Origin: Desulfobulbaceae bacterium
Lineage (GTDB): Bacteria > Desulfobacterota > Desulfobulbia > Desulfobulbales > Desulfocapsaceae
Reading direction: 5' to 3'
Length of the DNA stretch: 64,000 bases
Assembly (NCBI GenBank): GCA_026988015.1
Contig: JALSMA010000078.1
Location: 1-64,000, forward strand
Notes under the pieces: model-generated
The model's database searches: none
Seen by the model: the letters and a program-made list of their open reading frames with translations, nothing else
Told to the model about the DNA's origin: nothing
Part shown: piece after piece, positions 1 through 64,000 of the stretch
Layout of the letters: every line of letters starts with the position of its first letter
Position numbering within the stretch: position 1 is the stretch's first letter
Position numbers and translations under genes: made by a program

Positions 1-334
1 ATCAGGTAGGGTAAAAAAAAATCACTCGCCTCTCTTCGAGATTCAACCTGGCCCTTCCACCTGGCGTTTATAGCCCGCCTCAACAACAGTTGATAGATAT
101 TCCCTTTGACAGGTATATTACATTTCAGGTCTCCCCAGCAAAAGGTTGTTGCTCTTTATTTGAAGTTAATTTTCTTGTGAAAAACCAGTTTTTCGTAGCA
201 CAACCGACCATTCTGATATAAACAAAAACAAGGTACTCATTTAATATTATGGTATTTTAACTAGAGACACCACAAGGATTACAACTTTATCGGTGTCACA
301 TACGCTCCAATATCCCTAAAAGGTTCCCTTCATC
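1..334. other. Intergenic or truncated flank, no gene seen
   Basis: No reading frame with coding character is visible on either strand. The last 100 bases are AT-rich and probably hold the promoter of the gene starting at 335, but I cannot pick a convincing -35/-10 pair. No tRNA or rRNA motif is recognised. Confidence 0.6.
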
Positions 335-1329
335 ATGGCTATTTTCAGATGCAACAAATGCGGTCATATTAGAGAAGTTGAAAATAATTATACCGGCAAA
401 TCAGTAAAATGCCCAAAATGTGATCAGGTCACGAAAATACATGACACCATCGCATTCCTGAACACCCTCATCCAGAAACACCTGTCCCAGAACAAAGAAC
501 TGCTGAGATTACGCCAGGAACTCAACCCGGAAAACACGAAATTCGAAACAGCAGAGGCTGTTCTGTTTGAAGAAATCGATATATATATAACACCAGTGCC
601 TTATCGCAATCATCTCAACTAGAACCAATCATAAACTGGTTTTCAAAGAGGCAAATCACAATCCAGGCACATCCGGAATCTGTCGACACGACAGGTTTTT
701 TTGACGAAATAGCCATGTCACTTGGCAACAATATCGAGACATTAAGATTTGTCAGCAACCAAATAAAGTATATTCAGAATAAAGGCTACGCCAATGTCAA
801 ACTAGATCTTTCAAAAAAATCTCCTGAAGAGATCAGACAAATAAGAGACTTTTGTAAAGACTTACACGACTACTCATTTGTAGCAAAATATTTCTTCATA
901 AAAAAAGATAATATAATCAGACTGACTCTTCAGGAAATCCCTAAAATAAAGTCCTTTTTCAATGGTATCTGGATGGAATGGTTCACCCTGTTAAAGGTGC
1001 TGGAGTTTTTCCGTGAAAAAAAGATCATACCCTCCTGTACCAGAAGTCTTAATATTTCTTTCCCCAATGGATCCTCAAACGAACTTGACCTTTTCTTTCT
1101 CACTGAAAAACAACTCCCGATTTGTATCGAGTGTAAAACCGGAGAATTCCGCCATGAAATCAACAAATACCTCTCATTGCGGAAACAACTCAACATAAGC
1201 AAAGAACAGTTTATCATTTGTGTGTTTGGCTTAAGCCGTGAACAAACACTGGGGATGACCAGCATGTATGAACTGACTTTTGTAAATGAAAAAACCCTCG
1301 TTGACCATATCCAGTTTGTTCTTTCATAA
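335..1329 (+). pseudogene. Zinc-ribbon / PD-(D/E)xK nuclease-like gene, split by a frameshift in an AT run
   Basis: Two consecutive frames look like one gene. The first (335-622) starts with a zinc ribbon of two CxxC pairs (CNKC near residue 6, CPKC near residue 26) and then a helical stretch. The second frame is open from 571 to 1329. It carries a restriction-endonuclease-like core: a Glu in IWMEW, an Asp in NELDLFF and ECKTG, resembling the nuclease half of DUF1887/Card1-type proteins, here without a CARF domain. At 579-588 there are five AT units; removing one joins the frames into a protein of about 330 residues. The downstream Met at 715 is probably not a true start because its frame is open well upstream and the first frame leads into it. 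The function is unknown; a nucleic-acid-cutting role is inferred from the fold only. Sequencing error, a real mutation and slippage-based switching are all possible. Confidence 0.6.
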
Positions 1330-1656
1330 CCGGAAGAGCAAATTTTCCCTGCAGGAACTCATAAAAATCTTACATGCGACACCAGTACCGTTCCTCCCGT
1401 CGACCCTGTAATGGACCCTTTCCTTACCGCCCCTTGTCTTCCACCCAATTCACACTTTACTTTATCCGCCATTTCATTTTATAGCGGCAAACTTCCCGGC
1501 ACACTAAATAAGAGATTACAATTTGACCATCCCGTCAAAATGATTACCATGTAGGCCATGTTGGCAACATTTAGATATTACCTTTAATTTCAGATTATAT
1601 GAGTTAAAATAATATCAAGAGAAAAAAATTTTTCGCAAAATCAGTCGGAAGTGAAA
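1330..1656. other. Intergenic region upstream of cbpA
   Basis: No gene is seen. The stretch holds two short inverted repeats: TTTGAC at 1522-1527 with GTCAAA at 1534-1539, and the palindrome ATGTTG/CAACAT around 1558-1570. Both lie in the likely promoter region of cbpA. No sigma-32 consensus or CIRCE element is recognisable. Confidence 0.5.
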
Positions 1657-2619
1657 ATGGAATTCAAAGACTACTATACTACTCTTGGTATCGACCGAGA
1701 CGCTACCCAGGATGAGGTCAAGAGAGCATACCGCAAACTTGCCCGTAAATTCCATCCTGACATCAACAAAGGCGATGATGCTGAAGTGCGTTTCAAGGAA
1801 ATCGGCGAGGCTTACGAAGTATTACAAGATACAGAAAAAAGAGCAGCCTACGATAAATTCGGCAAAGACTGGCAGGCTGGTCAGGACTTCAACCCACCAC
1901 CAAACTGGGACGATGGCTTTGAGTTTCACGGCGGTGGCTACACCGAAACTGACGCTTCACAGTTCAGTGATTTTTTCGAGTCTCTCTTTGGAGCACGGAA
2001 CAGAGCTGAGCGACAGAGGCCATATGGCACCAGTCACGCCACATATTCCGGAAAAGGCCAGGATCTCCATGCCAAGATCGTGATTACCCTCGAAGACAGC
2101 TACCGGGGCAGCAAACAGTCACTTACCCTGCAGCGCCCCACTGTTGACGAATCCGGCCATGTGCTAACCGAGCCACACACCCTTCAAGTTACCATTCCTA
2201 AAGGAATTACAGAAGGGCAGCAGATCAGACTCAGCGGCCAAGGTGCCCCGGGCATGGGACAAGGCCCCGCAGGCGATCTCTTTTTAGAGGTTGCCTTTGC
2301 AAAACATCCATTCTTCACCCCGGATAACCGTGACATTATGCTCACCCTGCCCATTGCCCCCTGGGAAGCAGCACTTGGTGCAACAGTGCCGGTACCAACC
2401 CTTGGAGGCGTCGTTGAACTGAAGATACCACCCGCTTCCCAGACCGGGAAGAAGTTACGTCTGAAAAAACGCGGGCTCTGCTCTGCAAAGGCCAGTGGCG
2501 ATCAATACGTCACCCTTGCAATAATGACCCCGAAACCCGTTACTGACAAAGACAAAGAACTGTATAATGACATGAAAAAGTCCATGTTTTTTAATCCCCG
2601 CAGCCACCTTGGAGTATAA
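1657..2619 (+). CDS. cbpA: Curved DNA-binding protein CbpA, DnaJ-type co-chaperone
   Basis: This is a class II J-domain protein of 320 residues. It stimulates the ATPase of a DnaK-type Hsp70 and, in the characterised E. coli family member, also binds curved DNA. The N-terminal J domain covers about residues 3-70 and contains the essential HPD motif in KFHPDINKG. A Gly/Phe-rich linker follows, then two C-terminal substrate-binding beta domains (about 130-310). The zinc-finger domain of true DnaJ is absent, which separates CbpA from DnaJ. ATG at 1657 is preferred over the in-frame GTG at 1651 because GGAAG lies 5 bases upstream of it. The next gene is its modulator cbpM, two bases after the stop, so the two form an operon. 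Confidence 0.93.
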   Translation: MEFKDYYTTLGIDRDATQDEVKRAYRKLARKFHPDINKGDDAEVRFKEIGEAYEVLQDTEKRAAYDKFGKDWQAGQDFNPPPNWDDGFEFHGGGYTETDASQFSDFFESLFGARNRAERQRPYGTSHATYSGKGQDLHAKIVITLEDSYRGSKQSLTLQRPTVDESGHVLTEPHTLQVTIPKGITEGQQIRLSGQGAPGMGQGPAGDLFLEVAFAKHPFFTPDNRDIMLTLPIAPWEAALGATVPVPTLGGVVELKIPPASQTGKKLRLKKRGLCSAKASGDQYVTLAIMTPKPVTDKDKELYNDMKKSMFFNPRSHLGV

Positions 2620-2621
2620 TT

Positions 2622-2948
2622 ATGAATCCGGATCTCCAATGCACATTTTTTGACGATGACTGCCATTACAGCCTTCGTGAGCTCTGCAATGTATGCAATG
2701 TACATGCCCAGTTTATCCAGGAGCTGATCGATGAAGGCATACTATCACCCCAGGGACAAAAACCGCAGGAATGGCGGTTCAGGGCGGTTGAGATAAAACG
2801 TATCCAAGTCTCCATTCGCCTCCAGAAAGATCTGCGAATTAACCTTCCCGGCACAGCATTGGCCCTCGACCTGCTCGATGAAATAGCCAGACTGCGTCAG
2901 AGTAAATCGCGCCTTGAACAGCTCTACTCACTTGAGGAACAGGGGTGA
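2622..2948 (+). CDS. cbpM: Chaperone modulator CbpM
   Basis: A 108-residue MerR-like helix-turn-helix protein of the CbpM family, which binds the J domain of CbpA and inhibits both its co-chaperone and DNA-binding activities. The stretch with LRELCNVCNVHAQFIQEL and the following EW-R-F-V-IKRIQ pattern fits the family. The C-terminal part is a helical region ending in Leu-rich repeats typical of the dimerisation helix. The Shine-Dalgarno GGAG lies inside the last codons of cbpA, so translation is probably coupled. It has no independent promoter that I can see. Confidence 0.88.
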   Translation: MNPDLQCTFFDDDCHYSLRELCNVCNVHAQFIQELIDEGILSPQGQKPQEWRFRAVEIKRIQVSIRLQKDLRINLPGTALALDLLDEIARLRQSKSRLEQLYSLEEQG

Positions 2949-3020
2949 TCGACAAGACCTGACCGATACTGCAGACAAAATGCAACATTTCAACACGAAA
3001 ACTTTTTCAAGGAGTAAAAT

Positions 3021-3473
3021 ATGAAACATTCTTTTTTCATTCCCGTTATTTTGAGCCTTTCTCTTTTCCTTTCTTCCTGTGCCAATGGCCCCAACAAAGC
3101 AGGTATGGGCGCCGCCGGTGGTGCAGCGGGAGGTGCCCTGATTGGCCAGGCCATTGGCCACAACACCGAAGCCACCCTCATCGGAGCTGCAGTTGGTACC
3201 ATGCTTGGCTACATGATTGGCAACGAGATGGACAAGTATGACCGTGAGCAACTCAACCATGTATATGAACGTGGTGTATCCGGACAGACCAATGCCTGGC
3301 GTAACCCAGATAATGGCAACCAGTACGTGGTTACCCCTCAAGCGGCTTTCTCCGACCCAAAAACCAATCGTCCATGTCGTAAGGCTGAAATCCAGACCAT
3401 CATCAACGGCAAACGTGAAATCGCCTACACTACAGCATGTCGTGACAACGATGGTCACTGGCAGCTCCAGTAA
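3021..3473 (+). CDS. Glycine-zipper outer-membrane lipoprotein
   Basis: A 150-residue lipoprotein. The N-terminus has a signal peptide with lipobox LSSC (Cys about residue 20). It is followed by a glycine-zipper 2TM segment (about residues 27-68) rich in GxxxG and AxxxG steps, as in GAAGGAAGGALIGQAIG. The C-terminal 75 residues are polar with two or three Cys and resemble the surface-antigen / RT0821-Lpp0805 type domain found behind such zippers. Its exact role is unknown; relatives are envelope-stability or surface antigens. A strong AAGGAG precedes the ATG. The stop codon overlaps the start of the next gene (TAATG), so translation of the two is probably coupled. Confidence 0.8.
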   Translation: MKHSFFIPVILSLSLFLSSCANGPNKAGMGAAGGAAGGALIGQAIGHNTEATLIGAAVGTMLGYMIGNEMDKYDREQLNHVYERGVSGQTNAWRNPDNGNQYVVTPQAAFSDPKTNRPCRKAEIQTIINGKREIAYTTACRDNDGHWQLQ

Positions 3474-3883
3474 TGAATATTCATAAGGGCAGCTTTTCAA
3501 TATACACTACAGAACCCATGCACCTCGTTGATATTACATCTGAGGTACAGGCGCAGATATCAGAAACAGGGATTGAAGAGGGGATCTGCTATCTGTTCAA
3601 CCCCCATACGACAGCAGGTCTGACCATTAATGAAGGGGCTGATCCAGATGTGAAAGCCGACATAGTAAAAGGGTTGCGTGAAATCGTGCCCTTTAACTAC
3701 CCTTTCAAACACATGGAAGGAAATTCCCCATCTCACATTATGGCATCGTTGATGGGAACATCTCTCACCATAATGGTGAGCAGCAGCCTGCTCCAGCTTG
3801 GAACATGGCAGGCCATCTATTTCTGTGAATTTGATGGCCCAAGAACCAGAAACGTACATTGGCAACTAATGCCTTCCTATTAA
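3473..3883 (+). CDS. yjbQ: YjbQ family protein (UPF0047, secondary thiamine-phosphate synthase-like)
   Basis: 136 residues, the usual length of the UPF0047/YjbQ family. Hallmarks are the conserved stretch around NPHTTAGLTINE, the central HMEGNSPSHI motif and the C-terminal FCEFDGPRTR block. Family members are compact beta proteins forming trimers; some can replace ThiE weakly, hence the annotation as a secondary thiamine-phosphate synthase, but the physiological reaction is not settled. The ATG overlaps the preceding stop by one base and has no clear ribosome-binding site, which suggests coupling to the lipoprotein gene. Confidence 0.9.
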   Translation: MNIHKGSFSIYTTEPMHLVDITSEVQAQISETGIEEGICYLFNPHTTAGLTINEGADPDVKADIVKGLREIVPFNYPFKHMEGNSPSHIMASLMGTSLTIMVSSSLLQLGTWQAIYFCEFDGPRTRNVHWQLMPSY

Positions 3884-3898
3884 ACTTTTTTTTGCACC

Positions 3899-4159
3899 AT
3901 GACCCTAACCCCCCATCAAATGTGCTTCGGACTAAGCTCTGACCTTGACCGTGAATCATTCAAATGCTTCATCCAACTCATGGGTAATCCTCAGCTTACG
4001 AGTACTCTCAGCAGCAGATTGTCAAGCGAGGATATCCTGGACATTGTTCAGTATTTAACCGGCGTTCTAAAAAACCATTTAAGTGAAGATGAATACCATG
4101 AATTGTTTCTTCTTGAGCAATCCCCCAACTCTCCGCAAACTAATACTGAAATAACATAA
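3899..4159 (+). CDS. Conserved small protein of unknown function
   Basis: An 86-residue acidic, mostly helical protein with no signal peptide or membrane segment. I do not recognise a domain. It is supported as a real gene by its tight placement: it begins 15 bases after yjbQ and its stop abuts the ubiD start with no gap (TAA then ATG). The central part (SSEDILDIVQYLTGVLKN) looks like an amphipathic helix. It could be an accessory protein for the decarboxylase downstream, but that is only a position-based guess. Confidence 0.6.
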   Translation: MTLTPHQMCFGLSSDLDRESFKCFIQLMGNPQLTSTLSSRLSSEDILDIVQYLTGVLKNHLSEDEYHELFLLEQSPNSPQTNTEIT

Positions 4160-5938
4160 ATGGCACATAACATCCTATACGACCTGCGCAGCTTCATTGA
4201 TCTGTTGCGCCACGAAAACCAACTTCTGGTAATTAACGAAGAGGTCGATCCGAACCTTGAAATCGCCGAGATCCACAGACGTGTCATAGCCCAACAAGGA
4301 CCGGCACTGCTCTTTACCAATGTAAAGGGAAGTTCATTTCCTGTGGTTACCAACCTTTTTGGGACTGCCAGACGACTCGAGCTTGCCTTCGGCTCACGCC
4401 CTCAGAAATTTGTTCAGAATCTTGTTAACCTCACCGAATCCATTATGCCTCTCAAGGCAAAAAAACTCTGGGACAACCGGAATCTTTTCATGGACGGGTT
4501 AAAGATTGGCCTGAAAAACAAAAAACACGGTCCCATCCTTGAAAATTGCCAATCGCCGCCACGGCTGAGCAGTCTTCCCATGCTCACTTCATGGCACAGT
4601 GACGGCGGTGCCTTTGTTACTCTACCCCTTGTTTACACTGAACATCCCGCTGGTAAAGGTCACAATCTTGGCATGTATCGCATTCAACGCCACGATGATA
4701 CCACCACTGGTATTCACTGGCAGATCCACAAGGGGGGCGGATATCACTACCATGAGGCTGAGAAACTCAACCAGTCTCTGCCCATGACTCTCTACATTGG
4801 CGGCCCGCCTGCACTTATGCTCGCAGCCATTGCTCCACTGCCCGAAGATATCCCAGAGCTGATGCTCACTTCACTACTCATTGGAAAAAAACTCGATATG
4901 ACCCCAGACCCGAAAGGGGGCCATAAACTTGTCGCCAATGCTGAGTTTGCGGTACGCGGCATGGTTCCACCCCATATTCGCAAACCTGAAGGACCCTTTG
5001 GCGATCATTACGGATACAATTCCCTGCAGCATGACTACCCCGTGTTTCAGGCATCGTACCTCTATCATCGTAACAAGGCCATCTACCCCGCCACCATCGT
5101 CGGTCGGCCCAAGCAGGAAGATTACTTTATTGGTGATTTTCTCCAGGACCTGCTCTCACCTCTCTTTCCATTGGTGATGAAGGGTGTTCGTGAACTCAAG
5201 ACATTCGGGGAGACTGGATTTCACTGCCTGGCAGCCGCCCGCGTTGCTGACCGCTATCCACGAGAAGCCTTTGCCTGTGGGCTCCGCATCCTTGGAGAAG
5301 GCCAGTTGTCACTCACAAAATTTCTCATTTTGACGGATGCTGATATTGACATCACTGATTTCCCAAAACTCTGGACCCATGTCCTGGAGCGTATCCAGTG
5401 GGACCGTGACCTCTTTATTTTTGCCAATGTTTCTCAGGATACACTCGACTATACTGGCCCGTCTGTGAACAAGGGTTCTAAAGCTATGATGCTTGGACTT
5501 GGCAAGGAGAAAATACGTGAATTACCCACAGAATTCTCTGCTAATCTATCGCGAGATTGTCGCAGAGTGAAAGTTTATTTGCCAGGTACCCTTGTTCTCG
5601 AAACCAATGATTACAAAAGCAGCCCTGATCTTGCTGAACGTATTGCCAAAGACCCAGCCCTCAAAGAGTGGCCTGCCATCCTCCTTGTTGACAACTGCGA
5701 AGAAGCCACCTGTTCCACCCAGGAATTCTTGTGGACATTTTTTACACGATTTGAACCAGCCGCAGACATCCATGGAGCAGCAAGCACTGTGCAGCGCTTC
5801 CATGTTGGTCTGACACCACCCATTGTTTTCGATTGCCGTATGAAACCCTGGTATACTGATGTCCTGGAGGTCGATGAAGCAACACGCAAACTGGTGGAAT
5901 CCCGTATTCACAAACTTCTCCCTGGTAAGCTGCGCTGA
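4160..5938 (+). CDS. ubiD: UbiD family decarboxylase (menaquinone/futalosine-type)
   Basis: A 592-residue prenylated-FMN-dependent (de)carboxylase of the UbiD family. It is longer than E. coli UbiD (about 497) and closer in length to the forms found in bacteria that make menaquinone by the futalosine route, where a UbiD homologue decarboxylates a naphthoate intermediate. Visible family features include the N-terminal RSFIDLLRHENQLLVINEEV, the ALLFTNVKGS block and the central region with MYRIQRHDDTTTGIHWQIHKGGG and PEGPFGDHYGYN (cofactor/metal site with E-x-P-FGDH). A UbiX-type prenyltransferase is not in the window. Start is immediately after the preceding stop; rluB follows two bases after the stop, so this is one transcription unit. 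Confidence 0.88.
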   Translation: MAHNILYDLRSFIDLLRHENQLLVINEEVDPNLEIAEIHRRVIAQQGPALLFTNVKGSSFPVVTNLFGTARRLELAFGSRPQKFVQNLVNLTESIMPLKAKKLWDNRNLFMDGLKIGLKNKKHGPILENCQSPPRLSSLPMLTSWHSDGGAFVTLPLVYTEHPAGKGHNLGMYRIQRHDDTTTGIHWQIHKGGGYHYHEAEKLNQSLPMTLYIGGPPALMLAAIAPLPEDIPELMLTSLLIGKKLDMTPDPKGGHKLVANAEFAVRGMVPPHIRKPEGPFGDHYGYNSLQHDYPVFQASYLYHRNKAIYPATIVGRPKQEDYFIGDFLQDLLSPLFPLVMKGVRELKTFGETGFHCLAAARVADRYPREAFACGLRILGEGQLSLTKFLILTDADIDITDFPKLWTHVLERIQWDRDLFIFANVSQDTLDYTGPSVNKGSKAMMLGLGKEKIRELPTEFSANLSRDCRRVKVYLPGTLVLETNDYKSSPDLAERIAKDPALKEWPAILLVDNCEEATCSTQEFLWTFFTRFEPAADIHGAASTVQRFHVGLTPPIVFDCRMKPWYTDVLEVDEATRKLVESRIHKLLPGKLR

Positions 5939-5940
5939 TT

Positions 5941-6684
5941 ATGAACAAAGTAGTGAGACTGCAGAAATTCCTGGCCGGTGCCGGAGTTGCTTCAAGAAGA
6001 AAAGCTGAGGAGTACATTGCCCAGGGCCGGGTCAAGGTTGATGGAAAAGTTGTCACCGCCATGGGCCTGCAGATCGTCCCCGATAAACAGAAGGTGTTCT
6101 TTGATAACAAGGAGGTCAGAACAGAAAAAAAGACTGTCTACATTCTCCTGAACAAGCCAAAAGGGTACGTGACAACTCTTTCTGACCCCCAGGGCCGCCC
6201 CATCGTCAGTTCTCTGCTCCCTGGAATCAAAGAACGGGTTTTTCCCGTTGGAAGGCTGGATCTGGATACTGAAGGTGCATTGCTTTTGACCAACGACGGC
6301 GAACTTGCCCAGCGAATTCTTCATCCCAGCAATGAGGTTTTCAAAACCTACGAAGCAAGGGTTAAAGGTGTCCCTTCCCCAGCATCGTTACGCGCTTTGG
6401 AAAAGGGAATCATGCTGGAAGAGAAAAAGACAGCACCTGCAAGAGCCCGGATCAAGCGCAAAAACAAACAAAATTCTGTAATTATTATAACTATTCATGA
6501 GGGACGCAAACGGCAGGTAAAAAAGATGCTCCAGGCAGTTGGCCATCCGGTACAATCCCTTAAACGACTGGCTTACGGGCAACTTGGGTTGGATAATCTG
6601 GAAGTTGGAAAATTCAGATTTCTTCATCAAAATGATATAAAAAAGATTTTTTCGAAAAAAAGTTCTTTACAAACAAAAAAATAG
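5941..6684 (+). CDS. rluB: Pseudouridine synthase, RsuA/RluB family
   Basis: A 247-residue rRNA pseudouridine synthase. An S4 RNA-binding domain occupies about residues 5-50 (RLQKFLAGAGVASRRKAEEY), followed by the catalytic domain with the family motif GRLDLDTEGALLLTNDG, where Asp107 is the predicted nucleophile. RluB-type enzymes modify helix 93 of 23S rRNA; RsuA-type act on 16S rRNA. The sequence looks more like RluB, but the exact target cannot be read from it. The C-terminus is Lys-rich. It is the last gene of the ubiD unit and is followed by 185 bases of AT-rich spacer. Confidence 0.9.
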   Translation: MNKVVRLQKFLAGAGVASRRKAEEYIAQGRVKVDGKVVTAMGLQIVPDKQKVFFDNKEVRTEKKTVYILLNKPKGYVTTLSDPQGRPIVSSLLPGIKERVFPVGRLDLDTEGALLLTNDGELAQRILHPSNEVFKTYEARVKGVPSPASLRALEKGIMLEEKKTAPARARIKRKNKQNSVIIITIHEGRKRQVKKMLQAVGHPVQSLKRLAYGQLGLDNLEVGKFRFLHQNDIKKIFSKKSSLQTKK

Positions 6685-6869
6685 CTGATTAAATTTGGTA
6701 AGTTATCTGTTAAGATCACAGATATGTACGTTAAATAGGTGCAAATTTATTTTCCCAATACCTTTTTTTTTATTGAGAGGCGTTGGATTGGAATTTCTAT
6801 TTATTATCTTCTTTTTTTCTGAATATTGTAACAACAGCGATATTCGCCTTGAATGCATAGGAGCCAGGC

Positions 6870-7151
6870 ATGAACAAATCTGAGTTAATTGAAGCGTTAT
6901 CCCAGGACATTGATCTTCCACACAGGGAGGCTGCAGCAATTACCAACACCATCATCGAAACAATGACCGAGGCACTGGCTCAGGGAGACAGTATTGAGAT
7001 CAGAGGTTTTGGGAGTTTTGTTATTAAAAACTATGGATCCTATGAAGGACGCAATCCTAAAACTGGTGAAAAGATCAAGGTGAAACCAAAGAAACTTCCA
7101 TTCTTTAAAGTTGGCAAGGATTTACGGGAGCAGGTGAACGGCGGAAAGTAG
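6870..7151 (+). CDS. HU/IHF family DNA-binding protein
   Basis: 93 residues, the standard length of this histone-like family. The dimerisation helices lie in residues 1-45. The DNA-binding arm begins at RGFGSF (about residue 47) and includes the signature GRNPKTGEKIKVKPKK, where the Pro intercalates into DNA. The protein bends DNA and helps organise the nucleoid. AGGAG is well placed before the ATG. It stands alone after an AT-rich spacer that probably carries its own promoter. HU and IHF subunits cannot be told apart reliably from this sequence. Confidence 0.93.
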   Translation: MNKSELIEALSQDIDLPHREAAAITNTIIETMTEALAQGDSIEIRGFGSFVIKNYGSYEGRNPKTGEKIKVKPKKLPFFKVGKDLREQVNGGK

Positions 7152-7171
7152 CAGTTTTCCATGTCACTAAC

Positions 7172-8500
7172 TCACACAATTCCACCCACAAGATCGTATA
7201 CTTGGGCCTCGGCGATACGTACCTGTACGATATCTCCGGGGCTGGCGGTACCATCGTTTATGTAGACACAACCGTCTATTTCTGGCGCCTGGTATACTGT
7301 CCTCCCCTCTAAAAGAAGATCTGTTTCCCTGCTGAGCCCCTCAACCAATACCGGCACTGTCTGGCCAACATATTTTTGCAGTATCTCCTCTGAGATCCCT
7401 GCCTGCAGCTCCATCACCCTGTTCATTCGCTCCAATTTCAACTCCTCAGCACACTGCAGTTCATAAAACTCTGACATAGCCCCATCTTCATTCGTATATG
7501 CAAATACCCCCACATGATCGATGCGATACTGTTTCAGAAATCCTTCAAGCCGAACAACATCCTCCTCAGTTTCTCCTGGAAATCCGACCATCATTGTGGT
7601 TCGCAGTGCAATATCCGGAACAGCAGCACGGATATTCTCCACAAAACTGCAGAGATCATCGAAGCCATAACGCCTGTGCATACCCTTTAAAATCGAATCC
7701 GACACATGCTGAAAAGGGATGTCCATATAAGGCAAAATACGATCTTCTGATGCCATAAGAGCAAAGAGTTCATCCGGAACCCCGGATGGATACAGGTACA
7801 TAAGACGGAGCCAGGGGAAGCTGGTCTCTTTCAGGATTCGGGAAAGAAGTGCCATGAGGTGAGAGGCATCATCAAGGTCATTACCATAAGCCGTGATATC
7901 CTGGGCAATCAGTGAAATTTCCTTAACACCGGAATCTTCAAGGCGCTGCATCTCCACAAGAATATCATCAATTCCCCTTGAGCGAAGATCCCCCCTGATA
8001 AAAGGAATCATACAGTAGGTACAACGATTACTGCACCCCTCAGTAATTTTAACAGAACTTCTGAAAAAAGGGGTGGAAACCAGTCTGGGTAGATCGGCAT
8101 TCATAAGAAAACGATCAGGACAAAAAGCTTTGTCAGTCTGTTTACCAGCAATGAGTTTCTGAAGGAGACTTACAATATCAGCTACCCCCTCGGTTCCCAC
8201 GAAAAGGTCCACTTCAAGAAGATCACTCTCGAGATCTGTTACATATCGCTGCACAAGGCAACCGGTGACCACCAGAAATTTGGCTGGATCATTCTTCTTG
8301 AAAGCAGCCATTTCAAGGATAACCTCAATTGCCTCTTCAACTGCTGGCTGAATAAAGCCGCAGGTGTTCACTATGAGGATATCTGCACCTGCGGGATCAT
8401 TTGTCAACTGGAAGTTACTTTCCTGGAGCAGCCCAAGCATCACCTCAGAATCCACTAAATTCTTGGCACACCCTAAGCTCACAAGATGAAAACTGGACAT
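7172..8500 (-). CDS. rimO: Ribosomal protein S12 methylthiotransferase RimO
   Basis: A 442-residue radical-SAM methylthiotransferase that adds a methylthio group to an Asp of ribosomal protein S12. The N-terminal UPF0004 domain has three auxiliary-cluster cysteines (C11 in SLGCAKN, C47 in VNTCGF, C81 in GCLVQ). The radical-SAM cluster site is C156-x3-C160-x2-C163 in GCSNRCTYC. A C-terminal TRAM domain is present (about 370-440). SLGCAKNLVDSE is characteristic of RimO rather than MiaB. A strong AAGGAG for this gene lies within the last codons of the upstream nucleoside phosphorylase, so the two are cotranscribed and coupled. Confidence 0.95.
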   Translation of the reverse strand: MSSFHLVSLGCAKNLVDSEVMLGLLQESNFQLTNDPAGADILIVNTCGFIQPAVEEAIEVILEMAAFKKNDPAKFLVVTGCLVQRYVTDLESDLLEVDLFVGTEGVADIVSLLQKLIAGKQTDKAFCPDRFLMNADLPRLVSTPFFRSSVKITEGCSNRCTYCMIPFIRGDLRSRGIDDILVEMQRLEDSGVKEISLIAQDITAYGNDLDDASHLMALLSRILKETSFPWLRLMYLYPSGVPDELFALMASEDRILPYMDIPFQHVSDSILKGMHRRYGFDDLCSFVENIRAAVPDIALRTTMMVGFPGETEEDVVRLEGFLKQYRIDHVGVFAYTNEDGAMSEFYELQCAEELKLERMNRVMELQAGISEEILQKYVGQTVPVLVEGLSRETDLLLEGRTVYQAPEIDGCVYINDGTASPGDIVQVRIAEAQVYDLVGGIV

Positions 8501-8502
8501 AA

Positions 8503-9267
8503 TTATTTCTCCTTATAACGTGATAATGTGACGATGGAGTTCATAAGCAGTTTTAACTGGGCCTTACTCTTTCTTTTAAAAACTTTCCCGTTAAAGCCAG
8601 GATACCACTCTTTTTTCCAGAGTTCATCAGACGTAAGAAAGAGAGCGGCAAAATCTACACCCCTGTGTGACGCAACAGCGCATAGCGCTGAATATTCCAT
8701 ATCCACAACGGCCACGCCATATTGCCTGGAAAGTGAACTGAGCATGCTCCTGGACTCTCTGTAGGGGGCATCCGTGGACCAGACGGGAACCGGTGCCTGA
8801 GTATTAAGAACAGCCTGGAGATTTTTAAGCAGCCACGATGATGGCTGCAACACAGTACTGTCACTGTAATATCGTGATGTTCCCTCACCAGGATGAGCAA
8901 GCCCGCCAAGAACTGTATCACCAACACTAATGACAGGGTCAACAGCACCGCACCAACCTGCCATCACAACAGTCCTTGCTCCAAGGGCAATGAGCTTTTC
9001 AAGTACCATTGCAGCCATGGGAGCCCCCACAGAAGGCCCTGCCACAAAAAAATCACTCCCGGGGCTCACCACCAGGTCTGAATGAAACAAAAAGCGCTGT
9101 TCACCTCCCCGATCAATCAGTATTCTGGAACAGTTTCTGGCCTCTGTTGGATTTACCAGTAAAAGGCCGCACTCCGGTATGGACTTCTCCCTGACCCCAC
9201 GGCCGGGATGAACAATTATATCATCTTTCATAGTTTCCATTATATGACAGATTTTCGAAGCCATCAC
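8503..9267 (-). CDS. Nucleoside phosphorylase family protein (PNP/UDP superfamily)
   Basis: Up to 254 residues with the purine-nucleoside/uridine phosphorylase fold. GPSVGAPMAAMVLEKL and the AGWCGAVDP block fit the phosphate and base-binding core. VVDMEYSAL holds the Met-Glu pair that contacts ribose, and LTSDEL carries the catalytic-type Asp. The substrate cannot be assigned; a phosphorylase or hydrolase of nucleosides, such as a uridine, MTA or SAH nucleosidase relative, is possible. The start is uncertain among several Met codons in the first 13 residues because none has a good ribosome-binding site. It lies directly upstream of rimO. Confidence 0.75.
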   Translation of the reverse strand: MMASKICHIMETMKDDIIVHPGRGVREKSIPECGLLLVNPTEARNCSRILIDRGGEQRFLFHSDLVVSPGSDFFVAGPSVGAPMAAMVLEKLIALGARTVVMAGWCGAVDPVISVGDTVLGGLAHPGEGTSRYYSDSTVLQPSSWLLKNLQAVLNTQAPVPVWSTDAPYRESRSMLSSLSRQYGVAVVDMEYSALCAVASHRGVDFAALFLTSDELWKKEWYPGFNGKVFKRKSKAQLKLLMNSIVTLSRYKEK

Positions 9268-9292
9268 GGATTCAGGAGATTCTTAAAAACGC

Positions 9293-9324
9293 AAAAAGGC
9301 TGCAGATTTCTCTGCAGCCTTTTT
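9293..9324 (-). terminator. Bidirectional intrinsic terminator downstream of atpE
   Basis: A perfect stem GGCTGCAG / CTGCAGCC with a 6-base loop is flanked by A5 on the left and T5 on the right, so it can work on either strand. It sits after atpE in the direction of transcription and before the phosphorylase gene, ending the F0 transcript. Confidence 0.9.
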
Positions 9325-9377
9325 CAAATCAAAGGTTCAGGTTTCATTCGAGACAACCTGGCCTGACTGAAACCGAA

Positions 9378-9632
9378 TTAGCCAATCAAAGGATTCGCAT
9401 AAAGCAGGATCAGGGAAACAACCAGTCCGTAAATAGCACAGGACTCAGCAAGAGCCATACCAAGGATCATGAAAACCATCAGTTTAGGCTGTACTTCAGG
9501 GTTACGGGCAAGACCCATGGTAGCACCCTGTCCAACATTACCGATACCGATACCAGCACCAAGTCCTGCAAGTCCGATTGAAAGTCCAGCACCGATACAT
9601 ACGAGTCCGAGCATTAATGCATTTGATTCCAT
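9378..9632 (-). CDS. atpE: ATP synthase F0 subunit c
   Basis: An 84-residue hairpin of two membrane helices that forms the rotor ring of the F-type ATP synthase. The first helix is Gly-rich (GAGLSIGLAGLGAGIGIG), the polar loop is ARNPE, and the second helix holds the ion-carrying Glu63 in ALAESCAIYG. The Glu is followed by Ser, but the Gln expected for a complete sodium site is not at the aligned position, so the coupling ion is not assigned. AGGAG precedes the ATG. It is the last gene of an F0 cluster transcribed atpZ-atpI-atpB-atpE, closed by a strong terminator. Confidence 0.96.
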   Translation of the reverse strand: MESNALMLGLVCIGAGLSIGLAGLGAGIGIGNVGQGATMGLARNPEVQPKLMVFMILGMALAESCAIYGLVVSLILLYANPLIG

Positions 9633-9722
9633 TGTGTTTCTCCTAAAAAAGTTTTGTTGTTTTGGCCTTCTTCCTGCAAACTATATAAAAAGTTATTTCT
9701 GAATCTATGTTTCTCTTTTTGA

Positions 9723-10445
9723 TCAATGAGCATGCTCGTTAGACTGACCGAAGTATACAACGGTGAGTAAAACAAAAACCATGGCCTGAACCAAAGATAC
9801 CAGCACACCAAGGAGCATGATTGGCAGTGGCGCAAAATAAGCACCAGCCAGCATGAAGAGAATTCCGAGCAGGGTCTCTTTAGCCATGATGTTACCGAAA
9901 AGTCGAATGGAGAGTGAAAGCAGACGTGCCACATTACTGATAAGCTCGATGGGCAGCATCAGCGGAATGAGAACTGGAATGGGTCCTAGGAAATGTTTTA
10001 TATAGCCGACACCATGGGCACGCAGGCCTATGAGATGATGGGTTACCCATACAATAAGGGTCAGTGCAAGGGTGGTATTGATGGATGAAGTTGGAGACAT
10101 GAAACCGGGGATAAGACCAATAAGGTTACCCACAGCAATGTAGAGTGCAAAGGTGGAAATCATAGGGAAAAGTTTCTCAGTGAGTTCGCTTCCCATATTG
10201 TCATTGAAGAAGTCATACATACCGCCGATGAGCAACTCCCAGAAGTTCTGCCCCTTGCCGGGGATCATTTCAATATTGCTGAGGGTGAGCTTCCCAACCA
10301 CGACCAGAAAAATCATGACGAACCAGGTATATGTCATATACGGTTCACAAAGTTTTTCCAGAAATGTGTTCCCAATGGGACCATGTGGAATCGGCAGCCC
10401 TAATTTTTCCAGAATAATTGAAATAAATAGTATCGGATGTTCCAT
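9723..10445 (-). CDS. atpB: ATP synthase F0 subunit a
   Basis: A 240-residue membrane protein that forms the ion half-channels next to the c ring. Five to six hydrophobic segments are visible. The essential Arg lies in the conserved helix ISNVARLLSLSIRLFGNIMA (Arg in SIRLFGN). The N-terminus is short. It is preceded by GGGAG and lies 12 bases after atpI, and about 90 bases before atpE. Genes for subunit b and for F1 are not next to it, so the synthase is encoded in at least two loci. Confidence 0.96.
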   Translation of the reverse strand: MEHPILFISIILEKLGLPIPHGPIGNTFLEKLCEPYMTYTWFVMIFLVVVGKLTLSNIEMIPGKGQNFWELLIGGMYDFFNDNMGSELTEKLFPMISTFALYIAVGNLIGLIPGFMSPTSSINTTLALTLIVWVTHHLIGLRAHGVGYIKHFLGPIPVLIPLMLPIELISNVARLLSLSIRLFGNIMAKETLLGILFMLAGAYFAPLPIMLLGVLVSLVQAMVFVLLTVVYFGQSNEHAH

Positions 10446-10456
10446 AACTCTCCCTC

Positions 10457-10867
10457 TTACCCTTTCCTGCTTAAAAAGTAGCGTCCTGCCACACTGAGTG
10501 TTGTCAGAATAATGGCAAAAACTACAGTTGATAACCCCAACAGTAACCCAATCACATCAGCCTTACCACTCCTGATAAAAAGCAGCAAGATCAAAGCAAT
10601 CAAGGCCAGCCGGAGCCAAAATTTAACAATATAAACAGACTTACCGCTGCCCTTCTTCGGTTCCTCTCCCTCTTTTGGAGGTTCAAAGGTCTTTAAAAAA
10701 GAGGCAATATCACGGTGCCCTGAAAAAAAACTCGCAATAGCTATTACACCACCAATCAGTACTGATTGAGCAAATGGCCATGACATCACCATCCATGACC
10801 CTCCAGTCAGCAACGCCAAAAAAGCAAGGCTAAAGATCTGTACCTGTTTTAGAGAAATATCAAGCAC
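10457..10867 (-). CDS. atpI: ATP synthase subunit I (AtpI-like)
   Basis: 136 residues with four predicted membrane helices in two pairs, separated by a polar loop of about 35 residues rich in Glu, Lys and Pro. It matches the small AtpI-type proteins encoded at the head of atp operons, which assist c-ring assembly or magnesium supply. It begins with GTG four bases after the atpZ stop. The identification rests on membrane topology and operon position more than on a strong motif. Confidence 0.8.
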   Translation of the reverse strand: MLDISLKQVQIFSLAFLALLTGGSWMVMSWPFAQSVLIGGVIAIASFFSGHRDIASFLKTFEPPKEGEEPKKGSGKSVYIVKFWLRLALIALILLLFIRSGKADVIGLLLGLSTVVFAIILTTLSVAGRYFLSRKG

Positions 10868-10873
10868 AACCTG

Positions 10874-11128
10874 TCAACCTTCCGAGTCCTTGTCCTTTGT
10901 CCTGGCCGCCGGGGTTCGCAAAATATCGAACAAACTCTTAAATCCAGCACCTATCCCAAAGGCCAAGCCGATAAATGTAAACCAAGGTGAGGTATTTCCA
11001 TCAAAGAAATGTTCATCCAGATAAATACCGCCTCCCAGTCCGATAAAAATCGCAGCCACAAAGGTAAACCCGATATGCCCGTAATTACCAAGCAGATCGA
11101 CCATCTCAGTACTGAGTTTTTTAGCCAT
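10874..11128 (-). CDS. atpZ: AtpZ/AtpI family small membrane protein
   Basis: A 84-residue protein with two membrane helices (about residues 13-37 and 46-66), Gly-rich, in the order expected for AtpZ: YGHIGFTFVAAIFIGLGGG, then a short loop, then FIGLAFGIGAGFKSLFDILR. Members are found at the start of atp operons and are linked to magnesium or calcium transport and assembly of the rotor. ATG at 11128 is preferred over the in-frame GTG at 11140, because GTG is part of the ribosome-binding region AAAGGTGG that lies 8 bases upstream of the ATG. Confidence 0.85.
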   Translation of the reverse strand: MAKKLSTEMVDLLGNYGHIGFTFVAAIFIGLGGGIYLDEHFFDGNTSPWFTFIGLAFGIGAGFKSLFDILRTPAARTKDKDSEG

Positions 11129-11179
11129 TTTTGTTACCACCTTTCAAAACCCTGAAAACTCTGTGGCAAACGATCAAAT

Positions 11180-11208
11180 TTGTTAGCATGCCCACCCGCC
11201 AAAGTCAA
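11180..11208 (-). promoter_or_regulatory. Predicted sigma-70 promoter of the F0 cluster
   Basis: Reading the minus strand, TTGACT (11208-11203) and TAACAA (11185-11180) are 17 bases apart, and TG precedes the -10 by one base (extended -10). It lies about 50 bases upstream of the atpZ ATG, just after the hemL stop. Confidence 0.5.
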
Positions 11209-11216
11209 CGATTTTT

Positions 11217-12509
11217 TTACATTTCAGCCAATTTTTTGAATGACCATTCAGTCATTTTTATGGTTTTTTCCAGGTCTTCCTGGCCATGAGCTGCCGAAAT
11301 AAAAGCAACTTCAAATTGCGAAGGTGCCAGATAAATCCCCTTGCTCAACATTTGCCGATAATGCGTTCCATAACGACCAGTGTCCGACTTCATTGCTGAG
11401 TTAAAATCAGTCACCGGACTATCTGTGAAGAATCCTGTCATCAGCGAAGCAACCCTGTTCAGGGTTACTGGAACTCCGGCATCAACAGCAACCCTGTTGA
11501 GTTCTGCGGCAAAAAACTCCGCCTTTTCATTCAGTTCTTTATAAAAATCCTGCCTTTGCAGCATCTTCAGGTTAGCGATTCCCGCAGCCATGGCCAGAGG
11601 ATTTCCGGAAAGAGTTCCCGCCTGATATACGGGACCATCCGGGGCAATCTGATCCATGATCTCAGCCTTGCCGCCATAAGCACCAACCGGTAGCCCACCA
11701 CCGATGATCTTGCCGAGACAGGTGAGATCAGGCATAATATTAAAAAATTCCTGAGCGCCACCATAGGCCAGCCTAAATCCTGTTATCACCTCATCAAAAA
11801 TGAGCACGATGCTCAGTTCTGCTGTGAGTTCACGCAACTTTTTAAGAAAAGTCTTTGAAGGCGCCACACAACCCATATTTCCAGCAACCGGCTCCACGAT
11901 CACACAGGCAATGGTATCAGCATTGTCACGCAGGGTCTTTTCGAGTATTTCATCGTCATTGTAGGGGATAGATATGGTGTTCTTCACGATATCTTCAGGA
12001 ACCCCGGGACTGCCGGGAATACCAAGCGTAATCACCCCGGAACCCGCCTTAACCAGAAAAGAGTCCGCGTGACCATGATAACAGCCGTCAAATTTGACGA
12101 TCACATCCCGGCCCGTATAACCACGTGCCAGACGAACCGCACTCATGGTGGCCTCCGTACCCGAATTCACAAAACGCACTTTTTCAAGAGAAGGTACTGC
12201 TTCAACCACCATGGAGGCAAGAGCCATTTCTTTAGTGGTGGGAGCTCCAAAGGACGTGGAGTCGCCGGCTGTTTCTTTCACGGCAGCAACAATCTCATCC
12301 GGCGCATGACCATGAATCATCGGCCCCCAGGAGCAGACAAAATCAATATATTCATTGCCGTCCACATCATAAACCTTTGCCCCCTTTGCCTTCTGGATAA
12401 ACACAGGGTCACAACCGACTGAGCGACAGGCCCTTACCGGACTGTTGACCCCGCCGGGAATCACTTTCTGAGCCATCTCAAACATTTTTCCAGAAACAGT
12501 TGTATTCAT
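11217..12509 (-). CDS. hemL: Glutamate-1-semialdehyde 2,1-aminomutase
   Basis: A 430-residue PLP enzyme of class III aminotransferases that converts glutamate-1-semialdehyde to 5-aminolevulinate in the C5 route to tetrapyrroles (heme, siroheme). Family motifs include VIPGGVNSPVRA at the N-terminus, FVNSGTEATMSAVRLARGYTG, the PLP-lysine region LGKIIGGGLPVGAYGG, and YQAGTLSGNP. The start at 12509 is chosen because AGGGAG lies just upstream of this ATG; the in-frame ATG 15 bases earlier has that site inside it. Siroheme demand is plausible here since DsrAB, encoded in this window, is a siroheme enzyme. A short ORF ends one base before the ATG. Confidence 0.95.
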   Translation of the reverse strand: MNTTVSGKMFEMAQKVIPGGVNSPVRACRSVGCDPVFIQKAKGAKVYDVDGNEYIDFVCSWGPMIHGHAPDEIVAAVKETAGDSTSFGAPTTKEMALASMVVEAVPSLEKVRFVNSGTEATMSAVRLARGYTGRDVIVKFDGCYHGHADSFLVKAGSGVITLGIPGSPGVPEDIVKNTISIPYNDDEILEKTLRDNADTIACVIVEPVAGNMGCVAPSKTFLKKLRELTAELSIVLIFDEVITGFRLAYGGAQEFFNIMPDLTCLGKIIGGGLPVGAYGGKAEIMDQIAPDGPVYQAGTLSGNPLAMAAGIANLKMLQRQDFYKELNEKAEFFAAELNRVAVDAGVPVTLNRVASLMTGFFTDSPVTDFNSAMKSDTGRYGTHYRQMLSKGIYLAPSQFEVAFISAAHGQEDLEKTIKMTEWSFKKLAEM

Positions 12510-12510
12510 G

Positions 12511-12609
12511 TTAACTCCCTTCATTTGTATTTTTCAGGCACCACGGTTTACACAGGGCCCGGGCTTTGACTTTTCTAATGGACTCGTAAACTCCAAGCAT
12601 CTCCTTCAT
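12511..12609 (-). CDS. Putative 32-residue leader peptide coupled to hemL
   Basis: A short ORF with a strong ribosome-binding site (GGAGGGG, 6 bases before ATG at 12609). It encodes 32 residues including a CKPWC cluster near its end and a basic, helical N-terminal half (YESIRKVKARAL). Its TAA lies one base before the hemL ATG, and the hemL ribosome-binding site lies within its last codons. That layout fits a translated leader that controls or couples hemL translation. No homologue is recognised. It could also be chance, since 32 codons is short; the ribosome site is the main support. Confidence 0.45.
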   Translation of the reverse strand: MKEMLGVYESIRKVKARALCKPWCLKNTNEGS

Positions 12610-12960
12610 CAAGCGCCCCTCCAGGAAGTGCCCTTGGGTCCAAGTTTTTCATCTTCCAGGGAACCCTAGTACATCGAAATTAAACAAAAAAAATAAGCCA
12701 ACGATGCAGATAAAAAGTTCTTACGACACCATAATGAAAAATAGAACATACCATGACTTGTAAAAAACTGTCAAACAGCTTCCCGCCTTGACCTTTACCA
12801 TTTTGTGCACACTGTATGCAGCAACATGGTATGAAAGTGCCCGAAACCTGCTCTTTTTTTTCTTGTCATGAAAAACTGCAGCGGGTACATTGCATTAATT
12901 GAGAGCATAATTTTATTTTTTTCAGACAATCATAAATTCCACTCAAATTGGAGAAAAACA
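12610..12960. other. Divergent intergenic region between hemL leader and trxA
   Basis: No gene apart from the short hemL leader is seen. It must hold promoters for both directions. A TTGACC at 12794-12799 faces trxA, but no good -10 follows at the right distance. It also contains a degenerate repeat at 12672-12736 found again near 62522. A poly-A run is within that repeat. Confidence 0.5.
12672..12736. repeat. Degenerate intergenic repeat, copy 1
   Basis: About 65 bases from CATCGAAATTAAACAAAA through to CACCATAATG align, with gaps, to 62522-62588 at roughly 70 percent identity by eye. Both copies are intergenic and share the order CATCG, AAACAAAAAAA, a CAGC/CAAC-GA-GCA core, an A/T segment and CC-AT-ATG. 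Nature unknown. Confidence 0.45.
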
Positions 12961-13287
12961 ATGGCCAGTGATAACGTCAAAGATGTAAGCGATGCTGATT
13001 TTGAATCAATAATCAGCTCAGATACCCCATGCCTTGTAGATTTTTGGGCCCCATGGTGTGGCCCCTGCAAGGCAATCGGCCCCGTCGTTGAGGCCCTTGC
13101 TGAAGAGTATGCGGGAAAGGTCAGCATCGTAAAGATGAACGTTGACGATAACCCTGCTACTCCGGGAAAATTCGGTATCCGTGCCATCCCCACCCTGATT
13201 CTGTTCAAGAGCGGCGAAAAAGTTGACCAGGTCACCGGTGCTGTCGGCAAGGCCCAGCTCATTGAGCTCATCGAAAAAGCATTATAA
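12961..13287 (+). CDS. trxA: Thioredoxin
   Basis: A 108-residue thioredoxin with the active site WCGPC (Cys33, Cys36) in FWAPWCGPCKAIGP and the cis-Pro loop in IRAIPTLILF. It reduces protein disulfides with electrons from the reductase encoded next to it. An upstream in-frame Met at 12868 would add 31 residues, but TTGGAG sits just before ATG 12961, and the shorter form has the standard length. The gene starts a three-gene run with trxB and bamD. Confidence 0.96.
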   Translation: MASDNVKDVSDADFESIISSDTPCLVDFWAPWCGPCKAIGPVVEALAEEYAGKVSIVKMNVDDNPATPGKFGIRAIPTLILFKSGEKVDQVTGAVGKAQLIELIEKAL

Positions 13288-13363
13288 TCTCAATAACTAG
13301 GCCTTTACCGGAGACCATTCCAGTGAGGCCTGACTGCTATCCATTCAGACACATTCTGATCTC

Positions 13364-14293
13364 ATGTCCAATTCCCATCATAAACTGATTATCCTTGGCG
13401 GTGGACCGGCCGGACTTACCGCTGGACTCTACGCAGCAAGGGCACGAATGGATCACCTCCTCATCGAGAAGGGTGCCGAAGGTGGACAGGTTCTTCTCAC
13501 GGACTGGATTGATAACTATCCGGGGTTCCCAGACGGTATCTCAGGTTTTGATCTTGCCGAAAAGATGCTGGCCCAGGCCAGACGTTTTGAACTCAACTCC
13601 ATGTTCGGCAACGTCACCTCCCTTGATCTCAGCAAGCCTGTCAAACGTCTGGAACTTGAAGGTGGAAACACTCTCAGCTGTGACAGTCTAATCATATGCA
13701 GCGGCGCCCATCCGCGCCCTCTTGGCATCCCCGGTGAAGTCGAGCTCACCGGGAAAGGTGTTTCCTACTGCGCAACATGTGATGCACCATTTTACCGCAA
13801 CATGCATGTTGCAGTCGTTGGCGGAGGAAACACCGCAGTACAGGAAGCGGCCCACCTCACCAAATTTGCCGACAAGGTCACCCTTATTCATCGTCGTGAT
13901 GAGTTGCGGGCGACTAAAATTGTCCAGGAAAAAGCCTTTGCCAATTCCAAGATTGATTTTATCTGGGACACCACCGTAACTGAGATCAATGGCACAGAAG
14001 GTGTCGAAAAGATTCAGCTCCTGAACAGAAATGGAGAGACATCAGAACTTAAAGTTGATGGTATCTTCGTTCTCATCGGGGTACTGCCGAATAACGAGAT
14101 GCTGCCCCTCGACATACTGAAAGCCGATGCCGGTGGTTTTATCCCCACCGATCTTGAAACGCGTACTGCCGTGCCCGGAGTTATGGCCGCAGGCGATATC
14201 CGCAGCAAAGAAGTACGACAGGTAATCAACGCAGCGGGAGAAGGCGCCACCGCTGTCCTTGCCGCTGAACACTATCTTACCAATCTCAGCTGA
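13364..14293 (+). CDS. trxB: Thioredoxin-disulfide reductase
   Basis: A 309-residue flavoprotein of the low-molecular-weight thioredoxin reductase type. The FAD-binding GGGPAGLTAGLYAARA is at the N-terminus, the redox-active pair is Cys136-Ala-Thr-Cys139, the nucleotide-binding GGGNTAVQEA is in the middle, and the C-terminal AAGDI motif closes the FAD site. HRRDELRA after the nucleotide fold is consistent with NADPH use. It lies 76 bases after trxA, as a thioredoxin system. The start ATG has only a weak ribosome-binding site. Confidence 0.95.
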   Translation: MSNSHHKLIILGGGPAGLTAGLYAARARMDHLLIEKGAEGGQVLLTDWIDNYPGFPDGISGFDLAEKMLAQARRFELNSMFGNVTSLDLSKPVKRLELEGGNTLSCDSLIICSGAHPRPLGIPGEVELTGKGVSYCATCDAPFYRNMHVAVVGGGNTAVQEAAHLTKFADKVTLIHRRDELRATKIVQEKAFANSKIDFIWDTTVTEINGTEGVEKIQLLNRNGETSELKVDGIFVLIGVLPNNEMLPLDILKADAGGFIPTDLETRTAVPGVMAAGDIRSKEVRQVINAAGEGATAVLAAEHYLTNLS

Positions 14294-14303
14294 GTCAATT
14301 ATT

Positions 14304-15131
14304 ATGATGTTCCGCTCCAGACAATCCGGCAGACATACTTCACTCATACAGAACTCGTTCAGGCTCTGCCTGATCTGCATACTCCTCCTCTCACTTGGAG
14401 GTTGTGCTCAGATAAAATCGCTCTTTGGGGAAGGCGACGAGGAGGGTCAGGACATAAGACTATCTGCCAAGACCCTTGCTGGCAAAGGGATAGACGAGCT
14501 GAACAACGGTAATTACTATAAGGCCAGAAAAGCCTTTGATGAAATACTCGATTACTACCCCTTCAGCCCCGAGGCCATGCTTGCCCAGTTGAAGGGTGCT
14601 GATGCGAACTACTACATGGAAAACTACCAGGAGGCCTTGGTACTCTATCGTGAATTTGAGGAACGTCACCCCACCAACGAAGCCATTCCCTATGTGATGT
14701 ATCAAATTGCCATGTGCTACTATCAGCAGATAGACCGCATTGACCGTGATACCAGCGGTGCTGACAATGCCATAAAAGAATTTTCCAAACTCCTCAGGGC
14801 CTTCCCCAATTCACCTTATTCCCATGAAGCCAGGGCAAGGATTCGAGCGGCCAATGAATTTCTGGTGAATCACGAATACTTTGTCGTAGAATTTTACCTC
14901 AGAACCGAAAAGTACGAACAGGCTCAAACCCGACTCCGATACCTGATAAGCACCTATCCGGATGCCACAATAACCCCTAAAGCAAGAAAATTACTTCAAC
15001 GTCTCGATGCGGGCGATCCGCCTAGTTTCAGCCTCTCTTCCTGGTTCAAGAACACCCTGCTGCCTGACTGGACCCTGTTCGACTCAGATGAGGATGAAGC
15101 CAAAACGACTCCACCCTCAGAAAAGAACTAA
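14304..15131 (+). CDS. bamD: Outer membrane protein assembly factor BamD
   Basis: A lipoprotein of 275 residues. The signal peptide ends in a lipobox LSLGGC at about residue 34. TPR repeats follow (NYYKARKAFDEILDYYPFSPEAMLAQLKGAD and the later AIKEFSKLLRAFPNSPYSHEAR stretch), as in BamD/YfiO, which with BamA inserts beta-barrel proteins into the outer membrane. The start at 14304 is one of two adjacent ATGs; an upstream start would lie inside trxB and lengthen the signal peptide. The C-terminus is an unstructured acidic tail. Confidence 0.88.
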   Translation: MMFRSRQSGRHTSLIQNSFRLCLICILLLSLGGCAQIKSLFGEGDEEGQDIRLSAKTLAGKGIDELNNGNYYKARKAFDEILDYYPFSPEAMLAQLKGADANYYMENYQEALVLYREFEERHPTNEAIPYVMYQIAMCYYQQIDRIDRDTSGADNAIKEFSKLLRAFPNSPYSHEARARIRAANEFLVNHEYFVVEFYLRTEKYEQAQTRLRYLISTYPDATITPKARKLLQRLDAGDPPSFSLSSWFKNTLLPDWTLFDSDEDEAKTTPPSEKN

Positions 15132-15161
15132 GCCTGACCACAACAAGTCTGCCAGAAAAAG

Positions 15162-15452
15162 CTAAAGCCTGAAGTCCTTTCCTGCGTACTGGATATGCTC
15201 TGCGCTTTTGTGGACAGGAGCGATGGCATGAACAGCACCACACTCCGAACATGTGCCCACAAAGGTTGTCAGGATAAAAGCAGCATTACACTCCTGACAT
15301 TTCGTCTCGTATCCCCCACCATCAATCAGCTTATCTCTGACAGCACCTCCATGGGCATTGTAAACAAATTCCACTAGTTCCCGACCTGTTGAAAACGGGC
15401 CTTCCTGAGGGCCGTACTTGTCGGCAGAGCCACAACTTGAACATCCTGACAT
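15162..15452 (-). CDS. Cys-rich zinc-ribbon protein of unknown function
   Basis: 96 residues with three cysteine groups: SGCSSCGS at the N-terminus, KCQECN near the middle and TCSECGAVH further on, so a zinc-ribbon built from the last two CxxC pairs is likely. GGYETKCQECNAAF and TCSECGAVHAI read like a metal-binding knuckle pair. No catalytic motif is seen. It is a single gene convergent with bamD. The function is unknown; redox or regulatory roles are possible but not supported by sequence. Confidence 0.6.
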   Translation of the reverse strand: MSGCSSCGSADKYGPQEGPFSTGRELVEFVYNAHGGAVRDKLIDGGGYETKCQECNAAFILTTFVGTCSECGAVHAIAPVHKSAEHIQYAGKDFRL

Positions 15453-15595
15453 ATTGATACTCCTTGGTATTTTTTTATGAATCCCAGCTCCTCTGTTGCC
15501 TGCTGACGTGAGAAACCAGGCCTGACTGAGTTACATTCTCATAAGTGGAACGATAAGCACAGGGCCAGCAAAAACAATAAAAAAAAGATCCTCCA

Positions 15596-15832
15596 CTATT
15601 TTCGGTGCTGTCTGTTCCTGACAGTAACAATATACAGTCTTTCTACTTTCGCTCGGGCCCAGGGGGTTTTTCGCAAAAACTTAAGGCTGGATTTCACAGA
15701 AGGATTTATATTGAAACAGTTGATTGTTATATGCCTGCCCAAACCGTCCCAACCATACCATTCCACCAGCTTCGTTAGCATGGTCTCCAAGGTTATCCCG
15801 TGGAGGGGATTATTGAATTGTTTTTCAGCCAC
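15596..15832 (-). CDS. DUF2132 / VF530 family protein
   Basis: 78 residues matching the VF530-type small domain: [20 protein letters not shown], then [20 protein letters not shown] and [15 protein letters not shown]. This family is a compact helical DNA-binding-like fold of unknown role. I place the start at GTG 15832 because it overlaps the stop of the upstream pseudouridine synthase (GTGGCTGA), and the residues upstream of it in frame read through that gene without a ribosome-binding site. The family block begins six residues after this start. Confidence 0.8.
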
Positions 15833-16535
15833 GGGAAGAGAGCAACGAATAGAAATAACCGGGAACCTTTGTATCAAAGGTCATGGCCTGTTTTGTAACA
15901 GGATGGATCATTGTAAGAGAGTTCATATGGAGGGTTAATCGTTTTATACTGCTATCCTTTACACCATATTTTTTATCCCCCGCCACCGGACATCCTTTAT
16001 CAGCAAATTGAACCCGAACCTGATTCTTCCTGTCTGTGAGTAACTCAACTTCAAGGAAACTGTAATTCTCTGATTCTTTGACAACCGTATAGGCTGTCTG
16101 GGCAAACTTCCCCTTTGCTGGATCATTCACCGAATACATCTTATGGATACTGTTTTCAGCGAGATGGGAGGTGATTATACCTTTTTTTTCAGGCAGCCTG
16201 CCACGAACCACCACGGTACAGGTTTTTTTGTATGACTGCCACTGACCCTGAAGAATACGTTTGGCCTGTTCATTCTTGGCAAAAACAAGAATTCCCGATG
16301 ATTCCCGATCCATACGGTGGACAATTAAAATCCGGTTTTTTGATTTGGGATTACCTTTGCGAACATAATCACCAAGCAGATAATAAGCAGTTTTCTCCCT
16401 GTCTCTGGCACTACTCACCAGCAAAATTCCATTTCTCTTTTCCACCACCAGTAGGTCATGGTCTTCGTAAAGGACATCAAGTCCTTTGGGCTGAAATCTT
16501 TTCGGAGGGCTCTTAAATATTCTTTTAGGTTTCAC
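15825..16535 (-). CDS. Pseudouridine synthase, RluA family
   Basis: A 236-residue synthase with the RluA motif [16 protein letters not shown] (Asp76 is the predicted nucleophile). The N-terminal part [20 protein letters not shown] is the usual first strand pair of the domain, and there is no S4 domain. C-terminal [20 protein letters not shown] is the conserved KNQVR block. The RNA target is not clear; short S4-less RluA forms act on tRNA or 23S rRNA. It starts with GTG 26 bases after the UPF0178 gene and its stop overlaps the start of the DUF2132 gene. Confidence 0.88.
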
Positions 16536-16560
16536 TTTTTCAGGCTGCTCTTTGTTATCC

Positions 16561-17052
16561 CTACCAAGGGGGGGAGGAGGTCTTGCGACCAGAGGGCTTT
16601 ATTTTTCGGGCATGACCGGCAAGAAACGAATCAAGTTTGTTTGCAAATGCCTGACGATCACCCCTGTTCAGGGCTGGCGGGCCACCTGTTTCAACACCAT
16701 TTGCACGAAGATCATCCATAAAATTGCGCATACTCAAGCGGGAACCGATAGAATCAGTGGTATAGAGTTCACCTCGTGGATTGAGAGCATGCCCTCCTTT
16801 TTTGATCACGTCAGCAGCCAGCGGGATATCAGCAGTAACTACCAGGTCGCCGGGATCAAGCTGCTTCACGATTTCAGAATCTGCCACATCCGCCCCAGCA
16901 GACACCAGGATAAAAGAGATATGGGAAGAAACAGGTATTTTTATACTTTTATTTGCCACCAGGACTGTCTCTATCCCGGTACGATCAGCCGCCTTAAAGA
17001 GAATCTCTTTGATCACCACCGGACAGGCATCTGCATCCACCCAGACCTTCAT
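16561..17052 (-). CDS. UPF0178 (YaiI/YqxD) family protein
   Basis: 163 residues, typical for the family. The start [18 protein letters not shown], the block [28 protein letters not shown] and the [18 protein letters not shown] tail are hallmarks. The fold is NYN/PIN-like and carries conserved Asp residues (DADACP), suggesting a metal-dependent nuclease-like or RNA-related activity, unproven. The start overlaps the preceding ferredoxin stop (ATGA), so translation is coupled. Confidence 0.9.
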
Positions 17053-17513
17053 CTTAAGAACTCAGGTGACGATTTTTTTTCTACTGCTTCAGCCAATACC
17101 TCGGAGACAGGTGCTACCTCCATGGCCCGAACAGGACATATGGGAACACAGAGTGAACATCCGGTACACTTGTCAGGATCAAAGATTACTTCCATTGCAG
17201 GCCGCTGAATAGAAAGTGCCCCGACAGGGCAGATACCAGTACAGGCGCCACACTGAAAACATTTCTCATCATCACGGTTTATGGCTGCAGCAAGCCGTTC
17301 TGCGTTAACACCAAATGACTTCAAATAAGAAAGTCCAGAGGATACCCTGTCCTTTGTCCCCTTCAGTTCGAGGATCATGACTCCCTCACGCTGGGGAAGA
17401 ATATCCGCCTTTAAAATATTAAATTCCACATCGTACTGTTTCACCAGCTGATAAATGATGGGTTCACTACTGGTCTCTTTGGGAAACCTTAATATATAAA
17501 TTCGTGTTGCCAT
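17049..17513 (-). CDS. NIL-domain 4Fe-4S ferredoxin-type protein
   Basis: 154 residues. The N-terminal ~75 residues form an NIL-type domain ([20 protein letters not shown] and the [13 protein letters not shown] strands), a small sensor or ligand-binding fold. A 2x[4Fe-4S] ferredoxin domain follows: [16 protein letters not shown] and [16 protein letters not shown]. Such fusions occur in anaerobes, often beside methionine or sulfur metabolism genes; the partner is unknown. The start at 17513 follows AAAGGTG; an upstream Met at 17579 lacks one. The stop overlaps the UPF0178 start. Confidence 0.85.
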
Positions 17514-17630
17514 GATGCACCTTTCGCAATTTAGCTTAATTTTTCCTGGTAATATGTTCGCTGTCTGACCACCGTACAACCATACCAGATTTATGCATTA
17601 AATAAAACAGGGATACACCACAACAGAAGC

Positions 17631-17659
17631 AGGGCCGGATCGTTAACAGACCCGGCCCT
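17631..17659. repeat. GC-rich inverted repeat without T tract
   Basis: AGGGCCGG (17631-17638) and CCGGCCCT (17652-17659) with a 13-base loop form an 8-base-pair stem. No run of T follows on either strand, so a rho-independent terminator is not supported. It lies between two divergent genes, 17514-17920, where nothing else but the Pho-box-like site is seen. Confidence 0.4.
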
Positions 17660-17796
17660 GGGAAGAAGAGAACACACTCCCGACAGCAACGCCGTCAGAA
17701 GACACCTTCAAATTACAACGATGATATTAGGATCCCGTTTCAAAGTGATTAGAAATCTATCATTTTTGAATACCTGAACACAGCAGCCTAATCCTC

Positions 17797-17825
17797 CTGT
17801 AATTCTTTTGTAATCAATTTGTAAC
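17797..17825 (+). promoter_or_regulatory. Predicted Pho-box (three 7-base direct repeats)
   Basis: CTGTAAT, TTGTAAT and TTGTAAC occur with exactly 4 bases between them, giving an 11-base period, which is the spacing of PhoB-type binding sites (consensus close to CTGTCAT). Candidate -10 hexamers GATAAA (17834-17839) and GATAAT (17847-17852) follow. The gene downstream is an exported metallophosphoesterase starting at 17921, fitting phosphate-starvation control. Confidence 0.6.
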
Positions 17826-17920
17826 ATGGGTGCGATAAACAGCAAAGATAATCGCTGTAACTGAGACGGCAGACAGTTTTGAACCTGCCAACAATAAATC
17901 ACCCTTGCGGAGAAACAGGT

Positions 17921-19000
17921 ATGAAGAATGTAACGAGGCGGCAATTCATTAAAAAAGGAACTCTATCACTCCTGGGCGCTGCAGTGGCTCTGAACAGCAG
18001 TAGCAAAGTCTTTGCTACCCCTTCAGCGATTCCTTTCAAGAACCTGCGATTTGCAGTCATATCAGACCCGCATGTGGACATCCGCGGAATCAATAAAATG
18101 AAGATGAGCGCACTCAGTGTGGAATGTCTGAAAAACAGTGTTGCCGATATTAACCGAGAACAAGGGCTGGCTTTTGTCATGGTGAACGGGGATCTACTTC
18201 TGGACGGAGAAATGGAAAACGCAGAGGTAGTTCGTAACATTCTCGGGGAGCTCACGGTTCCCACCTTTGTCATAAGTGGCAACCATGATTATGAACCGGC
18301 AAACCTGAAAAAACGCAGGGATGGTTTCACTTATCTTACTGCAGAAGGATTCAGGGAATATTTTTCGGAATATGGCTATCAAAACAGTGATCGACCCTAT
18401 TACGCTAAGCAGATCACACCTGGGATGCGCTTGATCACCCTGGATGCCTGCATGCCCCTTGAAAAGAAGAAATGGGGTGGCAGACTTGCTGAAGAACAGA
18501 TAAACTGGCTCGACAATCAGCTTGCAAGCCACAGAGATCAGGTAAACCTCATTTTCATGCACCATAATTTTATCCCGTGGAGCGTTGATGAATTACGCGG
18601 TGGTCCCAAGCAGTGGTTCTGTATTGATAATGCTGCAGAGGTCCGCGCCATTCTCGAAAAAAACAGCCAGGCCACACCCATTGCCTTCTCAGGACATCGC
18701 CACATAGGTTTACGCGCCAGGACGCTCAATGATGTGGAATACTTTGCCCTCCCTTCTCTAAATTCGCACCCCATGCGCTACTCCATATTCACAGTGTCCA
18801 ATGAGGAGATATCCTGGAAAACCCCCATGGTTACCATTGATGAGGCAACCCACGTCCAGGCTAGAGAAGCTCTGTTAAATGCAAAATGGTGGCGAGCCGA
18901 ACAATACCAGACACGATCATCTTTGAACGACATGGAGGTACTCAGCTTTTATGAGAACAACGACTACATTGTTGGAAACCTGCAACTGCTGCAGGGATAA
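17921..19000 (+). CDS. Tat-exported metallophosphoesterase
   Basis: A 359-residue calcineurin-like phosphoesterase. A twin-arginine signal TRRQFIKKGTLSLLGAAVA leads it out of the cytoplasm. The five metal-site blocks are present in order: SDPHVD, VNGDLLLDGE, SGNHDY, FMHHNF and SGHRHIG. The substrate, a phosphomonoester or phosphodiester, is not readable. ATG at 17921 follows GGAG with good spacing; an upstream in-frame Met would give 14 extra residues ahead of the Tat motif. A Pho-box-like site sits about 95 bases upstream, supporting regulation by phosphate. Confidence 0.88.
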   Translation: MKNVTRRQFIKKGTLSLLGAAVALNSSSKVFATPSAIPFKNLRFAVISDPHVDIRGINKMKMSALSVECLKNSVADINREQGLAFVMVNGDLLLDGEMENAEVVRNILGELTVPTFVISGNHDYEPANLKKRRDGFTYLTAEGFREYFSEYGYQNSDRPYYAKQITPGMRLITLDACMPLEKKKWGGRLAEEQINWLDNQLASHRDQVNLIFMHHNFIPWSVDELRGGPKQWFCIDNAAEVRAILEKNSQATPIAFSGHRHIGLRARTLNDVEYFALPSLNSHPMRYSIFTVSNEEISWKTPMVTIDEATHVQAREALLNAKWWRAEQYQTRSSLNDMEVLSFYENNDYIVGNLQLLQG

Positions 19001-19013
19001 AGGACAGACCGGA

Positions 19014-19046
19014 AGCCCTGCAATCCCTTTCAGCGGGATGCAGGCT
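19014..19046 (+). repeat. Imperfect hairpin downstream of the phosphoesterase gene
   Basis: AGCCCTGCAATCCC pairs with GGGATGCAGGCT with two single-base bulges and a 7-base loop. It begins 14 bases after the stop. No clear T run follows, so it may be an mRNA 3' stabiliser or a weak terminator. Confidence 0.4.
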
Positions 19047-19089
19047 CTCCGACCTGAGTGCCGGACAAAAACCAAGGTTGTCCTGCACC

Positions 19090-19653
19090 TTAAGCAAGTA
19101 TTGTATCAGACACCTTTTGGAGCAGCTCTGCCACAGGGGCATCTGTGTTAATCTCCATAACCTCTTCCTGTGCAGAGACCGGCTGAAATCGTTTTTTTTG
19201 TGCCTGGTAGATTTCCCAGGTTCCATCTGAAACCGCATCCGGATCAACAGCCCGTTTTTGCAGCCGCTCTTTAATCACATCCTCTGAGCAGAAGCAGTGC
19301 ACAAACTCCAATCGCACCCGACCCGAGAACGTCTTTCGCAGCAGTTCCCGTTCTGCCAGAGACTGATACGAACCATCAAGGACGACTACCGCCTGGGGAT
19401 CTTCCCTAAAATGCTTTTCGGCATGATCAATGAGAGTATCATAGGTGAGCCTGCTGAATTCCGGAGTGTAGATCCCCTGATCCACATCTTCCTGCTGCCC
19501 GGTTTCGGGACGCATGCCAGCAAGCTTCTTACGGATCCGGTCAGAATTATAGCAGGGCAACTTATATTGCTTCGCCCAGTGCGATGCCAGGTAACTCTTA
19601 CCAGTGGCAATCATACCAAAAAACACCAGTAACAGTTTTTCAGGTCGTCGCAT
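19090..19653 (-). CDS. P-loop AAA-type kinase-like protein (COG0645)
   Basis: 187 residues with a Walker A motif FFGMIATGKSYLA near the N-terminus (about residues 10-22), and later the conserved stretch VVVLDGSYQSLAERELL (Walker B-like Asp). The family is a small kinase or ATPase frequently fused C-terminal to an aminoglycoside-phosphotransferase-like domain. Here ATG at 19653 lies 14 bases inside the upstream gene, in another frame (the two genes overlap over 19640-19653), so the fusion is split into two coupled genes. Substrate unknown. Confidence 0.75.
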   Translation of the reverse strand: MRRPEKLLLVFFGMIATGKSYLASHWAKQYKLPCYNSDRIRKKLAGMRPETGQQEDVDQGIYTPEFSRLTYDTLIDHAEKHFREDPQAVVVLDGSYQSLAERELLRKTFSGRVRLEFVHCFCSEDVIKERLQKRAVDPDAVSDGTWEIYQAQKKRFQPVSAQEEVMEINTDAPVAELLQKVSDTILA

Positions 19654-20653
19654 ACCGCTCCGCCAGAAGGAAATGCTTCTTTGCCTGTTCGATGCAGGTA
19701 GCTTTGGTCTTTTCATCCACTGCCGGATCACTGGCTGTAAACAGGGCAATCTTTGCCCGCACATAAGTGCGATAACACTTGTAAAAATTTAACATTCCCA
19801 AAAGCCCACGATCTCCTGATTTTTCCACAAACTGCTCAACGAAGTAGTCTGAAAGTTCAGCCTGACCATGGAAATCAAGATCCATGGCCAGAAAGGCGAC
19901 ATCGGCCGCCACGTCAGTATAGCGAAAACGTTCATTAAACTCAATACAGTCAAAGATATAGACAGGATCAGAAAGACAGATATTACCGGAGTGCATGTCG
20001 CCGTGACAATCCCTGATCTTTCCGGCGTCAATGCGCTTTTGAAAGTGATCCTCATGGCCAAGGAACTCTTTCGAATAGCACACTATTTTCTCAAACTGAT
20101 TCCTCGTTACGGCACCGTTATCCACAAAGCTCTCAGTCTGTTCAAAATTCTCAAGGACATTAACTGCGACAGATTTTGCCCTGCCGAATTTTTTTATCTC
20201 GTCTCCACCAGCTGCTTCCTGATAAAAGGGAACCAGCTGATCGATAATCAGATCAAGGTGTTTTTTTTGAAGTTCTCCGGCAGCCATAACCCGACCCATC
20301 ATTCTGGACTCATCCATGCGCGCCATCCGGATTCCATACTCAACCACCTCTCCACTGCCGTTAAGACAAAATCCACCGCCATCTCTTGTTACCGTAACCA
20401 GTTCTTTGTATAGATCCGGACAGAGTCTGCGGTTCAGCTGTAACTCCTGCTCACAGTAATATTTTCTTTTATCAAGGGTGGAAAAATCAAGAAATCCAAA
20501 ATCCACAGGTTTTTTCCACTTGTACACAGAATCACCTGCAAGCAGAACAAAAGAGATATGGGTCTGGACCATACTGACATCAGTCGCAGGATGAGGATAA
20601 CTGCCAGACTGCTGCAGGTACTCAATATAGGCAGGGAGGATCACATCGCTCAT
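19640..20653 (-). CDS. Aminoglycoside-phosphotransferase-like protein (COG2187)
   Basis: 337 residues. The kinase-type catalytic loop is CHGDMHSGNICL and the metal-binding Asp is in YIFDCIEF, as in APH/choline-kinase folds. The N-terminus includes SYPHPATDVSMVQTHISFV and the KKPVDFGFLDFSTL block typical of COG2187. Many relatives continue into a P-loop kinase domain; here that domain is the next, overlapping gene. The phosphorylated substrate is unknown. It is a two-gene operon running convergent to the metallophosphoesterase. Confidence 0.82.
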   Translation of the reverse strand: MSDVILPAYIEYLQQSGSYPHPATDVSMVQTHISFVLLAGDSVYKWKKPVDFGFLDFSTLDKRKYYCEQELQLNRRLCPDLYKELVTVTRDGGGFCLNGSGEVVEYGIRMARMDESRMMGRVMAAGELQKKHLDLIIDQLVPFYQEAAGGDEIKKFGRAKSVAVNVLENFEQTESFVDNGAVTRNQFEKIVCYSKEFLGHEDHFQKRIDAGKIRDCHGDMHSGNICLSDPVYIFDCIEFNERFRYTDVAADVAFLAMDLDFHGQAELSDYFVEQFVEKSGDRGLLGMLNFYKCYRTYVRAKIALFTASDPAVDEKTKATCIEQAKKHFLLAERYATT

Positions 20654-20777
20654 ACAACAAACTCCTTAGAAAAATAATAAATACTATTGGTGGGAAAACT
20701 TTAGCTTCGTTTCCGATAATGATTATAGTGGCACTTTAAACTTTTAACCTTCAACTTTCCACTCTAAACTGGCAATT

Positions 20778-21569
20778 ATGAATCGGCACAGCATACAGGA
20801 ACTCTTACACGATGTACAGCAGGGAGACTGCTCGGTGGATCAGGCGCTGCATAAGCTGCGTCACCTTCCAGGGCAGTTCATCAAAGATGCCTGCATCGAC
20901 CACCACAGAAGCCTCAGAACCGGAATCCCTGAAGTAATCTACGGTGCGTCTAAAACCAGTGAACAGATAATCAACATCGCAAAGACCTTCCTCGAGCACC
21001 GCTCACTGTTCCTTGCCACTCGTGTCGTACCTGAAAAAGCTGACCATATCCTGAAAGTTCTGCCTCAACTCCGCTATCACCAGCAGGCGGCCATGCTCTC
21101 ATGCAATGTCCCTCAAGTTGATCCCGGCCACAGTCGCGGCACCATAGTCATCCTCTGCGCCGGAACTTCTGACATCCCTGTAGCAGAAGAGGCACGAATC
21201 ACAGCGGAAAGCCTTGGTAACCCTGTCACCACCCATTATGACGCAGGAGTCGCCGGCCTGCACCGTCTGTTCAAACGGCAGGAAGCCATCAGCAGTGCCA
21301 CCGTTATTATAGTGGTGGCCGGAATGGAAGGGGCCCTGCCTAGTGTTGTGAGCGGAATGTGCAGCTGTCCCGTGGTGGCGGTGCCGACTTCGGTGGGCTA
21401 CGGTACCAGCTTTAGCGGTATTGCCGCACTGCTCGGTATGCTGAACAGCTGTGCCCCGGGACTTGCCGTGGTAAATATTGACAACGGATTTGGAGCCGCC
21501 TGTCACGCATCAGCCATTAACAGAAAAAATCAGCCTGAAACCTTGCAAGATTCAGGCAGTACAGTATAA
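20778..21569 (+). CDS. larB: Nickel-pincer cofactor biosynthesis protein LarB
   Basis: A 263-residue protein of the LarB family, related to AIR carboxylase (PurE). It carboxylates nicotinic acid adenine dinucleotide in the first step to the nickel-pincer nucleotide of lactate racemase and related enzymes. The N-terminal leader, then GIPEVIYGASKT, ILCAGTSDIPVAEEARITAE, VVAGMEGALPSVVSG and VGYGTSFSGIAALLGMLNSC match the family. LarC and LarE genes are not in the window. The region upstream contains a GATAATGATTAT element at 20715-20726, similar to half of a Fur-type box. Confidence 0.93.
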   Translation: MNRHSIQELLHDVQQGDCSVDQALHKLRHLPGQFIKDACIDHHRSLRTGIPEVIYGASKTSEQIINIAKTFLEHRSLFLATRVVPEKADHILKVLPQLRYHQQAAMLSCNVPQVDPGHSRGTIVILCAGTSDIPVAEEARITAESLGNPVTTHYDAGVAGLHRLFKRQEAISSATVIIVVAGMEGALPSVVSGMCSCPVVAVPTSVGYGTSFSGIAALLGMLNSCAPGLAVVNIDNGFGAACHASAINRKNQPETLQDSGSTV

Positions 21570-21638
21570 TCTGTATGCTTTATCCAATTAGATCGTCATC
21601 AATAATCAACCAGTAGCCCTTTTATTCCAGGAACCTGA

Positions 21639-24215
21639 ATGAACACATCACTGAAGTTGAAAGTTTCCGCGCTGATCTTCTTTATTGCGCTCTCTATTAT
21701 CACTATTGTTCCCTCATTTTACAACTCCACCCCTGACTGGTGGGAGAAGTACATGGCCCCTGAAGGATTGCGCCTGGGACTTGATCTTCAGGGTGGTATG
21801 CATCTTGTCCTCAAGGTCAATCTTGATAAGGCTGAAGAGGACTCTCTTGAACTTGCCGCAAACGAGCTGAAGGACCTTTTGAGGGATGAGGGTATCAGTG
21901 CGGTCCGTACAAAATCAGATCCTGGAGTTGTTCTCTTTACCCTGCCAAATTCCGGTGCGGTCGAGACGGTCAACCGGGTGGTAAAAGACAGCTTTCCAGA
22001 AATTGATGTGCAAGTAGACGCCAAGGAAGGCTCTTTTCCAAAGATAACTGTGACTCTCAAGAGTTCTGAAATTGACTTCATCCGTACCCACGCCGTTGAG
22101 CAGTCCCTTGAGATCATCAGGAACAGGATTGATCAGTTTGGTGTAGCAGAACCTGTGATAATCCGCCAGGGTGAAGCTGAGATAGTGGTGCAGCTTCCGG
22201 GGGTGAAAGACCCGAAACGAGCCTTAAAACTCCTCGGGGACACCGCCCAGCTTGAATTTAAACGAGTGGCCGATGCTGCCGGGATCAATATCAGGGTGCT
22301 GGCAGAAGAAGCACGGACGGCTGGACAATGGGATGGAACCTGGACCAGCCATGAAGAACTCGCCAAGCTCAACAGGGCCCTGCAGAACAGACTGCCTGAA
22401 AACACCAGAATATATATTGAAAAAGACACTGACACCCAGACCGGCAAAGAGATCATTCGGCCCATTCTCCTGGACACCCAGATCCTGATGACAGGTGAGA
22501 TGGTCAAGAATGCTCAGGTTCGGATCTCCAATCAGTTTAATGAGCCATATGTCTCCTTGGACTTCACTTCCAAAGGTGGCAGAGTTTTTGCCAAACTCAC
22601 GGAGGAGAATGTGGGAAAACGGATGGCCATTGTACTCGACGACGTTGTCCGCTCAGCCCCTGTTATACGTGAAAAAATCCTGGGCGGTTCCGCCCAGATA
22701 AGCGGAAGCTTCACCCATGAGGATGCGGCAGATCTCGCCATTGTCCTGCGTGTTGGTGCACTCCCTGCTCCGGTTGATATTATCCAGAACATGACAGTCG
22801 GGGCAAGTCTCGGTCAGGATTCCATCACCAAGGGAATGACCGCAGGTGTCTTTGGCGCTCTTATTGTGCTGGTTTTCATGGGCATCTACTACAGACTCTC
22901 GGGTGTTATTGCCAACATAGCCCTTATCTTAAACATTCTTTTTCTCTTTACCGGCCTGGCCATCCTCAATGCAACCCTCACCCTGCCTGGTATTGCCGGT
23001 ATTATCCTCTCCATAGGAATGGCCGTTGATGCCAATGTACTCATTTTTGAAAGGATGCGGGAAGAATACAGTCTTGGAAAATCTGTAAAGTCCAGTGTTG
23101 ACGGTGGATTCAGCAAGGCGTTCTGGACCATTGTCGACTCCCAGGTTACAACTCTGATTACCGCCATGGCACTTTTTATGTTCGGTACCGGTCCAATCAA
23201 AGGATTTGCCATCACCTTGTCACTGGGAATTATTTTCAACCTGTTCACTGCCCTTTTCTGTTCACGCTTGATATTTGACACTCTTTACTCCTTCAGACTT
23301 ATGAAGAAGCTCAACTTCATGCAGTTTGTAAAAAAGCCCAACCTGAACTTTATGAAGATCAGAAATTTCACCTTTGCAATATCAGGAGTACTTGTAATAA
23401 TTGGCATGGTCGCCTTTATCCAGATTGCCAGAGGAAAAGCCAACATGGGCGTTGATTTCTCCGGTGGTTCCCTACTGCAGTACAAAGCATCCGCCGACTT
23501 TACCATGGACGAAGTCCGTACAGTCTTCGGTGACAATGATCTCAAGAATGCCAACCTTCAAGAGGTTGAAGGTGAGCATCGTCTGATTGTTAAAATCAAA
23601 AAATCGGAAGAAGTGGTGGGAGACCTCAGCGAGCAGATTACAAATCTACTTGCCACGAAGATGCCTGAAAAGGGCTTCACCCTTGAAAGCCAGTCTGAAA
23701 TCGGCTCTTCCGTCAGTGCGGTACTGAGAAACAAAGCAATACAGGCAATTTTCATATCTCTGCTTGGTGTTATCATCTATCTTGCGATGCGTTTTGATAT
23801 CCGTTTCGGCCTTGCTGCAGCCGTTGCAACGTTCCATGATGTAATCGTAGTACTCGGTATCTGCTGGCTCCTTGATGTCGAGATAACTCTTCTCATTGTC
23901 ACCGCCCTGCTTACTCTAGCTGGATATTCACTGAATGACTCCGTGGTCGTCTTTGACCGTATTCGTGAAAATATGCAGAAATCCGAAGACCACTCGCTCC
24001 TGCAGCAGATTAACCGCAGTATCAACGAGGTGATGGGGCGAACCTTTGTCACCTCACTGACAACCGCCATGACTCTTCTTGCTCTGTTTTTCTTTGGTGG
24101 TTCAGTAATTCACAACTTCTCCCTGGCTCTTCTCCTTGGAGTCCTGGTCGGTACCTATTCTTCAATCTTCATAGCCAGCCCCATACTCAGCCTGTGGCCT
24201 GCAAAGAAGAGCTGA
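21639..24215 (+). CDS. secDF: Fused protein-export membrane protein SecDF
   Basis: An 858-residue fusion of SecD (about residues 1-555) and SecF (about 560-858). They form a proton-driven motor that assists SecYEG in pulling proteins across the membrane. SecD features include GLDLQGGMHLVLKV near the N-terminus, a large periplasmic part and GMAVDANVLIFERMREE near residue 460. SecF begins with FMKIRNFTFAISG and includes GVDFSGGSLLQY, then SLNDSVVVFDRIRE near the end. In most relatives the two are separate genes; here no stop or frameshift separates them. YkgJ-type and HAD genes follow closely. Confidence 0.95.
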   Translation: MNTSLKLKVSALIFFIALSIITIVPSFYNSTPDWWEKYMAPEGLRLGLDLQGGMHLVLKVNLDKAEEDSLELAANELKDLLRDEGISAVRTKSDPGVVLFTLPNSGAVETVNRVVKDSFPEIDVQVDAKEGSFPKITVTLKSSEIDFIRTHAVEQSLEIIRNRIDQFGVAEPVIIRQGEAEIVVQLPGVKDPKRALKLLGDTAQLEFKRVADAAGINIRVLAEEARTAGQWDGTWTSHEELAKLNRALQNRLPENTRIYIEKDTDTQTGKEIIRPILLDTQILMTGEMVKNAQVRISNQFNEPYVSLDFTSKGGRVFAKLTEENVGKRMAIVLDDVVRSAPVIREKILGGSAQISGSFTHEDAADLAIVLRVGALPAPVDIIQNMTVGASLGQDSITKGMTAGVFGALIVLVFMGIYYRLSGVIANIALILNILFLFTGLAILNATLTLPGIAGIILSIGMAVDANVLIFERMREEYSLGKSVKSSVDGGFSKAFWTIVDSQVTTLITAMALFMFGTGPIKGFAITLSLGIIFNLFTALFCSRLIFDTLYSFRLMKKLNFMQFVKKPNLNFMKIRNFTFAISGVLVIIGMVAFIQIARGKANMGVDFSGGSLLQYKASADFTMDEVRTVFGDNDLKNANLQEVEGEHRLIVKIKKSEEVVGDLSEQITNLLATKMPEKGFTLESQSEIGSSVSAVLRNKAIQAIFISLLGVIIYLAMRFDIRFGLAAAVATFHDVIVVLGICWLLDVEITLLIVTALLTLAGYSLNDSVVVFDRIRENMQKSEDHSLLQQINRSINEVMGRTFVTSLTTAMTLLALFFFGGSVIHNFSLALLLGVLVGTYSSIFIASPILSLWPAKKS

Positions 24216-24219
24216 AACA

Positions 24220-24951
24220 ATGGAACAGGTACAACTTCCTAAAAATGTCAGCCGGATAGAGGAGAATGATCCGTTCCAATTCTCATGTCATCCGGCTGTC
24301 AGCTGTTTCACTGACTGCTGTCGTCAGCTGGAACTCGCTCTCACTCCGTACGATGTGCTGCGCTTGAAGCAGGAAACGCAACTTGAGTCGAACAGTTTTC
24401 TCAATAGATATGTAATTCGCGAACAGGAGGCAGAAGACGTTTTTCCACGGTTCTACCTCACCATGGTGGATGATGGTCAGGCATCCTGCGTCTTTGTGGC
24501 CAAAACTGGTTGCACAGTCTACCAAGGGCGCCCCGGCGCATGCAGAGCCTACCCCATGGGGAGAGCCGCCATTCGCCAGCAAGATCACTCCATGCAGGAA
24601 TTTTTTGTGCTGTTGCGGGAATCACACTGTAATGGTTTCCAAGAAAAAGAAGAGCAGACCGCACACAGGTACTGCGCTGACCAGGGCCTGCAGGACTACA
24701 ATTACCACAATGATATGGTAGCCACCCTGCTTCAGCACCAGAAAATTCGAAATGGAATGCAGCTCACTCAGGAACAGAGCGACTACTTTGTCCTGGCTCT
24801 TTACGATATTGATACATTCCGCAAGCAGTTGGATCTGGAGGAACTCCCCAGGCAGGAGAGCTACCAGGCTCAAAAAGAAGCCCTTAAAGAAGATGAGCAG
24901 CTACTCATCTTCGGGATTGAATGGCTCCAGCAGATACTTTTTCAACAATGA
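24220..24951 (+). CDS. YkgJ family cysteine-cluster protein
   Basis: 243 residues with a CxxxxxCxxxCC cysteine cluster near the N-terminus (SCHPAVSCFTDCCRQL) and later ACRAYPMG, the pattern of the YkgJ / putative zinc- or iron-chelating domain. A later Cys-rich stretch (SHCNGFQEKEE, YCADQG) may add ligands. Function unknown; family members are thought to bind Fe-S or zinc. It starts 4 bases after secDF and overlaps the HAD gene by four bases (ATGA), so the three are one operon. Confidence 0.85.
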   Translation: MEQVQLPKNVSRIEENDPFQFSCHPAVSCFTDCCRQLELALTPYDVLRLKQETQLESNSFLNRYVIREQEAEDVFPRFYLTMVDDGQASCVFVAKTGCTVYQGRPGACRAYPMGRAAIRQQDHSMQEFFVLLRESHCNGFQEKEEQTAHRYCADQGLQDYNYHNDMVATLLQHQKIRNGMQLTQEQSDYFVLALYDIDTFRKQLDLEELPRQESYQAQKEALKEDEQLLIFGIEWLQQILFQQ

Positions 24952-25586
24952 CTCTGAAACTCATAATTTTTGACTGCGACGGAGTGATGTTTGACTCCAA
25001 GTTTGCCAATAAGACTTATTACAATCACCTTTTGCAGCACTTTGGTCATCCTGTCATGGATGATAATGAACTGGAATACGTACACATCCATAATGTAAAC
25101 GAATCAGTTCACCATATCTTCCGGCACCATCCGGAACAGGATCTGGAAGATGTTACCCGGTTTCGTGAAGAGACAGGATATGCGCCCTTTTTGAAATACA
25201 TGAAGATGGAGGAGGATCTTATTGCGTTCCTCGATATCTGCAGGCCCCGCTACCAGCTGGCTGTTTCCACCAACCGTACCAATACCATGGAACCGATTCT
25301 TGAAATATTCAAGCTCAAGGACTATTTCGCCAAGGTGATGACAGCAGAAAATGCGAAAAGGCCCAAGCCCGCACCTGACGCACTGCTCGAGATTCTTGAC
25401 CACTGTGAATGCACTGTGGACGAAGCGATTTATATCGGGGACTCAATCATTGACAGAGAACACTCTGAAAGATGCGGGATGCGACTTATCGCCTTTAGAA
25501 ACAAAGCACTTGCTGCCGAATACCATGTCGACAGTTTTATGGAAATTCTACGGTTGCCACCCTTCCAGAAAACGCTCAGCAGGTAA
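24948..25586 (+). CDS. HAD-family hydrolase (phosphatase-like)
   Basis: 212 residues. HAD motif I is FDCDGVMFDSK (Asp-x-Asp nucleophile pair), motif II is VSTNRT, motif III is around KRPKPAPD and motif IV IYIGDSIIDRE. The layout resembles phosphoglycolate-phosphatase-type subfamily I enzymes with a helical cap after motif I. The true substrate is unknown. ATG at 24948 overlaps the YkgJ stop; a longer start inside that gene would not fit the motif I position. Confidence 0.88.
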   Translation: MTLKLIIFDCDGVMFDSKFANKTYYNHLLQHFGHPVMDDNELEYVHIHNVNESVHHIFRHHPEQDLEDVTRFREETGYAPFLKYMKMEEDLIAFLDICRPRYQLAVSTNRTNTMEPILEIFKLKDYFAKVMTAENAKRPKPAPDALLEILDHCECTVDEAIYIGDSIIDREHSERCGMRLIAFRNKALAAEYHVDSFMEILRLPPFQKTLSR

Positions 25587-25631
25587 CTGAAAATAACAGC
25601 CGATACAATCACCACAACTGTTGTTTCAATA

Positions 25632-26690
25632 TTATCCGTCCTCACCAGACTCATCAACCCGCTTGATTCCTTCCATTAACAGCATCATGAAGTCTCCGAT
25701 TTCAGCGGCCTTCATCTCTTCGGGTGAGAGTCCTGTAGTGAAAGTGTAGCGCCCCTCTTTCTCCTTGAGCATCGCAAAAATTGCGGCCTGATTGGAGTGT
25801 TTTCTGTATTGGGCATTAATCACACAGCCTTCCCGAAAAGAAACTTTGGCTTCACCTTGGGGAAGATCCATGGCAAGCACCCCGGTTTTTTGATTCATGT
25901 GAAATATCTGAAAGAGTTCTGCCGGAGGCATCTCGCGAATCCAGCCACTCATACAGGCATCAAAAGTATCAAAATGGCTGGCATTGGACTGCGTCAGGCG
26001 CTGCACAAGAATTTTGGCCATAAAGAGTTGCAGCTCTGGGATTCGATCGAGAAGTTTACTGAACGCATCACCTGAAACAGATAACACCTCAGAATCGGTG
26101 ACAGTTTTCACATCAGCCCCGGCTACATCACCACCAAGATAACTCATCTCACCACAAATGTCTCCCGGTCCCAGAGTTGCTATAATTAGAGAAGTATCAG
26201 ACACCACAATCTCACCGGACAGAATAAGATAGAGGTACAAACTGTTCTGGCCCTTGGTTATAAAGGTAGTATCTGCGGCAAATCGTTCTCTGCGAAAAGA
26301 ACGGATGACACTATGGAGATACGCATCAGGGAGTGCCTGAATAAGAGGAAAATCGCGAATCTCCGCAAGCAGCGCTACGGCATCGGCATCCAGAGGTGCT
26401 ACCACAGACGCTCCCTCCTGGCGGGCATCTGCTTCTGAGATACGATCGAACTTAATGAGCCCGGTACAACCGCTGCAGCTGTAGATTTTATCATCAGCTG
26501 CTTCCATGTCAGCACCGGAATCCAGAAGGCCGAAAAGAATATTGGTCATTTCTCGCACCAGTATCAGGCAGGTAGCCTTATTTTTCGGGCAGGAAAGAGC
26601 CTTGTCAGATAACGACAGGAGTTCACCTTTTTCATAAAGGGGGCAGTTGTTATCGACAGTTATCTTAAAATATAATTTTAAATTCTTCAT
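25632..26690 (-). CDS. Cyclic-nucleotide-domain / DUF4388 (PATAN) signalling protein
   Basis: A 352-residue protein of three parts. Residues 1-82 hold a Cys-rich module (Cys16, Cys34, Cys41 and CSGC at 72-75). Residues about 115-235 are a Crp-like cyclic-nucleotide-binding fold. The phosphate-binding cassette reads GEMSYLGGDVAGADVKTV and lacks the Arg of the usual RSA, so cyclic nucleotide binding is doubtful. Residues 250-345 resemble DUF4388/PATAN. There is no DNA-binding helix-turn-helix, so it is not a Crp-type activator. It is transcribed divergently from the E2-fold gene. Confidence 0.78.
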   Translation of the reverse strand: MKNLKLYFKITVDNNCPLYEKGELLSLSDKALSCPKNKATCLILVREMTNILFGLLDSGADMEAADDKIYSCSGCTGLIKFDRISEADARQEGASVVAPLDADAVALLAEIRDFPLIQALPDAYLHSVIRSFRRERFAADTTFITKGQNSLYLYLILSGEIVVSDTSLIIATLGPGDICGEMSYLGGDVAGADVKTVTDSEVLSVSGDAFSKLLDRIPELQLFMAKILVQRLTQSNASHFDTFDACMSGWIREMPPAELFQIFHMNQKTGVLAMDLPQGEAKVSFREGCVINAQYRKHSNQAAIFAMLKEKEGRYTFTTGLSPEEMKAAEIGDFMMLLMEGIKRVDESGEDG

Positions 26691-26764
26691 CGTTCTTCAC
26701 GTTACCATACCAGCACTATCTTGATGACAAAAAAATATTTTTTTTATTAATGTAACAAATATTT

Positions 26765-26792
26765 TTGTTTTACCAGAAGTTACTGCTATACT
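26765..26792 (+). promoter_or_regulatory. Predicted promoter of the E2-fold gene, with overlapping inverted repeat
   Basis: TTGTTT (26765-26770) and TATACT (26787-26792) with a 16-base spacer form a plausible sigma-70 promoter about 90 bases before the gene. An inverted repeat AACAAA / TTTGTT (26754-26769) overlaps the -35 box and could be an operator. Confidence 0.45.
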
Positions 26793-26883
26793 TGCAATAT
26801 CTATCGTCTTTAATATACTAGAATACTAATGATTCGTGAACGAACACGCTCACTCGCTCTCTCCTTACAGGCTTCATTCTGCT

Positions 26884-29304
26884 ATGAATAAAACCAGCAA
26901 TCAACTTGATACCGTATTCCAAGAAGTAACTGAATATTTTCATGATATTCCTAAAATCACTGTCACCCCAGGCGATGGTAATCCGCCGGAACAGTACACA
27001 GTTACTTACGCCATAAAAGGACTCTGCAAAGAAAGTGGCGGGGATGTTTATTCCTGCAATAATCATGTTATCTCCGTTTCGCTCCCATTTGGTTTCCCTC
27101 ACTTCCCACCAAACTGTCTTCCCGAGAGCCCCACCTTTCACCCGGATTTTGACTCCTCGGCCATCTGTATAGGAGATATATGGGAATCTGACAAATCAAT
27201 AATCTCCCTTATTCTTCATATTGGGAAGATGGTCGCAGGAGAAGTCTACTCAAAAACCAACGCCTTCAATGAAGAAGCAGCGAAGTGGTACAGAGCTAAC
27301 AGCGACCAGCTCCCCTTTGACAGCGTTGATTTTGAAAAGGATCCTGTCCCACAAGCAGTACCAGAAGTTGCAAAAGAAACCGAGCTCGACAGCATCGACA
27401 CCCTTGACGACAGTGATTTTGGTGCCTCTTTCACTCTCGAAGATACCCCGGCTCCTGCTAATGAAATTGATGTTGACCGTCTCCGTATTATTGCAAAACA
27501 AAAGAGATTCCAGGCGCTGTCGAGAGAATTGCAGACCATCAGTGAACCCTTCGAGGGGAGAACAGAACTCGAACAGCAGGTACAGACAGCCATGGATCAG
27601 GCCATGGCACTCTTCAGTGAAGCAAACACTCTGGAGCATGAGGGAAACCAGCAAGGAGCAATGGAGAAGTATAATGCCATTGAAAATCTAGTCTCTGACT
27701 ACCCGATGCTTCATGAGTCCAAGGAGAGAGTACAACAAGCCTTTGACCTCCTCGGTGACTGGCTTCCCGGTAACAATAAAGACAACGAAACCAGCCAGGA
27801 AAAAGAACCCGCTAGCTCTGGCTCTGAAAAATCCGGTGGCAGTTCCGCCAAACGGACATTTTTCGAAGAAACCAAGGCTGCAAGTAAAAAATGGTTTCTC
27901 GTGGCTCTTGGGGGGGGCACCATTGCCCTCATTGTTACTCTTACCTTCACCTATTTCTCCCTGGGTTCCAATCTCCATAAAGCCCAAAAGAGGTTTGGGG
28001 AATGCCAGGCACTGCTTGATGCCAATGACTTTTTTGGAGCTCAGAAAAAATGCGACGAGGCCCTCAGCCTGACAAAAGAAGTACGAATGGTGAAACAGGA
28101 CGAGAAGGATGAACTATCCCGTAACATTCGCATCCTTTTGTCTTCTCCCAAGCTCCGCCAGGGACTCACCGGAAAGATCATTCTCAATGGAAAGTACGTT
28201 ACCAAGGACACCAAAAAACTAGTCCTGGCCTTCCACAAGGCAAAGAAAAACGGGGATTCTTTTTATAAAAAAGAACTCTGGAACGAAGCGGTCAACAGCT
28301 ATACAAAAGCCCTGAACATTGCCCAAAAGACAACTTTCATTGATGCGCCAATCCTTGCCGAGGTTCATCAGAAAATGTCACGCTCACAGTTCAACAGTAT
28401 CATGCAGGCCGGTGAACGATACCTAGCCACTTCCGACTGGGAGGGTGCCACTAAGCAATTCGAGAAGGCTCTTGAACTTGCCAAAGATACCCCCCACGTC
28501 CTCTCGGAAGACATAACCCAACTGGAACTACTCTCCAATCAATCAAAATTTAATACTCTCAGGGATCTGGGTCACAAGGCCTTCAACTCTGGTGACTGGA
28601 GCGATGCTCTCAAAAATTACCAACTCGCCCTTGAGCTTGTCAAAAAACTAAACCTCGGCAAATCAGACACCATATCCAACCTGCACGAAAACATCGCAAA
28701 GACTCAAATATACATGACCATTGAAAAGGGGAAAAAGGCCTTTGCTGCAGCTGAATGGGACGATGTCATTGAGCAGTACGAAAAGGCAATTCTATTGCTT
28801 GAGGAAAACTCCAAACTGCTGAGCAAAATCAACACCAAGGAGAGTAGAGTCAAGCTGTCAAGAATCATGCTCCACGCCGCTATCATCAAAGACAAACAGG
28901 ATGCTGCCAAGTTTCTCAAGTCAGAAGAGTACCCGTCAGCCATTGAAAAATTAAGAAATATCCAGTCTTCCATTAAAAACAGCCAGTTTACTGAGATGCC
29001 TGAGTTTCAGACTATCCTCCACGAAATCGCAGCACAGATCAAAAGTGCTGAAAAACAGGCCATGCTGGTTGAACAGACCAGATACCTCACGAATAATTTC
29101 GAAAAATTATTTCTCAAGCACTACCCCGCAGCAAGACGATCCATACTCAGCGCGCCAAAGGTGGAATATCTTAAAAATATCGGCGACAAACTCCTCTTCA
29201 GGATGCAGTGTACCGAAACCGCTGGTGGTCGCCCGCTACGCCTTCAGATGGATTACCTCTACTCACCTGCCACAGGAGCCTGGAACTTTTATGCTGAAGA
29301 ATAA
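26884..29304 (+). CDS. E2/UBC-fold, single-pass membrane protein with TPR repeats
   Basis: An 806-residue protein whose first ~140 residues read as a ubiquitin-conjugating-enzyme fold. The strand LPFGFPHFPPN precedes FHPDFDSSAICIGDIW, which matches the E2 HPN/active-site block: His86-Pro87-Asp88, then Cys95 in the catalytic position, then Trp100. The C-terminal helix start NAFNEEAAKWY corresponds to the E2 PLNxEAA-Y motif. A linker of about 200 residues, rich in acidic, Ser and Gln segments, leads to one membrane helix (about 338-358) preceded by Lys-Lys, so the E2 part should be cytoplasmic and the rest periplasmic. The outer part has four TPR-like units of about 53 residues (near 458, 512, 564 and 617), for example GDWSDALKNYQLALEL. 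The ATG at 26884 is chosen over the GTG at 26836, as a minimal, not certain, start. No E1, ubiquitin-like or E3 gene is seen in the window. Function unknown. Confidence 0.8.
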   Translation: MNKTSNQLDTVFQEVTEYFHDIPKITVTPGDGNPPEQYTVTYAIKGLCKESGGDVYSCNNHVISVSLPFGFPHFPPNCLPESPTFHPDFDSSAICIGDIWESDKSIISLILHIGKMVAGEVYSKTNAFNEEAAKWYRANSDQLPFDSVDFEKDPVPQAVPEVAKETELDSIDTLDDSDFGASFTLEDTPAPANEIDVDRLRIIAKQKRFQALSRELQTISEPFEGRTELEQQVQTAMDQAMALFSEANTLEHEGNQQGAMEKYNAIENLVSDYPMLHESKERVQQAFDLLGDWLPGNNKDNETSQEKEPASSGSEKSGGSSAKRTFFEETKAASKKWFLVALGGGTIALIVTLTFTYFSLGSNLHKAQKRFGECQALLDANDFFGAQKKCDEALSLTKEVRMVKQDEKDELSRNIRILLSSPKLRQGLTGKIILNGKYVTKDTKKLVLAFHKAKKNGDSFYKKELWNEAVNSYTKALNIAQKTTFIDAPILAEVHQKMSRSQFNSIMQAGERYLATSDWEGATKQFEKALELAKDTPHVLSEDITQLELLSNQSKFNTLRDLGHKAFNSGDWSDALKNYQLALELVKKLNLGKSDTISNLHENIAKTQIYMTIEKGKKAFAAAEWDDVIEQYEKAILLLEENSKLLSKINTKESRVKLSRIMLHAAIIKDKQDAAKFLKSEEYPSAIEKLRNIQSSIKNSQFTEMPEFQTILHEIAAQIKSAEKQAMLVEQTRYLTNNFEKLFLKHYPAARRSILSAPKVEYLKNIGDKLLFRMQCTETAGGRPLRLQMDYLYSPATGAWNFYAEE

Positions 29305-29337
29305 AAGCTGACCACAGCCGATTCTTTTATTCTTCAG
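29294..29337 (+). repeat. 14-base-pair inverted repeat overlapping the E2-fold stop codon
   Basis: CTGAAGAATAAAAG (29294-29307) and CTTTTATTCTTCAG (29324-29337) are perfect complements around a 16-base loop; the TAA stop (29302-29304) is inside the left arm. The stem is AT-rich with no T run after it, so it may be a 3' end structure rather than a classical terminator. Confidence 0.6.
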
Positions 29338-29358
29338 TCAGCACGTCAGACACTTGCA

Positions 29359-29589
29359 TTAATGGTGATGGTGGTGTCCATGTCCGTCATCTTTCGCCCC
29401 TCCTGCAGCATTCAGCGCTGTTTGCAGATATCTGGTCACTTCTTCCATTGCAGCACAGGCCTTCTCCAGACTTGAACACACTTCCGGGTCATCAATCTGA
29501 TCTGCCCACTTCCTGCACTCCTGCGTATGCCCCTGGTTATGTTCAATCCAGTGGGGTAATAACACCTGTAGTTTCTCCAATTGACCCAT
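29359..29589 (-). CDS. Small protein with His-rich C-terminus
   Basis: 76 residues, mostly helical, ending in DDGHGHHHHH, which is a likely metal (nickel, zinc or cobalt) binding tail. Three Cys occur in the helical part (one in CRKWAD and two in VCSSLEKACA). The ribosome-binding site GGAGGG sits before the ATG. It is downstream of cooT on the same strand with a 258-base structured gap. A role as nickel storage or delivery for an enzyme such as CO dehydrogenase or hydrogenase is an inference. Confidence 0.65.
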   Translation of the reverse strand: MGQLEKLQVLLPHWIEHNQGHTQECRKWADQIDDPEVCSSLEKACAAMEEVTRYLQTALNAAGGAKDDGHGHHHHH

Positions 29590-29627
29590 ACACCTTTCCC
29601 TCCATTCCAGTTTTTTTCTAAATCCGT

Positions 29628-29747
29628 CACAGCATTGTAATGTGGCTGTGCGACATATTGAGTTTTCTCTCCTGAAAAAACACTCAGAACCAGGTCTAAC
29701 GTTTTACTCTCCTCCCTGGGGTGCGTTGGAGGGTAATTTATCCTGGT
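29628..29747 (-). ncRNA. Candidate structured RNA between cooT and the His-rich gene
   Basis: On the minus strand a 6-bp stem ACCAGG/CCTGGT (29742-29747 with 29689-29694) encloses CCCTCC/GGGAGG (29728-29733 with 29711-29716). Downstream are an 8-bp hairpin with AGGA loop (29662-29681) and CACAGC/GCTGTG (29628-29650). It lies in the leader of the His-rich gene. A regulatory element or terminator for cooT is possible. I do not recognise a known riboswitch class. Confidence 0.35.
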
Positions 29748-29847
29748 CAGAGCCTGCCCGTAAATGCTCACTCTTAACTCTCCGTTGCTATGAGCAGTAG
29801 CCCTTGCGATTCGAGTTAGAGAAAAAAGTCTCATCAATGGCCAGACA

Positions 29848-30039
29848 CTAGTTCTTTTCTAAAAACACTTTTCCACCAAGAAAATCAATGGAAACGACTG
29901 TTACATCAGCTACAAATTTTGGTTCCTCGAAGAATGTCTCAACCTCGACTCCTCCATCTCTGACACCAAGCCGGGTAACACTTTCCATAACCAACTCATC
30001 CTCTTCTGGCCCGTGAACCAGTACACTCATCTGACACAT
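29848..30039 (-). CDS. cooT: CooT family nickel-binding protein
   Basis: 63 residues starting with MCQMSVLV, where Cys2 is the nickel ligand known in the CooT family. The rest (EDELVMESVTRLGVRDGGV, then FVADVTVVSIDFLGGKVFLE) is the small beta domain of the family. CooT delivers nickel during carbon monoxide dehydrogenase maturation in characterised members, but the family is wider. GAGAGGGAAAT precedes the ATG. It follows kdsD after 9 bases and lies upstream of the His-rich gene. Confidence 0.85.
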   Translation of the reverse strand: MCQMSVLVHGPEEDELVMESVTRLGVRDGGVEVETFFEEPKFVADVTVVSIDFLGGKVFLEKN

Positions 30040-30048
30040 ATTTCCCTC

Positions 30049-31020
30049 TCAAACCAAAAACCTGAATTCACCTTTTCCCAGGAGATCATGGAGATGCAAA
30101 ATACCTATCATCTCTCCCCCTCCACCGACAATCGGTAAAATCGTTATTTCATGCTGCTGCATGATACTCAAGGCATCAACGGCCTGCATGGAATCGCTTA
30201 TGGTGACAGGCCCTGCGGTCATCAGGTCATCAACCATGATACTTTTCAGCTCACACCCCTCAGCAACCGCACGTCTCACATCACCATCTGTTATAATACC
30301 CTCCACCTTTCGTAAACGGTCAATAATCAATACAGCGCCGATATTTTCACGATTGAGTACACCGACTGCATCTGCTACTGTGGTACCATGTTCAACACTG
30401 GGGACAGCATCCCCTTTGAGCATAACTTCACTGACATTTACCTTCAACCGATCCCCAAGGCTCCCCCCGGGGTGGTTTTCACGAAAATCTGAGGCCTGGA
30501 ACTGCTTACGTCTGAGAAGGACCACTGCAAGGGCATCGCCCATGGCAAGTGTTGCTGTAGTACTCGCAGTAGGAGCGAGTCCCAGTGGACAGGCCTCTTT
30601 GGGTACTCCAATATCAAGTACAATGTCACTGGCCCTCGCCAGGGTTGAGTCACTTCCGCCAGTCATAGCGATTATAGCAGTTCCTCTTTTTTTCAAACTC
30701 ACCAACAGACCATTAAGCTCAGTTGTCTCCCCTGAATACGAAATAGCAACAACCACATCGGAAGGAATAACCATACCGAGATCACCATGCATGGCCTCCA
30801 CAGGATGGAGGAAAAACGAGGGGGTACCTGTTGAATTCAATGTTGCCGATATCTTCTGGCCGATAATCCCGGATTTCCCAATACCTGTGATAACAAGCCT
30901 GCTCGGGCAGGAAAGAATTGTCTCAACCGCCTGATTAAATTCTTCACCAATCCTCTCCCTTACCGCGGCCAGGCCCTGCTCCTCTATGGCCAGAACCTTT
31001 CTGGCATCTTCAATGGACAT
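30049..31020 (-). CDS. kdsD: Arabinose-5-phosphate isomerase
   Basis: A 323-residue enzyme that makes arabinose-5-phosphate, the precursor of Kdo in lipopolysaccharide. The SIS domain (about residues 30-170) contains ITGIGKSGIIGQKISATLNSTG and the YSGETTEL motif. Two CBS domains follow (about 205-320), with MLKGDAVPSVEHGTTVADAV and DDLMTAGPVTISDSMQAVDA. AGGAG precedes the ATG. It begins a transcript that includes cooT. Confidence 0.95.
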   Translation of the reverse strand: MSIEDARKVLAIEEQGLAAVRERIGEEFNQAVETILSCPSRLVITGIGKSGIIGQKISATLNSTGTPSFFLHPVEAMHGDLGMVIPSDVVVAISYSGETTELNGLLVSLKKRGTAIIAMTGGSDSTLARASDIVLDIGVPKEACPLGLAPTASTTATLAMGDALAVVLLRRKQFQASDFRENHPGGSLGDRLKVNVSEVMLKGDAVPSVEHGTTVADAVGVLNRENIGAVLIIDRLRKVEGIITDGDVRRAVAEGCELKSIMVDDLMTAGPVTISDSMQAVDALSIMQQHEITILPIVGGGGEMIGILHLHDLLGKGEFRFLV

Positions 31021-31159
31021 ACTGTTTACGCTCCTGCAAAATTAATCAATCCAACCTTCTTCCAGCCGATGCGACCGAGGTTATTTCCTAAAGTAATCAC
31101 TCTGTAAAATTCAGCAATCTGCTTTTAACCTGTATCTGTGGTCAGTTTTGTGTTTATCC

Positions 31160-31188
31160 TTGACAACCATCTATTTCAGCGTCATATT
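31160..31188 (+). promoter_or_regulatory. Predicted sigma-70 promoter of metK
   Basis: TTGACA (31160-31165) is followed after 17 bases by CATATT (31183-31188). It lies about 105 bases upstream of the metK start, leaving a leader of about 100 bases in which I see no riboswitch. Confidence 0.6.
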
Positions 31189-31292
31189 AACAAGTTTCAC
31201 CAAATACTTTTCAGCATGAATAGCAGAGATTATCATATTCTTCCACAATTTTCATTGCTGCTTATAACTTGTCCATTTAACGGAGATTTTCC

Positions 31293-32456
31293 ATGTCAAA
31301 CCACATGTTCACCTCTGAGTCAGTTTCAGAGGGGCACCCAGATAAAGTAGCAGACCAGATATCCGATGCCATTCTTGATTCCATTCTCAAACAGGACCCG
31401 GCGGGTCGAGTTGCCTGTGAGACCATGGTCACCACTGGTATGGCCATTATCGCTGGTGAAATTACCACCAATGCCTGGGTTGATATGCCTGAAGTTGTAC
31501 GTCAGACTATAAAAGAAATTGGTTATAACTCATCCGAAATGGGGTTTGACTGGCAATCCTGTGCAGTACTTACCTCCATTGACAAACAATCCACAGATAT
31601 AGCCATGGGCGTTGATGAAGGAAGCGGCATGGATCTCAATCAAGGTGCAGGTGATCAAGGCCTTATGTTTGGATACGCGTGCGACGAGACAAGGGTTCTC
31701 ATGCCCATGCCCATCACCTACTCTCATCGTCTTGTAAAAGCCCAGGCTGATGTCCGCAAATCAGGCAAGCTTTCCTGGCTACGCCCAGATGCAAAAAGTC
31801 AGGTCACCATTGAATACCAGGACAACAAACCCAAACGTATTGAAGCTGTTGTTCTCTCCACTCAACATGACGAATCAGTCAGCCACAAAGACCTTGAACA
31901 AGGTGTAATGGAGCTTATCGTTAAGCCCACCCTTCCCGCTGATATGGTCGATGAGAATACTAAATATTTCATTAATCCCACCGGACGTTTTGTAATTGGT
32001 GGACCAGTTGGAGACTGCGGCCTCACCGGGAGGAAAATTATTGTCGACACCTACGGCGGCAGAGGTTCCCATGGAGGCGGAGCCTTTTCTGGAAAGGATC
32101 CCTCCAAGGTAGACCGTTCTTCCGCCTATATGGGCCGTTATGTTGCCAAAAATATTGTAGCTGCAGGGATTGCTTCTGAGATTGAGGTTCAGATTGCCTA
32201 TGCCATAGGCATTTCACAGCCTGTATCCATTAACGTAAATAGTTTTGGAACCGGTAAAATTGAGGATTCCGCAATTATCGGACTTATCAGCCGCAACTTT
32301 GACCTGCGTCCCAAAGCCATTGTTCAGCAGCTGAATCTTCTCCGTCCCATCTATCGGGCCACCGCAGCCTATGGCCATTTTGGAAGAGAGCTTGATGATT
32401 TCACCTGGGAGCGTACTGATAAGGCAGAAATCCTTAAAAGTGATGCCGGAATCTAA
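31293..32456 (+). CDS. metK: S-adenosylmethionine synthetase
   Basis: A 387-residue enzyme forming S-adenosylmethionine from ATP and methionine. Motifs include [20 protein letters not shown] at the N-terminus, [13 protein letters not shown], the phosphate loop [20 protein letters not shown] and FDLRPKAI near the C-terminus. CGGAG sits upstream of the ATG. It is followed by ahcY after 38 bases, an operon that recycles the product of methyl transfer. Confidence 0.97.
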
Positions 32457-32494
32457 CTGTTTACAAAACCTACAACTACAAGGAAATACATTTT

Positions 32495-33781
32495 ATGAGT
32501 GATTACAAAGTTGCCGATATGTCCCTTGCTGCATGGGGAAGAGAAGAAGTAAAAATTGCAGAGACTGAAATGCCTGGTCTTATGTCACTTCGAGAAGAGT
32601 ATAAAGAGAGCCAGCCATTAAAAGGGGCCCGAATCGCCGGCTGTCTTCACATGACTATTCAGACTGCAGTCCTTATGGAAACTCTTATAGATCTCGGTGC
32701 TGAAATCCGCTGGTCCTCCTGTAATATTTTTTCTACACAGGATCATGCCGCCGCCGCAATGGCAAAAGCTGGCATACCGACATTTGCATGGAAAGGAGAA
32801 TCTGAAGAAGAGTTCTGGTGGTGTATTGATCAGACCATTTTTGGTCCTGATGGATGGCGACCCAATATGATCCTTGACGATGGCGGAGATCTTACCCTCA
32901 TCATGCACGACAAGTACAAAGACGAGATGAAAAATATTAAAGGGATATCTGAAGAGACAACCACAGGTGTTCACCGTCTCAACGAGATGGCACGTGACGG
33001 AAAATTGATGTGTCCTTCTTTTAACGTTAACGACTCCGTCACAAAATCAAAATTTGACAACCTCTACGGTTGCCGTGAATCGCTGATTGACGGCATCAAG
33101 CGTGCAACTGATGTAATGATTGCAGGAAAAAATGCGGTGGTTGTTGGTTATGGCGATGTTGGTAAAGGTTGCGCTCAGGCGCTTCGTGGCATGGGAGCAA
33201 TTGTCTATGTGACAGAGGTTGATCCAATCTGCGCCCTTCAAGCCTCAATGGAAGGTTACAGAGTTGTCACCATGGACGAGATAGCCTCAACAGGTAATAT
33301 ATATGTTACCTGTACTGGCAATCTCAATGTCATAACCAGATCCCATATGGAACAGATGCCAGATGAGGCCATTGTCTGCAATATTGGTCACTTTGACTCT
33401 GAGATTGACATTGCAGGTATTAAAGACCTTAAGTGGGAGAACATCAAACCTCAGGTTGACCATGTTGTTTTTCCAGACGGCAAGAAAATAATCGTACTTG
33501 CTGAAGGACGCTTGGTTAACCTCGGTTGTGCCACTGGTCATCCAAGTTTTGTCATGAGTAACTCATTCACCAATCAGGTTCTTGCTCAAATGGAACTCTG
33601 GCAGAACTCCTCGGCCTACGAGAATCAGGTGTATTTCCTGCCTAAACATCTTGACGAGAAAGTGGCTCGCCTTCACCTGGAAAAGATCGGTGTACACCTC
33701 ACCACCATGAGCCAGGAGCAGGCAGATTACATAGGTGTCCCTGTAGAGGGGCCCTACAAACCTGAATACTACCGCTACTAA
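32495..33781 (+). CDS. ahcY: Adenosylhomocysteinase
   Basis: A 428-residue NAD-dependent hydrolase of S-adenosylhomocysteine to homocysteine and adenosine. Motifs: [19 protein letters not shown] near the active site, [19 protein letters not shown], the NAD-binding [18 protein letters not shown], and [17 protein letters not shown]. It ends in KPEYYRY as in the family. It is preceded by AAGGAAA and closed by a strong hairpin terminator. It completes the activated-methyl cycle started by metK. Confidence 0.97.
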
Positions 33782-33823
33782 CTGGTGAACCCAGGAAAGT
33801 ACTATTTTAAAAATCCCTTTCTG

Positions 33824-33860
33824 AAACCTGTGATGCCAGGACGTATGGCTCACAGGTTTT
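33824..33860 (+). terminator. Rho-independent terminator of metK-ahcY
   Basis: AAACCTGTGATGCCA pairs with TGGCTCACAGGTTT, 14 base pairs with one bulge and a short loop, followed by TTT-ACT. It sits 43 bases after the ahcY stop and just before the convergent birA stop at 33877. Confidence 0.8.
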
Positions 33861-33876
33861 ACTCAACACCCGCTAT

Positions 33877-34629
33877 TCAGATCTCTGCCAACTGAACATC
33901 TCCTGACAGTATTTCGTGAACCCGTCCTGAGCTATCCTCGACCAGAAGCTGCCCACTGTCATCAGGTCCAAGTCCGATTCCCCTTACAAGTGTCCGCTCG
34001 CTTGTTACCCATTGCATCTCCTTACCCAGGAGTATATCCCGCAACCGCCATTCTTCTAAAATAGTTTTAAAACCAAAGGTTTCTTGGATCACAAGATGCT
34101 CAAGGAGACTTTGGTGAATCTGACGGTAGAGGTTTTGAATATCGAATTGAATTCCGCTGAGTATTTTAAGTGAGACAGCCCTTTCGCGAAGTTCTTCTGA
34201 AAACTGCATTACACTGGTATTGACATTCACCCCAAAGCCAACAACGACAAAAGAGTCCAAGTCATCACTCCCTGGTGTCGATGATTCAACCAGTATCCCT
34301 GCACACTTTTTCTGCTCACTATAAAGATCATTGGGCCATTTCAATCCAAAATCGACGCCAGGTACCTGCTGTTCAAGGCACTTGCAAAGCGCCAGACCTG
34401 CTGTAAGAGTTATTTTCGAAAATTCAATAAAAGGGAGTTTTGGACGAAGAATAGTGGAGCAGTAGAGTCCTGTTCCAGTAGGGGAAAGCCACTGTTTTCC
34501 GAGCCGACCTTTCCCTGCAGACTGTGTTGCAGCAAGAACACCAAAGCCGTGAGGTGCACCCTTTATTGCGAGCTTTACAGCATCATCATTGGTGGAGCCG
34601 GTGACTTCTTTATAAATCAGATTATCCAT
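33877..34629 (-). CDS. birA: Biotin-[acetyl-CoA-carboxylase] ligase
   Basis: A 250-residue biotin-protein ligase that attaches biotin to acceptor lysines. Motifs: GSTNDDAVKLA, the biotin/AMP loop AAGKGRLGKQW-type (SAGKGRLGKQWLSP), GLYCSTILRP and FGLKWPNDLYSEQKKCAGILVE. There is no N-terminal DNA-binding domain, so it is not a repressor. ATG at 34629 is chosen; a GTG at 34647 lies in the stem of the dsr terminator. No ribosome-binding site is near the ATG, so the start is uncertain and expression may rely on read-through from dsr. Confidence 0.9.
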   Translation of the reverse strand: MDNLIYKEVTGSTNDDAVKLAIKGAPHGFGVLAATQSAGKGRLGKQWLSPTGTGLYCSTILRPKLPFIEFSKITLTAGLALCKCLEQQVPGVDFGLKWPNDLYSEQKKCAGILVESSTPGSDDLDSFVVVGFGVNVNTSVMQFSEELRERAVSLKILSGIQFDIQNLYRQIHQSLLEHLVIQETFGFKTILEEWRLRDILLGKEMQWVTSERTLVRGIGLGPDDSGQLLVEDSSGRVHEILSGDVQLAEI

Positions 34630-34634
34630 AAACG

Positions 34635-34674
34635 AAAAAAGGTACACACTCCAGAGGAGTTATGTACCTTTTCC
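34635..34674 (-). terminator. Strong intrinsic terminator of the dsrABD operon
   Basis: AAAAGGTACA (34637-34646) and TGTACCTTTT (34663-34672) make a perfect 10-bp outer stem; inside, ACTCC pairs with GGAGT around an AGA loop. On the minus strand it ends in T6. It lies between dsrD and birA and ends the dsr transcript; the birA start is a few bases beyond it. Confidence 0.88.
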
Positions 34675-34699
34675 TAGAAAAGAATGACAGTGATAAGGG

Positions 34700-34945
34700 T
34701 TAGTTTACACCATCATCCCCCTCTTCATCCTTAATGCGTTCGGGAAGGGCATACATGGTAGTGGATCCAGAGGACCAAAACATAAGTTTCCCCTCTTTTA
34801 CCAGATCATTTGCCAGGTTTTTAATCTTACGAGGCTTGGTGTCAGGATCACATTTGTAGAAATCCTTAATGTACAGCTGTGGTTTGGGAGCTTTGGTAGC
34901 CTTCTCAAGCATTGCTGTTTTAATTTCGTCATCACTCATTCCCAT
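34700..34945 (-). CDS. dsrD: Dissimilatory sulfite reductase accessory protein DsrD
   Basis: An 81-residue winged-helix-like protein found with dsrAB in sulfate reducers and disproportionators. KAPKPQLYIKDFYKCDPDTK and KIKNLANDLVKEGKLMFWSSG fit the family. It activates DsrAB in sulfite reduction. AAGGAG precedes the ATG. Its presence points to a reductive-type Dsr system rather than an oxidative sulfur oxidiser. A hairpin separates it from dsrB. Confidence 0.95.
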   Translation of the reverse strand: MGMSDDEIKTAMLEKATKAPKPQLYIKDFYKCDPDTKPRKIKNLANDLVKEGKLMFWSSGSTTMYALPERIKDEEGDDGVN

Positions 34946-34992
34946 AATCCATACTCCTTTAGGAAGATCTTAACAAGCAAGTGACCAGAAAG

Positions 34993-35021
34993 TGCAGTCG
35001 GGAACTAATGCCCCGACTGCA
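34993..35021 (-). promoter_or_regulatory. Perfect hairpin between dsrB and dsrD
   Basis: TGCAGTCGGG (34993-35002) and CCCGACTGCA (35012-35021) form a 10-base-pair stem with a 9-base loop, 12 bases after the dsrB stop. No T run follows, so it is likelier an mRNA stabiliser or processing site than a full terminator. Confidence 0.7.
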
Positions 35022-35033
35022 GCTAGAGGTCAA

Positions 35034-36161
35034 TTACTTGATAGCGTTGGTGTACTTAAACTGAGTCGTTGTACGCCAGGTATCATAAGCCAGACGATAA
35101 TCATCGACAGACTTGATGGTAAAGGGGATGTTACATTTTTCAAAGAATTTCTCCCAACCGATACGCTCGGCCCACTCACCGATACGCTCGTATTTCCTTG
35201 CATCTCCAGCATAAACTTCCAGAATATTTTTCACTGCTTCGACGGTCTCAGGCCAGCGTGGCGGAGTGTTAGGCAGGAATGGAATAACCAGCTTGGAAAA
35301 TTTAGGAGCCGATCTGGAGTTGGAAACTTTACCACCAACAAGAATAGCAATTCCGTCACCATCGGGATCAGCAAGAGGCATTGCAGGACACATGGTGTAA
35401 CAGTTACCACAGAACATACAACGATCGTTATTTACTTTTACAGTCTTGATCTCTTTTCCGTCAACTTCAGCTTTAGCTGGTTTAACAGCGCCGAGAGGAC
35501 AGGAAGAGATGGCAAGAGGAAGCTCACAGACACCGGTGATTCGACTATGATCGATCATAGGTGGCTTACGATGTACACCAAGAATGGCAATATCGGAAGC
35601 ATGCACAGCTCCACACATGTTCAGACAGCAGGCAAGTGCGATACGAACCTGTGCAGGAAGTGTCATGGAAGTAAAATAATCAAACAGCTCATCCATGACG
35701 GCTTTAACAACACCGGATGCATCAGTTGCAGGGGTGTGACAATGAATCCAACCCTGGGTATGAACGATATTGGTTACACCGGCTCCAGTTCCACCAACGG
35801 GGAACTTGTTACCACGTGACGCAAGGTCATCGAGCAGAGGCTGAACCTTAGCTTTATCATCAACCATGAACTCAACGTTATTTCTGGTAGTGAAACGTAA
35901 GAAGCCGTCACAATGGGCATCTGCAATATCACACATCTCATAAATAAGCTGAGTGGACATCAAACGGGCAGCACCAACACGGATGGTCCAGCACTCGTCT
36001 CCAGACTCAGCCTTATGAACAAGTACACCCGGTTGAGTGATTTCATGCCACAGCCATTTCCCCTTGTTCTTTGCAATAACCGGGGGATGAAATTTTGAAT
36101 AATGTGGGGGACCAATGTCTGTAATCCTGTCCGCCATGGGATTTTCGGGATCGTAACCCAT
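35034..36161 (-). CDS. dsrB: Dissimilatory sulfite reductase beta subunit
   Basis: The 375-residue beta subunit of siroheme-[4Fe-4S] sulfite reductase, which with DsrA reduces sulfite for anaerobic respiration. The Fe-S/siroheme region includes [12 protein letters not shown] and [17 protein letters not shown] ferredoxin-type cluster follows ([15 protein letters not shown]). ATG at 36161 follows AAGGAGG at ideal distance; the in-frame ATG at 36203 would extend the protein through its own ribosome site. It is separated from dsrA by 56 bases and by a hairpin from dsrD. Confidence 0.98.
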
Positions 36162-36217
36162 ATTTATATCCTCCTTGAATATGTACTCGAGTTTAACATT
36201 CAACTCGATTTATTTTC

Positions 36218-37498
36218 TTATGCTGCGTGACGTTTACGGAACTCATCAACATCACGATCAAAACCACCAGGAACTTCCTCATCACTCCAGAAGACATATG
36301 GATTTGAACGAGGCTCTTTAACATGCTGCGGAAGTGGATCGAGACCCATAACCTTAATAAAGGTAGGCAGTCCAACACGCTGCATGGTTTCACCGACACG
36401 TTCACGGTTTTTACCAACTTCCATCCACCAATCCCAGACGTTCTCGATAACATCGATTACGTTCTCGAATTCGTTTTCAGCAGAAACTTTGATAAATGGA
36501 ATAATGAGAGTTGCAAACTGAGCGCCATCAAGGATAGGAGCTTTAGCACCTATACAAATGGAAGCACCCTGTTCTGCACCTGGACGCAGTGCGCGAGGCA
36601 TTACGTTGATACAATGCATACAACGGGTACACTCAGCGTTGTCGATCTTCAGCTCATCTCCCTCCATCCACATACACTCGGTGGGACAGAGATCGATAAC
36701 TTCTTTCTGAATATCAAATGCACCCCAGTCTTTTCCAGCATGGGCACCACCATTAGAGACGATATTGCCCGCAACATACTCTTTCACCGCAGCCTGATCG
36801 ATACGAATATCGTCTCTCCAGGTTCCGATAACAGCAAAGTCAGAACGGGCAAGAGCAGCAACACAGTCGTTGGCACAGCCTGAGAATTTGAATTTAAATT
36901 TATAAGGGAATGCAGGACGATGAATCTCATCCTGATAATGCATGGTCAAATGATGACACGCTTCCTCAGTATCATAACACGACCACTCACAGCGGGACTG
37001 TCCAAGACAGTTAGCAGGAGTACGAAGGTTGGATCCGGAACCACCAAGATCCTGTCCTAATTCGTGGGTCAGATCCCAGAAGAAAGGCTCAAGAGCCTCT
37101 GTGCGACAACCAAGAAGGATAATATCACCAGTGGAACCATGCATGTTGGTCATACCGGATCCATGTTTGTCCCAGAGTTTCATCAGATGACGAAGATTCT
37201 CAGTGGAGTAGTACTTGGATGCTGGCTGATTTACACGAACGGTGTGAAAATGCTCAACGCCTGGAAATTGTTCAGGAACGTCAGAATAACGACCAACAAT
37301 ACCACCACCATACCCAAAAACACCTACGATTCCGCCGTGTTTCCAATGGGTGATTTTATCTCTGAAAGACAGCTCGAGCTGACCAAGAATATCCCAACAA
37401 TCGGGGTTTTTCTCCGCCTGACGCTTCATGTCGGTAACGAAGCTTGGCCATGGGCCGCTTTCAAGCTCGTCCAACAGGGGTGTATCATGCTTTGCCAT
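36218..37498 (-). CDS. dsrA: Dissimilatory sulfite reductase alpha subunit
   Basis: The 426-residue alpha subunit. The siroheme-[4Fe-4S] cysteines are C164 and C170 in NCLGQSRC, and C208 and C212 in SGCANDC. A ferredoxin domain (residues about 270-310) contains CPTECMW and AECTRCMHCINVMP. AAGGAGG precedes the ATG. It heads the dsrABD operon, with a promoter about 190 bases upstream. DsrC and DsrMKJOP are outside the window. Confidence 0.98.
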   Translation of the reverse strand: MAKHDTPLLDELESGPWPSFVTDMKRQAEKNPDCWDILGQLELSFRDKITHWKHGGIVGVFGYGGGIVGRYSDVPEQFPGVEHFHTVRVNQPASKYYSTENLRHLMKLWDKHGSGMTNMHGSTGDIILLGCRTEALEPFFWDLTHELGQDLGGSGSNLRTPANCLGQSRCEWSCYDTEEACHHLTMHYQDEIHRPAFPYKFKFKFSGCANDCVAALARSDFAVIGTWRDDIRIDQAAVKEYVAGNIVSNGGAHAGKDWGAFDIQKEVIDLCPTECMWMEGDELKIDNAECTRCMHCINVMPRALRPGAEQGASICIGAKAPILDGAQFATLIIPFIKVSAENEFENVIDVIENVWDWWMEVGKNRERVGETMQRVGLPTFIKVMGLDPLPQHVKEPRSNPYVFWSDEEVPGGFDRDVDEFRKRHAA

Positions 37499-37687
37499 GA
37501 ATTTTCCTCCTTAAAATTACTGTTATACTTCAACCTTTACCAGAATATACATACCAAGAGTGATTGCTTCAAAAACTGACAGTCAGAAAATGAAACAGTC
37601 TGTCCTGCTGCCAGATCAATCACCATCACTAATGATAAAAACAGCAGACTACGAAACATACACTATTGAATAGTCATTCAGCGTGGG

Positions 37688-37716
37688 AGAATATCTCTGA
37701 ACCGCATCTTTGTCAA
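37688..37716 (-). promoter_or_regulatory. Predicted sigma-70 promoter of dsrABD
   Basis: On the minus strand TTGACA (37716-37711) and TATTCT (37693-37688) are separated by 17 bases. The predicted leader to the dsrA ATG is about 185 bases, unusually long, and could carry control. Confidence 0.6.
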
Positions 37717-37744
37717 CAAAAAACGAAACTAAACAACTGGAAAA

Positions 37745-37760
37745 CTGAATGATAATTCAG
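37745..37760 (-). terminator. Weak hairpin terminator downstream of pgi
   Basis: CTGAAT and ATTCAG with a 4-base loop, followed on the minus strand by TTTT. Only 6 base pairs, so a weak terminator; it lies 20 bases after pgi and before the dsr promoter. Confidence 0.4.
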
Positions 37761-37779
37761 CCCATATCGGCGAAAAGCC

Positions 37780-39378
37780 CTACTTTAATCCGGCGGCTGC
37801 AAGGAAATCCCCTGCCAGGGTCCCAATAGTCCCTTTTTGTTTCATCACAGACAAAAACTTTGTGGACAGAAGTTTGCCAAGCTGCACCCCTTCCTGATCA
37901 AAGGAATTGATGTTCCAGCAAAACCCCTGGTACACTATTTTTGCCTCATAAAGCGACAGCAGTGCCCCCATGGATTTAGGAGTGAGTCGGTCTGCCATGA
38001 GGATCACACTGACCCGGTTCCCGTCAAAGTTCCTGTTAGGATTAGAATCTTTCCTACCTGTTGCCAAGGCAACAGATTGAGCCAAAAGGTTCGCTAGAAG
38101 TTTCTGTTGAGAAGTGCTGCCTTCCACCTCCACATCAACATTACGCTGACTGCGCCTGAATCCAATGAATTCCACAGCCACATACTCTGTTCCCTGGTGA
38201 AGAAGCTGATAAAAGGCATGCTGCCCGTTTGTACCTGGTTCGCCCCAGACCACCGGCCCGGTTTTCAACTGAACCCTCCCGGCACTTCTCTGCACACTTT
38301 TCCCATTTGACTCCATATCACACTGCTGCAAGTGAGCTGGAAAACGGTGCAGTGGTTGGCTGTACGGCAATACAGCCAAAGTCTCCATTCCCAGAAAATT
38401 ATGGTTCCACACTCCGAAAAGAGCAAGAAGGAGTGGCAGATTTTCACGTATATTTCTCTGCTCTGCGGCCACATCCATCAATGCCGCCCCCTCAAGAAAC
38501 TCAAGCAGCAAATCATAGCCAAGAGCAAAACCCAGCATAACCGCGCCTACCATAGAGGTGGAACTGAATCGCCCTCCAATATAGTCATACATATAAAACG
38601 TTCGCAGGTAACGATCAGGATCATCCATGGGACTCGACACACCCGTCACAGCCACACAGTGTCGCGAGGGGTCAAGCCCCTGACTCTTAAGGGCCACACG
38701 CACGCGCTTTTCATTTGTATGGGTTTCAAGGGTTGTACCACTCTTAGACACCACAAGAATCAGCGCCCTAGTAAGATCAACCTTTTCCAGCACCGCAGCA
38801 CAATCATCAGGATCCACATTGGAAATAAAAAACACTTCCCTGTCTGGTTCTGTATACGCCCTCAAGGCTTCATACATTGCCCTGGGGCCAAGATCAGAGC
38901 CACCGATTCCAATCTGCACAAGACTTGTAAATGCCTCACCTTCTGCATTACAAATGGTACCATCTTTCAATTGAGAGAGAAATGTTCTCAGCTTTTCCAG
39001 CTCTATCTTCGCATTACTGGTAGCCTCTACGCTGGCAGGAGAATCTGAAAAAAAATCCCGGCAAGCCGTATGGAGAACCTGTCGTTCCTCCGACGGGTAC
39101 CCCTCTATCCTGTTCATGACTGCACCTGCCCGCATCTGGACAAACTGCTCAATCAGCCCACACTCATCAGCCAGAGATTGCAGGGCACTGAGAACCTCAG
39201 CATCCACACGCTGACACGGATAGAGAAGATCAAATAGCGGACCCTGACACACATAACGCTCAAACCGCGACGAATTCAAGACCCCTTCGGCAGTCAAATC
39301 GCAGGCTTTCGAAGACAGCTTTTCAAGCTCATCAAAGGCCCTGCACTCAAGTATGGATTTCCAATGTTGTATAGGCAT
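37780..39378 (-). CDS. pgi: Glucose-6-phosphate isomerase
   Basis: A 532-residue enzyme of glycolysis/gluconeogenesis interconverting glucose-6-phosphate and fructose-6-phosphate. Motifs include FTSLVQIGIGGSDLGPRAMYEAL, SKSGTTLETHTNEKRVR, GGRFSSTSMVGAVMLGFALG and the conserved LLANLLAQSVALATGR. Length fits the E. coli type (549). The start overlaps closely with the rpe end; 8 bases separate them. It runs in the rpe-pgi order after dprA. Confidence 0.95.
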   Translation of the reverse strand: MPIQHWKSILECRAFDELEKLSSKACDLTAEGVLNSSRFERYVCQGPLFDLLYPCQRVDAEVLSALQSLADECGLIEQFVQMRAGAVMNRIEGYPSEERQVLHTACRDFFSDSPASVEATSNAKIELEKLRTFLSQLKDGTICNAEGEAFTSLVQIGIGGSDLGPRAMYEALRAYTEPDREVFFISNVDPDDCAAVLEKVDLTRALILVVSKSGTTLETHTNEKRVRVALKSQGLDPSRHCVAVTGVSSPMDDPDRYLRTFYMYDYIGGRFSSTSMVGAVMLGFALGYDLLLEFLEGAALMDVAAEQRNIRENLPLLLALFGVWNHNFLGMETLAVLPYSQPLHRFPAHLQQCDMESNGKSVQRSAGRVQLKTGPVVWGEPGTNGQHAFYQLLHQGTEYVAVEFIGFRRSQRNVDVEVEGSTSQQKLLANLLAQSVALATGRKDSNPNRNFDGNRVSVILMADRLTPKSMGALLSLYEAKIVYQGFCWNINSFDQEGVQLGKLLSTKFLSVMKQKGTIGTLAGDFLAAAGLK

Positions 39379-39386
39379 ACGCAGCT

Positions 39387-40067
39387 TCAGCCCCGTTTTC
39401 CCTTCCCCTGTTCTGCCAGGCTCCGCATCTCTGCAATAACCGGCGCATATTCAGCACAGCCATATATGGCGGAACCAGCCACAAAGATATTTGCTCCAGC
39501 TTCAGCCACACGCGATATGGTGGCTGGACTGATCCCCCCGTCAATTTCAATCCCAACTTCAAGACCAAGAGCATCAATTCTTTTTTTCAAGGTATCTGTC
39601 TTGGCAAGGGTGGACTCAATAAAAGACTGCCCGCCAAAACCGGGGTTAACGCTCATCAGCATCACCAGATCAAGGTCTTCAAGAATATAATCAAGGCTGG
39701 ACAGGGGGGTTGCAGGGTTGAGTACGGCACCCGCTTTTTTTCCAAGCTCTTTTATCCTTGAGACCGTTCTGTGCAGATGAGTACAGGCTTCCACATGGAC
39801 GGTTATCCAGTCGGCACCGGCTACTGCGAAGTCATCTATATAACTGTCCGCATCGGTGATCATCAGATGCACATCAAGGATTTTTTCTGTTGCAGTCCGT
39901 GCGGCTCTGACCACAAGGGGACCGATGGTAATATTTGGCACAAAGTGCCCGTCCATGACATCGATATGAATAATCTCAGCACCAGCCTGATCAACGGCTG
40001 CTATTTCTTCCCCTAGGCGGGTAAAATCTGCTGATAAAATTGATGGTGCAAATTGAATTTCAAGCAT
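39387..40067 (-). CDS. rpe: Ribulose-phosphate 3-epimerase
   Basis: A 226-residue TIM-barrel enzyme of the pentose phosphate pathway. Motifs: APSILSADFTRLGEEI, the metal and catalytic HIDVMDGHFVPNITIGP, VHVEACTHLHRT, MSVNPGFGGQSFIES, and VEIDGGIS-type IEIDGGISPAT. GAGGT lies before the ATG. It lies 32 bases after dprA and 8 before pgi. Confidence 0.96.
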   Translation of the reverse strand: MLEIQFAPSILSADFTRLGEEIAAVDQAGAEIIHIDVMDGHFVPNITIGPLVVRAARTATEKILDVHLMITDADSYIDDFAVAGADWITVHVEACTHLHRTVSRIKELGKKAGAVLNPATPLSSLDYILEDLDLVMLMSVNPGFGGQSFIESTLAKTDTLKKRIDALGLEVGIEIDGGISPATISRVAEAGANIFVAGSAIYGCAEYAPVIAEMRSLAEQGKGKRG

Positions 40068-40099
40068 AAATGATATACCTCTAATGATTCCTGTTGCTG

Positions 40100-41212
40100 T
40101 TATACTATACGTCTGATTTCATCACCTGGCAACATCTCTATCAGCCCATCGAGCTCAAGCAGAAGCAACAGCTCAGTGACTTTTGCCGAACCAAGACCGG
40201 AACTTGCGATCAGGGCATCTCTGGAACTGGGGTACACATCCAGCAGTTCCAGCAACGTACGGGACTCCGGATCAACACAATCCGCAGCCGCAACACCGGA
40301 AGCTTCTGTTTCCAAATAGTGCGTCTGTCCTGTCCCGATCTCCACCAGTATGTCTTGTGCTGATTGTACCAGCTTGGCCCCCTGCTGCAAGAGCCAATGT
40401 GCACCATTACTTTTAAACGAATCAATTTGTCCGGGTACCGCAAAAACATCCCGGCCTTCGTCCAACGCCATTTCAGCCGTAATCAGTGACCCGGATTTTC
40501 TAGCCGCCTCAACCACCACAACACCTCTGCTCAGACCCGAGATAATTCTATTTCTGGCAGGAAAACGAAAACCATCTGGTTTTACTCCCGGAGGATATTC
40601 GGAAACAAGCAATCCTTTTTCACGTATTTCCGAGTACAAAGCACTGTTCTGTTTCGGGTACACCACATCAATACCGCAACCGAGTACTCCAATGGTTGTT
40701 CCACTCTCCACTGACAGTGCCCCCCGGTGCGCCTCACTATCAATACCTAATGCCAGACCGGAGACAACCGTCACGCCAGCAGAGGCCAATCCTTGAGCAA
40801 GTGAATAACTACAGCGCTTCCCGTAGGCAGTTGCAGCCCTGGAACCCACCATAGCCAGACAAAGAGACCCAAGCAGCTGAATTTGTCCCTGTACATACAA
40901 CACTGCCGGCGGATCTGCTATTTCCTTGAGATGCTGCGGGTACTCATCATCATCTGGACAGACTGCTGTTGCCCCGCAACCTGCGAGCTGCCCAAGAAGG
41001 ACTTCCGCTTTTTCACGTAACGGAGCTGGCTCTGCCAAAGCAGCGCTCACATTCTTACGCAAGCCACTGCTTTCGAGCCCGGAACCGGCCGCCAGGAAGA
41101 TCTCATGCGGAGTGGAAAAACGCCCAATCAACTGCGCAATTCCGCGACTACCAAGCCCTGCCACAAGGCTCAATGCTATCCAGTCAATTACTGATTCTCT
41201 TACTGTATCCAT
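40100..41212 (-). CDS. dprA: DNA-processing protein DprA
   Basis: A 370-residue DprA/Smf protein that loads RecA onto single-stranded DNA during natural transformation. The Rossmann-like domain includes MVGSRAATAYGKRCS, VSGLALGIDSEAHRGAL, VLGCGIDVVYPKQN and LVSEYPPGVKPDGFRFPARNRIISGLSRG. The C-terminal helix-turn-helix follows (about 310-368). Gene context (dprA-rpe-pgi) gives no competence clue. Other competence genes are not in the window. Confidence 0.95.
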   Translation of the reverse strand: MDTVRESVIDWIALSLVAGLGSRGIAQLIGRFSTPHEIFLAAGSGLESSGLRKNVSAALAEPAPLREKAEVLLGQLAGCGATAVCPDDDEYPQHLKEIADPPAVLYVQGQIQLLGSLCLAMVGSRAATAYGKRCSYSLAQGLASAGVTVVSGLALGIDSEAHRGALSVESGTTIGVLGCGIDVVYPKQNSALYSEIREKGLLVSEYPPGVKPDGFRFPARNRIISGLSRGVVVVEAARKSGSLITAEMALDEGRDVFAVPGQIDSFKSNGAHWLLQQGAKLVQSAQDILVEIGTGQTHYLETEASGVAAADCVDPESRTLLELLDVYPSSRDALIASSGLGSAKVTELLLLLELDGLIEMLPGDEIRRIV

Positions 41213-41448
41213 AGCAAACAGCGACTCAGTTGGTATCCGTCAATTAACGAGAATTTTTCTCCAAATCGAGGCACAAAGAAAATATTACCGCAAATGCCCC
41301 GCAGGGAATTCTCCAGAGGCACATATAGTTTATATTTTGAGGATAAATTCCCACAGCACCGTCGAGTTCGAGGAAAAAGGCCATTTATGAACAGGTACCT
41401 ATTCATTTCCCATAATGCAAAACCAACCCATTCCCTCATCCCCAAACA

Positions 41449-41476
41449 ACAATCCCGGACAAAAGTCCGGGATTGT
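41449..41476 (-). terminator. Hairpin terminator downstream of rpoD
   Basis: ACAATCCCGGAC and GTCCGGGATTGT form a perfect 12-bp stem around an AAAA loop, 24 bases after the rpoD stop, then TTGTTT on the minus strand. The T run is interrupted. Confidence 0.75.
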
Positions 41477-41499
41477 AAGTACACCTATTTTCACACTGT

Positions 41500-43122
41500 T
41501 CAGTCAGTCATAAAAACACGCAACTCATCCACCCGAGAAGGATGTTTCAACTTCTTAATAGCCTGGGCCTCTATCTGGCGAATCCGCTCCCGGGTCACAG
41601 CAAAGCTCTTTCCCACCTCCTCAAGGGTGTGGTCGCAGCCTACATCTATACCATAGCGCATGCGAACAACCTTTGCTTCACGTGGGGAGAGGGAGGACAT
41701 AACTTTGCAGAGACATTCTTTCAAACTCTCCACCATGGAAGCATCATGAGGACCAAGGGTGGAGCAGTCTTCAATGAAATCACCAAGAAAAGTCTCCTCA
41801 TCATCTCCCACTGGAGTATCAAGAGAGATTGCATCTTTTGCTGTCTTCAGAGCAGCTTTCACCTTCCCCACATCTGTCCCAAGTTGTTCAGCCATTTCCT
41901 CAGGAGTAGGTTCCCGGTTTTCTTCCCGGGCAAAATCCTTTGACACCCGCAGCAGGCGGTTAATGGTCTCTATCATGTGAACAGGAAGACGAATAGTGCG
42001 CCCCTGATCGGCTATGCCACGGGTGATGGACTGCCTTATCCACCAAGTGGCATAGGTGCTGAATTTATAACCACGATGATAATCAAACTTTTCCACAGCC
42101 TTCATCAGGCCAATATTCCCTTCCTGAATCAGGTCAGGAAACTGCAGACCACGATTGACAAACTTCTTGGATATGGAAATAACAAGACGAAGGTTGGCAC
42201 GAACAAGAGATTCTTTAGCATGTTTACTGATATCACGACCAGCCTCAATTTCATGGATAACAGCATTCAATGCACGATACCCAAACCCCAGATTCTCTTT
42301 CATCTGCAGGCCGATATGAAATTCAAGCTCAGCCGGACTCATCTCAGGTTGCCCACCATCTGCCGCTGCGAGCTTCTGAGCCTTCAGCACCTCCACCCGC
42401 ACTCGACGAAAGCGCCGTGACAGATCCTTGAGGTTCGCAGCAATTCCATTAATACAGCGGGGACAGATGCTCCTGTCCCGGAACAACGCAGCAATATCAG
42501 AGCCAATGGCACTCATTTTCTTGCCAATCTGTTCGATCTTTTTCACATCCTCAGCATTAACAACCAGCTCCTGCTGTAGTTTTTTCCGCTCTTCCTCCAA
42601 CCCTATGGCCTTCTCAATTTTACCGAGAAGCCTCTCTTTTTCCTTCTCCACAAGGGCGGTCTGAGTATCCTGAATACCACGAATAACATTGAAGATCTTA
42701 ACAGTGTCATCCTGTAATTCCCTGGCAATTTCTTCAAGAGCAGGAATTGCCAGAGGCGTGGAAAGTACTGCATCTTGAACACGAAGCAGCCCCTCTTCCA
42801 TCATACGGGCAAGCTCGAGTTCTTCTTCATGACTAAGCAGAGTCAAAGTGCCCATTTCCCGAAGGTAAATGGACATAGGATCCACCGCATGCTCTGAATC
42901 TCGCTTGCTGCTCCTGGCCAGCCTTCGCTGTCCCTGCCGCCTGTCAGTAAAAAACCCTTTTCGCCTGTCCCCGATCCTGGGGTTGCGCCGGTCTTCATCG
43001 ATTCCTTCAGGGAGCCCCACTGAACGAACCTCTTCACCTGATTCAAAAATACCTGTCAAATCAACCACACCATCGTCTGCCAAATCTGACATCTCACCCT
43101 TCACCTGGCCATCATCAACCAT
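41500..43122 (-). CDS. rpoD: Primary RNA polymerase sigma factor RpoD
   Basis: A 540-residue sigma-70. Region 1.2 starts at [21 protein letters not shown], region 2 includes [19 protein letters not shown] and [16 protein letters not shown], then [15 protein letters not shown] (region 2.4), region 3, and region 4 [20 protein letters not shown]. The N-terminal extension before region 1.2 is short and acidic. ATG at 43122 follows GGAGGG; a further in-frame ATG at 43143 has this site within its coding part. With dnaG upstream it forms the usual macromolecular-synthesis pair, though separated here by 355 bases with a promoter. Confidence 0.96.
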
Positions 43123-43477
43123 TCTTGTCCCTCCAATCTCCACCCTGTTTCCGCAAAGAAACAGAAGCCAGCATTACTGCAATAAAACTGATTGCCCTTC
43201 TCTCCTCCTGTACAATATCGTAATTTAGCAGCTTATTCAATCATTTCAGCATAAACAACTAAAAAAAAAGGATATTTAGCAAATATTCCACCTTTCAAGA
43301 AAAAAACTCAACTCAATTTACAACACCGCTTCGGCAACTTACAAATAAAGAATCCCCGTTACGCCTCAAGTGCAATTCCCCGTGAGAAAACAACAAACAA
43401 TACAACAGTTAAACAGCATTCCGGGGCCGTCAATGACTTGAGATTATAAAAAAAAATCCCGCCTATACCGTCGCCGC
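43123..43477. other. Intergenic region between dnaG and rpoD
   Basis: No gene is seen. It contains a predicted rpoD promoter at 43269-43298, and AT-rich sequence. A T9 tract (minus strand) follows the dnaG stop but no stem precedes it. Confidence 0.5.
43269..43298 (-). promoter_or_regulatory. Possible rpoD promoter
   Basis: TTGAAA (43298-43293) and TATCCT (43274-43269) on the minus strand with an 18-base spacer, about 150 bases before rpoD. CTTGAAA also matches a heat-shock -35, but no CCCCAT -10 follows. Confidence 0.4.
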
Positions 43478-45334
43478 TCAACCACTGCCCAAAACATTCG
43501 CCTGTCGAAGTTCCTGAAGTCGCCTGTCTACACTCATCTTCCGGTTGACCAGTTGCTGCAGCTCTTCCGGATCATTACGAAGAGCACAGTTGCTGATCAA
43601 CTCTACCAGCTCGCTGGACTGACGTCGCAACTGCTCCCGTTCCAGCCAACAGAGGAGTTCATCAAGCTCTTCCTCCGTTCCCCGGCAACTTTCCCCCTCA
43701 TCAGGTGATGAAGAGCGCAACAAAATATCAGATACCAATACCCGCTCCCCACCTTTTGGTAACTTTGCGAGTAGCTCTTCCGGCTCAACCCCGTCATACT
43801 GTTTAAGGAGTGCCAGTAATTGCAAAAGCAGTACCTCTCCAATGGTACCACTAAGGCATTCTCTTAAACCATACTTCTCAAGCTGCAGTGCAGACGAGGG
43901 ATAAAGCACCATATGGGTCACCAGTCGCTTTTGGGAACCTGACAAAGGGCGTAATTCTTCAGGCTGGGAAGAATGTCCATACTCAGCCTCCAAAGGAGGT
44001 CCCTCCACCGGAAGAGGAATAGACTCCTCAGCTTTAGGCATGGAAGCTCCCAGTTCCTCAGCAGTAATCCCGATAGATTCACTGAAGTGTGACAACATGA
44101 GAGTTCGCTGCAGACTTGATTTTGCTGATTTAATCAGTGGTTGCAGCTCTGTCACTATCCTGTTCTTGCCGTCAAGGGTCAGTCCATGCTTTTCAACAAG
44201 CTGCTGCAGAGCAAATTCTGGAAGGGGCAGGGCATTTTCCAGTAAAACATTGAGTGCATCCAAGCCCTGTTCCTGAACAAAAGTATCCGGATCATGCCCA
44301 GAAGGAAGTAGCGCCACCTTTCCGGCGATCTGCTCACTCAAAAACAGTGGTACCGAGCGCATGGCCGCTTTCATTCCAGCGGCATCTCCATCAAAGAGCA
44401 GTACACACTCTTCGGCAAATCCCTTCAATAACTTAAGCTGCTGTATGGTAAGAGCTGTCCCCAGGGGAGCCACCACGTTAGTACAACCATGAACCACCAA
44501 AGAGACCAGGTCAAAATTCCCCTCCACCAGGATGGCCTGTTTCCTGCGCCGGATCTCATCTCCCTGCTGAAAGAGCCCCAGCAGAGATGCAGATTTACTA
44601 AAAACCATACTCTCCGGAGAGTTCATGTACTTAGGCTGCCCCTCTCCAATAATACGCCCCCCAAAGCCAACAACCCGTCCCCGTCTGTCGTAAATGGGGA
44701 ACAACACCCGATCCCTGAAGCGATCATAGGTTCCGCCTTTTTCATTTTTAACAAGCAAGCCTGCTTCTATGGCTGCGAGCCTCTCAGCATCATTGAGCTG
44801 CGAACCCAGGAAATTCCATCCTGCCGGAGTAGTATCGGGTGAAGGGGCATAGCCAAGGCCGAATTTCTCCTGAACCTGTGTTGGGATCTGTCTTTGCTTG
44901 AGGTATTCTCTAGCTACCTTTGCCTGGGCTTCGTTAATCAGATTGTTACGGAAAATTGCTGCAGCTTTTTCATTTACTGCATACATGGCCTTGCGCTTCC
45001 GACTCCTTTCTCTTTCCTGAGGCGACTGCGGTTTTTCCGGAATCTGCACGTTGAAACGCCTGGCCAGCTCCTTCAGGGCCGTGGGAAAATCAAGATTGTG
45101 ATACTTCATCTGAAACTCAAAGACATCACCGGAAGCACCACAGCCGAAACAGTAAAAAAACTGCTGCCCGGGATGCACCGAAAAAGAGGGTGTCTTCTCA
45201 TTATGAAACGGACAGCAGCCAAGAAAACGCACCCCTGCCTGTTTCAGTTCAACACACTCTCCGATGACCTGCACAATATCTGCCTGTTCCTTTATTCTAG
45301 CCGGCAGATCATCATTAAAATCTGAATACCCCAT
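43478..45334 (-). CDS. dnaG: DNA primase DnaG
   Basis: A 618-residue primase that makes RNA primers for replication. The N-terminal zinc ribbon (Cys41, His44, Cys62, Cys65: CPFHNEKTPSF, then YCFGCGASGD) recognises template. The RNA polymerase/TOPRIM domain includes LGYAPSPDTTPAGWNF and VGFGGRIIGEGQPKYMNSPE and ILVEGNFDLVSLVVHG and LLFDGDAAGMKAAMRS. A C-terminal helicase-binding domain follows. ATG at 45334 is preceded by AAGGAG; an upstream Met at 45433 would give 33 extra residues not seen in the family. A divergent gene starts at 45447. Confidence 0.95.
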   Translation of the reverse strand: MGYSDFNDDLPARIKEQADIVQVIGECVELKQAGVRFLGCCPFHNEKTPSFSVHPGQQFFYCFGCGASGDVFEFQMKYHNLDFPTALKELARRFNVQIPEKPQSPQERERSRKRKAMYAVNEKAAAIFRNNLINEAQAKVAREYLKQRQIPTQVQEKFGLGYAPSPDTTPAGWNFLGSQLNDAERLAAIEAGLLVKNEKGGTYDRFRDRVLFPIYDRRGRVVGFGGRIIGEGQPKYMNSPESMVFSKSASLLGLFQQGDEIRRRKQAILVEGNFDLVSLVVHGCTNVVAPLGTALTIQQLKLLKGFAEECVLLFDGDAAGMKAAMRSVPLFLSEQIAGKVALLPSGHDPDTFVQEQGLDALNVLLENALPLPEFALQQLVEKHGLTLDGKNRIVTELQPLIKSAKSSLQRTLMLSHFSESIGITAEELGASMPKAEESIPLPVEGPPLEAEYGHSSQPEELRPLSGSQKRLVTHMVLYPSSALQLEKYGLRECLSGTIGEVLLLQLLALLKQYDGVEPEELLAKLPKGGERVLVSDILLRSSSPDEGESCRGTEEELDELLCWLEREQLRRQSSELVELISNCALRNDPEELQQLVNRKMSVDRRLQELRQANVLGSG

Positions 45335-45446
45335 ATCTCCTTCCTGTGAATAATGATGCAACTCCTCTCTGGACACGCTATAATCATCTGATAGAATGCC
45401 ACTGTCAAGCAGATACCTCGACTTCCAATCCAAGGAGAGTTATTGC

Positions 45447-46163
45447 ATGGAAGATTTTGCAAAAAGCCTGACCTTTGAGGTCAAAAAAGAGATCGCGGAC
45501 CGCTATTTCGGATTTCGAAAGATCATTGAAGAAGATTCTGATGACTACCAGCAGGAAGTCATCAAAACAGCCCTCACGCTTGAAAACAAAATAGGCTTTG
45601 ACCTGCTTCGGATCTACTCACTCCTGCGTACCGATGAACTCATAAAACAGTTTTACCGGCTCACCGGTCTTGGTGAAGTCCTCTTCTTTGATCCCTATGT
45701 CAGCAACTCTGTCACCATTCGGAAGCGTCTCTTTGAGGGCCTTGAACTAAGGGGTTTTTTCAGTAGATCTCGGTTTTACAACATGTTTTTCGATGTCTAC
45801 AAATCTCTGTACCAGCACGTGAACGAGTACCGCAAGCAACTCGCTGCGCTCATTGAGGAACATGAAGTTATTGAGGAGGAAATTAAGCTTTTTTATCAAA
45901 AAAATGATATCAGCGGCATCATGCTCTTTCTCCGCAACCTTGAAGGAAACAGCCCCACATCCGGATCCATGTCCGGTACCATTGACAGTGGTGGCAGTAT
46001 CACCATGGAACAAAAGATGCGGATCCATCCCCCGCAACCAGTTGAAAAATTCCTTCCGATTCTAGAAGAAATCCCCGAACTGTCGACTATTAAAAAAGAA
46101 CTCACCCGCCTTGTGAAAAGTGCCTATAAAAAGCAACCCGATTTTGACCTGAAAGATTTATAG
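45447..46163 (+). CDS. Conserved helical protein of unknown function
   Basis: 239 residues, acidic, no signal peptide and no membrane segment. It is largely helical with a likely coiled coil around YRKQLAALIEEHEVIEEEIK and a Gly/Ser-rich break (SGSMSGTIDSGGS) near residue 195. I do not recognise a domain. ATG at 45447 is chosen because AAGGAGAG lies before it. It is divergent from dnaG, and htpX follows after 92 bases with its own predicted promoter. Confidence 0.6.
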   Translation: MEDFAKSLTFEVKKEIADRYFGFRKIIEEDSDDYQQEVIKTALTLENKIGFDLLRIYSLLRTDELIKQFYRLTGLGEVLFFDPYVSNSVTIRKRLFEGLELRGFFSRSRFYNMFFDVYKSLYQHVNEYRKQLAALIEEHEVIEEEIKLFYQKNDISGIMLFLRNLEGNSPTSGSMSGTIDSGGSITMEQKMRIHPPQPVEKFLPILEEIPELSTIKKELTRLVKSAYKKQPDFDLKDL

Positions 46164-46175
46164 AATGAAACAATC

Positions 46176-46203
46176 TTGACAGAAATCCGTCCATAATTAT
46201 TGT
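46176..46203 (+). promoter_or_regulatory. Predicted promoter of htpX
   Basis: TTGACA (46176-46181) and TATTGT (46198-46203) with a 16-base spacer, 53 bases before the htpX start. Confidence 0.5.
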
Positions 46204-46255
46204 ATTGCCTCAGGGTATAGGAAGAAAATAAACGTTCCTTGGAGGCAATAAAAAA

Positions 46256-47098
46256 ATGACAAGTATGATAAAAACAGGCCTGCTCATGGCCAGCATGACA
46301 GCGGTTTTCATGGTCGCCGGACAGTTGCTGGGTGGCAGTAACGGCATGGTCTTTGCCCTGCTCATAGCCCTAGGCATGAACTTTTTTGCCTATTGGTTCA
46401 GTGACAAAATGGCTCTGAAGATGAGTGGTGCAAGGGAGGTCAGCCCCACTGAAGCCCCGGATCTTCATGCACTGGTAGCCAAGCTTGCCAGACAGGCTGA
46501 GATTCCCATGCCACGGGTGTGCATCATCCACCAGGACACCCCGAATGCCTTCGCAACCGGAAGAAACCCGGCAAATGCCGCTGTAGCTGTAACCACAGGG
46601 CTGATGAAAATACTGTCCCGTGACGAGCTTGAAGGAGTCATGGCCCATGAGCTGGCCCATATCAAAAATCGGGACATCCTGATCAGTTCCATTGCTGCAA
46701 CCATGGCTGGTGCCATTGGCTATATGGCCTCAATGGCGCAATGGGCGATGATCTTCGGGGGCGGACGGTCAGACAATGATGAGGGTGGCGGCGGATTATT
46801 TGGAAGCCTTGTAATGATGATTCTGGCACCAATAGGGGCCTCGCTTATCCAAATGGCTATTTCCAGGAGCCGCGAGTTTCAGGCCGACGCATCCGGCGCA
46901 GCTATCTGCGGCAAGCCCCGTTCCCTGGCATCTGCTCTGCAGCAACTGGAAATCCACAACAGACGCAGGCCCATTGATGTCAACCCGGCAACAGCACAGA
47001 TGTATATTGTTAACCCGTTGTCAGGCGGCCAGTTGGCAAATCTCTTTTCAACTCACCCCCCCATGCAGGAACGGATAAAACGTCTCGGGGCAATGTAA
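46256..47098 (+). CDS. htpX: Zinc metalloprotease HtpX
   Basis: A 280-residue M48 membrane protease that removes damaged inner-membrane proteins. The metal site is HELAHIKNRD (HExxH) and the third ligand is in SREFQADASG. Four hydrophobic segments are seen: two near the N-terminus and two after the active site (AATMAGAIGYMASM and the MMILAPIGASL region). GGAGG precedes the ATG with an A-rich spacer. A predicted promoter is just upstream. Confidence 0.95.
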   Translation: MTSMIKTGLLMASMTAVFMVAGQLLGGSNGMVFALLIALGMNFFAYWFSDKMALKMSGAREVSPTEAPDLHALVAKLARQAEIPMPRVCIIHQDTPNAFATGRNPANAAVAVTTGLMKILSRDELEGVMAHELAHIKNRDILISSIAATMAGAIGYMASMAQWAMIFGGGRSDNDEGGGGLFGSLVMMILAPIGASLIQMAISRSREFQADASGAAICGKPRSLASALQQLEIHNRRRPIDVNPATAQMYIVNPLSGGQLANLFSTHPPMQERIKRLGAM

Positions 47099-47110
47099 AA
47101 ATGCGGTTAC

Positions 47111-47171
47111 CAGGGGTACAATAAACAACCCAGCTTCTTCAAACGGGGTGGAATTGTTTAAGGTACCCCTG
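47111..47171 (+). repeat. 61-base imperfect palindrome downstream of htpX
   Basis: CAGGGGTAC (47111-47119) pairs with GTACCCCTG (47163-47171); inside, TAAACAA (47122-47128) pairs with TTGTTTA (47154-47160), and CCC with GGGG. Together about 19 pairs with small internal loops. A T7 run is 21 bases beyond. It may be an mRNA 3' structure or a remnant of a small mobile repeat. Confidence 0.6.
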
Positions 47172-47590
47172 AAGCCGTGAAAGCCTGGTGATTTTTTTCT
47201 GATAACAGACTGAAATACAGATTTGAAATTCCAAGACAGGGTTTGTTTGACGAAGTCACTCACTTCCCTTCAGGCGTTGCCGCATTTCCATTTGCTTTTA
47301 ACAATCAGCCTGCCATATACTATCATTGGTCCCTGTACCATTTCCAGAGGGTCACATATGTTTACTGTATTACGGAACACACCCCCTATAAAGTTATTGA
47401 TTTTACAGTTTTTTCAGACTACTTTTTACTTGAGACAACCTGGATCTGTAACTATTTGAATATTGTTTTTTTCGATGATCAATCAATATACCGTAAGTAC
47501 AAGTCACCAGAGCGTCACAGGTCCAAGGTGATGTTCCGGTAACTCCCCTGCAGCTGCAGGAACCACTGAGAGCATCAGGTCACTCACATT
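47172..47590. other. Long intergenic stretch downstream of htpX
   Basis: About 420 bases without a supported gene. A 99-codon ORF (47243-47542) has no good ribosome-binding site and an aromatic-rich composition that looks like chance translation. No RNA gene is recognised. Confidence 0.5.
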
Positions 47591-48475
47591 ATGCAAAACC
47601 AACAAAATGCAGTAATATTCAGGCAGGTTGACTCACTCCCCTCCCTCCCCGCGACGGTGTCCAAAGTCTTGGCAGTAACTGCAGATCCCGAAAGTTCAGC
47701 TGAAGATCTTGTTCAGGCCATACTGCCTGACCAGGCCATGTGCGCAACCATCCTCAAGCTGGCCAACTCTGCTTTTTTTGGGATGCCAAGGGAAGTTGCC
47801 ACCATGGATAAGGCTGTAACTGTACTCGGATTTAATGAAGTTCATAACCTTGTTCTTGGTAAAGCGGTTTTCAACTCCTTCAAAAGTATCAGCGACAGCA
47901 ACCGCAACGCCCTTGATGTCTTCTGGAATCATTCATTTACCTGTGGGCTCTGTGCTAAAATCCTCTCAGAAAAGTTCGGATGTTCCCCCAGTGAACTCTT
48001 CATCGCCGGCCTGATCCATGATATTGGGAAACTGGCGCTCTTCACCGCTCGCCCAGATGAATACCTGGTAATCCTTGAACTACCTGAAACGGCTCCCATC
48101 CTTTGCAAACCCCTCGAGATTGAAATTCTGGGCATAGACCATGAACAGGTCGGATACCGACTGCTCACCCGCTGGCTTTTTCCTGAAACTCTCCTCAACA
48201 CCGTCGGGTTCCACCATCATCCTGAAGCATGCAACACCCCCCTCTATGCCCTCATCATCCAGCTCAGTGATGCCCTCAGTCTCCTTGCACCTCGGCAGGA
48301 CCCTGCAAAACAGAAACCTCTTTTGCCTCAACTTCTCAGACTCGTTCCCGACAGCAAACTACTATGGAAAGAGCATGGGGTCGATATCAGCGAAGAGCTG
48401 GTACAGCAATGGATGAAAGCCCTTCTTACCAGCATTGAAAAAGACAGCGCCATATTCAATATTTTCAAGTCCTAG
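47591..48475 (+). CDS. HDOD domain signalling protein
   Basis: 294 residues forming an HDOD domain, a degenerate HD-type phosphohydrolase fold used in signalling. SLPSLPATVSKVLAVTADPES and ILPDQAMCATILKLANSAFFG are typical; the later LIHDIGKLALF contains an HD pair. No DNA-binding or response-regulator part is attached. Such proteins link to chemotaxis, c-di-GMP or stress networks. It lies just before a UbiB-type gene, 12 bases apart. Confidence 0.88.
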   Translation: MQNQQNAVIFRQVDSLPSLPATVSKVLAVTADPESSAEDLVQAILPDQAMCATILKLANSAFFGMPREVATMDKAVTVLGFNEVHNLVLGKAVFNSFKSISDSNRNALDVFWNHSFTCGLCAKILSEKFGCSPSELFIAGLIHDIGKLALFTARPDEYLVILELPETAPILCKPLEIEILGIDHEQVGYRLLTRWLFPETLLNTVGFHHHPEACNTPLYALIIQLSDALSLLAPRQDPAKQKPLLPQLLRLVPDSKLLWKEHGVDISEELVQQWMKALLTSIEKDSAIFNIFKS

Positions 48476-48487
48476 TGCCGGGGTCCA

Positions 48488-50170
48488 ATGAAAGTTACCA
48501 ACATCAGGAAAACTATACAGAGCACCAAACGACTCACCAACATCATCAAAGTTCTTTCTAAATTTGGTTTCAAAGAGATCATTGTGGATCTTGGACTCGA
48601 CAGCTTCAGCAGCAGTAATGTTCAAGAGAGCGATCAGGAGGACAACCTTTCCTCACGCCCCCTCCGCATGCGTCACGTACTTGAAGAACTTGGCCCAACC
48701 TACATCAAACTCGGCCAGATTCTTGCCACCCGGCCCGACCTCATTCCCGTTGAATGGGCGGAAGAATTCAAGCACCTTCAGGATAACTGTGGCCAGGTAT
48801 CCTTCAGCGAGATCGAAAAAGTTCTCAACCAGGAATTTCCAGGTCGCCTTCACCAGCTTTTTGCATCCATCGACGAGGTTCCACTGGCTGCCGCGTCCAT
48901 GGCCCAGGTACACAAAGCCAAGCTGAAAAATGGTACTGCTGTGGTTTTAAAAGTTCTGCGTCCTGGCAGTAGTAAACTTGTAGAAGAGGATATGGCCCTT
49001 CTTGAGTGGCTGGCCCAGTTTGTAGAAGACTACTTTTCCAATCTCGGATACAGCCCAGTGGCTGTTGCAGCCGAGTTTTCACGGGAAATAACCAAGGAAA
49101 TGAATTTCCTCCAGGAAGCCCAGTCAACTGACAAGCTGCGTCGCTATTTTGAAGATGACCCCAATATCTTTTTTCCTAAAGTATATCGGGAGGTATCCAC
49201 CAGAAATGTTCTGACCATGGAAGAAATCAAAGGGCGTCCTCTTTCAGCTGTTGATCCCAAAAGTCTCACTCCTGAAGAAAGGCGCAGGATTGTTGCCAAC
49301 GGCACAGATGCAGTATTTAAACAATGCCTCAAGTACGGTTTTTTTCATGCCGATCCGCACCCGGGCAACATCTTTCTTCTGCCTGGCCAGAAACTCTGTT
49401 TTATTGATTGCGGTATGACCGGCCACCTCGACAAAAAAACCGCTGAACAGCTCATAGACCTTGTCGCATCCATCAGCCAAGGCAATATAGATAAACTCTG
49501 CAGGGTGGTGGTGGAACTAACGGATGTGGACCCCATGGTCACTGACAGGCGGGATTTTCGCTCTGACGCACAGATCATGGCATCCACCTTTCAAGATGCC
49601 GATCTTAAGCAACTGGACATCACCCGACTGCTCTCAGACTTTTTTGACATGCTGCAACGCTACCAGATCACCTGCCCCAGTGACCTGATCCTTCTCACCA
49701 AGGCTTTGACCACCATTGAAGGGGTGGCCGAGCACTTTGACCCGTCTTTTAATGTACTGGCCCACGTGGAACCACAGATCAGGGAAGTGGTCACCAAGAG
49801 GTACGGGTTCACAGCCCTTCGGGATCGCATGCAGAAAAGCATGATTGAGTATGTTGATCTTATAGAAAGTCTTCCCCTCAATATCCAGCGGATTATTGAC
49901 CAGGTACGTCACAATCGTTTGACCCTGAACCTGGAAATGAAACGGATTGAGCACCTTGCCGACAAGGTTGACCTTTCAAGTCGACTCATGGGAATTTCCA
50001 TGATCATTTCGGCGCTTATTGTGGGCTCCTCAATCTTGATTCTTGCGGATTCACTGGCAAAAAAGCCTGGATTTCTAGGCGTGGTCGGGTTGATTGGGCT
50101 TGCAGGAGCGGGACTCTACTCTGCTGGATTTGTGGCTTCTTTTCTGCTGCCAAAGAAAAAAAAGAAATAA
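48488..50170 (+). CDS. ubiB: UbiB/ABC1 atypical kinase-like protein (AarF)
   Basis: 560 residues of the UbiB/ABC1/ADCK family, required for quinone synthesis in characterised members, though the direct activity is unresolved. Motifs: LGPTYIKLGQILATRPDLIP, the Ala-rich loop PLAAASMAQVHKAKL, FFHADPHPGNIFL and FIDCGMTGHL. Two hydrophobic segments at the C-terminus (SMIISALIVGSSILIL and GFLGVVGLIGLAGAGL regions) anchor it to the membrane. A Lys-rich tail ends it. It could serve menaquinone metabolism, as may the UbiD homologue in this window. Confidence 0.9.
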   Translation: MKVTNIRKTIQSTKRLTNIIKVLSKFGFKEIIVDLGLDSFSSSNVQESDQEDNLSSRPLRMRHVLEELGPTYIKLGQILATRPDLIPVEWAEEFKHLQDNCGQVSFSEIEKVLNQEFPGRLHQLFASIDEVPLAAASMAQVHKAKLKNGTAVVLKVLRPGSSKLVEEDMALLEWLAQFVEDYFSNLGYSPVAVAAEFSREITKEMNFLQEAQSTDKLRRYFEDDPNIFFPKVYREVSTRNVLTMEEIKGRPLSAVDPKSLTPEERRRIVANGTDAVFKQCLKYGFFHADPHPGNIFLLPGQKLCFIDCGMTGHLDKKTAEQLIDLVASISQGNIDKLCRVVVELTDVDPMVTDRRDFRSDAQIMASTFQDADLKQLDITRLLSDFFDMLQRYQITCPSDLILLTKALTTIEGVAEHFDPSFNVLAHVEPQIREVVTKRYGFTALRDRMQKSMIEYVDLIESLPLNIQRIIDQVRHNRLTLNLEMKRIEHLADKVDLSSRLMGISMIISALIVGSSILILADSLAKKPGFLGVVGLIGLAGAGLYSAGFVASFLLPKKKKK

Positions 50171-50176
50171 CTTTTT

Positions 50177-50881
50177 TCAGGAACGGGATAAAAAACCACC
50201 AACCCTGTTGCAGAGATCAGCAAAAATTCTGGCATCAAGACTTGACTGGCCCACAAAAACTCCTGAGAGTTCCTTAATAGCAAGATATTCTTCCACGTTA
50301 TCAGGCTGCAGGGAGCCACCGTAGACCACAGGCCTTTCAGACTGTACCTGTCTGATAAATCTTGCTGCCTCCCGCACACGAGTCGGCTGTTCTGGAACCC
50401 TTGTGATTGCAGCCTCGGTAGGTCCATATGCAATCAACAACTCGTCACAGTCTATATCATTGAGTGCCGTGAGCTGAGACATGGCATAGGGCTGATCAAT
50501 GCAAACGATGGGTTTCAAGCCTGCATCAACCGATTCTGACATTTTATTGGCTGTATCCTGCGAAGTTTCATGGAAGTAACGTCTTCGTTCTGAATGACCA
50601 ATGATCACATAATCCACCATCCCCCGAATCATGTCAGCGGCCACCGCACCTGTGTAAGAGCCCTTTGGAAAAGGAGAGACATCCTGACCTGCCAGCGAAA
50701 AATTTTGCAGGTTCAATGCCTGGATATACTCAGAAAGACTACACAAACAGATGAAAGAGGGAGCGACAATAACCTCCAGCCCATCCACAGGCCGATACAG
50801 ATCAGCAAACTCGGAAAACCACTCTTGAGCCGCATTTCTGGTTTTATTGCTCTTCCAGTTGCCGATCACGTACTTTTTCAT
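50177..50881 (-). CDS. Triose-phosphate isomerase-like protein lacking the catalytic Glu
   Basis: A 234-residue TIM homologue. Asn8/Lys10 (GNWKSN) and His96 (IGHSERR) and the phosphate-binding VVYGGSLQPDN are present. At the position of the general base Glu (YEPVWAIGTG in enzymes) it reads AYGPTEAAIT: Gly153 replaces Glu, and the mobile-loop GTGK is missing. So it may be inactive, use Glu156, or have a different role. The start at 50881 has AGGTG upstream; a longer start at 50968 is possible but would not align with the family. Another tpiA may exist elsewhere. Confidence 0.85.
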   Translation of the reverse strand: MKKYVIGNWKSNKTRNAAQEWFSEFADLYRPVDGLEVIVAPSFICLCSLSEYIQALNLQNFSLAGQDVSPFPKGSYTGAVAADMIRGMVDYVIIGHSERRRYFHETSQDTANKMSESVDAGLKPIVCIDQPYAMSQLTALNDIDCDELLIAYGPTEAAITRVPEQPTRVREAARFIRQVQSERPVVYGGSLQPDNVEEYLAIKELSGVFVGQSSLDARIFADLCNRVGGFLSRS

Positions 50882-50948
50882 GCGCAACACCTGTATTATG
50901 TGTAAAAACACACGGGTCAGAATAGGCCCAACATCACAACTGAGAGGA

Positions 50949-51248
50949 TTAGAGCAAACTGCCCGCAATTTTTTCTCGAATTTCCCCTATTGCAACTCCT
51001 GCGACCAGCACCACTTTGTTTCGAGACTGCAAACCATGACCGATCTCCAAATCTCTCCTCTTCACACCCAAAAACGTTGCCAGAAAAGAGAGCACTGCAT
51101 CATTGGCCTTACCATCCATGGGAGAAGCTTTGACAGAGACTTTTATGGCATCGCCATGGTATCCAACAAAACGAGTTCGTGAAGCCTTTGGCTGAACATA
51201 GAGCCGCAACAACACCCGCCCATCTTTATAGCACGCAGCAAACGACAC
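50949..51248 (-). CDS. DUF167 (YggU/UPF0235) family protein
   Basis: 99 residues of the DUF167 fold: LLRLYVQPKASRTRFVGYHG, then IKVSVKASPMDGKANDAVLS and FLGVKRRDLEIGHGLQSRNK. The role is unknown. It starts with GTG 10 bases after the DivIVA-like gene and has no clear ribosome-binding site. The TIM-like gene follows on the same strand. Confidence 0.9.
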   Translation of the reverse strand: MSFAACYKDGRVLLRLYVQPKASRTRFVGYHGDAIKVSVKASPMDGKANDAVLSFLATFLGVKRRDLEIGHGLQSRNKVVLVAGVAIGEIREKIAGSLL

Positions 51249-51258
51249 AGGGAATTAC

Positions 51259-52311
51259 TCAGGAAGAGGAATCCTTTCCGTCCTCCTTGGTTTCCAGAGT
51301 AAACATATCTTTTATGTTAAAATCCTCCCCAGTATCCCCTGACGTCTCCCCACGCAATAGTGATTCCAGAGCATCTTCAGCTAAATCAGAACTGGATTCA
51401 GAAGAGCTGGCCAATTTTTCAAAGTCATTTTCAGCAACAGTCCCATCTTCATTAATTTCAATTTTCTCAAAGAGCTCATCCATATCTTCTGCGGTATCTC
51501 CTGCCAAACCTTCCAAACCGCCTTCTTCTGCAAGACTCTCGTCTTCAGAAATATCACCATCCTCATCCTCGTCGGGATAGAAGACCTCAATGGTCTCCAG
51601 ATAACTCGCAAGGGTGGACTTTAAATCCTCCTTCACTTCGCTCTTTTTCTTTTTCAGGGCCGCTATCTCTATGGGCAGACGGGTAAGTTCCTTATGGGCA
51701 TCATCACGGATCTTTTCAATCTCGGCCTTTGCTGCCGCAATCATCTCTTCAGCTTCTACCCTGCTCTTTTCCTTGAGATCTTCTGCAAACTGCTGAGCTG
51801 TTGCCAGTGCAGATTTAAAATCCACTTCTTCCTTCTTGAGCTCGTTATTCTGTTCCTGAAGAAGCTCGATTTTCGTACGCAGACCCTCTTTTTCGGCCTC
51901 TGCTGCCTTCAAGGCTGCTTCCGCCTCTTCAACCTTGGCACTTGCAGCACTAACCTCTTCGTCCCGCTCTACATTCTCCTGCTCCATGTCAGCAATTCGC
52001 AGCTGCAACTCTTCAACCTCTTGGGTCAGTTCCTTTACTTTTTCTTCTTTCTGGACACACCCCTCTTTCAGCTCTTCGGATATCTTTCTGGTGAACTCCA
52101 TATCCGTTTCCAGAGAACTGTTATAGTCTTCAGAAGACTCCTTTTCCTTACGCAGGGTTTCGAGTTCATCAAGATATTCCTTGCACTGCTCCTGCAATTC
52201 AAAAAACTCATCAGCTATGGTCTCGAGGTAATCCCTCACTTCAAGTGGATCACACCCTCTGAATTTGACCTGAAATTCCTGATCTTTAATTAGCTGCGGG
52301 GTTAATGTCAT
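51259..52311 (-). CDS. DivIVA-domain coiled-coil protein
   Basis: 350 residues. The N-terminal DivIVA membrane-curvature domain (TPQLIKDQEFQVKFRGCDPLE) is followed by a long coiled coil (about 35-200) and an acidic C-terminal tail. It probably marks membrane curvature or poles for division or growth. It lies just upstream of DUF167 and downstream of yggT and metG. Confidence 0.85.
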   Translation of the reverse strand: MTLTPQLIKDQEFQVKFRGCDPLEVRDYLETIADEFFELQEQCKEYLDELETLRKEKESSEDYNSSLETDMEFTRKISEELKEGCVQKEEKVKELTQEVEELQLRIADMEQENVERDEEVSAASAKVEEAEAALKAAEAEKEGLRTKIELLQEQNNELKKEEVDFKSALATAQQFAEDLKEKSRVEAEEMIAAAKAEIEKIRDDAHKELTRLPIEIAALKKKKSEVKEDLKSTLASYLETIEVFYPDEDEDGDISEDESLAEEGGLEGLAGDTAEDMDELFEKIEINEDGTVAENDFEKLASSSESSSDLAEDALESLLRGETSGDTGEDFNIKDMFTLETKEDGKDSSS

Positions 52312-52409
52312 GGCAAAATCCTCTTATGGTCACGCTCTTGAAAAAACAAAGTCAATCACATATAAAAACAAAAACCTACGGACAAAGACAGATCAACTGA
52401 CAGAGGGAG

Positions 52410-52709
52410 TTATCCCATTCCCATGGCCAACTGTTTCAGAGTCGGTACCAGAAAGCTCTGCAGAAACATAATGGCCATAATTAAAATCATGGGAGAAAAA
52501 TCTATTCCACCCATATTAATGGGGAGAAAACGCCTGATACGACTGAGCAATGGCTCGGTCACATCGTAAAGAAAGCGTACAATCGGATTATAGGGATCAG
52601 CGTTTACCCAGGATATCACAGCCCTACCTATGATAATCCACATATAGGCTGTGAGCAGAAAATCCAGTAGCTGGGCTATGGCCATCATAAAATTATTTAC
52701 AACAAACAT
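52410..52709 (-). CDS. YggT family membrane protein
   Basis: 99 residues, with two hydrophobic segments and the family motif VISWVNADPYNPIVRFLYDVTEPLL. YggT proteins are linked to osmotic and division functions and are often beside DivIVA-type genes, as here. GGAGT precedes the ATG. It begins 20 bases after metG. Confidence 0.9.
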   Translation of the reverse strand: MFVVNNFMMAIAQLLDFLLTAYMWIIIGRAVISWVNADPYNPIVRFLYDVTEPLLSRIRRFLPINMGGIDFSPMILIMAIMFLQSFLVPTLKQLAMGMG

Positions 52710-52729
52710 CTGAATACTCCATCTTTTTT

Positions 52730-54676
52730 TTATGCAACTGGCGTTCCCGGAGGAACCGATCCACTCACGGTGGAGAGAACCAGACGCGTCCCCTCATCAC
52801 CTTCCACCTTTGCAGCAAGTACCATCCCCTGGGAACCAACCCCCATCAGTTTTATGGGCTGGAGATTGGCAACTATTAACACCTGCATACCGACAAGCTC
52901 TTCAGGTCGGTAAAATTTAGCAATACCAGCGACAATGGTCCGTTCTTCAGGGGCCTTGACAGTGAGTTTAAGCAGACGATCTGATTTCTTTACAGGTTCA
53001 GCAGCCACTATTTCGGCCACCCGTAACTGAACTTTCTGAAACTGGTCAAAACCGATCACACCTTCAGCCAGCGTGACCTTCTGTTTTTTCCCAGCTTTCG
53101 AAGATTTCTTATGATTTTTGTCACGGTTCACCGGCTGCTCTTTATTCTTAACAGCAACACGTGGAAAAAGTGCCTCCACCTTCTCCAGCCGGGTTCCAGC
53201 TACCAATCCTCCCCAGTTCCCGTTGTCAGCGAGATTTGTTACCAAAGGGCTATCCTGATCAAGCCCAAGCCCCCGCGCCATTTTGGTACAGGTTGCTGGC
53301 ATCACTGGTTGGAGCAACAGCGTAAGCAGACGCAAAGTCTCAGCAAGATTATAAAGGACCGTGCCAAGACGACCCTGCCGGGCTGGGTCCTTCACCAGGG
53401 CCCATGGCTCGTTTTCAACAATATATTTGTTGGCCTGACTGATCAGCTCCCATACGGCCTGCAGGGCACGATGAAACTGAAAGCTGCCCATGTTTTCCCG
53501 ATAACTTTGGAGTACTGTTGCAGCAAGATCGCAGAGAACCGTATCATCATCGACAGCAACTGCTTCCGGTACCACACCATCACAATACTTGACTAGCATT
53601 GCTGTGGTTCTACTGTACAGGTTCCCAATGTCATTGGCCAGATCTGAGTTCATTCTGGTCACAATCGCATCGGAACTAAAAGAGGCATCAAGGCCAAAAG
53701 ACATTTCCCGCAGAATAAAATAACGAACACTATCCACGCCATATTCATCAATGAGTTCAGCTGGCCGTATCACATTGCCAATACTCTTAGACATCTTGGT
53801 CTCATCCACATTCCAATATCCGTGAACATGCAGTTTCTGATATAGAGGCAGCCCTATGGAAAGGATCATAGTAGGCCAGTAGATGGCGTGAGGTTTTAAG
53901 ATATCCTTGGCAATAACATGCTCTGCTGCCCCCCAATACTTCTGGAAATTATCCCCGTGAGGATAACCAATACCGGTGAGATAATTGATGAGTGCATCAA
54001 ACCAGACATAGGTCACAAAATTTTTATCAAACGGCAGCGGGATCCCCCAGGTAAGCCGGGAAGTGGGCCGGGAGATACAGAGATCCTCTAGGGGTTCACT
54101 CAAAAATGACAGCACCTCATTCCTATAACGCTGTGGAGTAATAAAGTCGGAATTTGTTTTGATGTGATCTATAAGTTCCTTCTGGTAACGCGACATCTTA
54201 AAGAAATAATTCTCTTCAGTGATCTCCTCAGGTACGGTCTGGTGATCGGGGCATTTCCCGTCCACAAGTTCTTTTTCTGTGAGGAAACGTTCGCAACCGG
54301 TGCAATACAGACCGGTATACTTATCAAAATAGATATCCCCTTTATCATAAACCTGCTGCAGAATATTCTGAACCGTGGTCACATGCTCAGGATCTGTTGT
54401 CCTGATAAAGTTGTCAGGCTCAACATCCAGCTGGGGCCATGTTTCCCGAAACATCCCACTGATCCGGTCCACATATTCCTTAGGACTCACTCCTTCACTG
54501 GCAGCTGCCTCAGCTATCTTGTCACCATGTTCGTCGGTACCAGTCTGAAACCGGACACTGTCACCGGTGAGGCGCTTAAAACGGGCGTAAGTGTCGGCAA
54601 CAATGGTGGTATAGGCATGGCCAAGATGTGGCTGCGCATTCACGTAATATATGGGGGTCGTTATGTAGGTTGTCAT
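52730..54676 (-). CDS. metG: Methionyl-tRNA synthetase
   Basis: A 648-residue class I synthetase. HLGHAYTT is the HIGH-type motif and ETKMSKSIGN the KMSKS motif. Zinc-binding is in CTGCERF...CPDH. The C-terminal tRNA-binding (EMAP-like) domain occupies about 545-648. The order ychF, exonuclease, holB, ricT, metG, yggT, divIVA runs on the minus strand. Confidence 0.97.
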   Translation of the reverse strand: MTTYITTPIYYVNAQPHLGHAYTTIVADTYARFKRLTGDSVRFQTGTDEHGDKIAEAAASEGVSPKEYVDRISGMFRETWPQLDVEPDNFIRTTDPEHVTTVQNILQQVYDKGDIYFDKYTGLYCTGCERFLTEKELVDGKCPDHQTVPEEITEENYFFKMSRYQKELIDHIKTNSDFITPQRYRNEVLSFLSEPLEDLCISRPTSRLTWGIPLPFDKNFVTYVWFDALINYLTGIGYPHGDNFQKYWGAAEHVIAKDILKPHAIYWPTMILSIGLPLYQKLHVHGYWNVDETKMSKSIGNVIRPAELIDEYGVDSVRYFILREMSFGLDASFSSDAIVTRMNSDLANDIGNLYSRTTAMLVKYCDGVVPEAVAVDDDTVLCDLAATVLQSYRENMGSFQFHRALQAVWELISQANKYIVENEPWALVKDPARQGRLGTVLYNLAETLRLLTLLLQPVMPATCTKMARGLGLDQDSPLVTNLADNGNWGGLVAGTRLEKVEALFPRVAVKNKEQPVNRDKNHKKSSKAGKKQKVTLAEGVIGFDQFQKVQLRVAEIVAAEPVKKSDRLLKLTVKAPEERTIVAGIAKFYRPEELVGMQVLIVANLQPIKLMGVGSQGMVLAAKVEGDEGTRLVLSTVSGSVPPGTPVA

Positions 54677-54871
54677 CGTTAATATAAAATAGGTTGATAC
54701 TGCTTTGTATCCAGAGCCCAGCCATCACAGCTCAAAATTTACGTCACAATCATCAGCAATACACTGGGACATTCTCTTCCTGCTGGAAGGGCAGTATTCT
54801 TTTCCCTGAACCAGTGACAGCTCATAGATTCAGGGTTACTCCAGCACAAGAACTATCAGACGATCAGCCGA

Positions 54872-55801
54872 TTACTCTTTTTTATCCGTTTTTCTGTCTT
54901 TCTTTCCTTTCTTTGCCTTCTTCTCCGATCGTACCGGTTCGGCATTTTTCCACTGTTCAGCATTCAGGATCTGAATTTCACCCTCTTCATCAACCACCTG
55001 AAGTGTTGCCTGCAACGGATTTTGACGTTTCACCCTGTAACAGCTCCCATCAACCATGAGTTTTTTTCCGGGCCTAGGCATTCCCTTACGCTCCCGTTTG
55101 TAGGTTTCAAACTCGTAGGTAAGACAGCAGAGAAGACGATTACAGACACCGGATATCTTTGATGGGTTCAGCGGAAGATCCTGCTCCTTGGCCATCTTGA
55201 TGGACACCGAATCAAATTTTTTCATATGTCCTGAACAGCAGAGTTCCCGTCCACAGGTACCAAGCCCACCAATCATTTTGGTCTCATGACGCACACCAAC
55301 CTGCCGCATCTCAACCCGGGTTCTGAACTCCTGCACAAGATCCTTGACCAACGCCCTGAAATCCACCCGTTTATCCGCAGTAAAGTAAAAGATCATCTTA
55401 CTGCCGTTAAAAAAACGCTCCACTCGAACAAGGCGCATCTGCAAAGCATGCCGGACTATCAACTCCTTACAGGTGGCGAAGGCATGTGCCTCCTCAACAG
55501 GGATATTCTCATAGCGGTTACACTCTTCGTGGACTGCACGCCGTAAGATCTCGTAACTCGCCCTGCGTTCAACCTCAGATTCCCTGCAGGCAGGGGCAGA
55601 ACAGATAATAGAGGCGGGTTCTATTCCGTACTCTCCGCGAACCATCACCACTTCTCCACGACTCAGATCATCAAGCAGCGTGGAGGCTGTAAACTCCTGT
55701 CCTTGATCCCGAAAACGGATACGGTAAAAATAGCTCAGTTGCACATTTTTCTTGTCAAACCCCATTTTGGGATCTTCTTTTTTCTGCTTCTCTTCTGCCA
55801 T
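54872..55801 (-). CDS. ricT: RicT/PSP1-type regulator of RNA processing
   Basis: 309 residues of the PSP1 C-terminal family (YaaT/RicT). Cysteines LGTCGRELCCSGHM and ISGVCNRLLCCLTYE are conserved and hold Fe-S clusters in Bacillus Y-complex members. IFYFTADKRVDFRALVKDL is the other hallmark. The C-terminus is Lys-rich. It follows holB after 8 bases, with AAGGA before the ATG. Roles in RNA maturation or sporulation are known only from Bacillus. Confidence 0.88.
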   Translation of the reverse strand: MAEEKQKKEDPKMGFDKKNVQLSYFYRIRFRDQGQEFTASTLLDDLSRGEVVMVRGEYGIEPASIICSAPACRESEVERRASYEILRRAVHEECNRYENIPVEEAHAFATCKELIVRHALQMRLVRVERFFNGSKMIFYFTADKRVDFRALVKDLVQEFRTRVEMRQVGVRHETKMIGGLGTCGRELCCSGHMKKFDSVSIKMAKEQDLPLNPSKISGVCNRLLCCLTYEFETYKRERKGMPRPGKKLMVDGSCYRVKRQNPLQATLQVVDEEGEIQILNAEQWKNAEPVRSEKKAKKGKKDRKTDKKE

Positions 55802-55809
55802 AATTCCTT

Positions 55810-56814
55810 CTATTCCTTCAACCTAAAAAGAAGCACCTCACAGACAAGCGTTCGGTTACAATTTCGGGCCAGTTCTTTTTCTGCCTGGTTAACGGCCTGC
55901 AGTTTAGCAAAATATTGTTCATAATTCCAGCCTTTCCGTGTAGTCAGGCCCCCTGCGCCCATTTCCTGACCACAAAGCTCGAAGAGACCATCTCTGATCC
56001 AGAGTCTAATCAATGAAAACAGGTAGGACAAATCTTCCTTCAGTGCTGCCATCTTCTCTGCCATCAGCAGGCATTTTCTAACATCTGCTGGCTCATCCCT
56101 GTGCTGGGACAGCAGCAAATCCGACAAATCCTCCCAGAACGAGACCAGCTCTCTTTTGTGAAACAACAATGCTCTGCCGGGACTCCCTTCAGCAATACGT
56201 GCAAGCAGCAGTGCGGTTTTCTCTTCCATCGCACCATCCAACTCCATGAGAATTTCTGTGGTTTCCTCAGGGGTAAGAGCATAAAAAGGGATGGTCTGAC
56301 ATCTGGAAACAATTGTCTGCAGAACGGTAGCAGCAGAATCTGCAGTGAGGATCAGGAGGTTGTTCTCGCGCGGCTCCTCAAGGGTTTTCAAGAGACAGTT
56401 TGCTGCCTCCTGGCGCATGGCATGAACATCTTCAATAAGAACTACCCGGGTTCTGGCCTCATATGGTGCAAATGAGAGTTTTTTTATGAGTTCACGAACC
56501 TGAGCAATTTTAATCGCCCCTTGTTCAGGAGACACCTGCAGAAAATCCGGGTGCGATTCAGCTGCAAACTTCCTGCAGGATGGGCAGATACCGCACGACA
56601 CCAACCCCAGTTGCTCTCTGCAGTTCACAGCAGCAGCAAGTCCCCGGGCAAACAACTGTTTTCCAACTCCTTCCGGACCTCGAAACAGGTAGGCATGAGC
56701 CACACGACCTGAGTCCAGACTCCTGCCCAGAAGCTTCCTCGCCTGATGCTGCCCGTAAAAAGACCTGCCAGCTATCAGCAGTTCTGGTTGTTCTGTCTGC
56801 CAGCTACTGTTCAT
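55810..56814 (-). CDS. holB: DNA polymerase III delta-prime subunit
   Basis: 334 residues of the clamp-loader AAA+ family. Walker A is FRGPEGVGKQLFARGL, a zinc module CGICPSC follows, and IEDVHAMRQEAANCLLKTLEEP is the Walker B to sensor region with SRCQ. It starts three bases after the YhaM-like gene and ricT follows. The delta-prime subunit helps load the sliding clamp. Confidence 0.92.
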   Translation of the reverse strand: MNSSWQTEQPELLIAGRSFYGQHQARKLLGRSLDSGRVAHAYLFRGPEGVGKQLFARGLAAAVNCREQLGLVSCGICPSCRKFAAESHPDFLQVSPEQGAIKIAQVRELIKKLSFAPYEARTRVVLIEDVHAMRQEAANCLLKTLEEPRENNLLILTADSAATVLQTIVSRCQTIPFYALTPEETTEILMELDGAMEEKTALLLARIAEGSPGRALLFHKRELVSFWEDLSDLLLSQHRDEPADVRKCLLMAEKMAALKEDLSYLFSLIRLWIRDGLFELCGQEMGAGGLTTRKGWNYEQYFAKLQAVNQAEKELARNCNRTLVCEVLLFRLKE

Positions 56815-56817
56815 CTG

Positions 56818-57852
56818 CTAGAGAAGCGACAGCTGCTTTCCTGCCGGTTTAGCTTTCTCTGTATCTTTTGCGATATCTTCTTCAGCTACCGGCAATGGAT
56901 TAAGATACAGAAAACGCTCCAGCGATCGCTGGTAGTCGGTAAGATGCAACCCGGGCTCAACTATTTTTGCCCGCAACTGTCCCATCAGATTCATCTTTGC
57001 GTCAAGGTCATCAAGAAAACTGAGAATAAAGGCCTCCGTCGTCATGGGAACCGTGGGTGATCCAAACTCATGCCGACCATGATGACTGAGAATCAGATGC
57101 TGCAGCTGCTCAAGAAGGTCCCGTGGAAAGTCCTTGATTCTGCAGGCTTCCTCAGCCACCATTTCGCTGCCCATAACGAGGTGCCCTTTAAGGCGACCAT
57201 GTCGAGTGTATTCAATAAGGGCCAGATTCATGGTCAACTCCTCCACCTTTCCCAAGTCATGAAGCAGTGCTCCGGCAATAAGAAGTGAGCGGTCAACTCC
57301 GGGATAATGCCCGGACAACTTGTCGGCAAGCTCTGCAACCGAGAGGGAGTGTTCGAGAAGGCCACCGAGATAGGCGTGGTGGATCCCTTTCGCAGCCGGT
57401 GAATCCTGAAAACGCTGCCACATAGGTTCTTTTTTTAGAAAACGATTCAGGAGTCTTCTCAGAAACGAATTCTCTACAGAACCCACAAGTTTCTGCACTC
57501 TCCTGGCAAGCTCAGTACGATCCAGAGGACAGCTTGGAACAAAATCAGCCAGATCCACATCTTCTTTTGATACGGATTCAATGGTATCTATTTTCAACTG
57601 CAGTTGCTCACGGTAGAGCTGCACCACAGCCTGCACCCTGACAAAAGCACCGGGGCCGCAATGCCCAAAAAGCTCCTCGGCCCGATCCCAGATCGGCCCG
57701 CTGATTTCACCACTGCTGTCCATAACGGTGAGCTGGATATAGGCCTTTCCAGCACGTGTCTCTGCTAGCCGGGCAGCCTTCACCAGAAACAGATCTGAGA
57801 CCCGCTCACCTTCCTGCAAATTCTTTATAAACCGCCGCGCGCCCATCACCAA
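56818..57852 (-). CDS. YhaM-like 3'-5' exoribonuclease (OB + HD)
   Basis: 344 residues. An OB-type nucleic acid-binding domain (about 10-95) precedes an HD domain with HHAYLGGLLEHSLSVAELA and GALLHDLGKVEEL and LSHHGRHEFGSP. It is like YhaM of Bacillus in architecture. It ends RNA or DNA 3' ends processively. Start is one of two nearby Met codons (57852 or 57846). It begins 15 bases after ychF. Confidence 0.85.
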   Translation of the reverse strand: MVMGARRFIKNLQEGERVSDLFLVKAARLAETRAGKAYIQLTVMDSSGEISGPIWDRAEELFGHCGPGAFVRVQAVVQLYREQLQLKIDTIESVSKEDVDLADFVPSCPLDRTELARRVQKLVGSVENSFLRRLLNRFLKKEPMWQRFQDSPAAKGIHHAYLGGLLEHSLSVAELADKLSGHYPGVDRSLLIAGALLHDLGKVEELTMNLALIEYTRHGRLKGHLVMGSEMVAEEACRIKDFPRDLLEQLQHLILSHHGRHEFGSPTVPMTTEAFILSFLDDLDAKMNLMGQLRAKIVEPGLHLTDYQRSLERFLYLNPLPVAEEDIAKDTEKAKPAGKQLSLL

Positions 57853-57867
57853 CCCAACTGAATACTA

Positions 57868-58965
57868 TTATACATTAAAGCGAAAGTTCATACAATCGCC
57901 GTCAACAACCACATATTCCTTCCCTTCAGAGCGCATCAGCCCCTTTTCTTTTGCGCCACTTTCACCACCACAGGCCACAAAATCATCATAGCTGATTGTC
58001 TCAGCCCGGATAAAACCACGCTCAAAATCAGAATGGATCTTCCCGGCAGCACCGGGTGCCCTGGTTCCAAGGGGAATGGTCCAGGCACGAGTTTCTTTTT
58101 CACCCACTGTAAAATAGGTGATAAGACCTAAAAGTTCATACCCTGCAGCAATCAGCCGGTTCAATCCCGGCTCCTTCATCCCCATATCTGCCAGAAACTC
58201 CTGCTGTTCCACAGCATCAAGCTGGCTCAGTTCCTGTTCGATGGAACCAGCAATGATTACCACCCCGTCACCATCTTCGGCAGCAAGCTGCTCAAGGACA
58301 CGAACATACTCGTTACCGCTTAACACATCATCTTCGAGAACATTTGCCACATAGAGCACGGGTTTATCGGTGAGAAGACACATCTCCTTCATCATTTCCG
58401 TTTCCAGGTCATTTTCCAGATCCACGGTTCTTGCTGAGGCACCACTGTCCAAAACATCCCTAAGTCGCTCCAGAAATACAGCGTGGGCCTTCAGGGCCTT
58501 ATCACCTGACTTAGCCATAGACTGCGCTTTTTTGAGCCGTTTTTCCACGGTATCCAGATCTGAAAGGACCAACTCCATGGTAATCACCTCACGATCCCGG
58601 GCCGGATCGATGGAACCATCCACATGGACAATATTTTCATCTTCAAAACAACGAACAACATGGACAATGGCATCTACCTGACGGATATGCCCCAGAAACT
58701 GGTTGCCAAGTCCTTCGCCCTGACTGGCACCTTTTACGAGCCCGGCAATGTCCACAAACTCCATCTGAGTAGCAACCTTGTTCCTGGTATTGGCCATTTC
58801 AGCCAGCACATCCAGACGTTTGTCCGGAACCGGTACAATACCCACATTGGGTTCAATGGTACAAAACGGATAATTCTCAGCATCAATACCGGCCGCTGTC
58901 AATGCATTAAAAATTGTAGACTTCCCGACATTTGGAAGGCCAACAATACCACAACGAAATCCCAT
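57868..58965 (-). CDS. ychF: Redox-responsive ATPase/GTPase YchF
   Basis: 365 residues of the Obg-like P-loop family. G1 is GIVGLPNVGKSTIFNALT, G3 VDIAGLVKGASQGEGLGNQFL, and the C-terminal TGS domain ends in YVVVDGDCMNFRFNV. It binds ATP more than GTP and associates with ribosomes. ATG at 58965 follows GGGGAG, so the extra five residues of an upstream GTG start are not used. Confidence 0.96.
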   Translation of the reverse strand: MGFRCGIVGLPNVGKSTIFNALTAAGIDAENYPFCTIEPNVGIVPVPDKRLDVLAEMANTRNKVATQMEFVDIAGLVKGASQGEGLGNQFLGHIRQVDAIVHVVRCFEDENIVHVDGSIDPARDREVITMELVLSDLDTVEKRLKKAQSMAKSGDKALKAHAVFLERLRDVLDSGASARTVDLENDLETEMMKEMCLLTDKPVLYVANVLEDDVLSGNEYVRVLEQLAAEDGDGVVIIAGSIEQELSQLDAVEQQEFLADMGMKEPGLNRLIAAGYELLGLITYFTVGEKETRAWTIPLGTRAPGAAGKIHSDFERGFIRAETISYDDFVACGGESGAKEKGLMRSEGKEYVVVDGDCMNFRFNV

Positions 58966-59168
58966 ATATAAACTCCCCACCCTTTTCGGGCATAAGAAAA
59001 AGACTCAAAACAATTTTACGATAAATCCTCACACCTGCTTCCCTGGTAATAAGCAAGTGAATAGCTGGATAAAAACGAAAACAGAACAGAAAGACGACAA
59101 ATCATCTAAAATAGAATAGTATACCCTGCCCACAGAGAAAATGCCCATTTTTTTACAAGGAGCCGTTC

Positions 59169-60476
59169 ATGATTCCAGCTTCCATCCTACTCAGCAACGT
59201 CACGCTCTACACAGGTCCCCATACAACTCCGGCACCAAAGCAATGGCTCCTGTGCAGAGATGGCCTCATCCACTCATTTGGCCCCATGACCACCGTTCCT
59301 GAATGTCCGGAAGCTGTCTCACTTGACGGAACCGGTAAATTACTGATGCCCGGGCTGATCAATGCTCACAATCACTGTGCCATGACACTGTTTCGGGGGC
59401 TTGCCGATGACCTTGAACTCAACGAATGGCTCAACAGACACATCTTCCCGGCAGAAGCTGCCCATGTAAGCGAAGAAATGGTGTACTGGTGCACAAAACT
59501 TGCCGCAGCCGAAATGATACTCTCCGGCACTACCACAGTGGCTGATGGCTACTTCCATGAGGGGCAGGTAGCACGTGCTCTGCTTGAAAGTGGAATGCGG
59601 GCGGTTACTGCACACGGAATAGTTGATTTTCCGGCACCAGGAGTTGCCGACCCCGGCCGGAACATTGCTGCCGTGGCAGAATTTATAGAGGAGTGGAAGG
59701 GACGGGATGAGCGCATAACTCCTGCAGTCTTTGCCCACTCTCCCTACACCTGTTCTCCCGCCACCCTGCAGGCGGCAAAAACATTGGCACAAGAGCAGAA
59801 GCTGCCCTTTTTTATCCATATTGCTGAGAGTAGGCAGGAACAGAAGATCATTATGGATCCGCAGGGGACAAGCCCCATTCGTCATCTCTCTGCCCTGAAT
59901 CTACTGGATAGTGATACTGTGCTGATCCACTGCGTCTGGCTTGACGATGAAGACATTGACATCATCCACAAGAGTGGTGCTGGAGCCATAATCTGCCCCC
60001 AGAGTCATCTCAAGCTGGCTTCGGGCATAAGCCAAGCCTCCTCAATGGATGCGTTGGGAATCCCGGTGGGGTTGGGAACAGACGGCGCCGCCAGCAACAA
60101 TGGACTTGATCTCTTTGTCGAACTGGACATGCTGGCAAAGACGCAGAAGCTGCGGCAACTCGACGCCACAGCAATGCCTGCAGCACGGGCACTGGCCACA
60201 GCTACAGAAAATAACGCTGCGATACTGGGACTTACAAATCTTGGGAAAATCGCGCCGGGATACAAAGCAGACCTTATCCTCCTCAACCTGAACCAGCCTC
60301 ATCTGCAACCATTTTACAGCTGCGACTCCCTGGTTTACAGCGGAAGCGGATCTGATGTGAGCACAGTCATCATCAATGGCAGTATCGTACTGCGCGGAGG
60401 CCAACTTCTCACCTTTGACCTGGCCGAAACCCTTGAGAAAGTCCGCAGTCTTGCAGTGCCACTGGGACACCTGTAA
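59169..60476 (+). CDS. mtaD: 5'-methylthioadenosine/S-adenosylhomocysteine deaminase-type amidohydrolase
   Basis: 435 residues of the amidohydrolase family. LMPGLINAHNHCAMTLFRGL carries the first metal pair; ILSGTTTVADGYFHE, FFIHIAESRQEQ and IHCVWLDDEDIDI carry more ligands; GLGTDGAASNNGLDLFVE ends the site. It probably deaminates MTA, SAH or related adenosyl compounds. AAGGAG is before the ATG. It complements metK-ahcY, 27 kb away. Exact substrate is uncertain, as close relatives act on guanine, melamine-type or atrazine-type substrates. Confidence 0.85.
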   Translation: MIPASILLSNVTLYTGPHTTPAPKQWLLCRDGLIHSFGPMTTVPECPEAVSLDGTGKLLMPGLINAHNHCAMTLFRGLADDLELNEWLNRHIFPAEAAHVSEEMVYWCTKLAAAEMILSGTTTVADGYFHEGQVARALLESGMRAVTAHGIVDFPAPGVADPGRNIAAVAEFIEEWKGRDERITPAVFAHSPYTCSPATLQAAKTLAQEQKLPFFIHIAESRQEQKIIMDPQGTSPIRHLSALNLLDSDTVLIHCVWLDDEDIDIIHKSGAGAIICPQSHLKLASGISQASSMDALGIPVGLGTDGAASNNGLDLFVELDMLAKTQKLRQLDATAMPAARALATATENNAAILGLTNLGKIAPGYKADLILLNLNQPHLQPFYSCDSLVYSGSGSDVSTVIINGSIVLRGGQLLTFDLAETLEKVRSLAVPLGHL

Positions 60477-60637
60477 CGGTGGGCTACACTTGAGACAGTT
60501 ACCTGAATATGTGACGGATTCGCAAGTCGTTTCTCGTTAACATACTGAAATAAAAAGAATAACATTCACAATCGGGTATATTTGAAAAAAGCTACCAGCC
60601 TACCTTCGAAATCTAAGAATAACTTACTGGAAAAAAC

Positions 60638-61336
60638 CTAAAAAGCCAGTTTCAAGACAACAAAACCGCCAAGAAGCAGGACCACAAAAACGACACAGAG
60701 TGTATTGAAATACCTGTCTATAAACTCTTTGGCAGACTCGCCCCACTTGTGTAAAAGCCAGGCAACCAGAAAAAAACGACAGGCACGCGCAACAAAGGAG
60801 GCAAGGAAAAAAATCGTAAGATCAACACGGGCAACCCCTGCTGTGATAGTGGTCAATTTATATGGCAAAGGAGTGAGCCCGAAGACAAAGACTATCCAGG
60901 CATTCCAGTGGTCATAGACCTGAAACAGATATTCACCCCCAAGTGCACTCCCCATTGTCGAAATCAGATATGAGGGAAGGGCTATATCGAGCCGGCCATC
61001 AACGTCAACCAGGGGCATATGGGCCACATTTTCAACAATCCAGCGCCCCATGGTATCCCATGCAAAAACCCCTATTCCATACCCGGCAAGACCTCCTGCA
61101 ACAGAAGCCAGGGTACACCAGAAAGCATACTTGTACCAGCGAGATGTTGCCCCGAGCACAAGAGCAATAAGAAGGACATCAGGAGGGACAGGAAAAAAAC
61201 TTGATTCAGCAAAAGAGAGAACAATCAGAGCCAGGAGACCATATTTGCTGTCGGCCCAGTGCAGCATCCAGTCATAGAGACGGCGCACCAGACCATCATT
61301 CTTTTTCACCGCCACTTCATTCATTATTCCAGCCAT
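60638..61336 (-). CDS. YqaA family membrane protein (DedA/SNARE-associated)
   Basis: About 232 residues with several membrane segments. The SNARE-associated motif region [18 protein letters not shown] and [17 protein letters not shown] are DedA/YqaA marks. These proteins help membrane lipid or envelope homeostasis. The start is uncertain: ATG at 61336 or 61324, both inside the end of pcm, indicates coupling. Confidence 0.85.
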
Positions 61337-61967
61337 GTTCCCCGATAAGGCTGACAAACCGAACACTTTCCAACCGTGATACAACAATATTGCCATCTCC
61401 TTTGCTGAGAAGATGCAGTTCCTGCACCTCGCGATCACCCACGGGGATAATCATTCGTCCCGGATCAGCAAGCTGAGCCACTAGGGGTTCAGGAATCTCC
61501 GGCCCGCCAGCTGTCACGATGATGGCGTCATAAGGGGCATGCTCCTGCCAGCCAAGTGTCCCATCATCAAGGCGGGACAGGATGTTATGGTAGTGGAGCC
61601 GGTCAAAAACCTTACGGGCACCTGCAAGAAGAATGTTGAGTCGCTCAACTGTGTAGACCCTGGAACAGAGTCGTGAAAGAACAGCGGCCTGGTAACCAGA
61701 ACCAGTTCCTATTTCAAGAACCCGCTCATTACCTTGCAGCTGCAGTTCCTGAGTCATTGCTGCGACAACGAGGGGTTGAGATATTGTCTGATCCCCGGAA
61801 ATGGGCAGAGGGTGATCACCATAGGCCCTTGCCTGCTGAGCATCTTCCACAAAGAGGTGCCTGGGGACCTCCCGCATGGCATCCAGAACCCGGTTGTCGC
61901 TAATACCACGTCGCACAAGCTGTTCCTGCACCATACGCTCACGCGCTGTAGCAAAGCGATCTGTCAC
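61317..61967 (-). CDS. pcm: Protein-L-isoaspartate O-methyltransferase
   Basis: 216 residues. It methylates isoaspartyl residues in damaged proteins with [22 protein letters not shown] is the SAM-binding motif, and [20 protein letters not shown] and [20 protein letters not shown] match Pcm. It begins with GTG overlapping the bamE-like stop (GTGA) and overlaps yqaA at its end. The three form a coupled operon. Confidence 0.95.
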
Positions 61968-62362
61968 TTCTTTTCCGTCTCCTGCCAGGAATAGTCATCC
62001 TGCCAATCAAACTCATCCTCCTCGTAGCCACTGTAACGACAAGTTGCAACGGTATCTCCAGAAAGAGTGATGACGACCATATTGTAGCCATTGGAATCAA
62101 ATGCACCGCCAACCAGAGGGATGCCCTGCATAAAAGCTTTATCTTCTTCGTAATAAACCCACTCCTCCACTGAGTCAGTCACCATACGGGTCGTATCCGG
62201 ATCCCCCATGAGGTTCAATACCTCCTGACGACCGGTCTCACCCACTTTGATCATGCACACATCTGAGACTAACTGACGAGTTGGAGTGCCGGAACATCCT
62301 GCTAGAAGAAGAGTCATCAGCACGATGCCTGTATAAAAAAGAGGCCGAAAAGTATTTATCAT
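61964..62362 (-). CDS. BamE/SmpA-like lipoprotein
   Basis: 132 residues. The signal peptide ends in a lipobox LLAGC (Cys about residue 23). The following domain [19 protein letters not shown] resembles the SmpA/OmlA fold of BamE. The acidic C-terminal tail is Asp/Glu rich. ATG at 62362 is preceded by GGGAG; the longer N-terminus from an upstream Met has no signal. It probably works in outer-membrane assembly, alongside BamD in the window. Confidence 0.8.
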
Positions 62363-62521
62363 TGAAATCTCCCGCAAAAAAAGAGAACGGTTGAAAAGAT
62401 GGTAATGTTGACAAATTCGTAAATAGCTCAAATAACCGATGGCTGAGTAGGTAAGCGTAGGCTCCGAAAAACTTCAGTCGCGAGGCACACATTTTTTGTT
62501 TAATTTCGGCATACCAGGATC

Positions 62522-62588
62522 CATCGCAATCAAACAAAAAAAAAACGCAGCAGCGAAGCAAGTTAAGAGTTTTTGGACGCCATTAATG
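62522..62588. repeat. Degenerate intergenic repeat, copy 2
   Basis: Aligns with 12672-12736 (see there). It is preceded by an extra arm at about 62492-62508, TTTTTTGTTTAATTTCG, which is nearly complementary to CGCAATCAAACAAAAAA at 62525-62541, so this copy can fold back. It lies between the bamE-like gene and htpG. Confidence 0.45.
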
Positions 62589-62646
62589 TTAACGTTTCCA
62601 ACCGTTCTATAGCGTGCTACAGGGCTTTTTTCAATATATAGTTGAA

Positions 62647-64000
62647 TCAGCCCCCCACAGCCCTGGTCAGAATCTTGTAGTTTCTCTCCACCATAACCAT
62701 GGGGTCAACCACAAGACCTGCCTGAATCATGGCATTGTCATAAATCTGCGCAGCAACTTCAGCAGCAAAGGTCTCATCGTTTTTTACAAGCTCTGCCAGT
62801 TGCTTGATAAGAGGACTTGTCAGGTTGATTTCCAGATTTTTCTTACTGGCCTCTGGGGTCAATCCTTTCTCCATTCGACTCGCAGCCATTATCCGTTCCA
62901 TGGATGAGGTCATAAAGCCATCAGGGTTCACAATCATTGCAGGGGAATCAACCAGCCGTTTAGATTCAATAACATCAGCCACCTTGTCCTCAAGGTTTTT
63001 CTTCAACCAGGAGATCAACTCACTGCTGGCATCGTCTGCAAGCTTTTCCGCACTTTCGCCATCAGAATCGGCGTCACCACTTTTTGAGAGATCCAGGTCA
63101 GCACGATCCGCAGAAACCAGTTTTTTGCCATCGAACTCACCGAGATGATTAAGTACAAAATCGTCAATGGGTTCCATGGTGTAAATAATTTCAATACCCT
63201 TTTTGTTAAACATCTCCACATAGGGACCGGCTTCGATGGCGGCCCGGGTTGGACCATTTATGTAGTAGATCTCCTCCTGGCCGTCTCCCATCCGTTCCAC
63301 ATATTCGGCAAGGGATGTCGGTTTGCCATCTTCAGATCTGGAAGATTCAAAACGAACCAGCTGAGCCAGCTCCTTCTGAAACTCATAATCAGAGGTCACA
63401 CCCTCTTTAATGTAAATACCAAAGGTGTTCCAGAAATCCAGGTAATGGTCGGAATCACGCTTGGCCTCTTCAGCCAGGAATTTCAGAAAACGTTTGGTGA
63501 TCACCTTCCTGAGCTTCATCACCAGAGCATTATCCTGCAGTGACTGGCGTGAAATATTCAAAGGCAGGTCCTCACTGTCCACCACGCCTTTTAAAAAGCG
63601 CAGCCATTCAGGGAGAATATTTTCAGAATGCTGATCAATAAGTACCCGCTGACAGTAAAGATTCACCCCCGGTTCCACCCTGCCAAAACCCATGGCCTCA
63701 AAGTTCTCTTTGGGGGCAAAAAGGACAGCGTTGATTGCAAGGGGTGCATCAACTGAAAAATGTAGCCGATAGTGAGGTTCATCTGTTGCGTTTCCGATAA
63801 ACTTATAAAAATCGTTATATTCTTCATCGGTGATCTCATTCTTACTTCTGGTCCATATGGCCTGCACCGTATTTACAGTCTCCCCTTCAAGTTTAATAGG
63901 AAAGGGAACGAAGGTTGAATACTGCTTAATAATACTTTCAACCTTCCACTTCCTGGCATAATCATGGGCATCATCTTTGAGTTCGATAATGATCCTGGTA
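62647..64000 (-). CDS. htpG: Chaperone HtpG (Hsp90), C-terminal part
   Basis: The gene continues beyond the right edge, so only the last ~450 residues are seen. The frame is open from 64000 down to the stop, and the residues at the edge (RIIIELKDDAHDYARKWK) belong to the middle domain. Later SVDAPLAINAVLFAPKENFE and CQRVLIDQHSENILPEWLRF and GVVDSEDLPLNISRQSLQDN are Hsp90 marks, and the C-terminal dimerisation domain ends near residue 450 of the visible part. ATP-dependent protein folding. Confidence 0.95.
   Translation of the reverse strand, partial: TRIIIELKDDAHDYARKWKVESIIKQYSTFVPFPIKLEGETVNTVQAIWTRSKNEITDEEYNDFYKFIGNATDEPHYRLHFSVDAPLAINAVLFAPKENFEAMGFGRVEPGVNLYCQRVLIDQHSENILPEWLRFLKGVVDSEDLPLNISRQSLQDNALVMKLRKVITKRFLKFLAEEAKRDSDHYLDFWNTFGIYIKEGVTSDYEFQKELAQLVRFESSRSEDGKPTSLAEYVERMGDGQEEIYYINGPTRAAIEAGPYVEMFNKKGIEIIYTMEPIDDFVLNHLGEFDGKKLVSADRADLDLSKSGDADSDGESAEKLADDASSELISWLKKNLEDKVADVIESKRLVDSPAMIVNPDGFMTSSMERIMAASRMEKGLTPEASKKNLEINLTSPLIKQLAELVKNDETFAAEVAAQIYDNAMIQAGLVVDPMVMVERNYKILTRAVGG

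Follow-up and report, generated by a model that had tools for sequence, protein, structure and literature searches.

PhoX and PhoD are Tat-exported phosphatases of Pho regulons, and PlcP is a cytoplasmic metallophosphoesterase with no known export signal. To our knowledge, phosphate scavenging has been little studied in the bacteria considered here, relatives of Desulfocapsa and of Desulfuromusa that reduce sulfate or disproportionate sulfur. The PhoB box of the E. coli type has two or more 11-bp direct repeats with the heptad CTGTCAT; its head-to-tail layout of heptad and 4-bp spacer is described in two reports (PMC4415409, PMC3978041). For Desulfovibrio vulgaris, likewise a bacterium of the sulfate cycle, the accessible part of a DAP-chip study gives the box as a repeated (c/t)GT(n)AC, a 6-bp repeat with a 4-bp spacer, and the targets named there include no gene like the one described here (PMC3333781). 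Other reports state that the gene for the lipid-remodelling phospholipase PlcP, with putative Pho boxes, adjoins genes for making lipids that lack phosphorus (PMC4796936), that Desulfovibrio alaskensis replaces lipids under phosphate limitation (PMC5193443), and that Pseudomonas secretes glycerophosphodiesterases of another family, GlpQ (PMC5438359).

The locus lies in a stretch of 64,000 nucleotides (the window) of a Desulfobulbaceae contig (JALSMA010000078.1), where a predicted exported phosphoesterase gene stands behind four tandem repeats (Table 1). As in the E. coli box, a heptad and a 4-bp spacer are repeated head-to-tail; unlike CTGTCAT, the heptad is nnnTAAY, at its best CTGTAAT or TTGTAAC. 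The unit TGTAAC also fits the D. vulgaris box. The promoter type is already known (PMC4415409, PMC3978041, PMC3333781). Among the literature matches listed (the best 10 of 31, 12 of 17, 8 of 8 and 8 of 110; titles and abstract starts) there was no such gene or operon, nor an assignment of the family to the Pho regulon. The protein would share Tat export and Pho control with PhoX and PhoD but belongs to another family. By description it resembles PlcP, as a metallophosphoesterase with a putative Pho box and lipid-gene neighbours in relatives, and differs from it in having an export signal.

Table 1. Features of the phosphoesterase locus and its divergent neighbour (window coordinates)
Feature	Position	Strand	Remarks
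Divergent neighbour, NIL domain and 4Fe-4S binding domains	17049..17513	-	Pfam
Predicted leftward transcript start and two hairpins (17701-17677, 17660-17630)	17618..17703	-	MFE -39.8 kcal/mol, z -5.8
Divergent Pho-type array: AAATGAT, TTCTAAT, TTGAAAC, TCCTAAT	17726..17765	-	2 mismatches
Pho box array, four heptads, 11-bp period	17786..17825	+	0 mismatches to TAAY x4
Probable -10 hexamer TAAACA, 10 bp past array	17836..17841	+	same distance as TAAATA at pstS
GATAAT, the -10 of the earlier note	17847..17852	+	probably not PhoB's; starts 21 bp past last heptad
Predicted exported metallophosphoesterase, 359 aa	17921..19000	+	PF00149, 39.4 bits
Signal peptide of the twin-arginine type, residues 1-32, with TRRQFIKK	17921..18016	+	R6, R7, F9 invariant

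The earlier note on this DNA had described a triple Pho-box. Its 11-base TGTAAT/C repeats are real and form a Pho box, but the heptads number four: GCCTAAT (17786-17792) stands one period upstream of CTGTAAT (17797-17803), TTGTAAT (17808-17814) and TTGTAAC (17819-17825). The three-unit core, TGTAAT-n5-TGTAAT-n5-TGTAAC, spans 17798-17825. In a scan of the whole genome (3.15 Mb in 91 contigs, 99.8% complete), the three-unit TGTAAY pattern has one exact match, the window array itself; the next best place, the array's own neighbouring registers aside, has three mismatches. With up to three mismatches allowed there were 18 places, overlapping registers included, against 10 for the pattern read backward.

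The genome's own phosphate genes provide the closest comparison. One contig carries phoR-phoB followed by phoU-pstC-pstA-pstS-pstB. PstC, PstA and PstB exceed the NCBIfam cut-offs and PhoU that of Pfam; PstS has a PBP_like_2 domain above the Pfam cut-off (173 bits) and is encoded between pstA and pstB. For the adjacent regulator and kinase, PhoB is the best NCBIfam family of the one (226 bits, under the cut-off of 296) and PhoR the third-best of the other (288 bits, under the cut-off of 334). Upstream of pstS stands CTGTAAC-GAAG-CTCTAAT-GGAA-GCCTAAT-CAAA-TCGTAAC, an exact match to four TAAY units at 11-bp period, and a four-unit array with one mismatch precedes phoU-pstCA. The earlier note had called for comparison with the pst and phoU promoters and would have yielded to an absence of similar repeats before pst or pho genes; such repeats are found at both promoters and beside phoB. 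The array adjoining phoB (C61:10405-10452) has one mismatch and points away from that gene.

Counted over the genome, the four-unit pattern has two exact places, the window array and the pstS promoter. One-mismatch places number six, overlapping, and four of these fall in the pst/phoB region; two-mismatch places number 19. Read backward, the pattern has no exact match, a single one-mismatch place (the window array again) and 30 with two, such that at up to two mismatches the totals are 27 real against 31 backward. The strong class of arrays is thus specific, whereas arrays with two mismatches show no excess in number. When the eight units of the pstS and phoU arrays alone were made into a weight matrix and both strands of the window were scanned with it, position 17786 ranked first with 28.7 bits.

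An alternative is that AT-rich heptads have come to lie in a row by chance and that PhoB does not bind them. The support for the array is computational, and the weaker sites are as frequent as in the control; both would be compatible with chance. On simulated sequence of matching dinucleotide composition, however, the matrix reached at most 20.2 bits, and none of 20 million positions attained the score of the window array. The same layout also stands upstream of pstS and of the orthologs described below. We regard chance as a very improbable explanation.

The layout of the promoter was judged by the distance of the -10 from the last heptad at E. coli PhoB promoters, where the -10 lies about one turn past that heptad and no -35 is present. 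The earlier note had taken GATAAT as the -10. This hexamer is present, but the likely -10 is TAAACA, 10 bp past the last heptad. At that distance the five other close orthologs carry TATTGA (G088), TATATG (G143), TACAAG (G177), TCTAAT (G156) and AAGAAT (Desulfuromusa kysingii); four of the six hexamers, own included, start with TA, as does that of pstS. At the position equivalent to GATAAT they have CAGGAT, GCATGA, GCTACG, CTTAAC and AAAAGG, in the same order, and pstS has ACGTTG. GATAAT was set aside as the -10 used by PhoB because the orthologs and pstS carry a hexamer 10 bp past the array and nothing resembling a -10 at 21 bp. A sigma-70 consensus scan of the region found no promoter and no -35/-10 pair.

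The gene starts with an ATG at 17921, preceded by GGAG. PF00149 is the only Pfam family above its cut-off (21.5 bits), and the five motifs of calcineurin-like phosphoesterases (D-x-H, GD, GNHD, H, GHxH) are invariant in nine of nine aligned sequences, own included, which bears out the earlier note's statement that all metal-site motifs are present. The invariant residues are D49, H51, D91, N121-H122-D123, H214-H215, H259 and H261. The nearest solved sequence in a single-protein search is GpdQ, the glycerophosphodiesterase of Enterobacter aerogenes (3e-10; PDB 2zo9, 3d03), and a profile search of solved structures returned Lmo2642, GpdQ and Rv0805. In the alignment D49/H51, N121, H214 and H259/H261 lie opposite D8/H10, N80, H156 and H195/H197 of GpdQ, and G90-D91 aligns with the GD of D50; these GpdQ residues we take to be its metal ligands. 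Though the metal-site motifs align, identity to GpdQ is about 23%, and the GpdQ chain (274 residues) aligns from its residue 3 and has no export signal. A structure predicted from four sequences had a mean pLDDT of 56.5, too poor for a reading of the substrate; its best Foldseek match, GpdQ, agrees with the sequence search but at this low confidence adds little to it.

At the N-terminus, MKNVTRRQFIKK...VFA forms a signal of the twin-arginine type. It contains the S/T-R-R-x-F-L/I-K motif, with R6, R7 and F9 invariant in six of six aligned sequences. The Tat signal claimed by the earlier note stands as a motif, TRRQFIKK with its invariant RR, but the curated TAT_signal_seq model of NCBIfam (TIGR01409) scores 13.7 bits, under its cut-off of 16.7. 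Export through Tat would suit a two-metal enzyme that is loaded with metal beforehand. On sequence grounds we describe the protein as a GpdQ-like metallophosphoesterase with a twin-arginine signal. The tie to phosphate starvation that the earlier note drew is supported, while its term phosphatase is too specific, because the nearest solved relatives include phosphodiesterases (GpdQ, Rv0805).

The gene is sporadic. A search at E 1e-20 detected it in eight of the order's 193 genomes, and one at E 1e-30 in eight of 395 across the phylum; both counts include the genome studied here. A plasmid search with E up to 1e-5 gave 284 records, all below 60% identity and one with at least 80% query coverage, and no close relative among them. 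Five other close orthologs are 64-71% identical. Within 300 bp upstream, all six genes, own included, have an array, four strong and two weak: the best has no mismatch in the window and G088, one in G143 and G177, and three in G156 and D. kysingii. Shuffled sequences matched this quality 0, 0, 1, 1, 15 and 16 times in 2000, respectively. Further off, a homolog in G172 that is only 34% identical has an array with one mismatch and the hexamer TACAAA. The homologs of G178 and G184 (49% and 40% identical) have no upstream array, nor do seven further homologs of the phylum (best 4-6 mismatches).

No gene adjacent to the window copy has a known phosphate role; its own boxes excepted, this copy does not lie near phosphate or lipid genes. 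Four of the five other close orthologs adjoin phosphate or lipid genes; the contig of the G156 ortholog is 3.4 kb long, and the survey of neighbours covers the other four. In G088 a divergent phnCDE has an array of its own, with phnJ further on. G143 has a divergent pstS with an array, and the next gene downstream encodes the ornithine lipid synthase OlsF (848 bits in NCBIfam against a cut-off of 620); further on come genes for PPK2 and for binding proteins of the phosphonate type, the latter with ABC genes. In G177 a divergent array precedes genes for an MGDG synthase (PF06925), a VTT-domain protein and a glycosyltransferase. The D. kysingii gene lies on the same strand downstream of a trio encoding an 811-aa protein, a PSD-like and an LGT-like protein, with a frame of 114 residues between.

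We infer a PhoB-activated promoter that drives an exported phosphodiester-splitting enzyme, the phosphate then being taken up by Pst. The grounds for this are the array and its resemblance to the genome's own pst boxes, the arrays of the orthologs, the phosphate and lipid genes that lie near these in relatives, and, in the protein, the metal-site and RR motifs. We give this reading a probability of about 0.87. When phosphate is scarce, PhoR would phosphorylate PhoB, which would bind the four repeats head-to-tail and recruit RNA polymerase to the -10 in place of a -35, with transcription predicted to start at about 17848. The two-metal phosphoesterase would probably fold and take up its metals in the cytoplasm before leaving it via Tat. 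In the periplasm it would split phosphodiesters, which may be glycerophosphodiesters, discarded phospholipid head groups or similar, and the phosphate freed would be available for uptake by Pst. The enzyme is thus assigned to the known starvation response, not to a new kind of system, and probably frees phosphate from organic molecules.

Two other roles for the enzyme have to be weighed. It could serve mainly in lipid remodelling, as an exported enzyme of the phospholipase C kind that strips head groups from the cell's own phospholipids for replacement by lipids free of phosphorus, such as glycolipids or ornithine lipids. OlsF in G143, the MGDG synthase in G177 and the PSD/LGT-like operon upstream in D. 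kysingii, separated by one small frame, would agree with such a role, as would the reported setting of PlcP, with its putative Pho boxes, beside genes for lipids that lack phosphorus. Yet no lipid gene is adjacent in the window or in G088, the export signal sets the protein apart from the cytoplasmic PlcP, and the solved proteins nearest to it in sequence are GpdQ, Lmo2642 and Rv0805. We consider lipid remodelling as the main role unlikely.

Rv0805 and Lmo2642, on the other hand, would also suit an exported cyclic-nucleotide phosphodiesterase, acting on 2',3'-cNMP or cAMP and scavenging nucleic acids under phosphate starvation. The best NCBIfam matches of the protein point the same way, SpdA with 50 bits and the CpdA-type 3',5'-cAMP phosphodiesterase with 45.8 bits, but both fall far below the curated equivalog cut-offs (400 and 225 bits), and we hold this specificity to be about as doubtful as the lipid role. 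Our preferred reading, an exported phosphodiester-splitting enzyme under PhoB, places a sporadic and unnamed phosphoesterase family in the predicted Pho regulon of the Desulfocapsa and Desulfuromusa relatives introduced above and links it to phosphonate use and phosphorus-free lipids.

The analysis also yields a Pho-box rule that can be used in this genome: four units of nnnTAAY at 11 bp, with a -10 ten bp later. Merging the registers leaves 19 separate places with no more than two mismatches. Genes on the correct strand behind them are the window phosphoesterase, pstS, phoU-pstCA and, behind two-mismatch arrays, phnC, a phosphonate-operon protein (TIGR03223, 248.8 bits, cut-off 248.95), PhoX (PF05787, 78 bits), a type I phosphodiesterase on contig C84 and a protein with a PstS-type domain on C71, besides an operon on C77. 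Two further places are divergent partners, one on the minus strand beside the window array and one beside phnC (C55:61842), and another is the array adjoining phoB. The seven remaining places (C1, C11, C41, C62, C68, C69, C75) are intragenic, precede genes without a clear link, or have no near gene behind them. TA stands at the -10 position in some register at eight of the 19 real places, some of which offered two or more registers, against none of 21 control places. The control comprised 21 of the 31 backward places; those left out overlap real arrays, are second registers, or lie on C69 and C75 and are matched by the real pattern too. A same-strand frame follows closely at eight of the 21; judged by eye and not by profile, none of these is a classical phosphate-starvation gene, and one resembles HAD-type phosphatases. 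Because places with up to two mismatches are no commoner than in the control, the PhoX, phn, C71, C77 and C84 sites are assigned by position only. A search of the genome for PhoA (PF00245) at E 0.001 came back empty, and the five other metallophosphoesterase loci have no array with fewer than four mismatches on either strand.

Several of these loci merit description. The C-P lyase operon (C55:53200-63000), with weak arrays, encodes PhnC and PhnD by NCBIfam cut-off, PhnG, H, I and J by Pfam, and phnE, K, L and M by reading and general domains; the organism probably uses phosphonates. On C84 (2044-5339 of L093) a two-mismatch array precedes the gene for the type I phosphodiesterase/nucleotide pyrophosphatase (PF01663). 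Genes for an ABC importer come next, and its binding protein carries, by reading, a twin-arginine signal; this is possibly an operon for uptake of organophosphates or phosphonates. On C71 (31753-34300) a two-mismatch array with TAAATA after 10 bp lies 137 bp before the gene for a 796-residue protein. It is an unusual fusion of DUF4388, PstS-type PBP and OmpA domains, perhaps a surface phosphate sensor or binder.

To the left of the phosphoesterase array, the minus-strand array is followed after 10 bp by TAATTT (17710-17715) and is the window's second-best place for the pst-only matrix (19.2 bits, in a register one unit further left). The hairpin region beyond it folds better than all of 200 shuffles, and the same place has the lowest z of 149 plus-strand segments sampled along the window (-3.6, with 25 shuffles each). 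No Rfam family matches the hairpin region, its sequence has no repeat elsewhere in the DNA compared, and its two terminator-like matches are as many as in shuffles. The next leftward gene encodes the NIL/ferredoxin protein. The region is a candidate small RNA, structured leader or mere inverted repeat. That the locus is a two-way Pho switch, with the exported phosphoesterase on the right and, on the left, the minus-strand array driving a structured starvation small RNA that starts at about 17703 and is some 75-85 nt long, seems to us rather improbable.

The nnnTAAY rule also points to an operon with a conserved protein family, about 810 residues long and without a name in Pfam. In this genome (C77:78634-83288), an 813-residue protein is encoded with PSD-like and LGT-like proteins behind a two-mismatch Pho-type array, which TAATAA follows at a distance of 10 bp. 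The 813-residue protein matches no family in Pfam or NCBIfam, and its best PDB match has E 0.74. Its family occurs in 44 of 395 genomes of the phylum. At 12 loci, own included, the best upstream array has no mismatch in one, two in four, three in two and four to seven in five, as raw counts. Relatives of this locus are L075:2775-7258 and L122-L133. Speculatively, the C77 operon might make a phosphorus-free aminolipid, the LGT-like protein transferring diacylglycerol to an amino acid that is then decarboxylated.

Follow-up and report, generated by a model that had tools for sequence, protein, structure and literature searches.

The window (the whole stretch of 64,000 nucleotides analysed here, from contig JALSMA010000078.1 of a Desulfobulbaceae bacterium) carries on its forward strand an intact open reading frame of 806 amino acids with an ATG start (positions 26884-29304). 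Relatives with assigned names indicate a Desulfocapsa-like genome. The frame was open in all 20 genomes of the genus, being partial at contig ends in G013 and G015, and in most genomes of the family. An upstream GTG at 26836 is a possible alternative start; since the frames of four orthologues (L005, L008, L009 and L016) begin just two codons upstream of the position of ATG 26884, the latter was taken as the start and, from this comparison, is likely the true one. The product combines a domain with the ubiquitin-conjugating (UBC/E2) fold, a transmembrane (TM) helix and TPR-like helical repeats, and is referred to below as the E2-TM-TPR protein. Upstream, beyond a divergent intergenic region of 193 bases (26691-26883), lies a partner gene on the reverse strand (25632-26690), which encodes 352 residues. 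These comprise, from the N-terminus, a domain in which four cysteines are invariant (Cys4, residues 1-90), a cNMP-binding domain (135-216) and a DUF4388 domain of the PATAN type (248-347). Both genes belong to a fixed order: secDF-like, YkgJ-like, HAD, divergent partner, E2-TM-TPR, KdsD-like, metK and ahcY (names without a profile search were read from the sequence). In the window, SecD and SecF are apparently fused in a single frame of 858 residues (21639-24215), as read from the sequence.

The E2 domain occupies residues 1-146 (26884-27321). A preliminary description had proposed a UBC fold for the first 140 or so residues on the basis of the motifs LPFGFPHFPPN, FHPDFDSSAICIGDIW (with Cys95) and NAFNEEAAKWY. 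All three were found where it had placed them, and the fold was recovered by several comparisons. Pfam family PF00179 (UQ_con) matched the 806-residue protein with E=8e-5 and 22.6 bits, under its curated cut-off of 27, and exceeded that cut-off in relatives from G088, G079, G095, G367, G120 and G426. Searching PDB sequences with phmmer retrieved UBE2M and UBE2C at E=0.0015-0.002, and a profile built from 30 E2 domains of the family (profile A1) reached UBE2C (E=9e-9) and matched Cys95 to the catalytic Cys. The full-length AlphaFold model (mean pLDDT 81, mostly 80-90 in the E2 region) displayed the order of elements of a UBC domain: helix alpha1 (3-19), beta strands between 25 and 80, the active-site loop (85-96) and helices 97-103, 106-117 and 130-138. 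Its alignment with UBE2S by VIA-align gave Z=13.2 and an rmsd of 2.2 A over 124 residues, and all 50 rows among the matches listed were E2s; the Foldseek list for the full-length model contained TPR proteins. The similarity of residues 1-146 to E2s exceeds chance, and fold and sequence profiles both place the domain in the E2 superfamily. It was also the region conserved best (57%, compared with 38% for the whole protein, in the pair L020/L021), and its dN/dS ratio against L086, about 0.07 with synonymous sites close to saturation, indicates purifying selection.

Downstream of the E2 domain, the model and homologues showed an acidic, disordered linker that carries an IDTLDDxDF-type motif (residues 151-195, 27334-27468), which is followed in the model by a helical, TPR-like repeat (196-290, 27469-27753) and a disordered stretch (295-340). 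The repeat is missing from shorter relatives (for example L052, L163 and L162), where the linker leads directly to the TM helix and the E2 domain is still retained. The TM helix itself (338-356, 27895-27951) was the only one in each of the 33 homologues aligned, as the preliminary description had it. Since Lys and Arg averaged 5.1 per 20 residues before this helix versus 1.9 after it in the same homologues, the positive-inside rule would put the E2 part in the cytoplasm and the large repeat region outside, in keeping with the topology proposed earlier; the protein is thus predicted to be a type-II single-pass inner-membrane protein. On the presumed outer side, Cys374 and Cys390 (28003-28053), each found in 85% of the 33 homologues, would fit a possible periplasmic disulfide. 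Helical repeats cover residues 382-746 (28027-29121), as seen by Pfam (which matched TPR families), the model and Foldseek. In the model, two-helix repeats start at 488, 541, 594 and 651 with a pitch of 53-57 residues, which agrees with the figure of about 53 first proposed. NCBIfam matches to Amuc_1098 and TraC were weak, confined to the repeat region and far below cut-off, and were rejected. Four beta strands within residues 755-802 make up a C-terminal domain (29146-29301) whose Cys776, likewise on the presumed outer side, was present in 100% of the alignment.

The E2 domain was found in 55 of the 59 family genomes searched, i.e. all 20 of the genus and 35 of 39 others, mostly as a single-copy gene, and in 11 of 395 genomes sampled across the phylum, nearly all with the same gene order. 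Neighbourhoods were compared at about 50 loci; the genome-wide search for related loci used one peptide pattern and reached close relatives only. Viral contigs and plasmid collections yielded no relatives within the sensitivity of these searches. A mobile antiphage system is ruled out by this occurrence in 55 of 59 family genomes, the conserved synteny and the lack of a plasmid or viral-contig match: the gene is a vertically inherited chromosomal core gene, unlike the patchy conjugation cassettes of bacteria. One genus (g2; L050, L083 and L084) carries a second, E2-TM-repeat paralogue of about 540 residues with Pro at the Cys position, which lies beside a clpA-like gene and, in L050 and L084, also a clpS-like one. 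A ClpS-ClpA linkage was discarded as a general trait of this paralogue because it is confined to that genus.

Elsewhere in the order, other families have homologues of the repeat and TM part that carry no E2 domain (L045-L048), so the domain was either gained or lost there. Such proteins favour a reading in which the E2 domain would only stabilise the cytoplasmic end, as a structural cap, and the periplasmic repeat region would be the working part. Yet the E2 domain is the part conserved best, its motifs PFGFPHFPP and NAFNEEAA are preserved, and it is the cytoplasmic repeat, not the E2 domain, that the shorter relatives have lost. We consider such a capping role very unlikely.

The active-site region HPDFDSSAICIGDI (residues 86-99, 27139-27180; Cys95 is codon 27166-27168) displayed an uneven conservation. 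The preliminary description had asked for the conservation of both Cys95 and His86. The latter was invariant among the E2 domains compared, and Cys95 was common but not general: among 102 distinct E2 domains from open frames, position 95 was Cys in 83, Arg in eight, Pro in three, Ser and Ala in two each, and Tyr, His, Lys and Asp once each. The 19 domains missing it include all five short paralogues of about 540 residues; it was kept in every genus member examined. Parsimony on a FastTree tree of 101 E2 domains counted 11 changes in the Cys95 column, none at P72, P76, H86, P87 or A132 and one each at W100 and N129, and Cys95 ranked only 47th of 151 columns in constancy. Isolated losses inside the Cys clade were seen in L040 (His), L077 (Ser), L118 (Tyr) and the pair L146/L034 (Ser/Arg), and the rest of the domain was intact in these. 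The HPN motif of E2s reads HPD in the 806-residue protein and nearly all relatives, its Asn being present only in L174 and L189 among the 102 domains. The loop beyond Cys95 is shorter than in eukaryotic E2s. Asn126 occupies the place of the classical active-site Asp (UbcH5 Asp117, Ubc9 Asp127).

The repeated loss of Cys95 with the domain kept implies a thioester-independent function in at least part of the family, and catalysis as the conserved job of the domain is doubtful; its conserved task would need no thioester chemistry. Cys95 is nevertheless far from absent throughout the homologues, so activity is conceivable for Cys-bearing members, the 806-residue protein included, and this majority may do more than the thioester-independent function.

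The protein could be a true membrane-tethered E2, whose Cys95 would take a ubiquitin-like protein (Ubl) from a housekeeping ThiF/MoeB-type E1 and pass it to membrane substrates. The alignment of Cys95 with catalytic Cys residues, the invariant H86-P87 pair and the 83 Cys-bearing domains favour it; the repeated Cys losses, the Asp in place of the HPN Asn and Asn126 where classical E2s have Asp count against it. Neither the reading of the window nor the neighbourhoods (about 50 loci) revealed a recognisable E1, Ubl, JAB or E3 gene beside E2-TM-TPR genes, which bears out the solitary position attributed to the protein from the start, and no E1, Ubl or E3 gene dedicated to it turned up. The proposed genome search for partners was carried out with PF00899 (ThiF) and PF14464 (JAB) in the protein's own genome and brought none linked to the E2 gene. 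One ThiF match was clustered with ThiS-like, OAH-sulfhydrylase-like, JAB and TusA-like genes and a second with a MoaD-like protein and an oxidoreductase; of the further ones, one had two internal stops and one was sub-threshold. The JAB matches were the one in the ThiS-like/ThiF cluster and a sub-threshold one. The interrupted ThiF-like match (G000:C41:16747-17508) is broken by two TAA stops and is possibly a pseudogene. These clusters were read as sulfur-carrier systems, a role that speaks against the tethered E2; the presence of a ThiS-like, ThiF and JAB cluster in the same genome counts in its favour, and the ThiS-like carrier of this OAH-sulfhydrylase/ThiF/JAB/TusA cluster would perhaps be its cargo. 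A conjugation operon for the E2-TM-TPR protein was dismissed, no own-genome ThiF or JAB match being linked to its gene.

Another family of the phylum (G426) yielded a remote relative from within this E2 family, 361 residues long and with HPN and Cys intact. It lies in an apparent E1-E2-Prok-RING-JAB cluster (L176, G426:C35, 4385-13595), with a ThiF E1, JAB, Prok-RING_1, FHA, J-domain-like and AAA ATPase members as well as trypsin-like genes. This cluster is a candidate Ubl-conjugation system in which the Ubl component was not recognised, and an E2 of its type was absent from 45 other genomes of the order of G426. G120 (L177, G120:C63, 5257-8418), which likewise belongs to a family of the phylum other than that of the window, has a 1054-residue E2-repeat-TM-coiled-coil protein without the catalytic Cys. 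The G426 relative favours the membrane-tethered E2. These finds would be compatible with an origin of the E2 domain of the membrane protein in a conjugation cassette. Taken with the evidence on the other side, we regard the tethered enzyme as unlikely.

The divergent partner provided a different lead. Its Cys4 domain (Cys16, 41, 72 and 75) had no Pfam match; the model (pLDDT 86) gave weak matches, the best being to the N-terminal part of 3on5 (XdhC-like; Z 6.4), and the resemblance to 3on5 and 2we8 (XdhC-like) lies in a range that unrelated folds reach. RING and ubiquitin-like folds were considered for this domain; its fold matches included neither of them, though this does not disprove either. 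The partner was still divergent and adjacent in L052, L073, L074 and L079, where the remaining synteny is gone, and orthologues at E <1e-26 occurred only in genomes with the E2 domain, lower-scoring paralogues being more widespread. Three of these paralogues, with the same Cys4-cNMP-DUF4388 order (L194:1356-2420, L195:7358-8446 and L198:6625-7713), adjoin glnK/amtB-like, cytochrome or other genes. The partner was absent beside the E2 gene in G001, G011, G022, G028, G029, G030, G041, G043 and G053, elsewhere in which paralogue-level or no matches were obtained; it therefore cannot be the sole interactor.

A relationship was observed between the partner and position 95. The full partner was adjacent to 64 of 76 Cys-bearing E2 domains versus three of 19 Cys-less ones (L052, L163 and L077), and partner versions lacking the cNMP domain (L041, L042, L073 and L178) accompany Arg or Lys at that position. 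Three of the four isolated Cys95 losses fell on partner-less branches, which make up 16% of the branch length of the Cys lineage (p ~0.016 from 20,000 random placements of the losses on the tree), a figure to be taken as a lead because it concerns four events among non-independent relatives and a pattern seen before the test. Since the state of Cys95 tracks the presence of a protein with four invariant cysteines, the two domains might act together in these anaerobes as a switch that depends on redox state or on metal, a thiol role that has nothing to do with ubiquitin. Set against this, partner paralogues retain the four cysteines without an E2 neighbour and the three Cys-less domains just named still have the full partner, so that we give the switch only a small chance of being correct.

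In our best reading the protein is a type-II membrane scaffold on which the E2 domain serves to dock other proteins, probably the divergent partner; we assign this reading a probability of roughly 0.55. A docking module is more likely than an enzyme since conjugation machinery is absent nearby and Cys was lost several times. The protein would sit in the inner membrane by its single pass; its cytoplasmic E2 domain would dock one or more proteins much as UEV or RWD domains do, while the periplasmic repeats and the C-terminal beta domain would bind something beyond the membrane. In this way some assembly or signal in the periplasm would be coupled to a regulator in the cytoplasm. The likeliest such regulator is the Cys4-cNMP-DUF4388 protein, whose binding by the E2 domain we infer. 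Against docking stands the retention of Cys95 by most domains, including every genus member examined, as pure docking does not require a Cys. Hence, from the original suggestion of a novel conjugation or scaffold system, the scaffold half gained support and the conjugation half lost it, with Cys95 replaced, HPD in place of HPN and no dedicated E1, Ubl or E3. That a membrane-tethered E2 receives a housekeeping sulfur-carrier protein from a ThiF/MoeB-type E1 and modifies a membrane-proximal regulator, namely the partner, seems quite improbable; if true, sulfur bacteria would have protein conjugation encoded in their core genome, outside defence islands.

Bacterial E2-fold proteins have so far been described mainly from mobile E1-E2-JAB gene clusters. 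In the present case the gene belongs to the vertically inherited core of a bacterial family as a whole, its host here being a sulfur-cycling bacterium, and the product is anchored in the inner membrane. Across the relatives the E2 active site disappeared on several occasions and the domain remained, a natural series that makes testable what an E2 fold does without conjugation. The gene also directs attention to a partner.

No earlier description of a membrane-anchored bacterial E2-TPR protein was met in the open literature searched, most subscription papers lying outside that search. Bacterial E1-E2-JAB operons (types 6a-6e) and Cys-less RWD-like domains were described by Iyer et al. 2006 (PMC1779556), and the BilABCD system, in which BilB has a CEHH motif after the catalytic Cys, is reviewed in PMC11354881. 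The likeness to such operons lies in the bacterial E2-fold domain and the clustered distant relative of G426; unlike them, the gene is single, chromosomal and syntenic, with neither E1, JAB or Ubl neighbours nor a plasmid or viral match. The CEHH motif of the BilB type is absent, CIGDIWESDKSIIS having no His at +8 or +13 from Cys95. With eukaryotic E2s (UBE2S, UBE2C and UBC9; PF00179) the domain shares the fold, the P-x-x-[FY]-P-x-x-P-P strand motif, the HP motif, a Cys in place and the C-terminal helices. It differs from them by HPD for HPN, a shorter post-Cys loop, Asn126 for the active-site Asp, the fusion to a TM helix and repeats, a Cys that varies family-wide and the lack of a dedicated cognate E1 or Ubl among the genes found. 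The partner resembles DUF4388 signalling proteins (PF14332) in its cNMP-binding and DUF4388 domains and departs from them in its N-terminal Cys4 domain, which has no Pfam match. UEV and RWD domains, e.g. that of TSG101, are inactive versions of the E2 fold. The 806-residue protein is unlike these in still having Cys95, whereas the part of its family without Cys (19 of 102 domains) has kept the fold as they have, which suggests a binding role.
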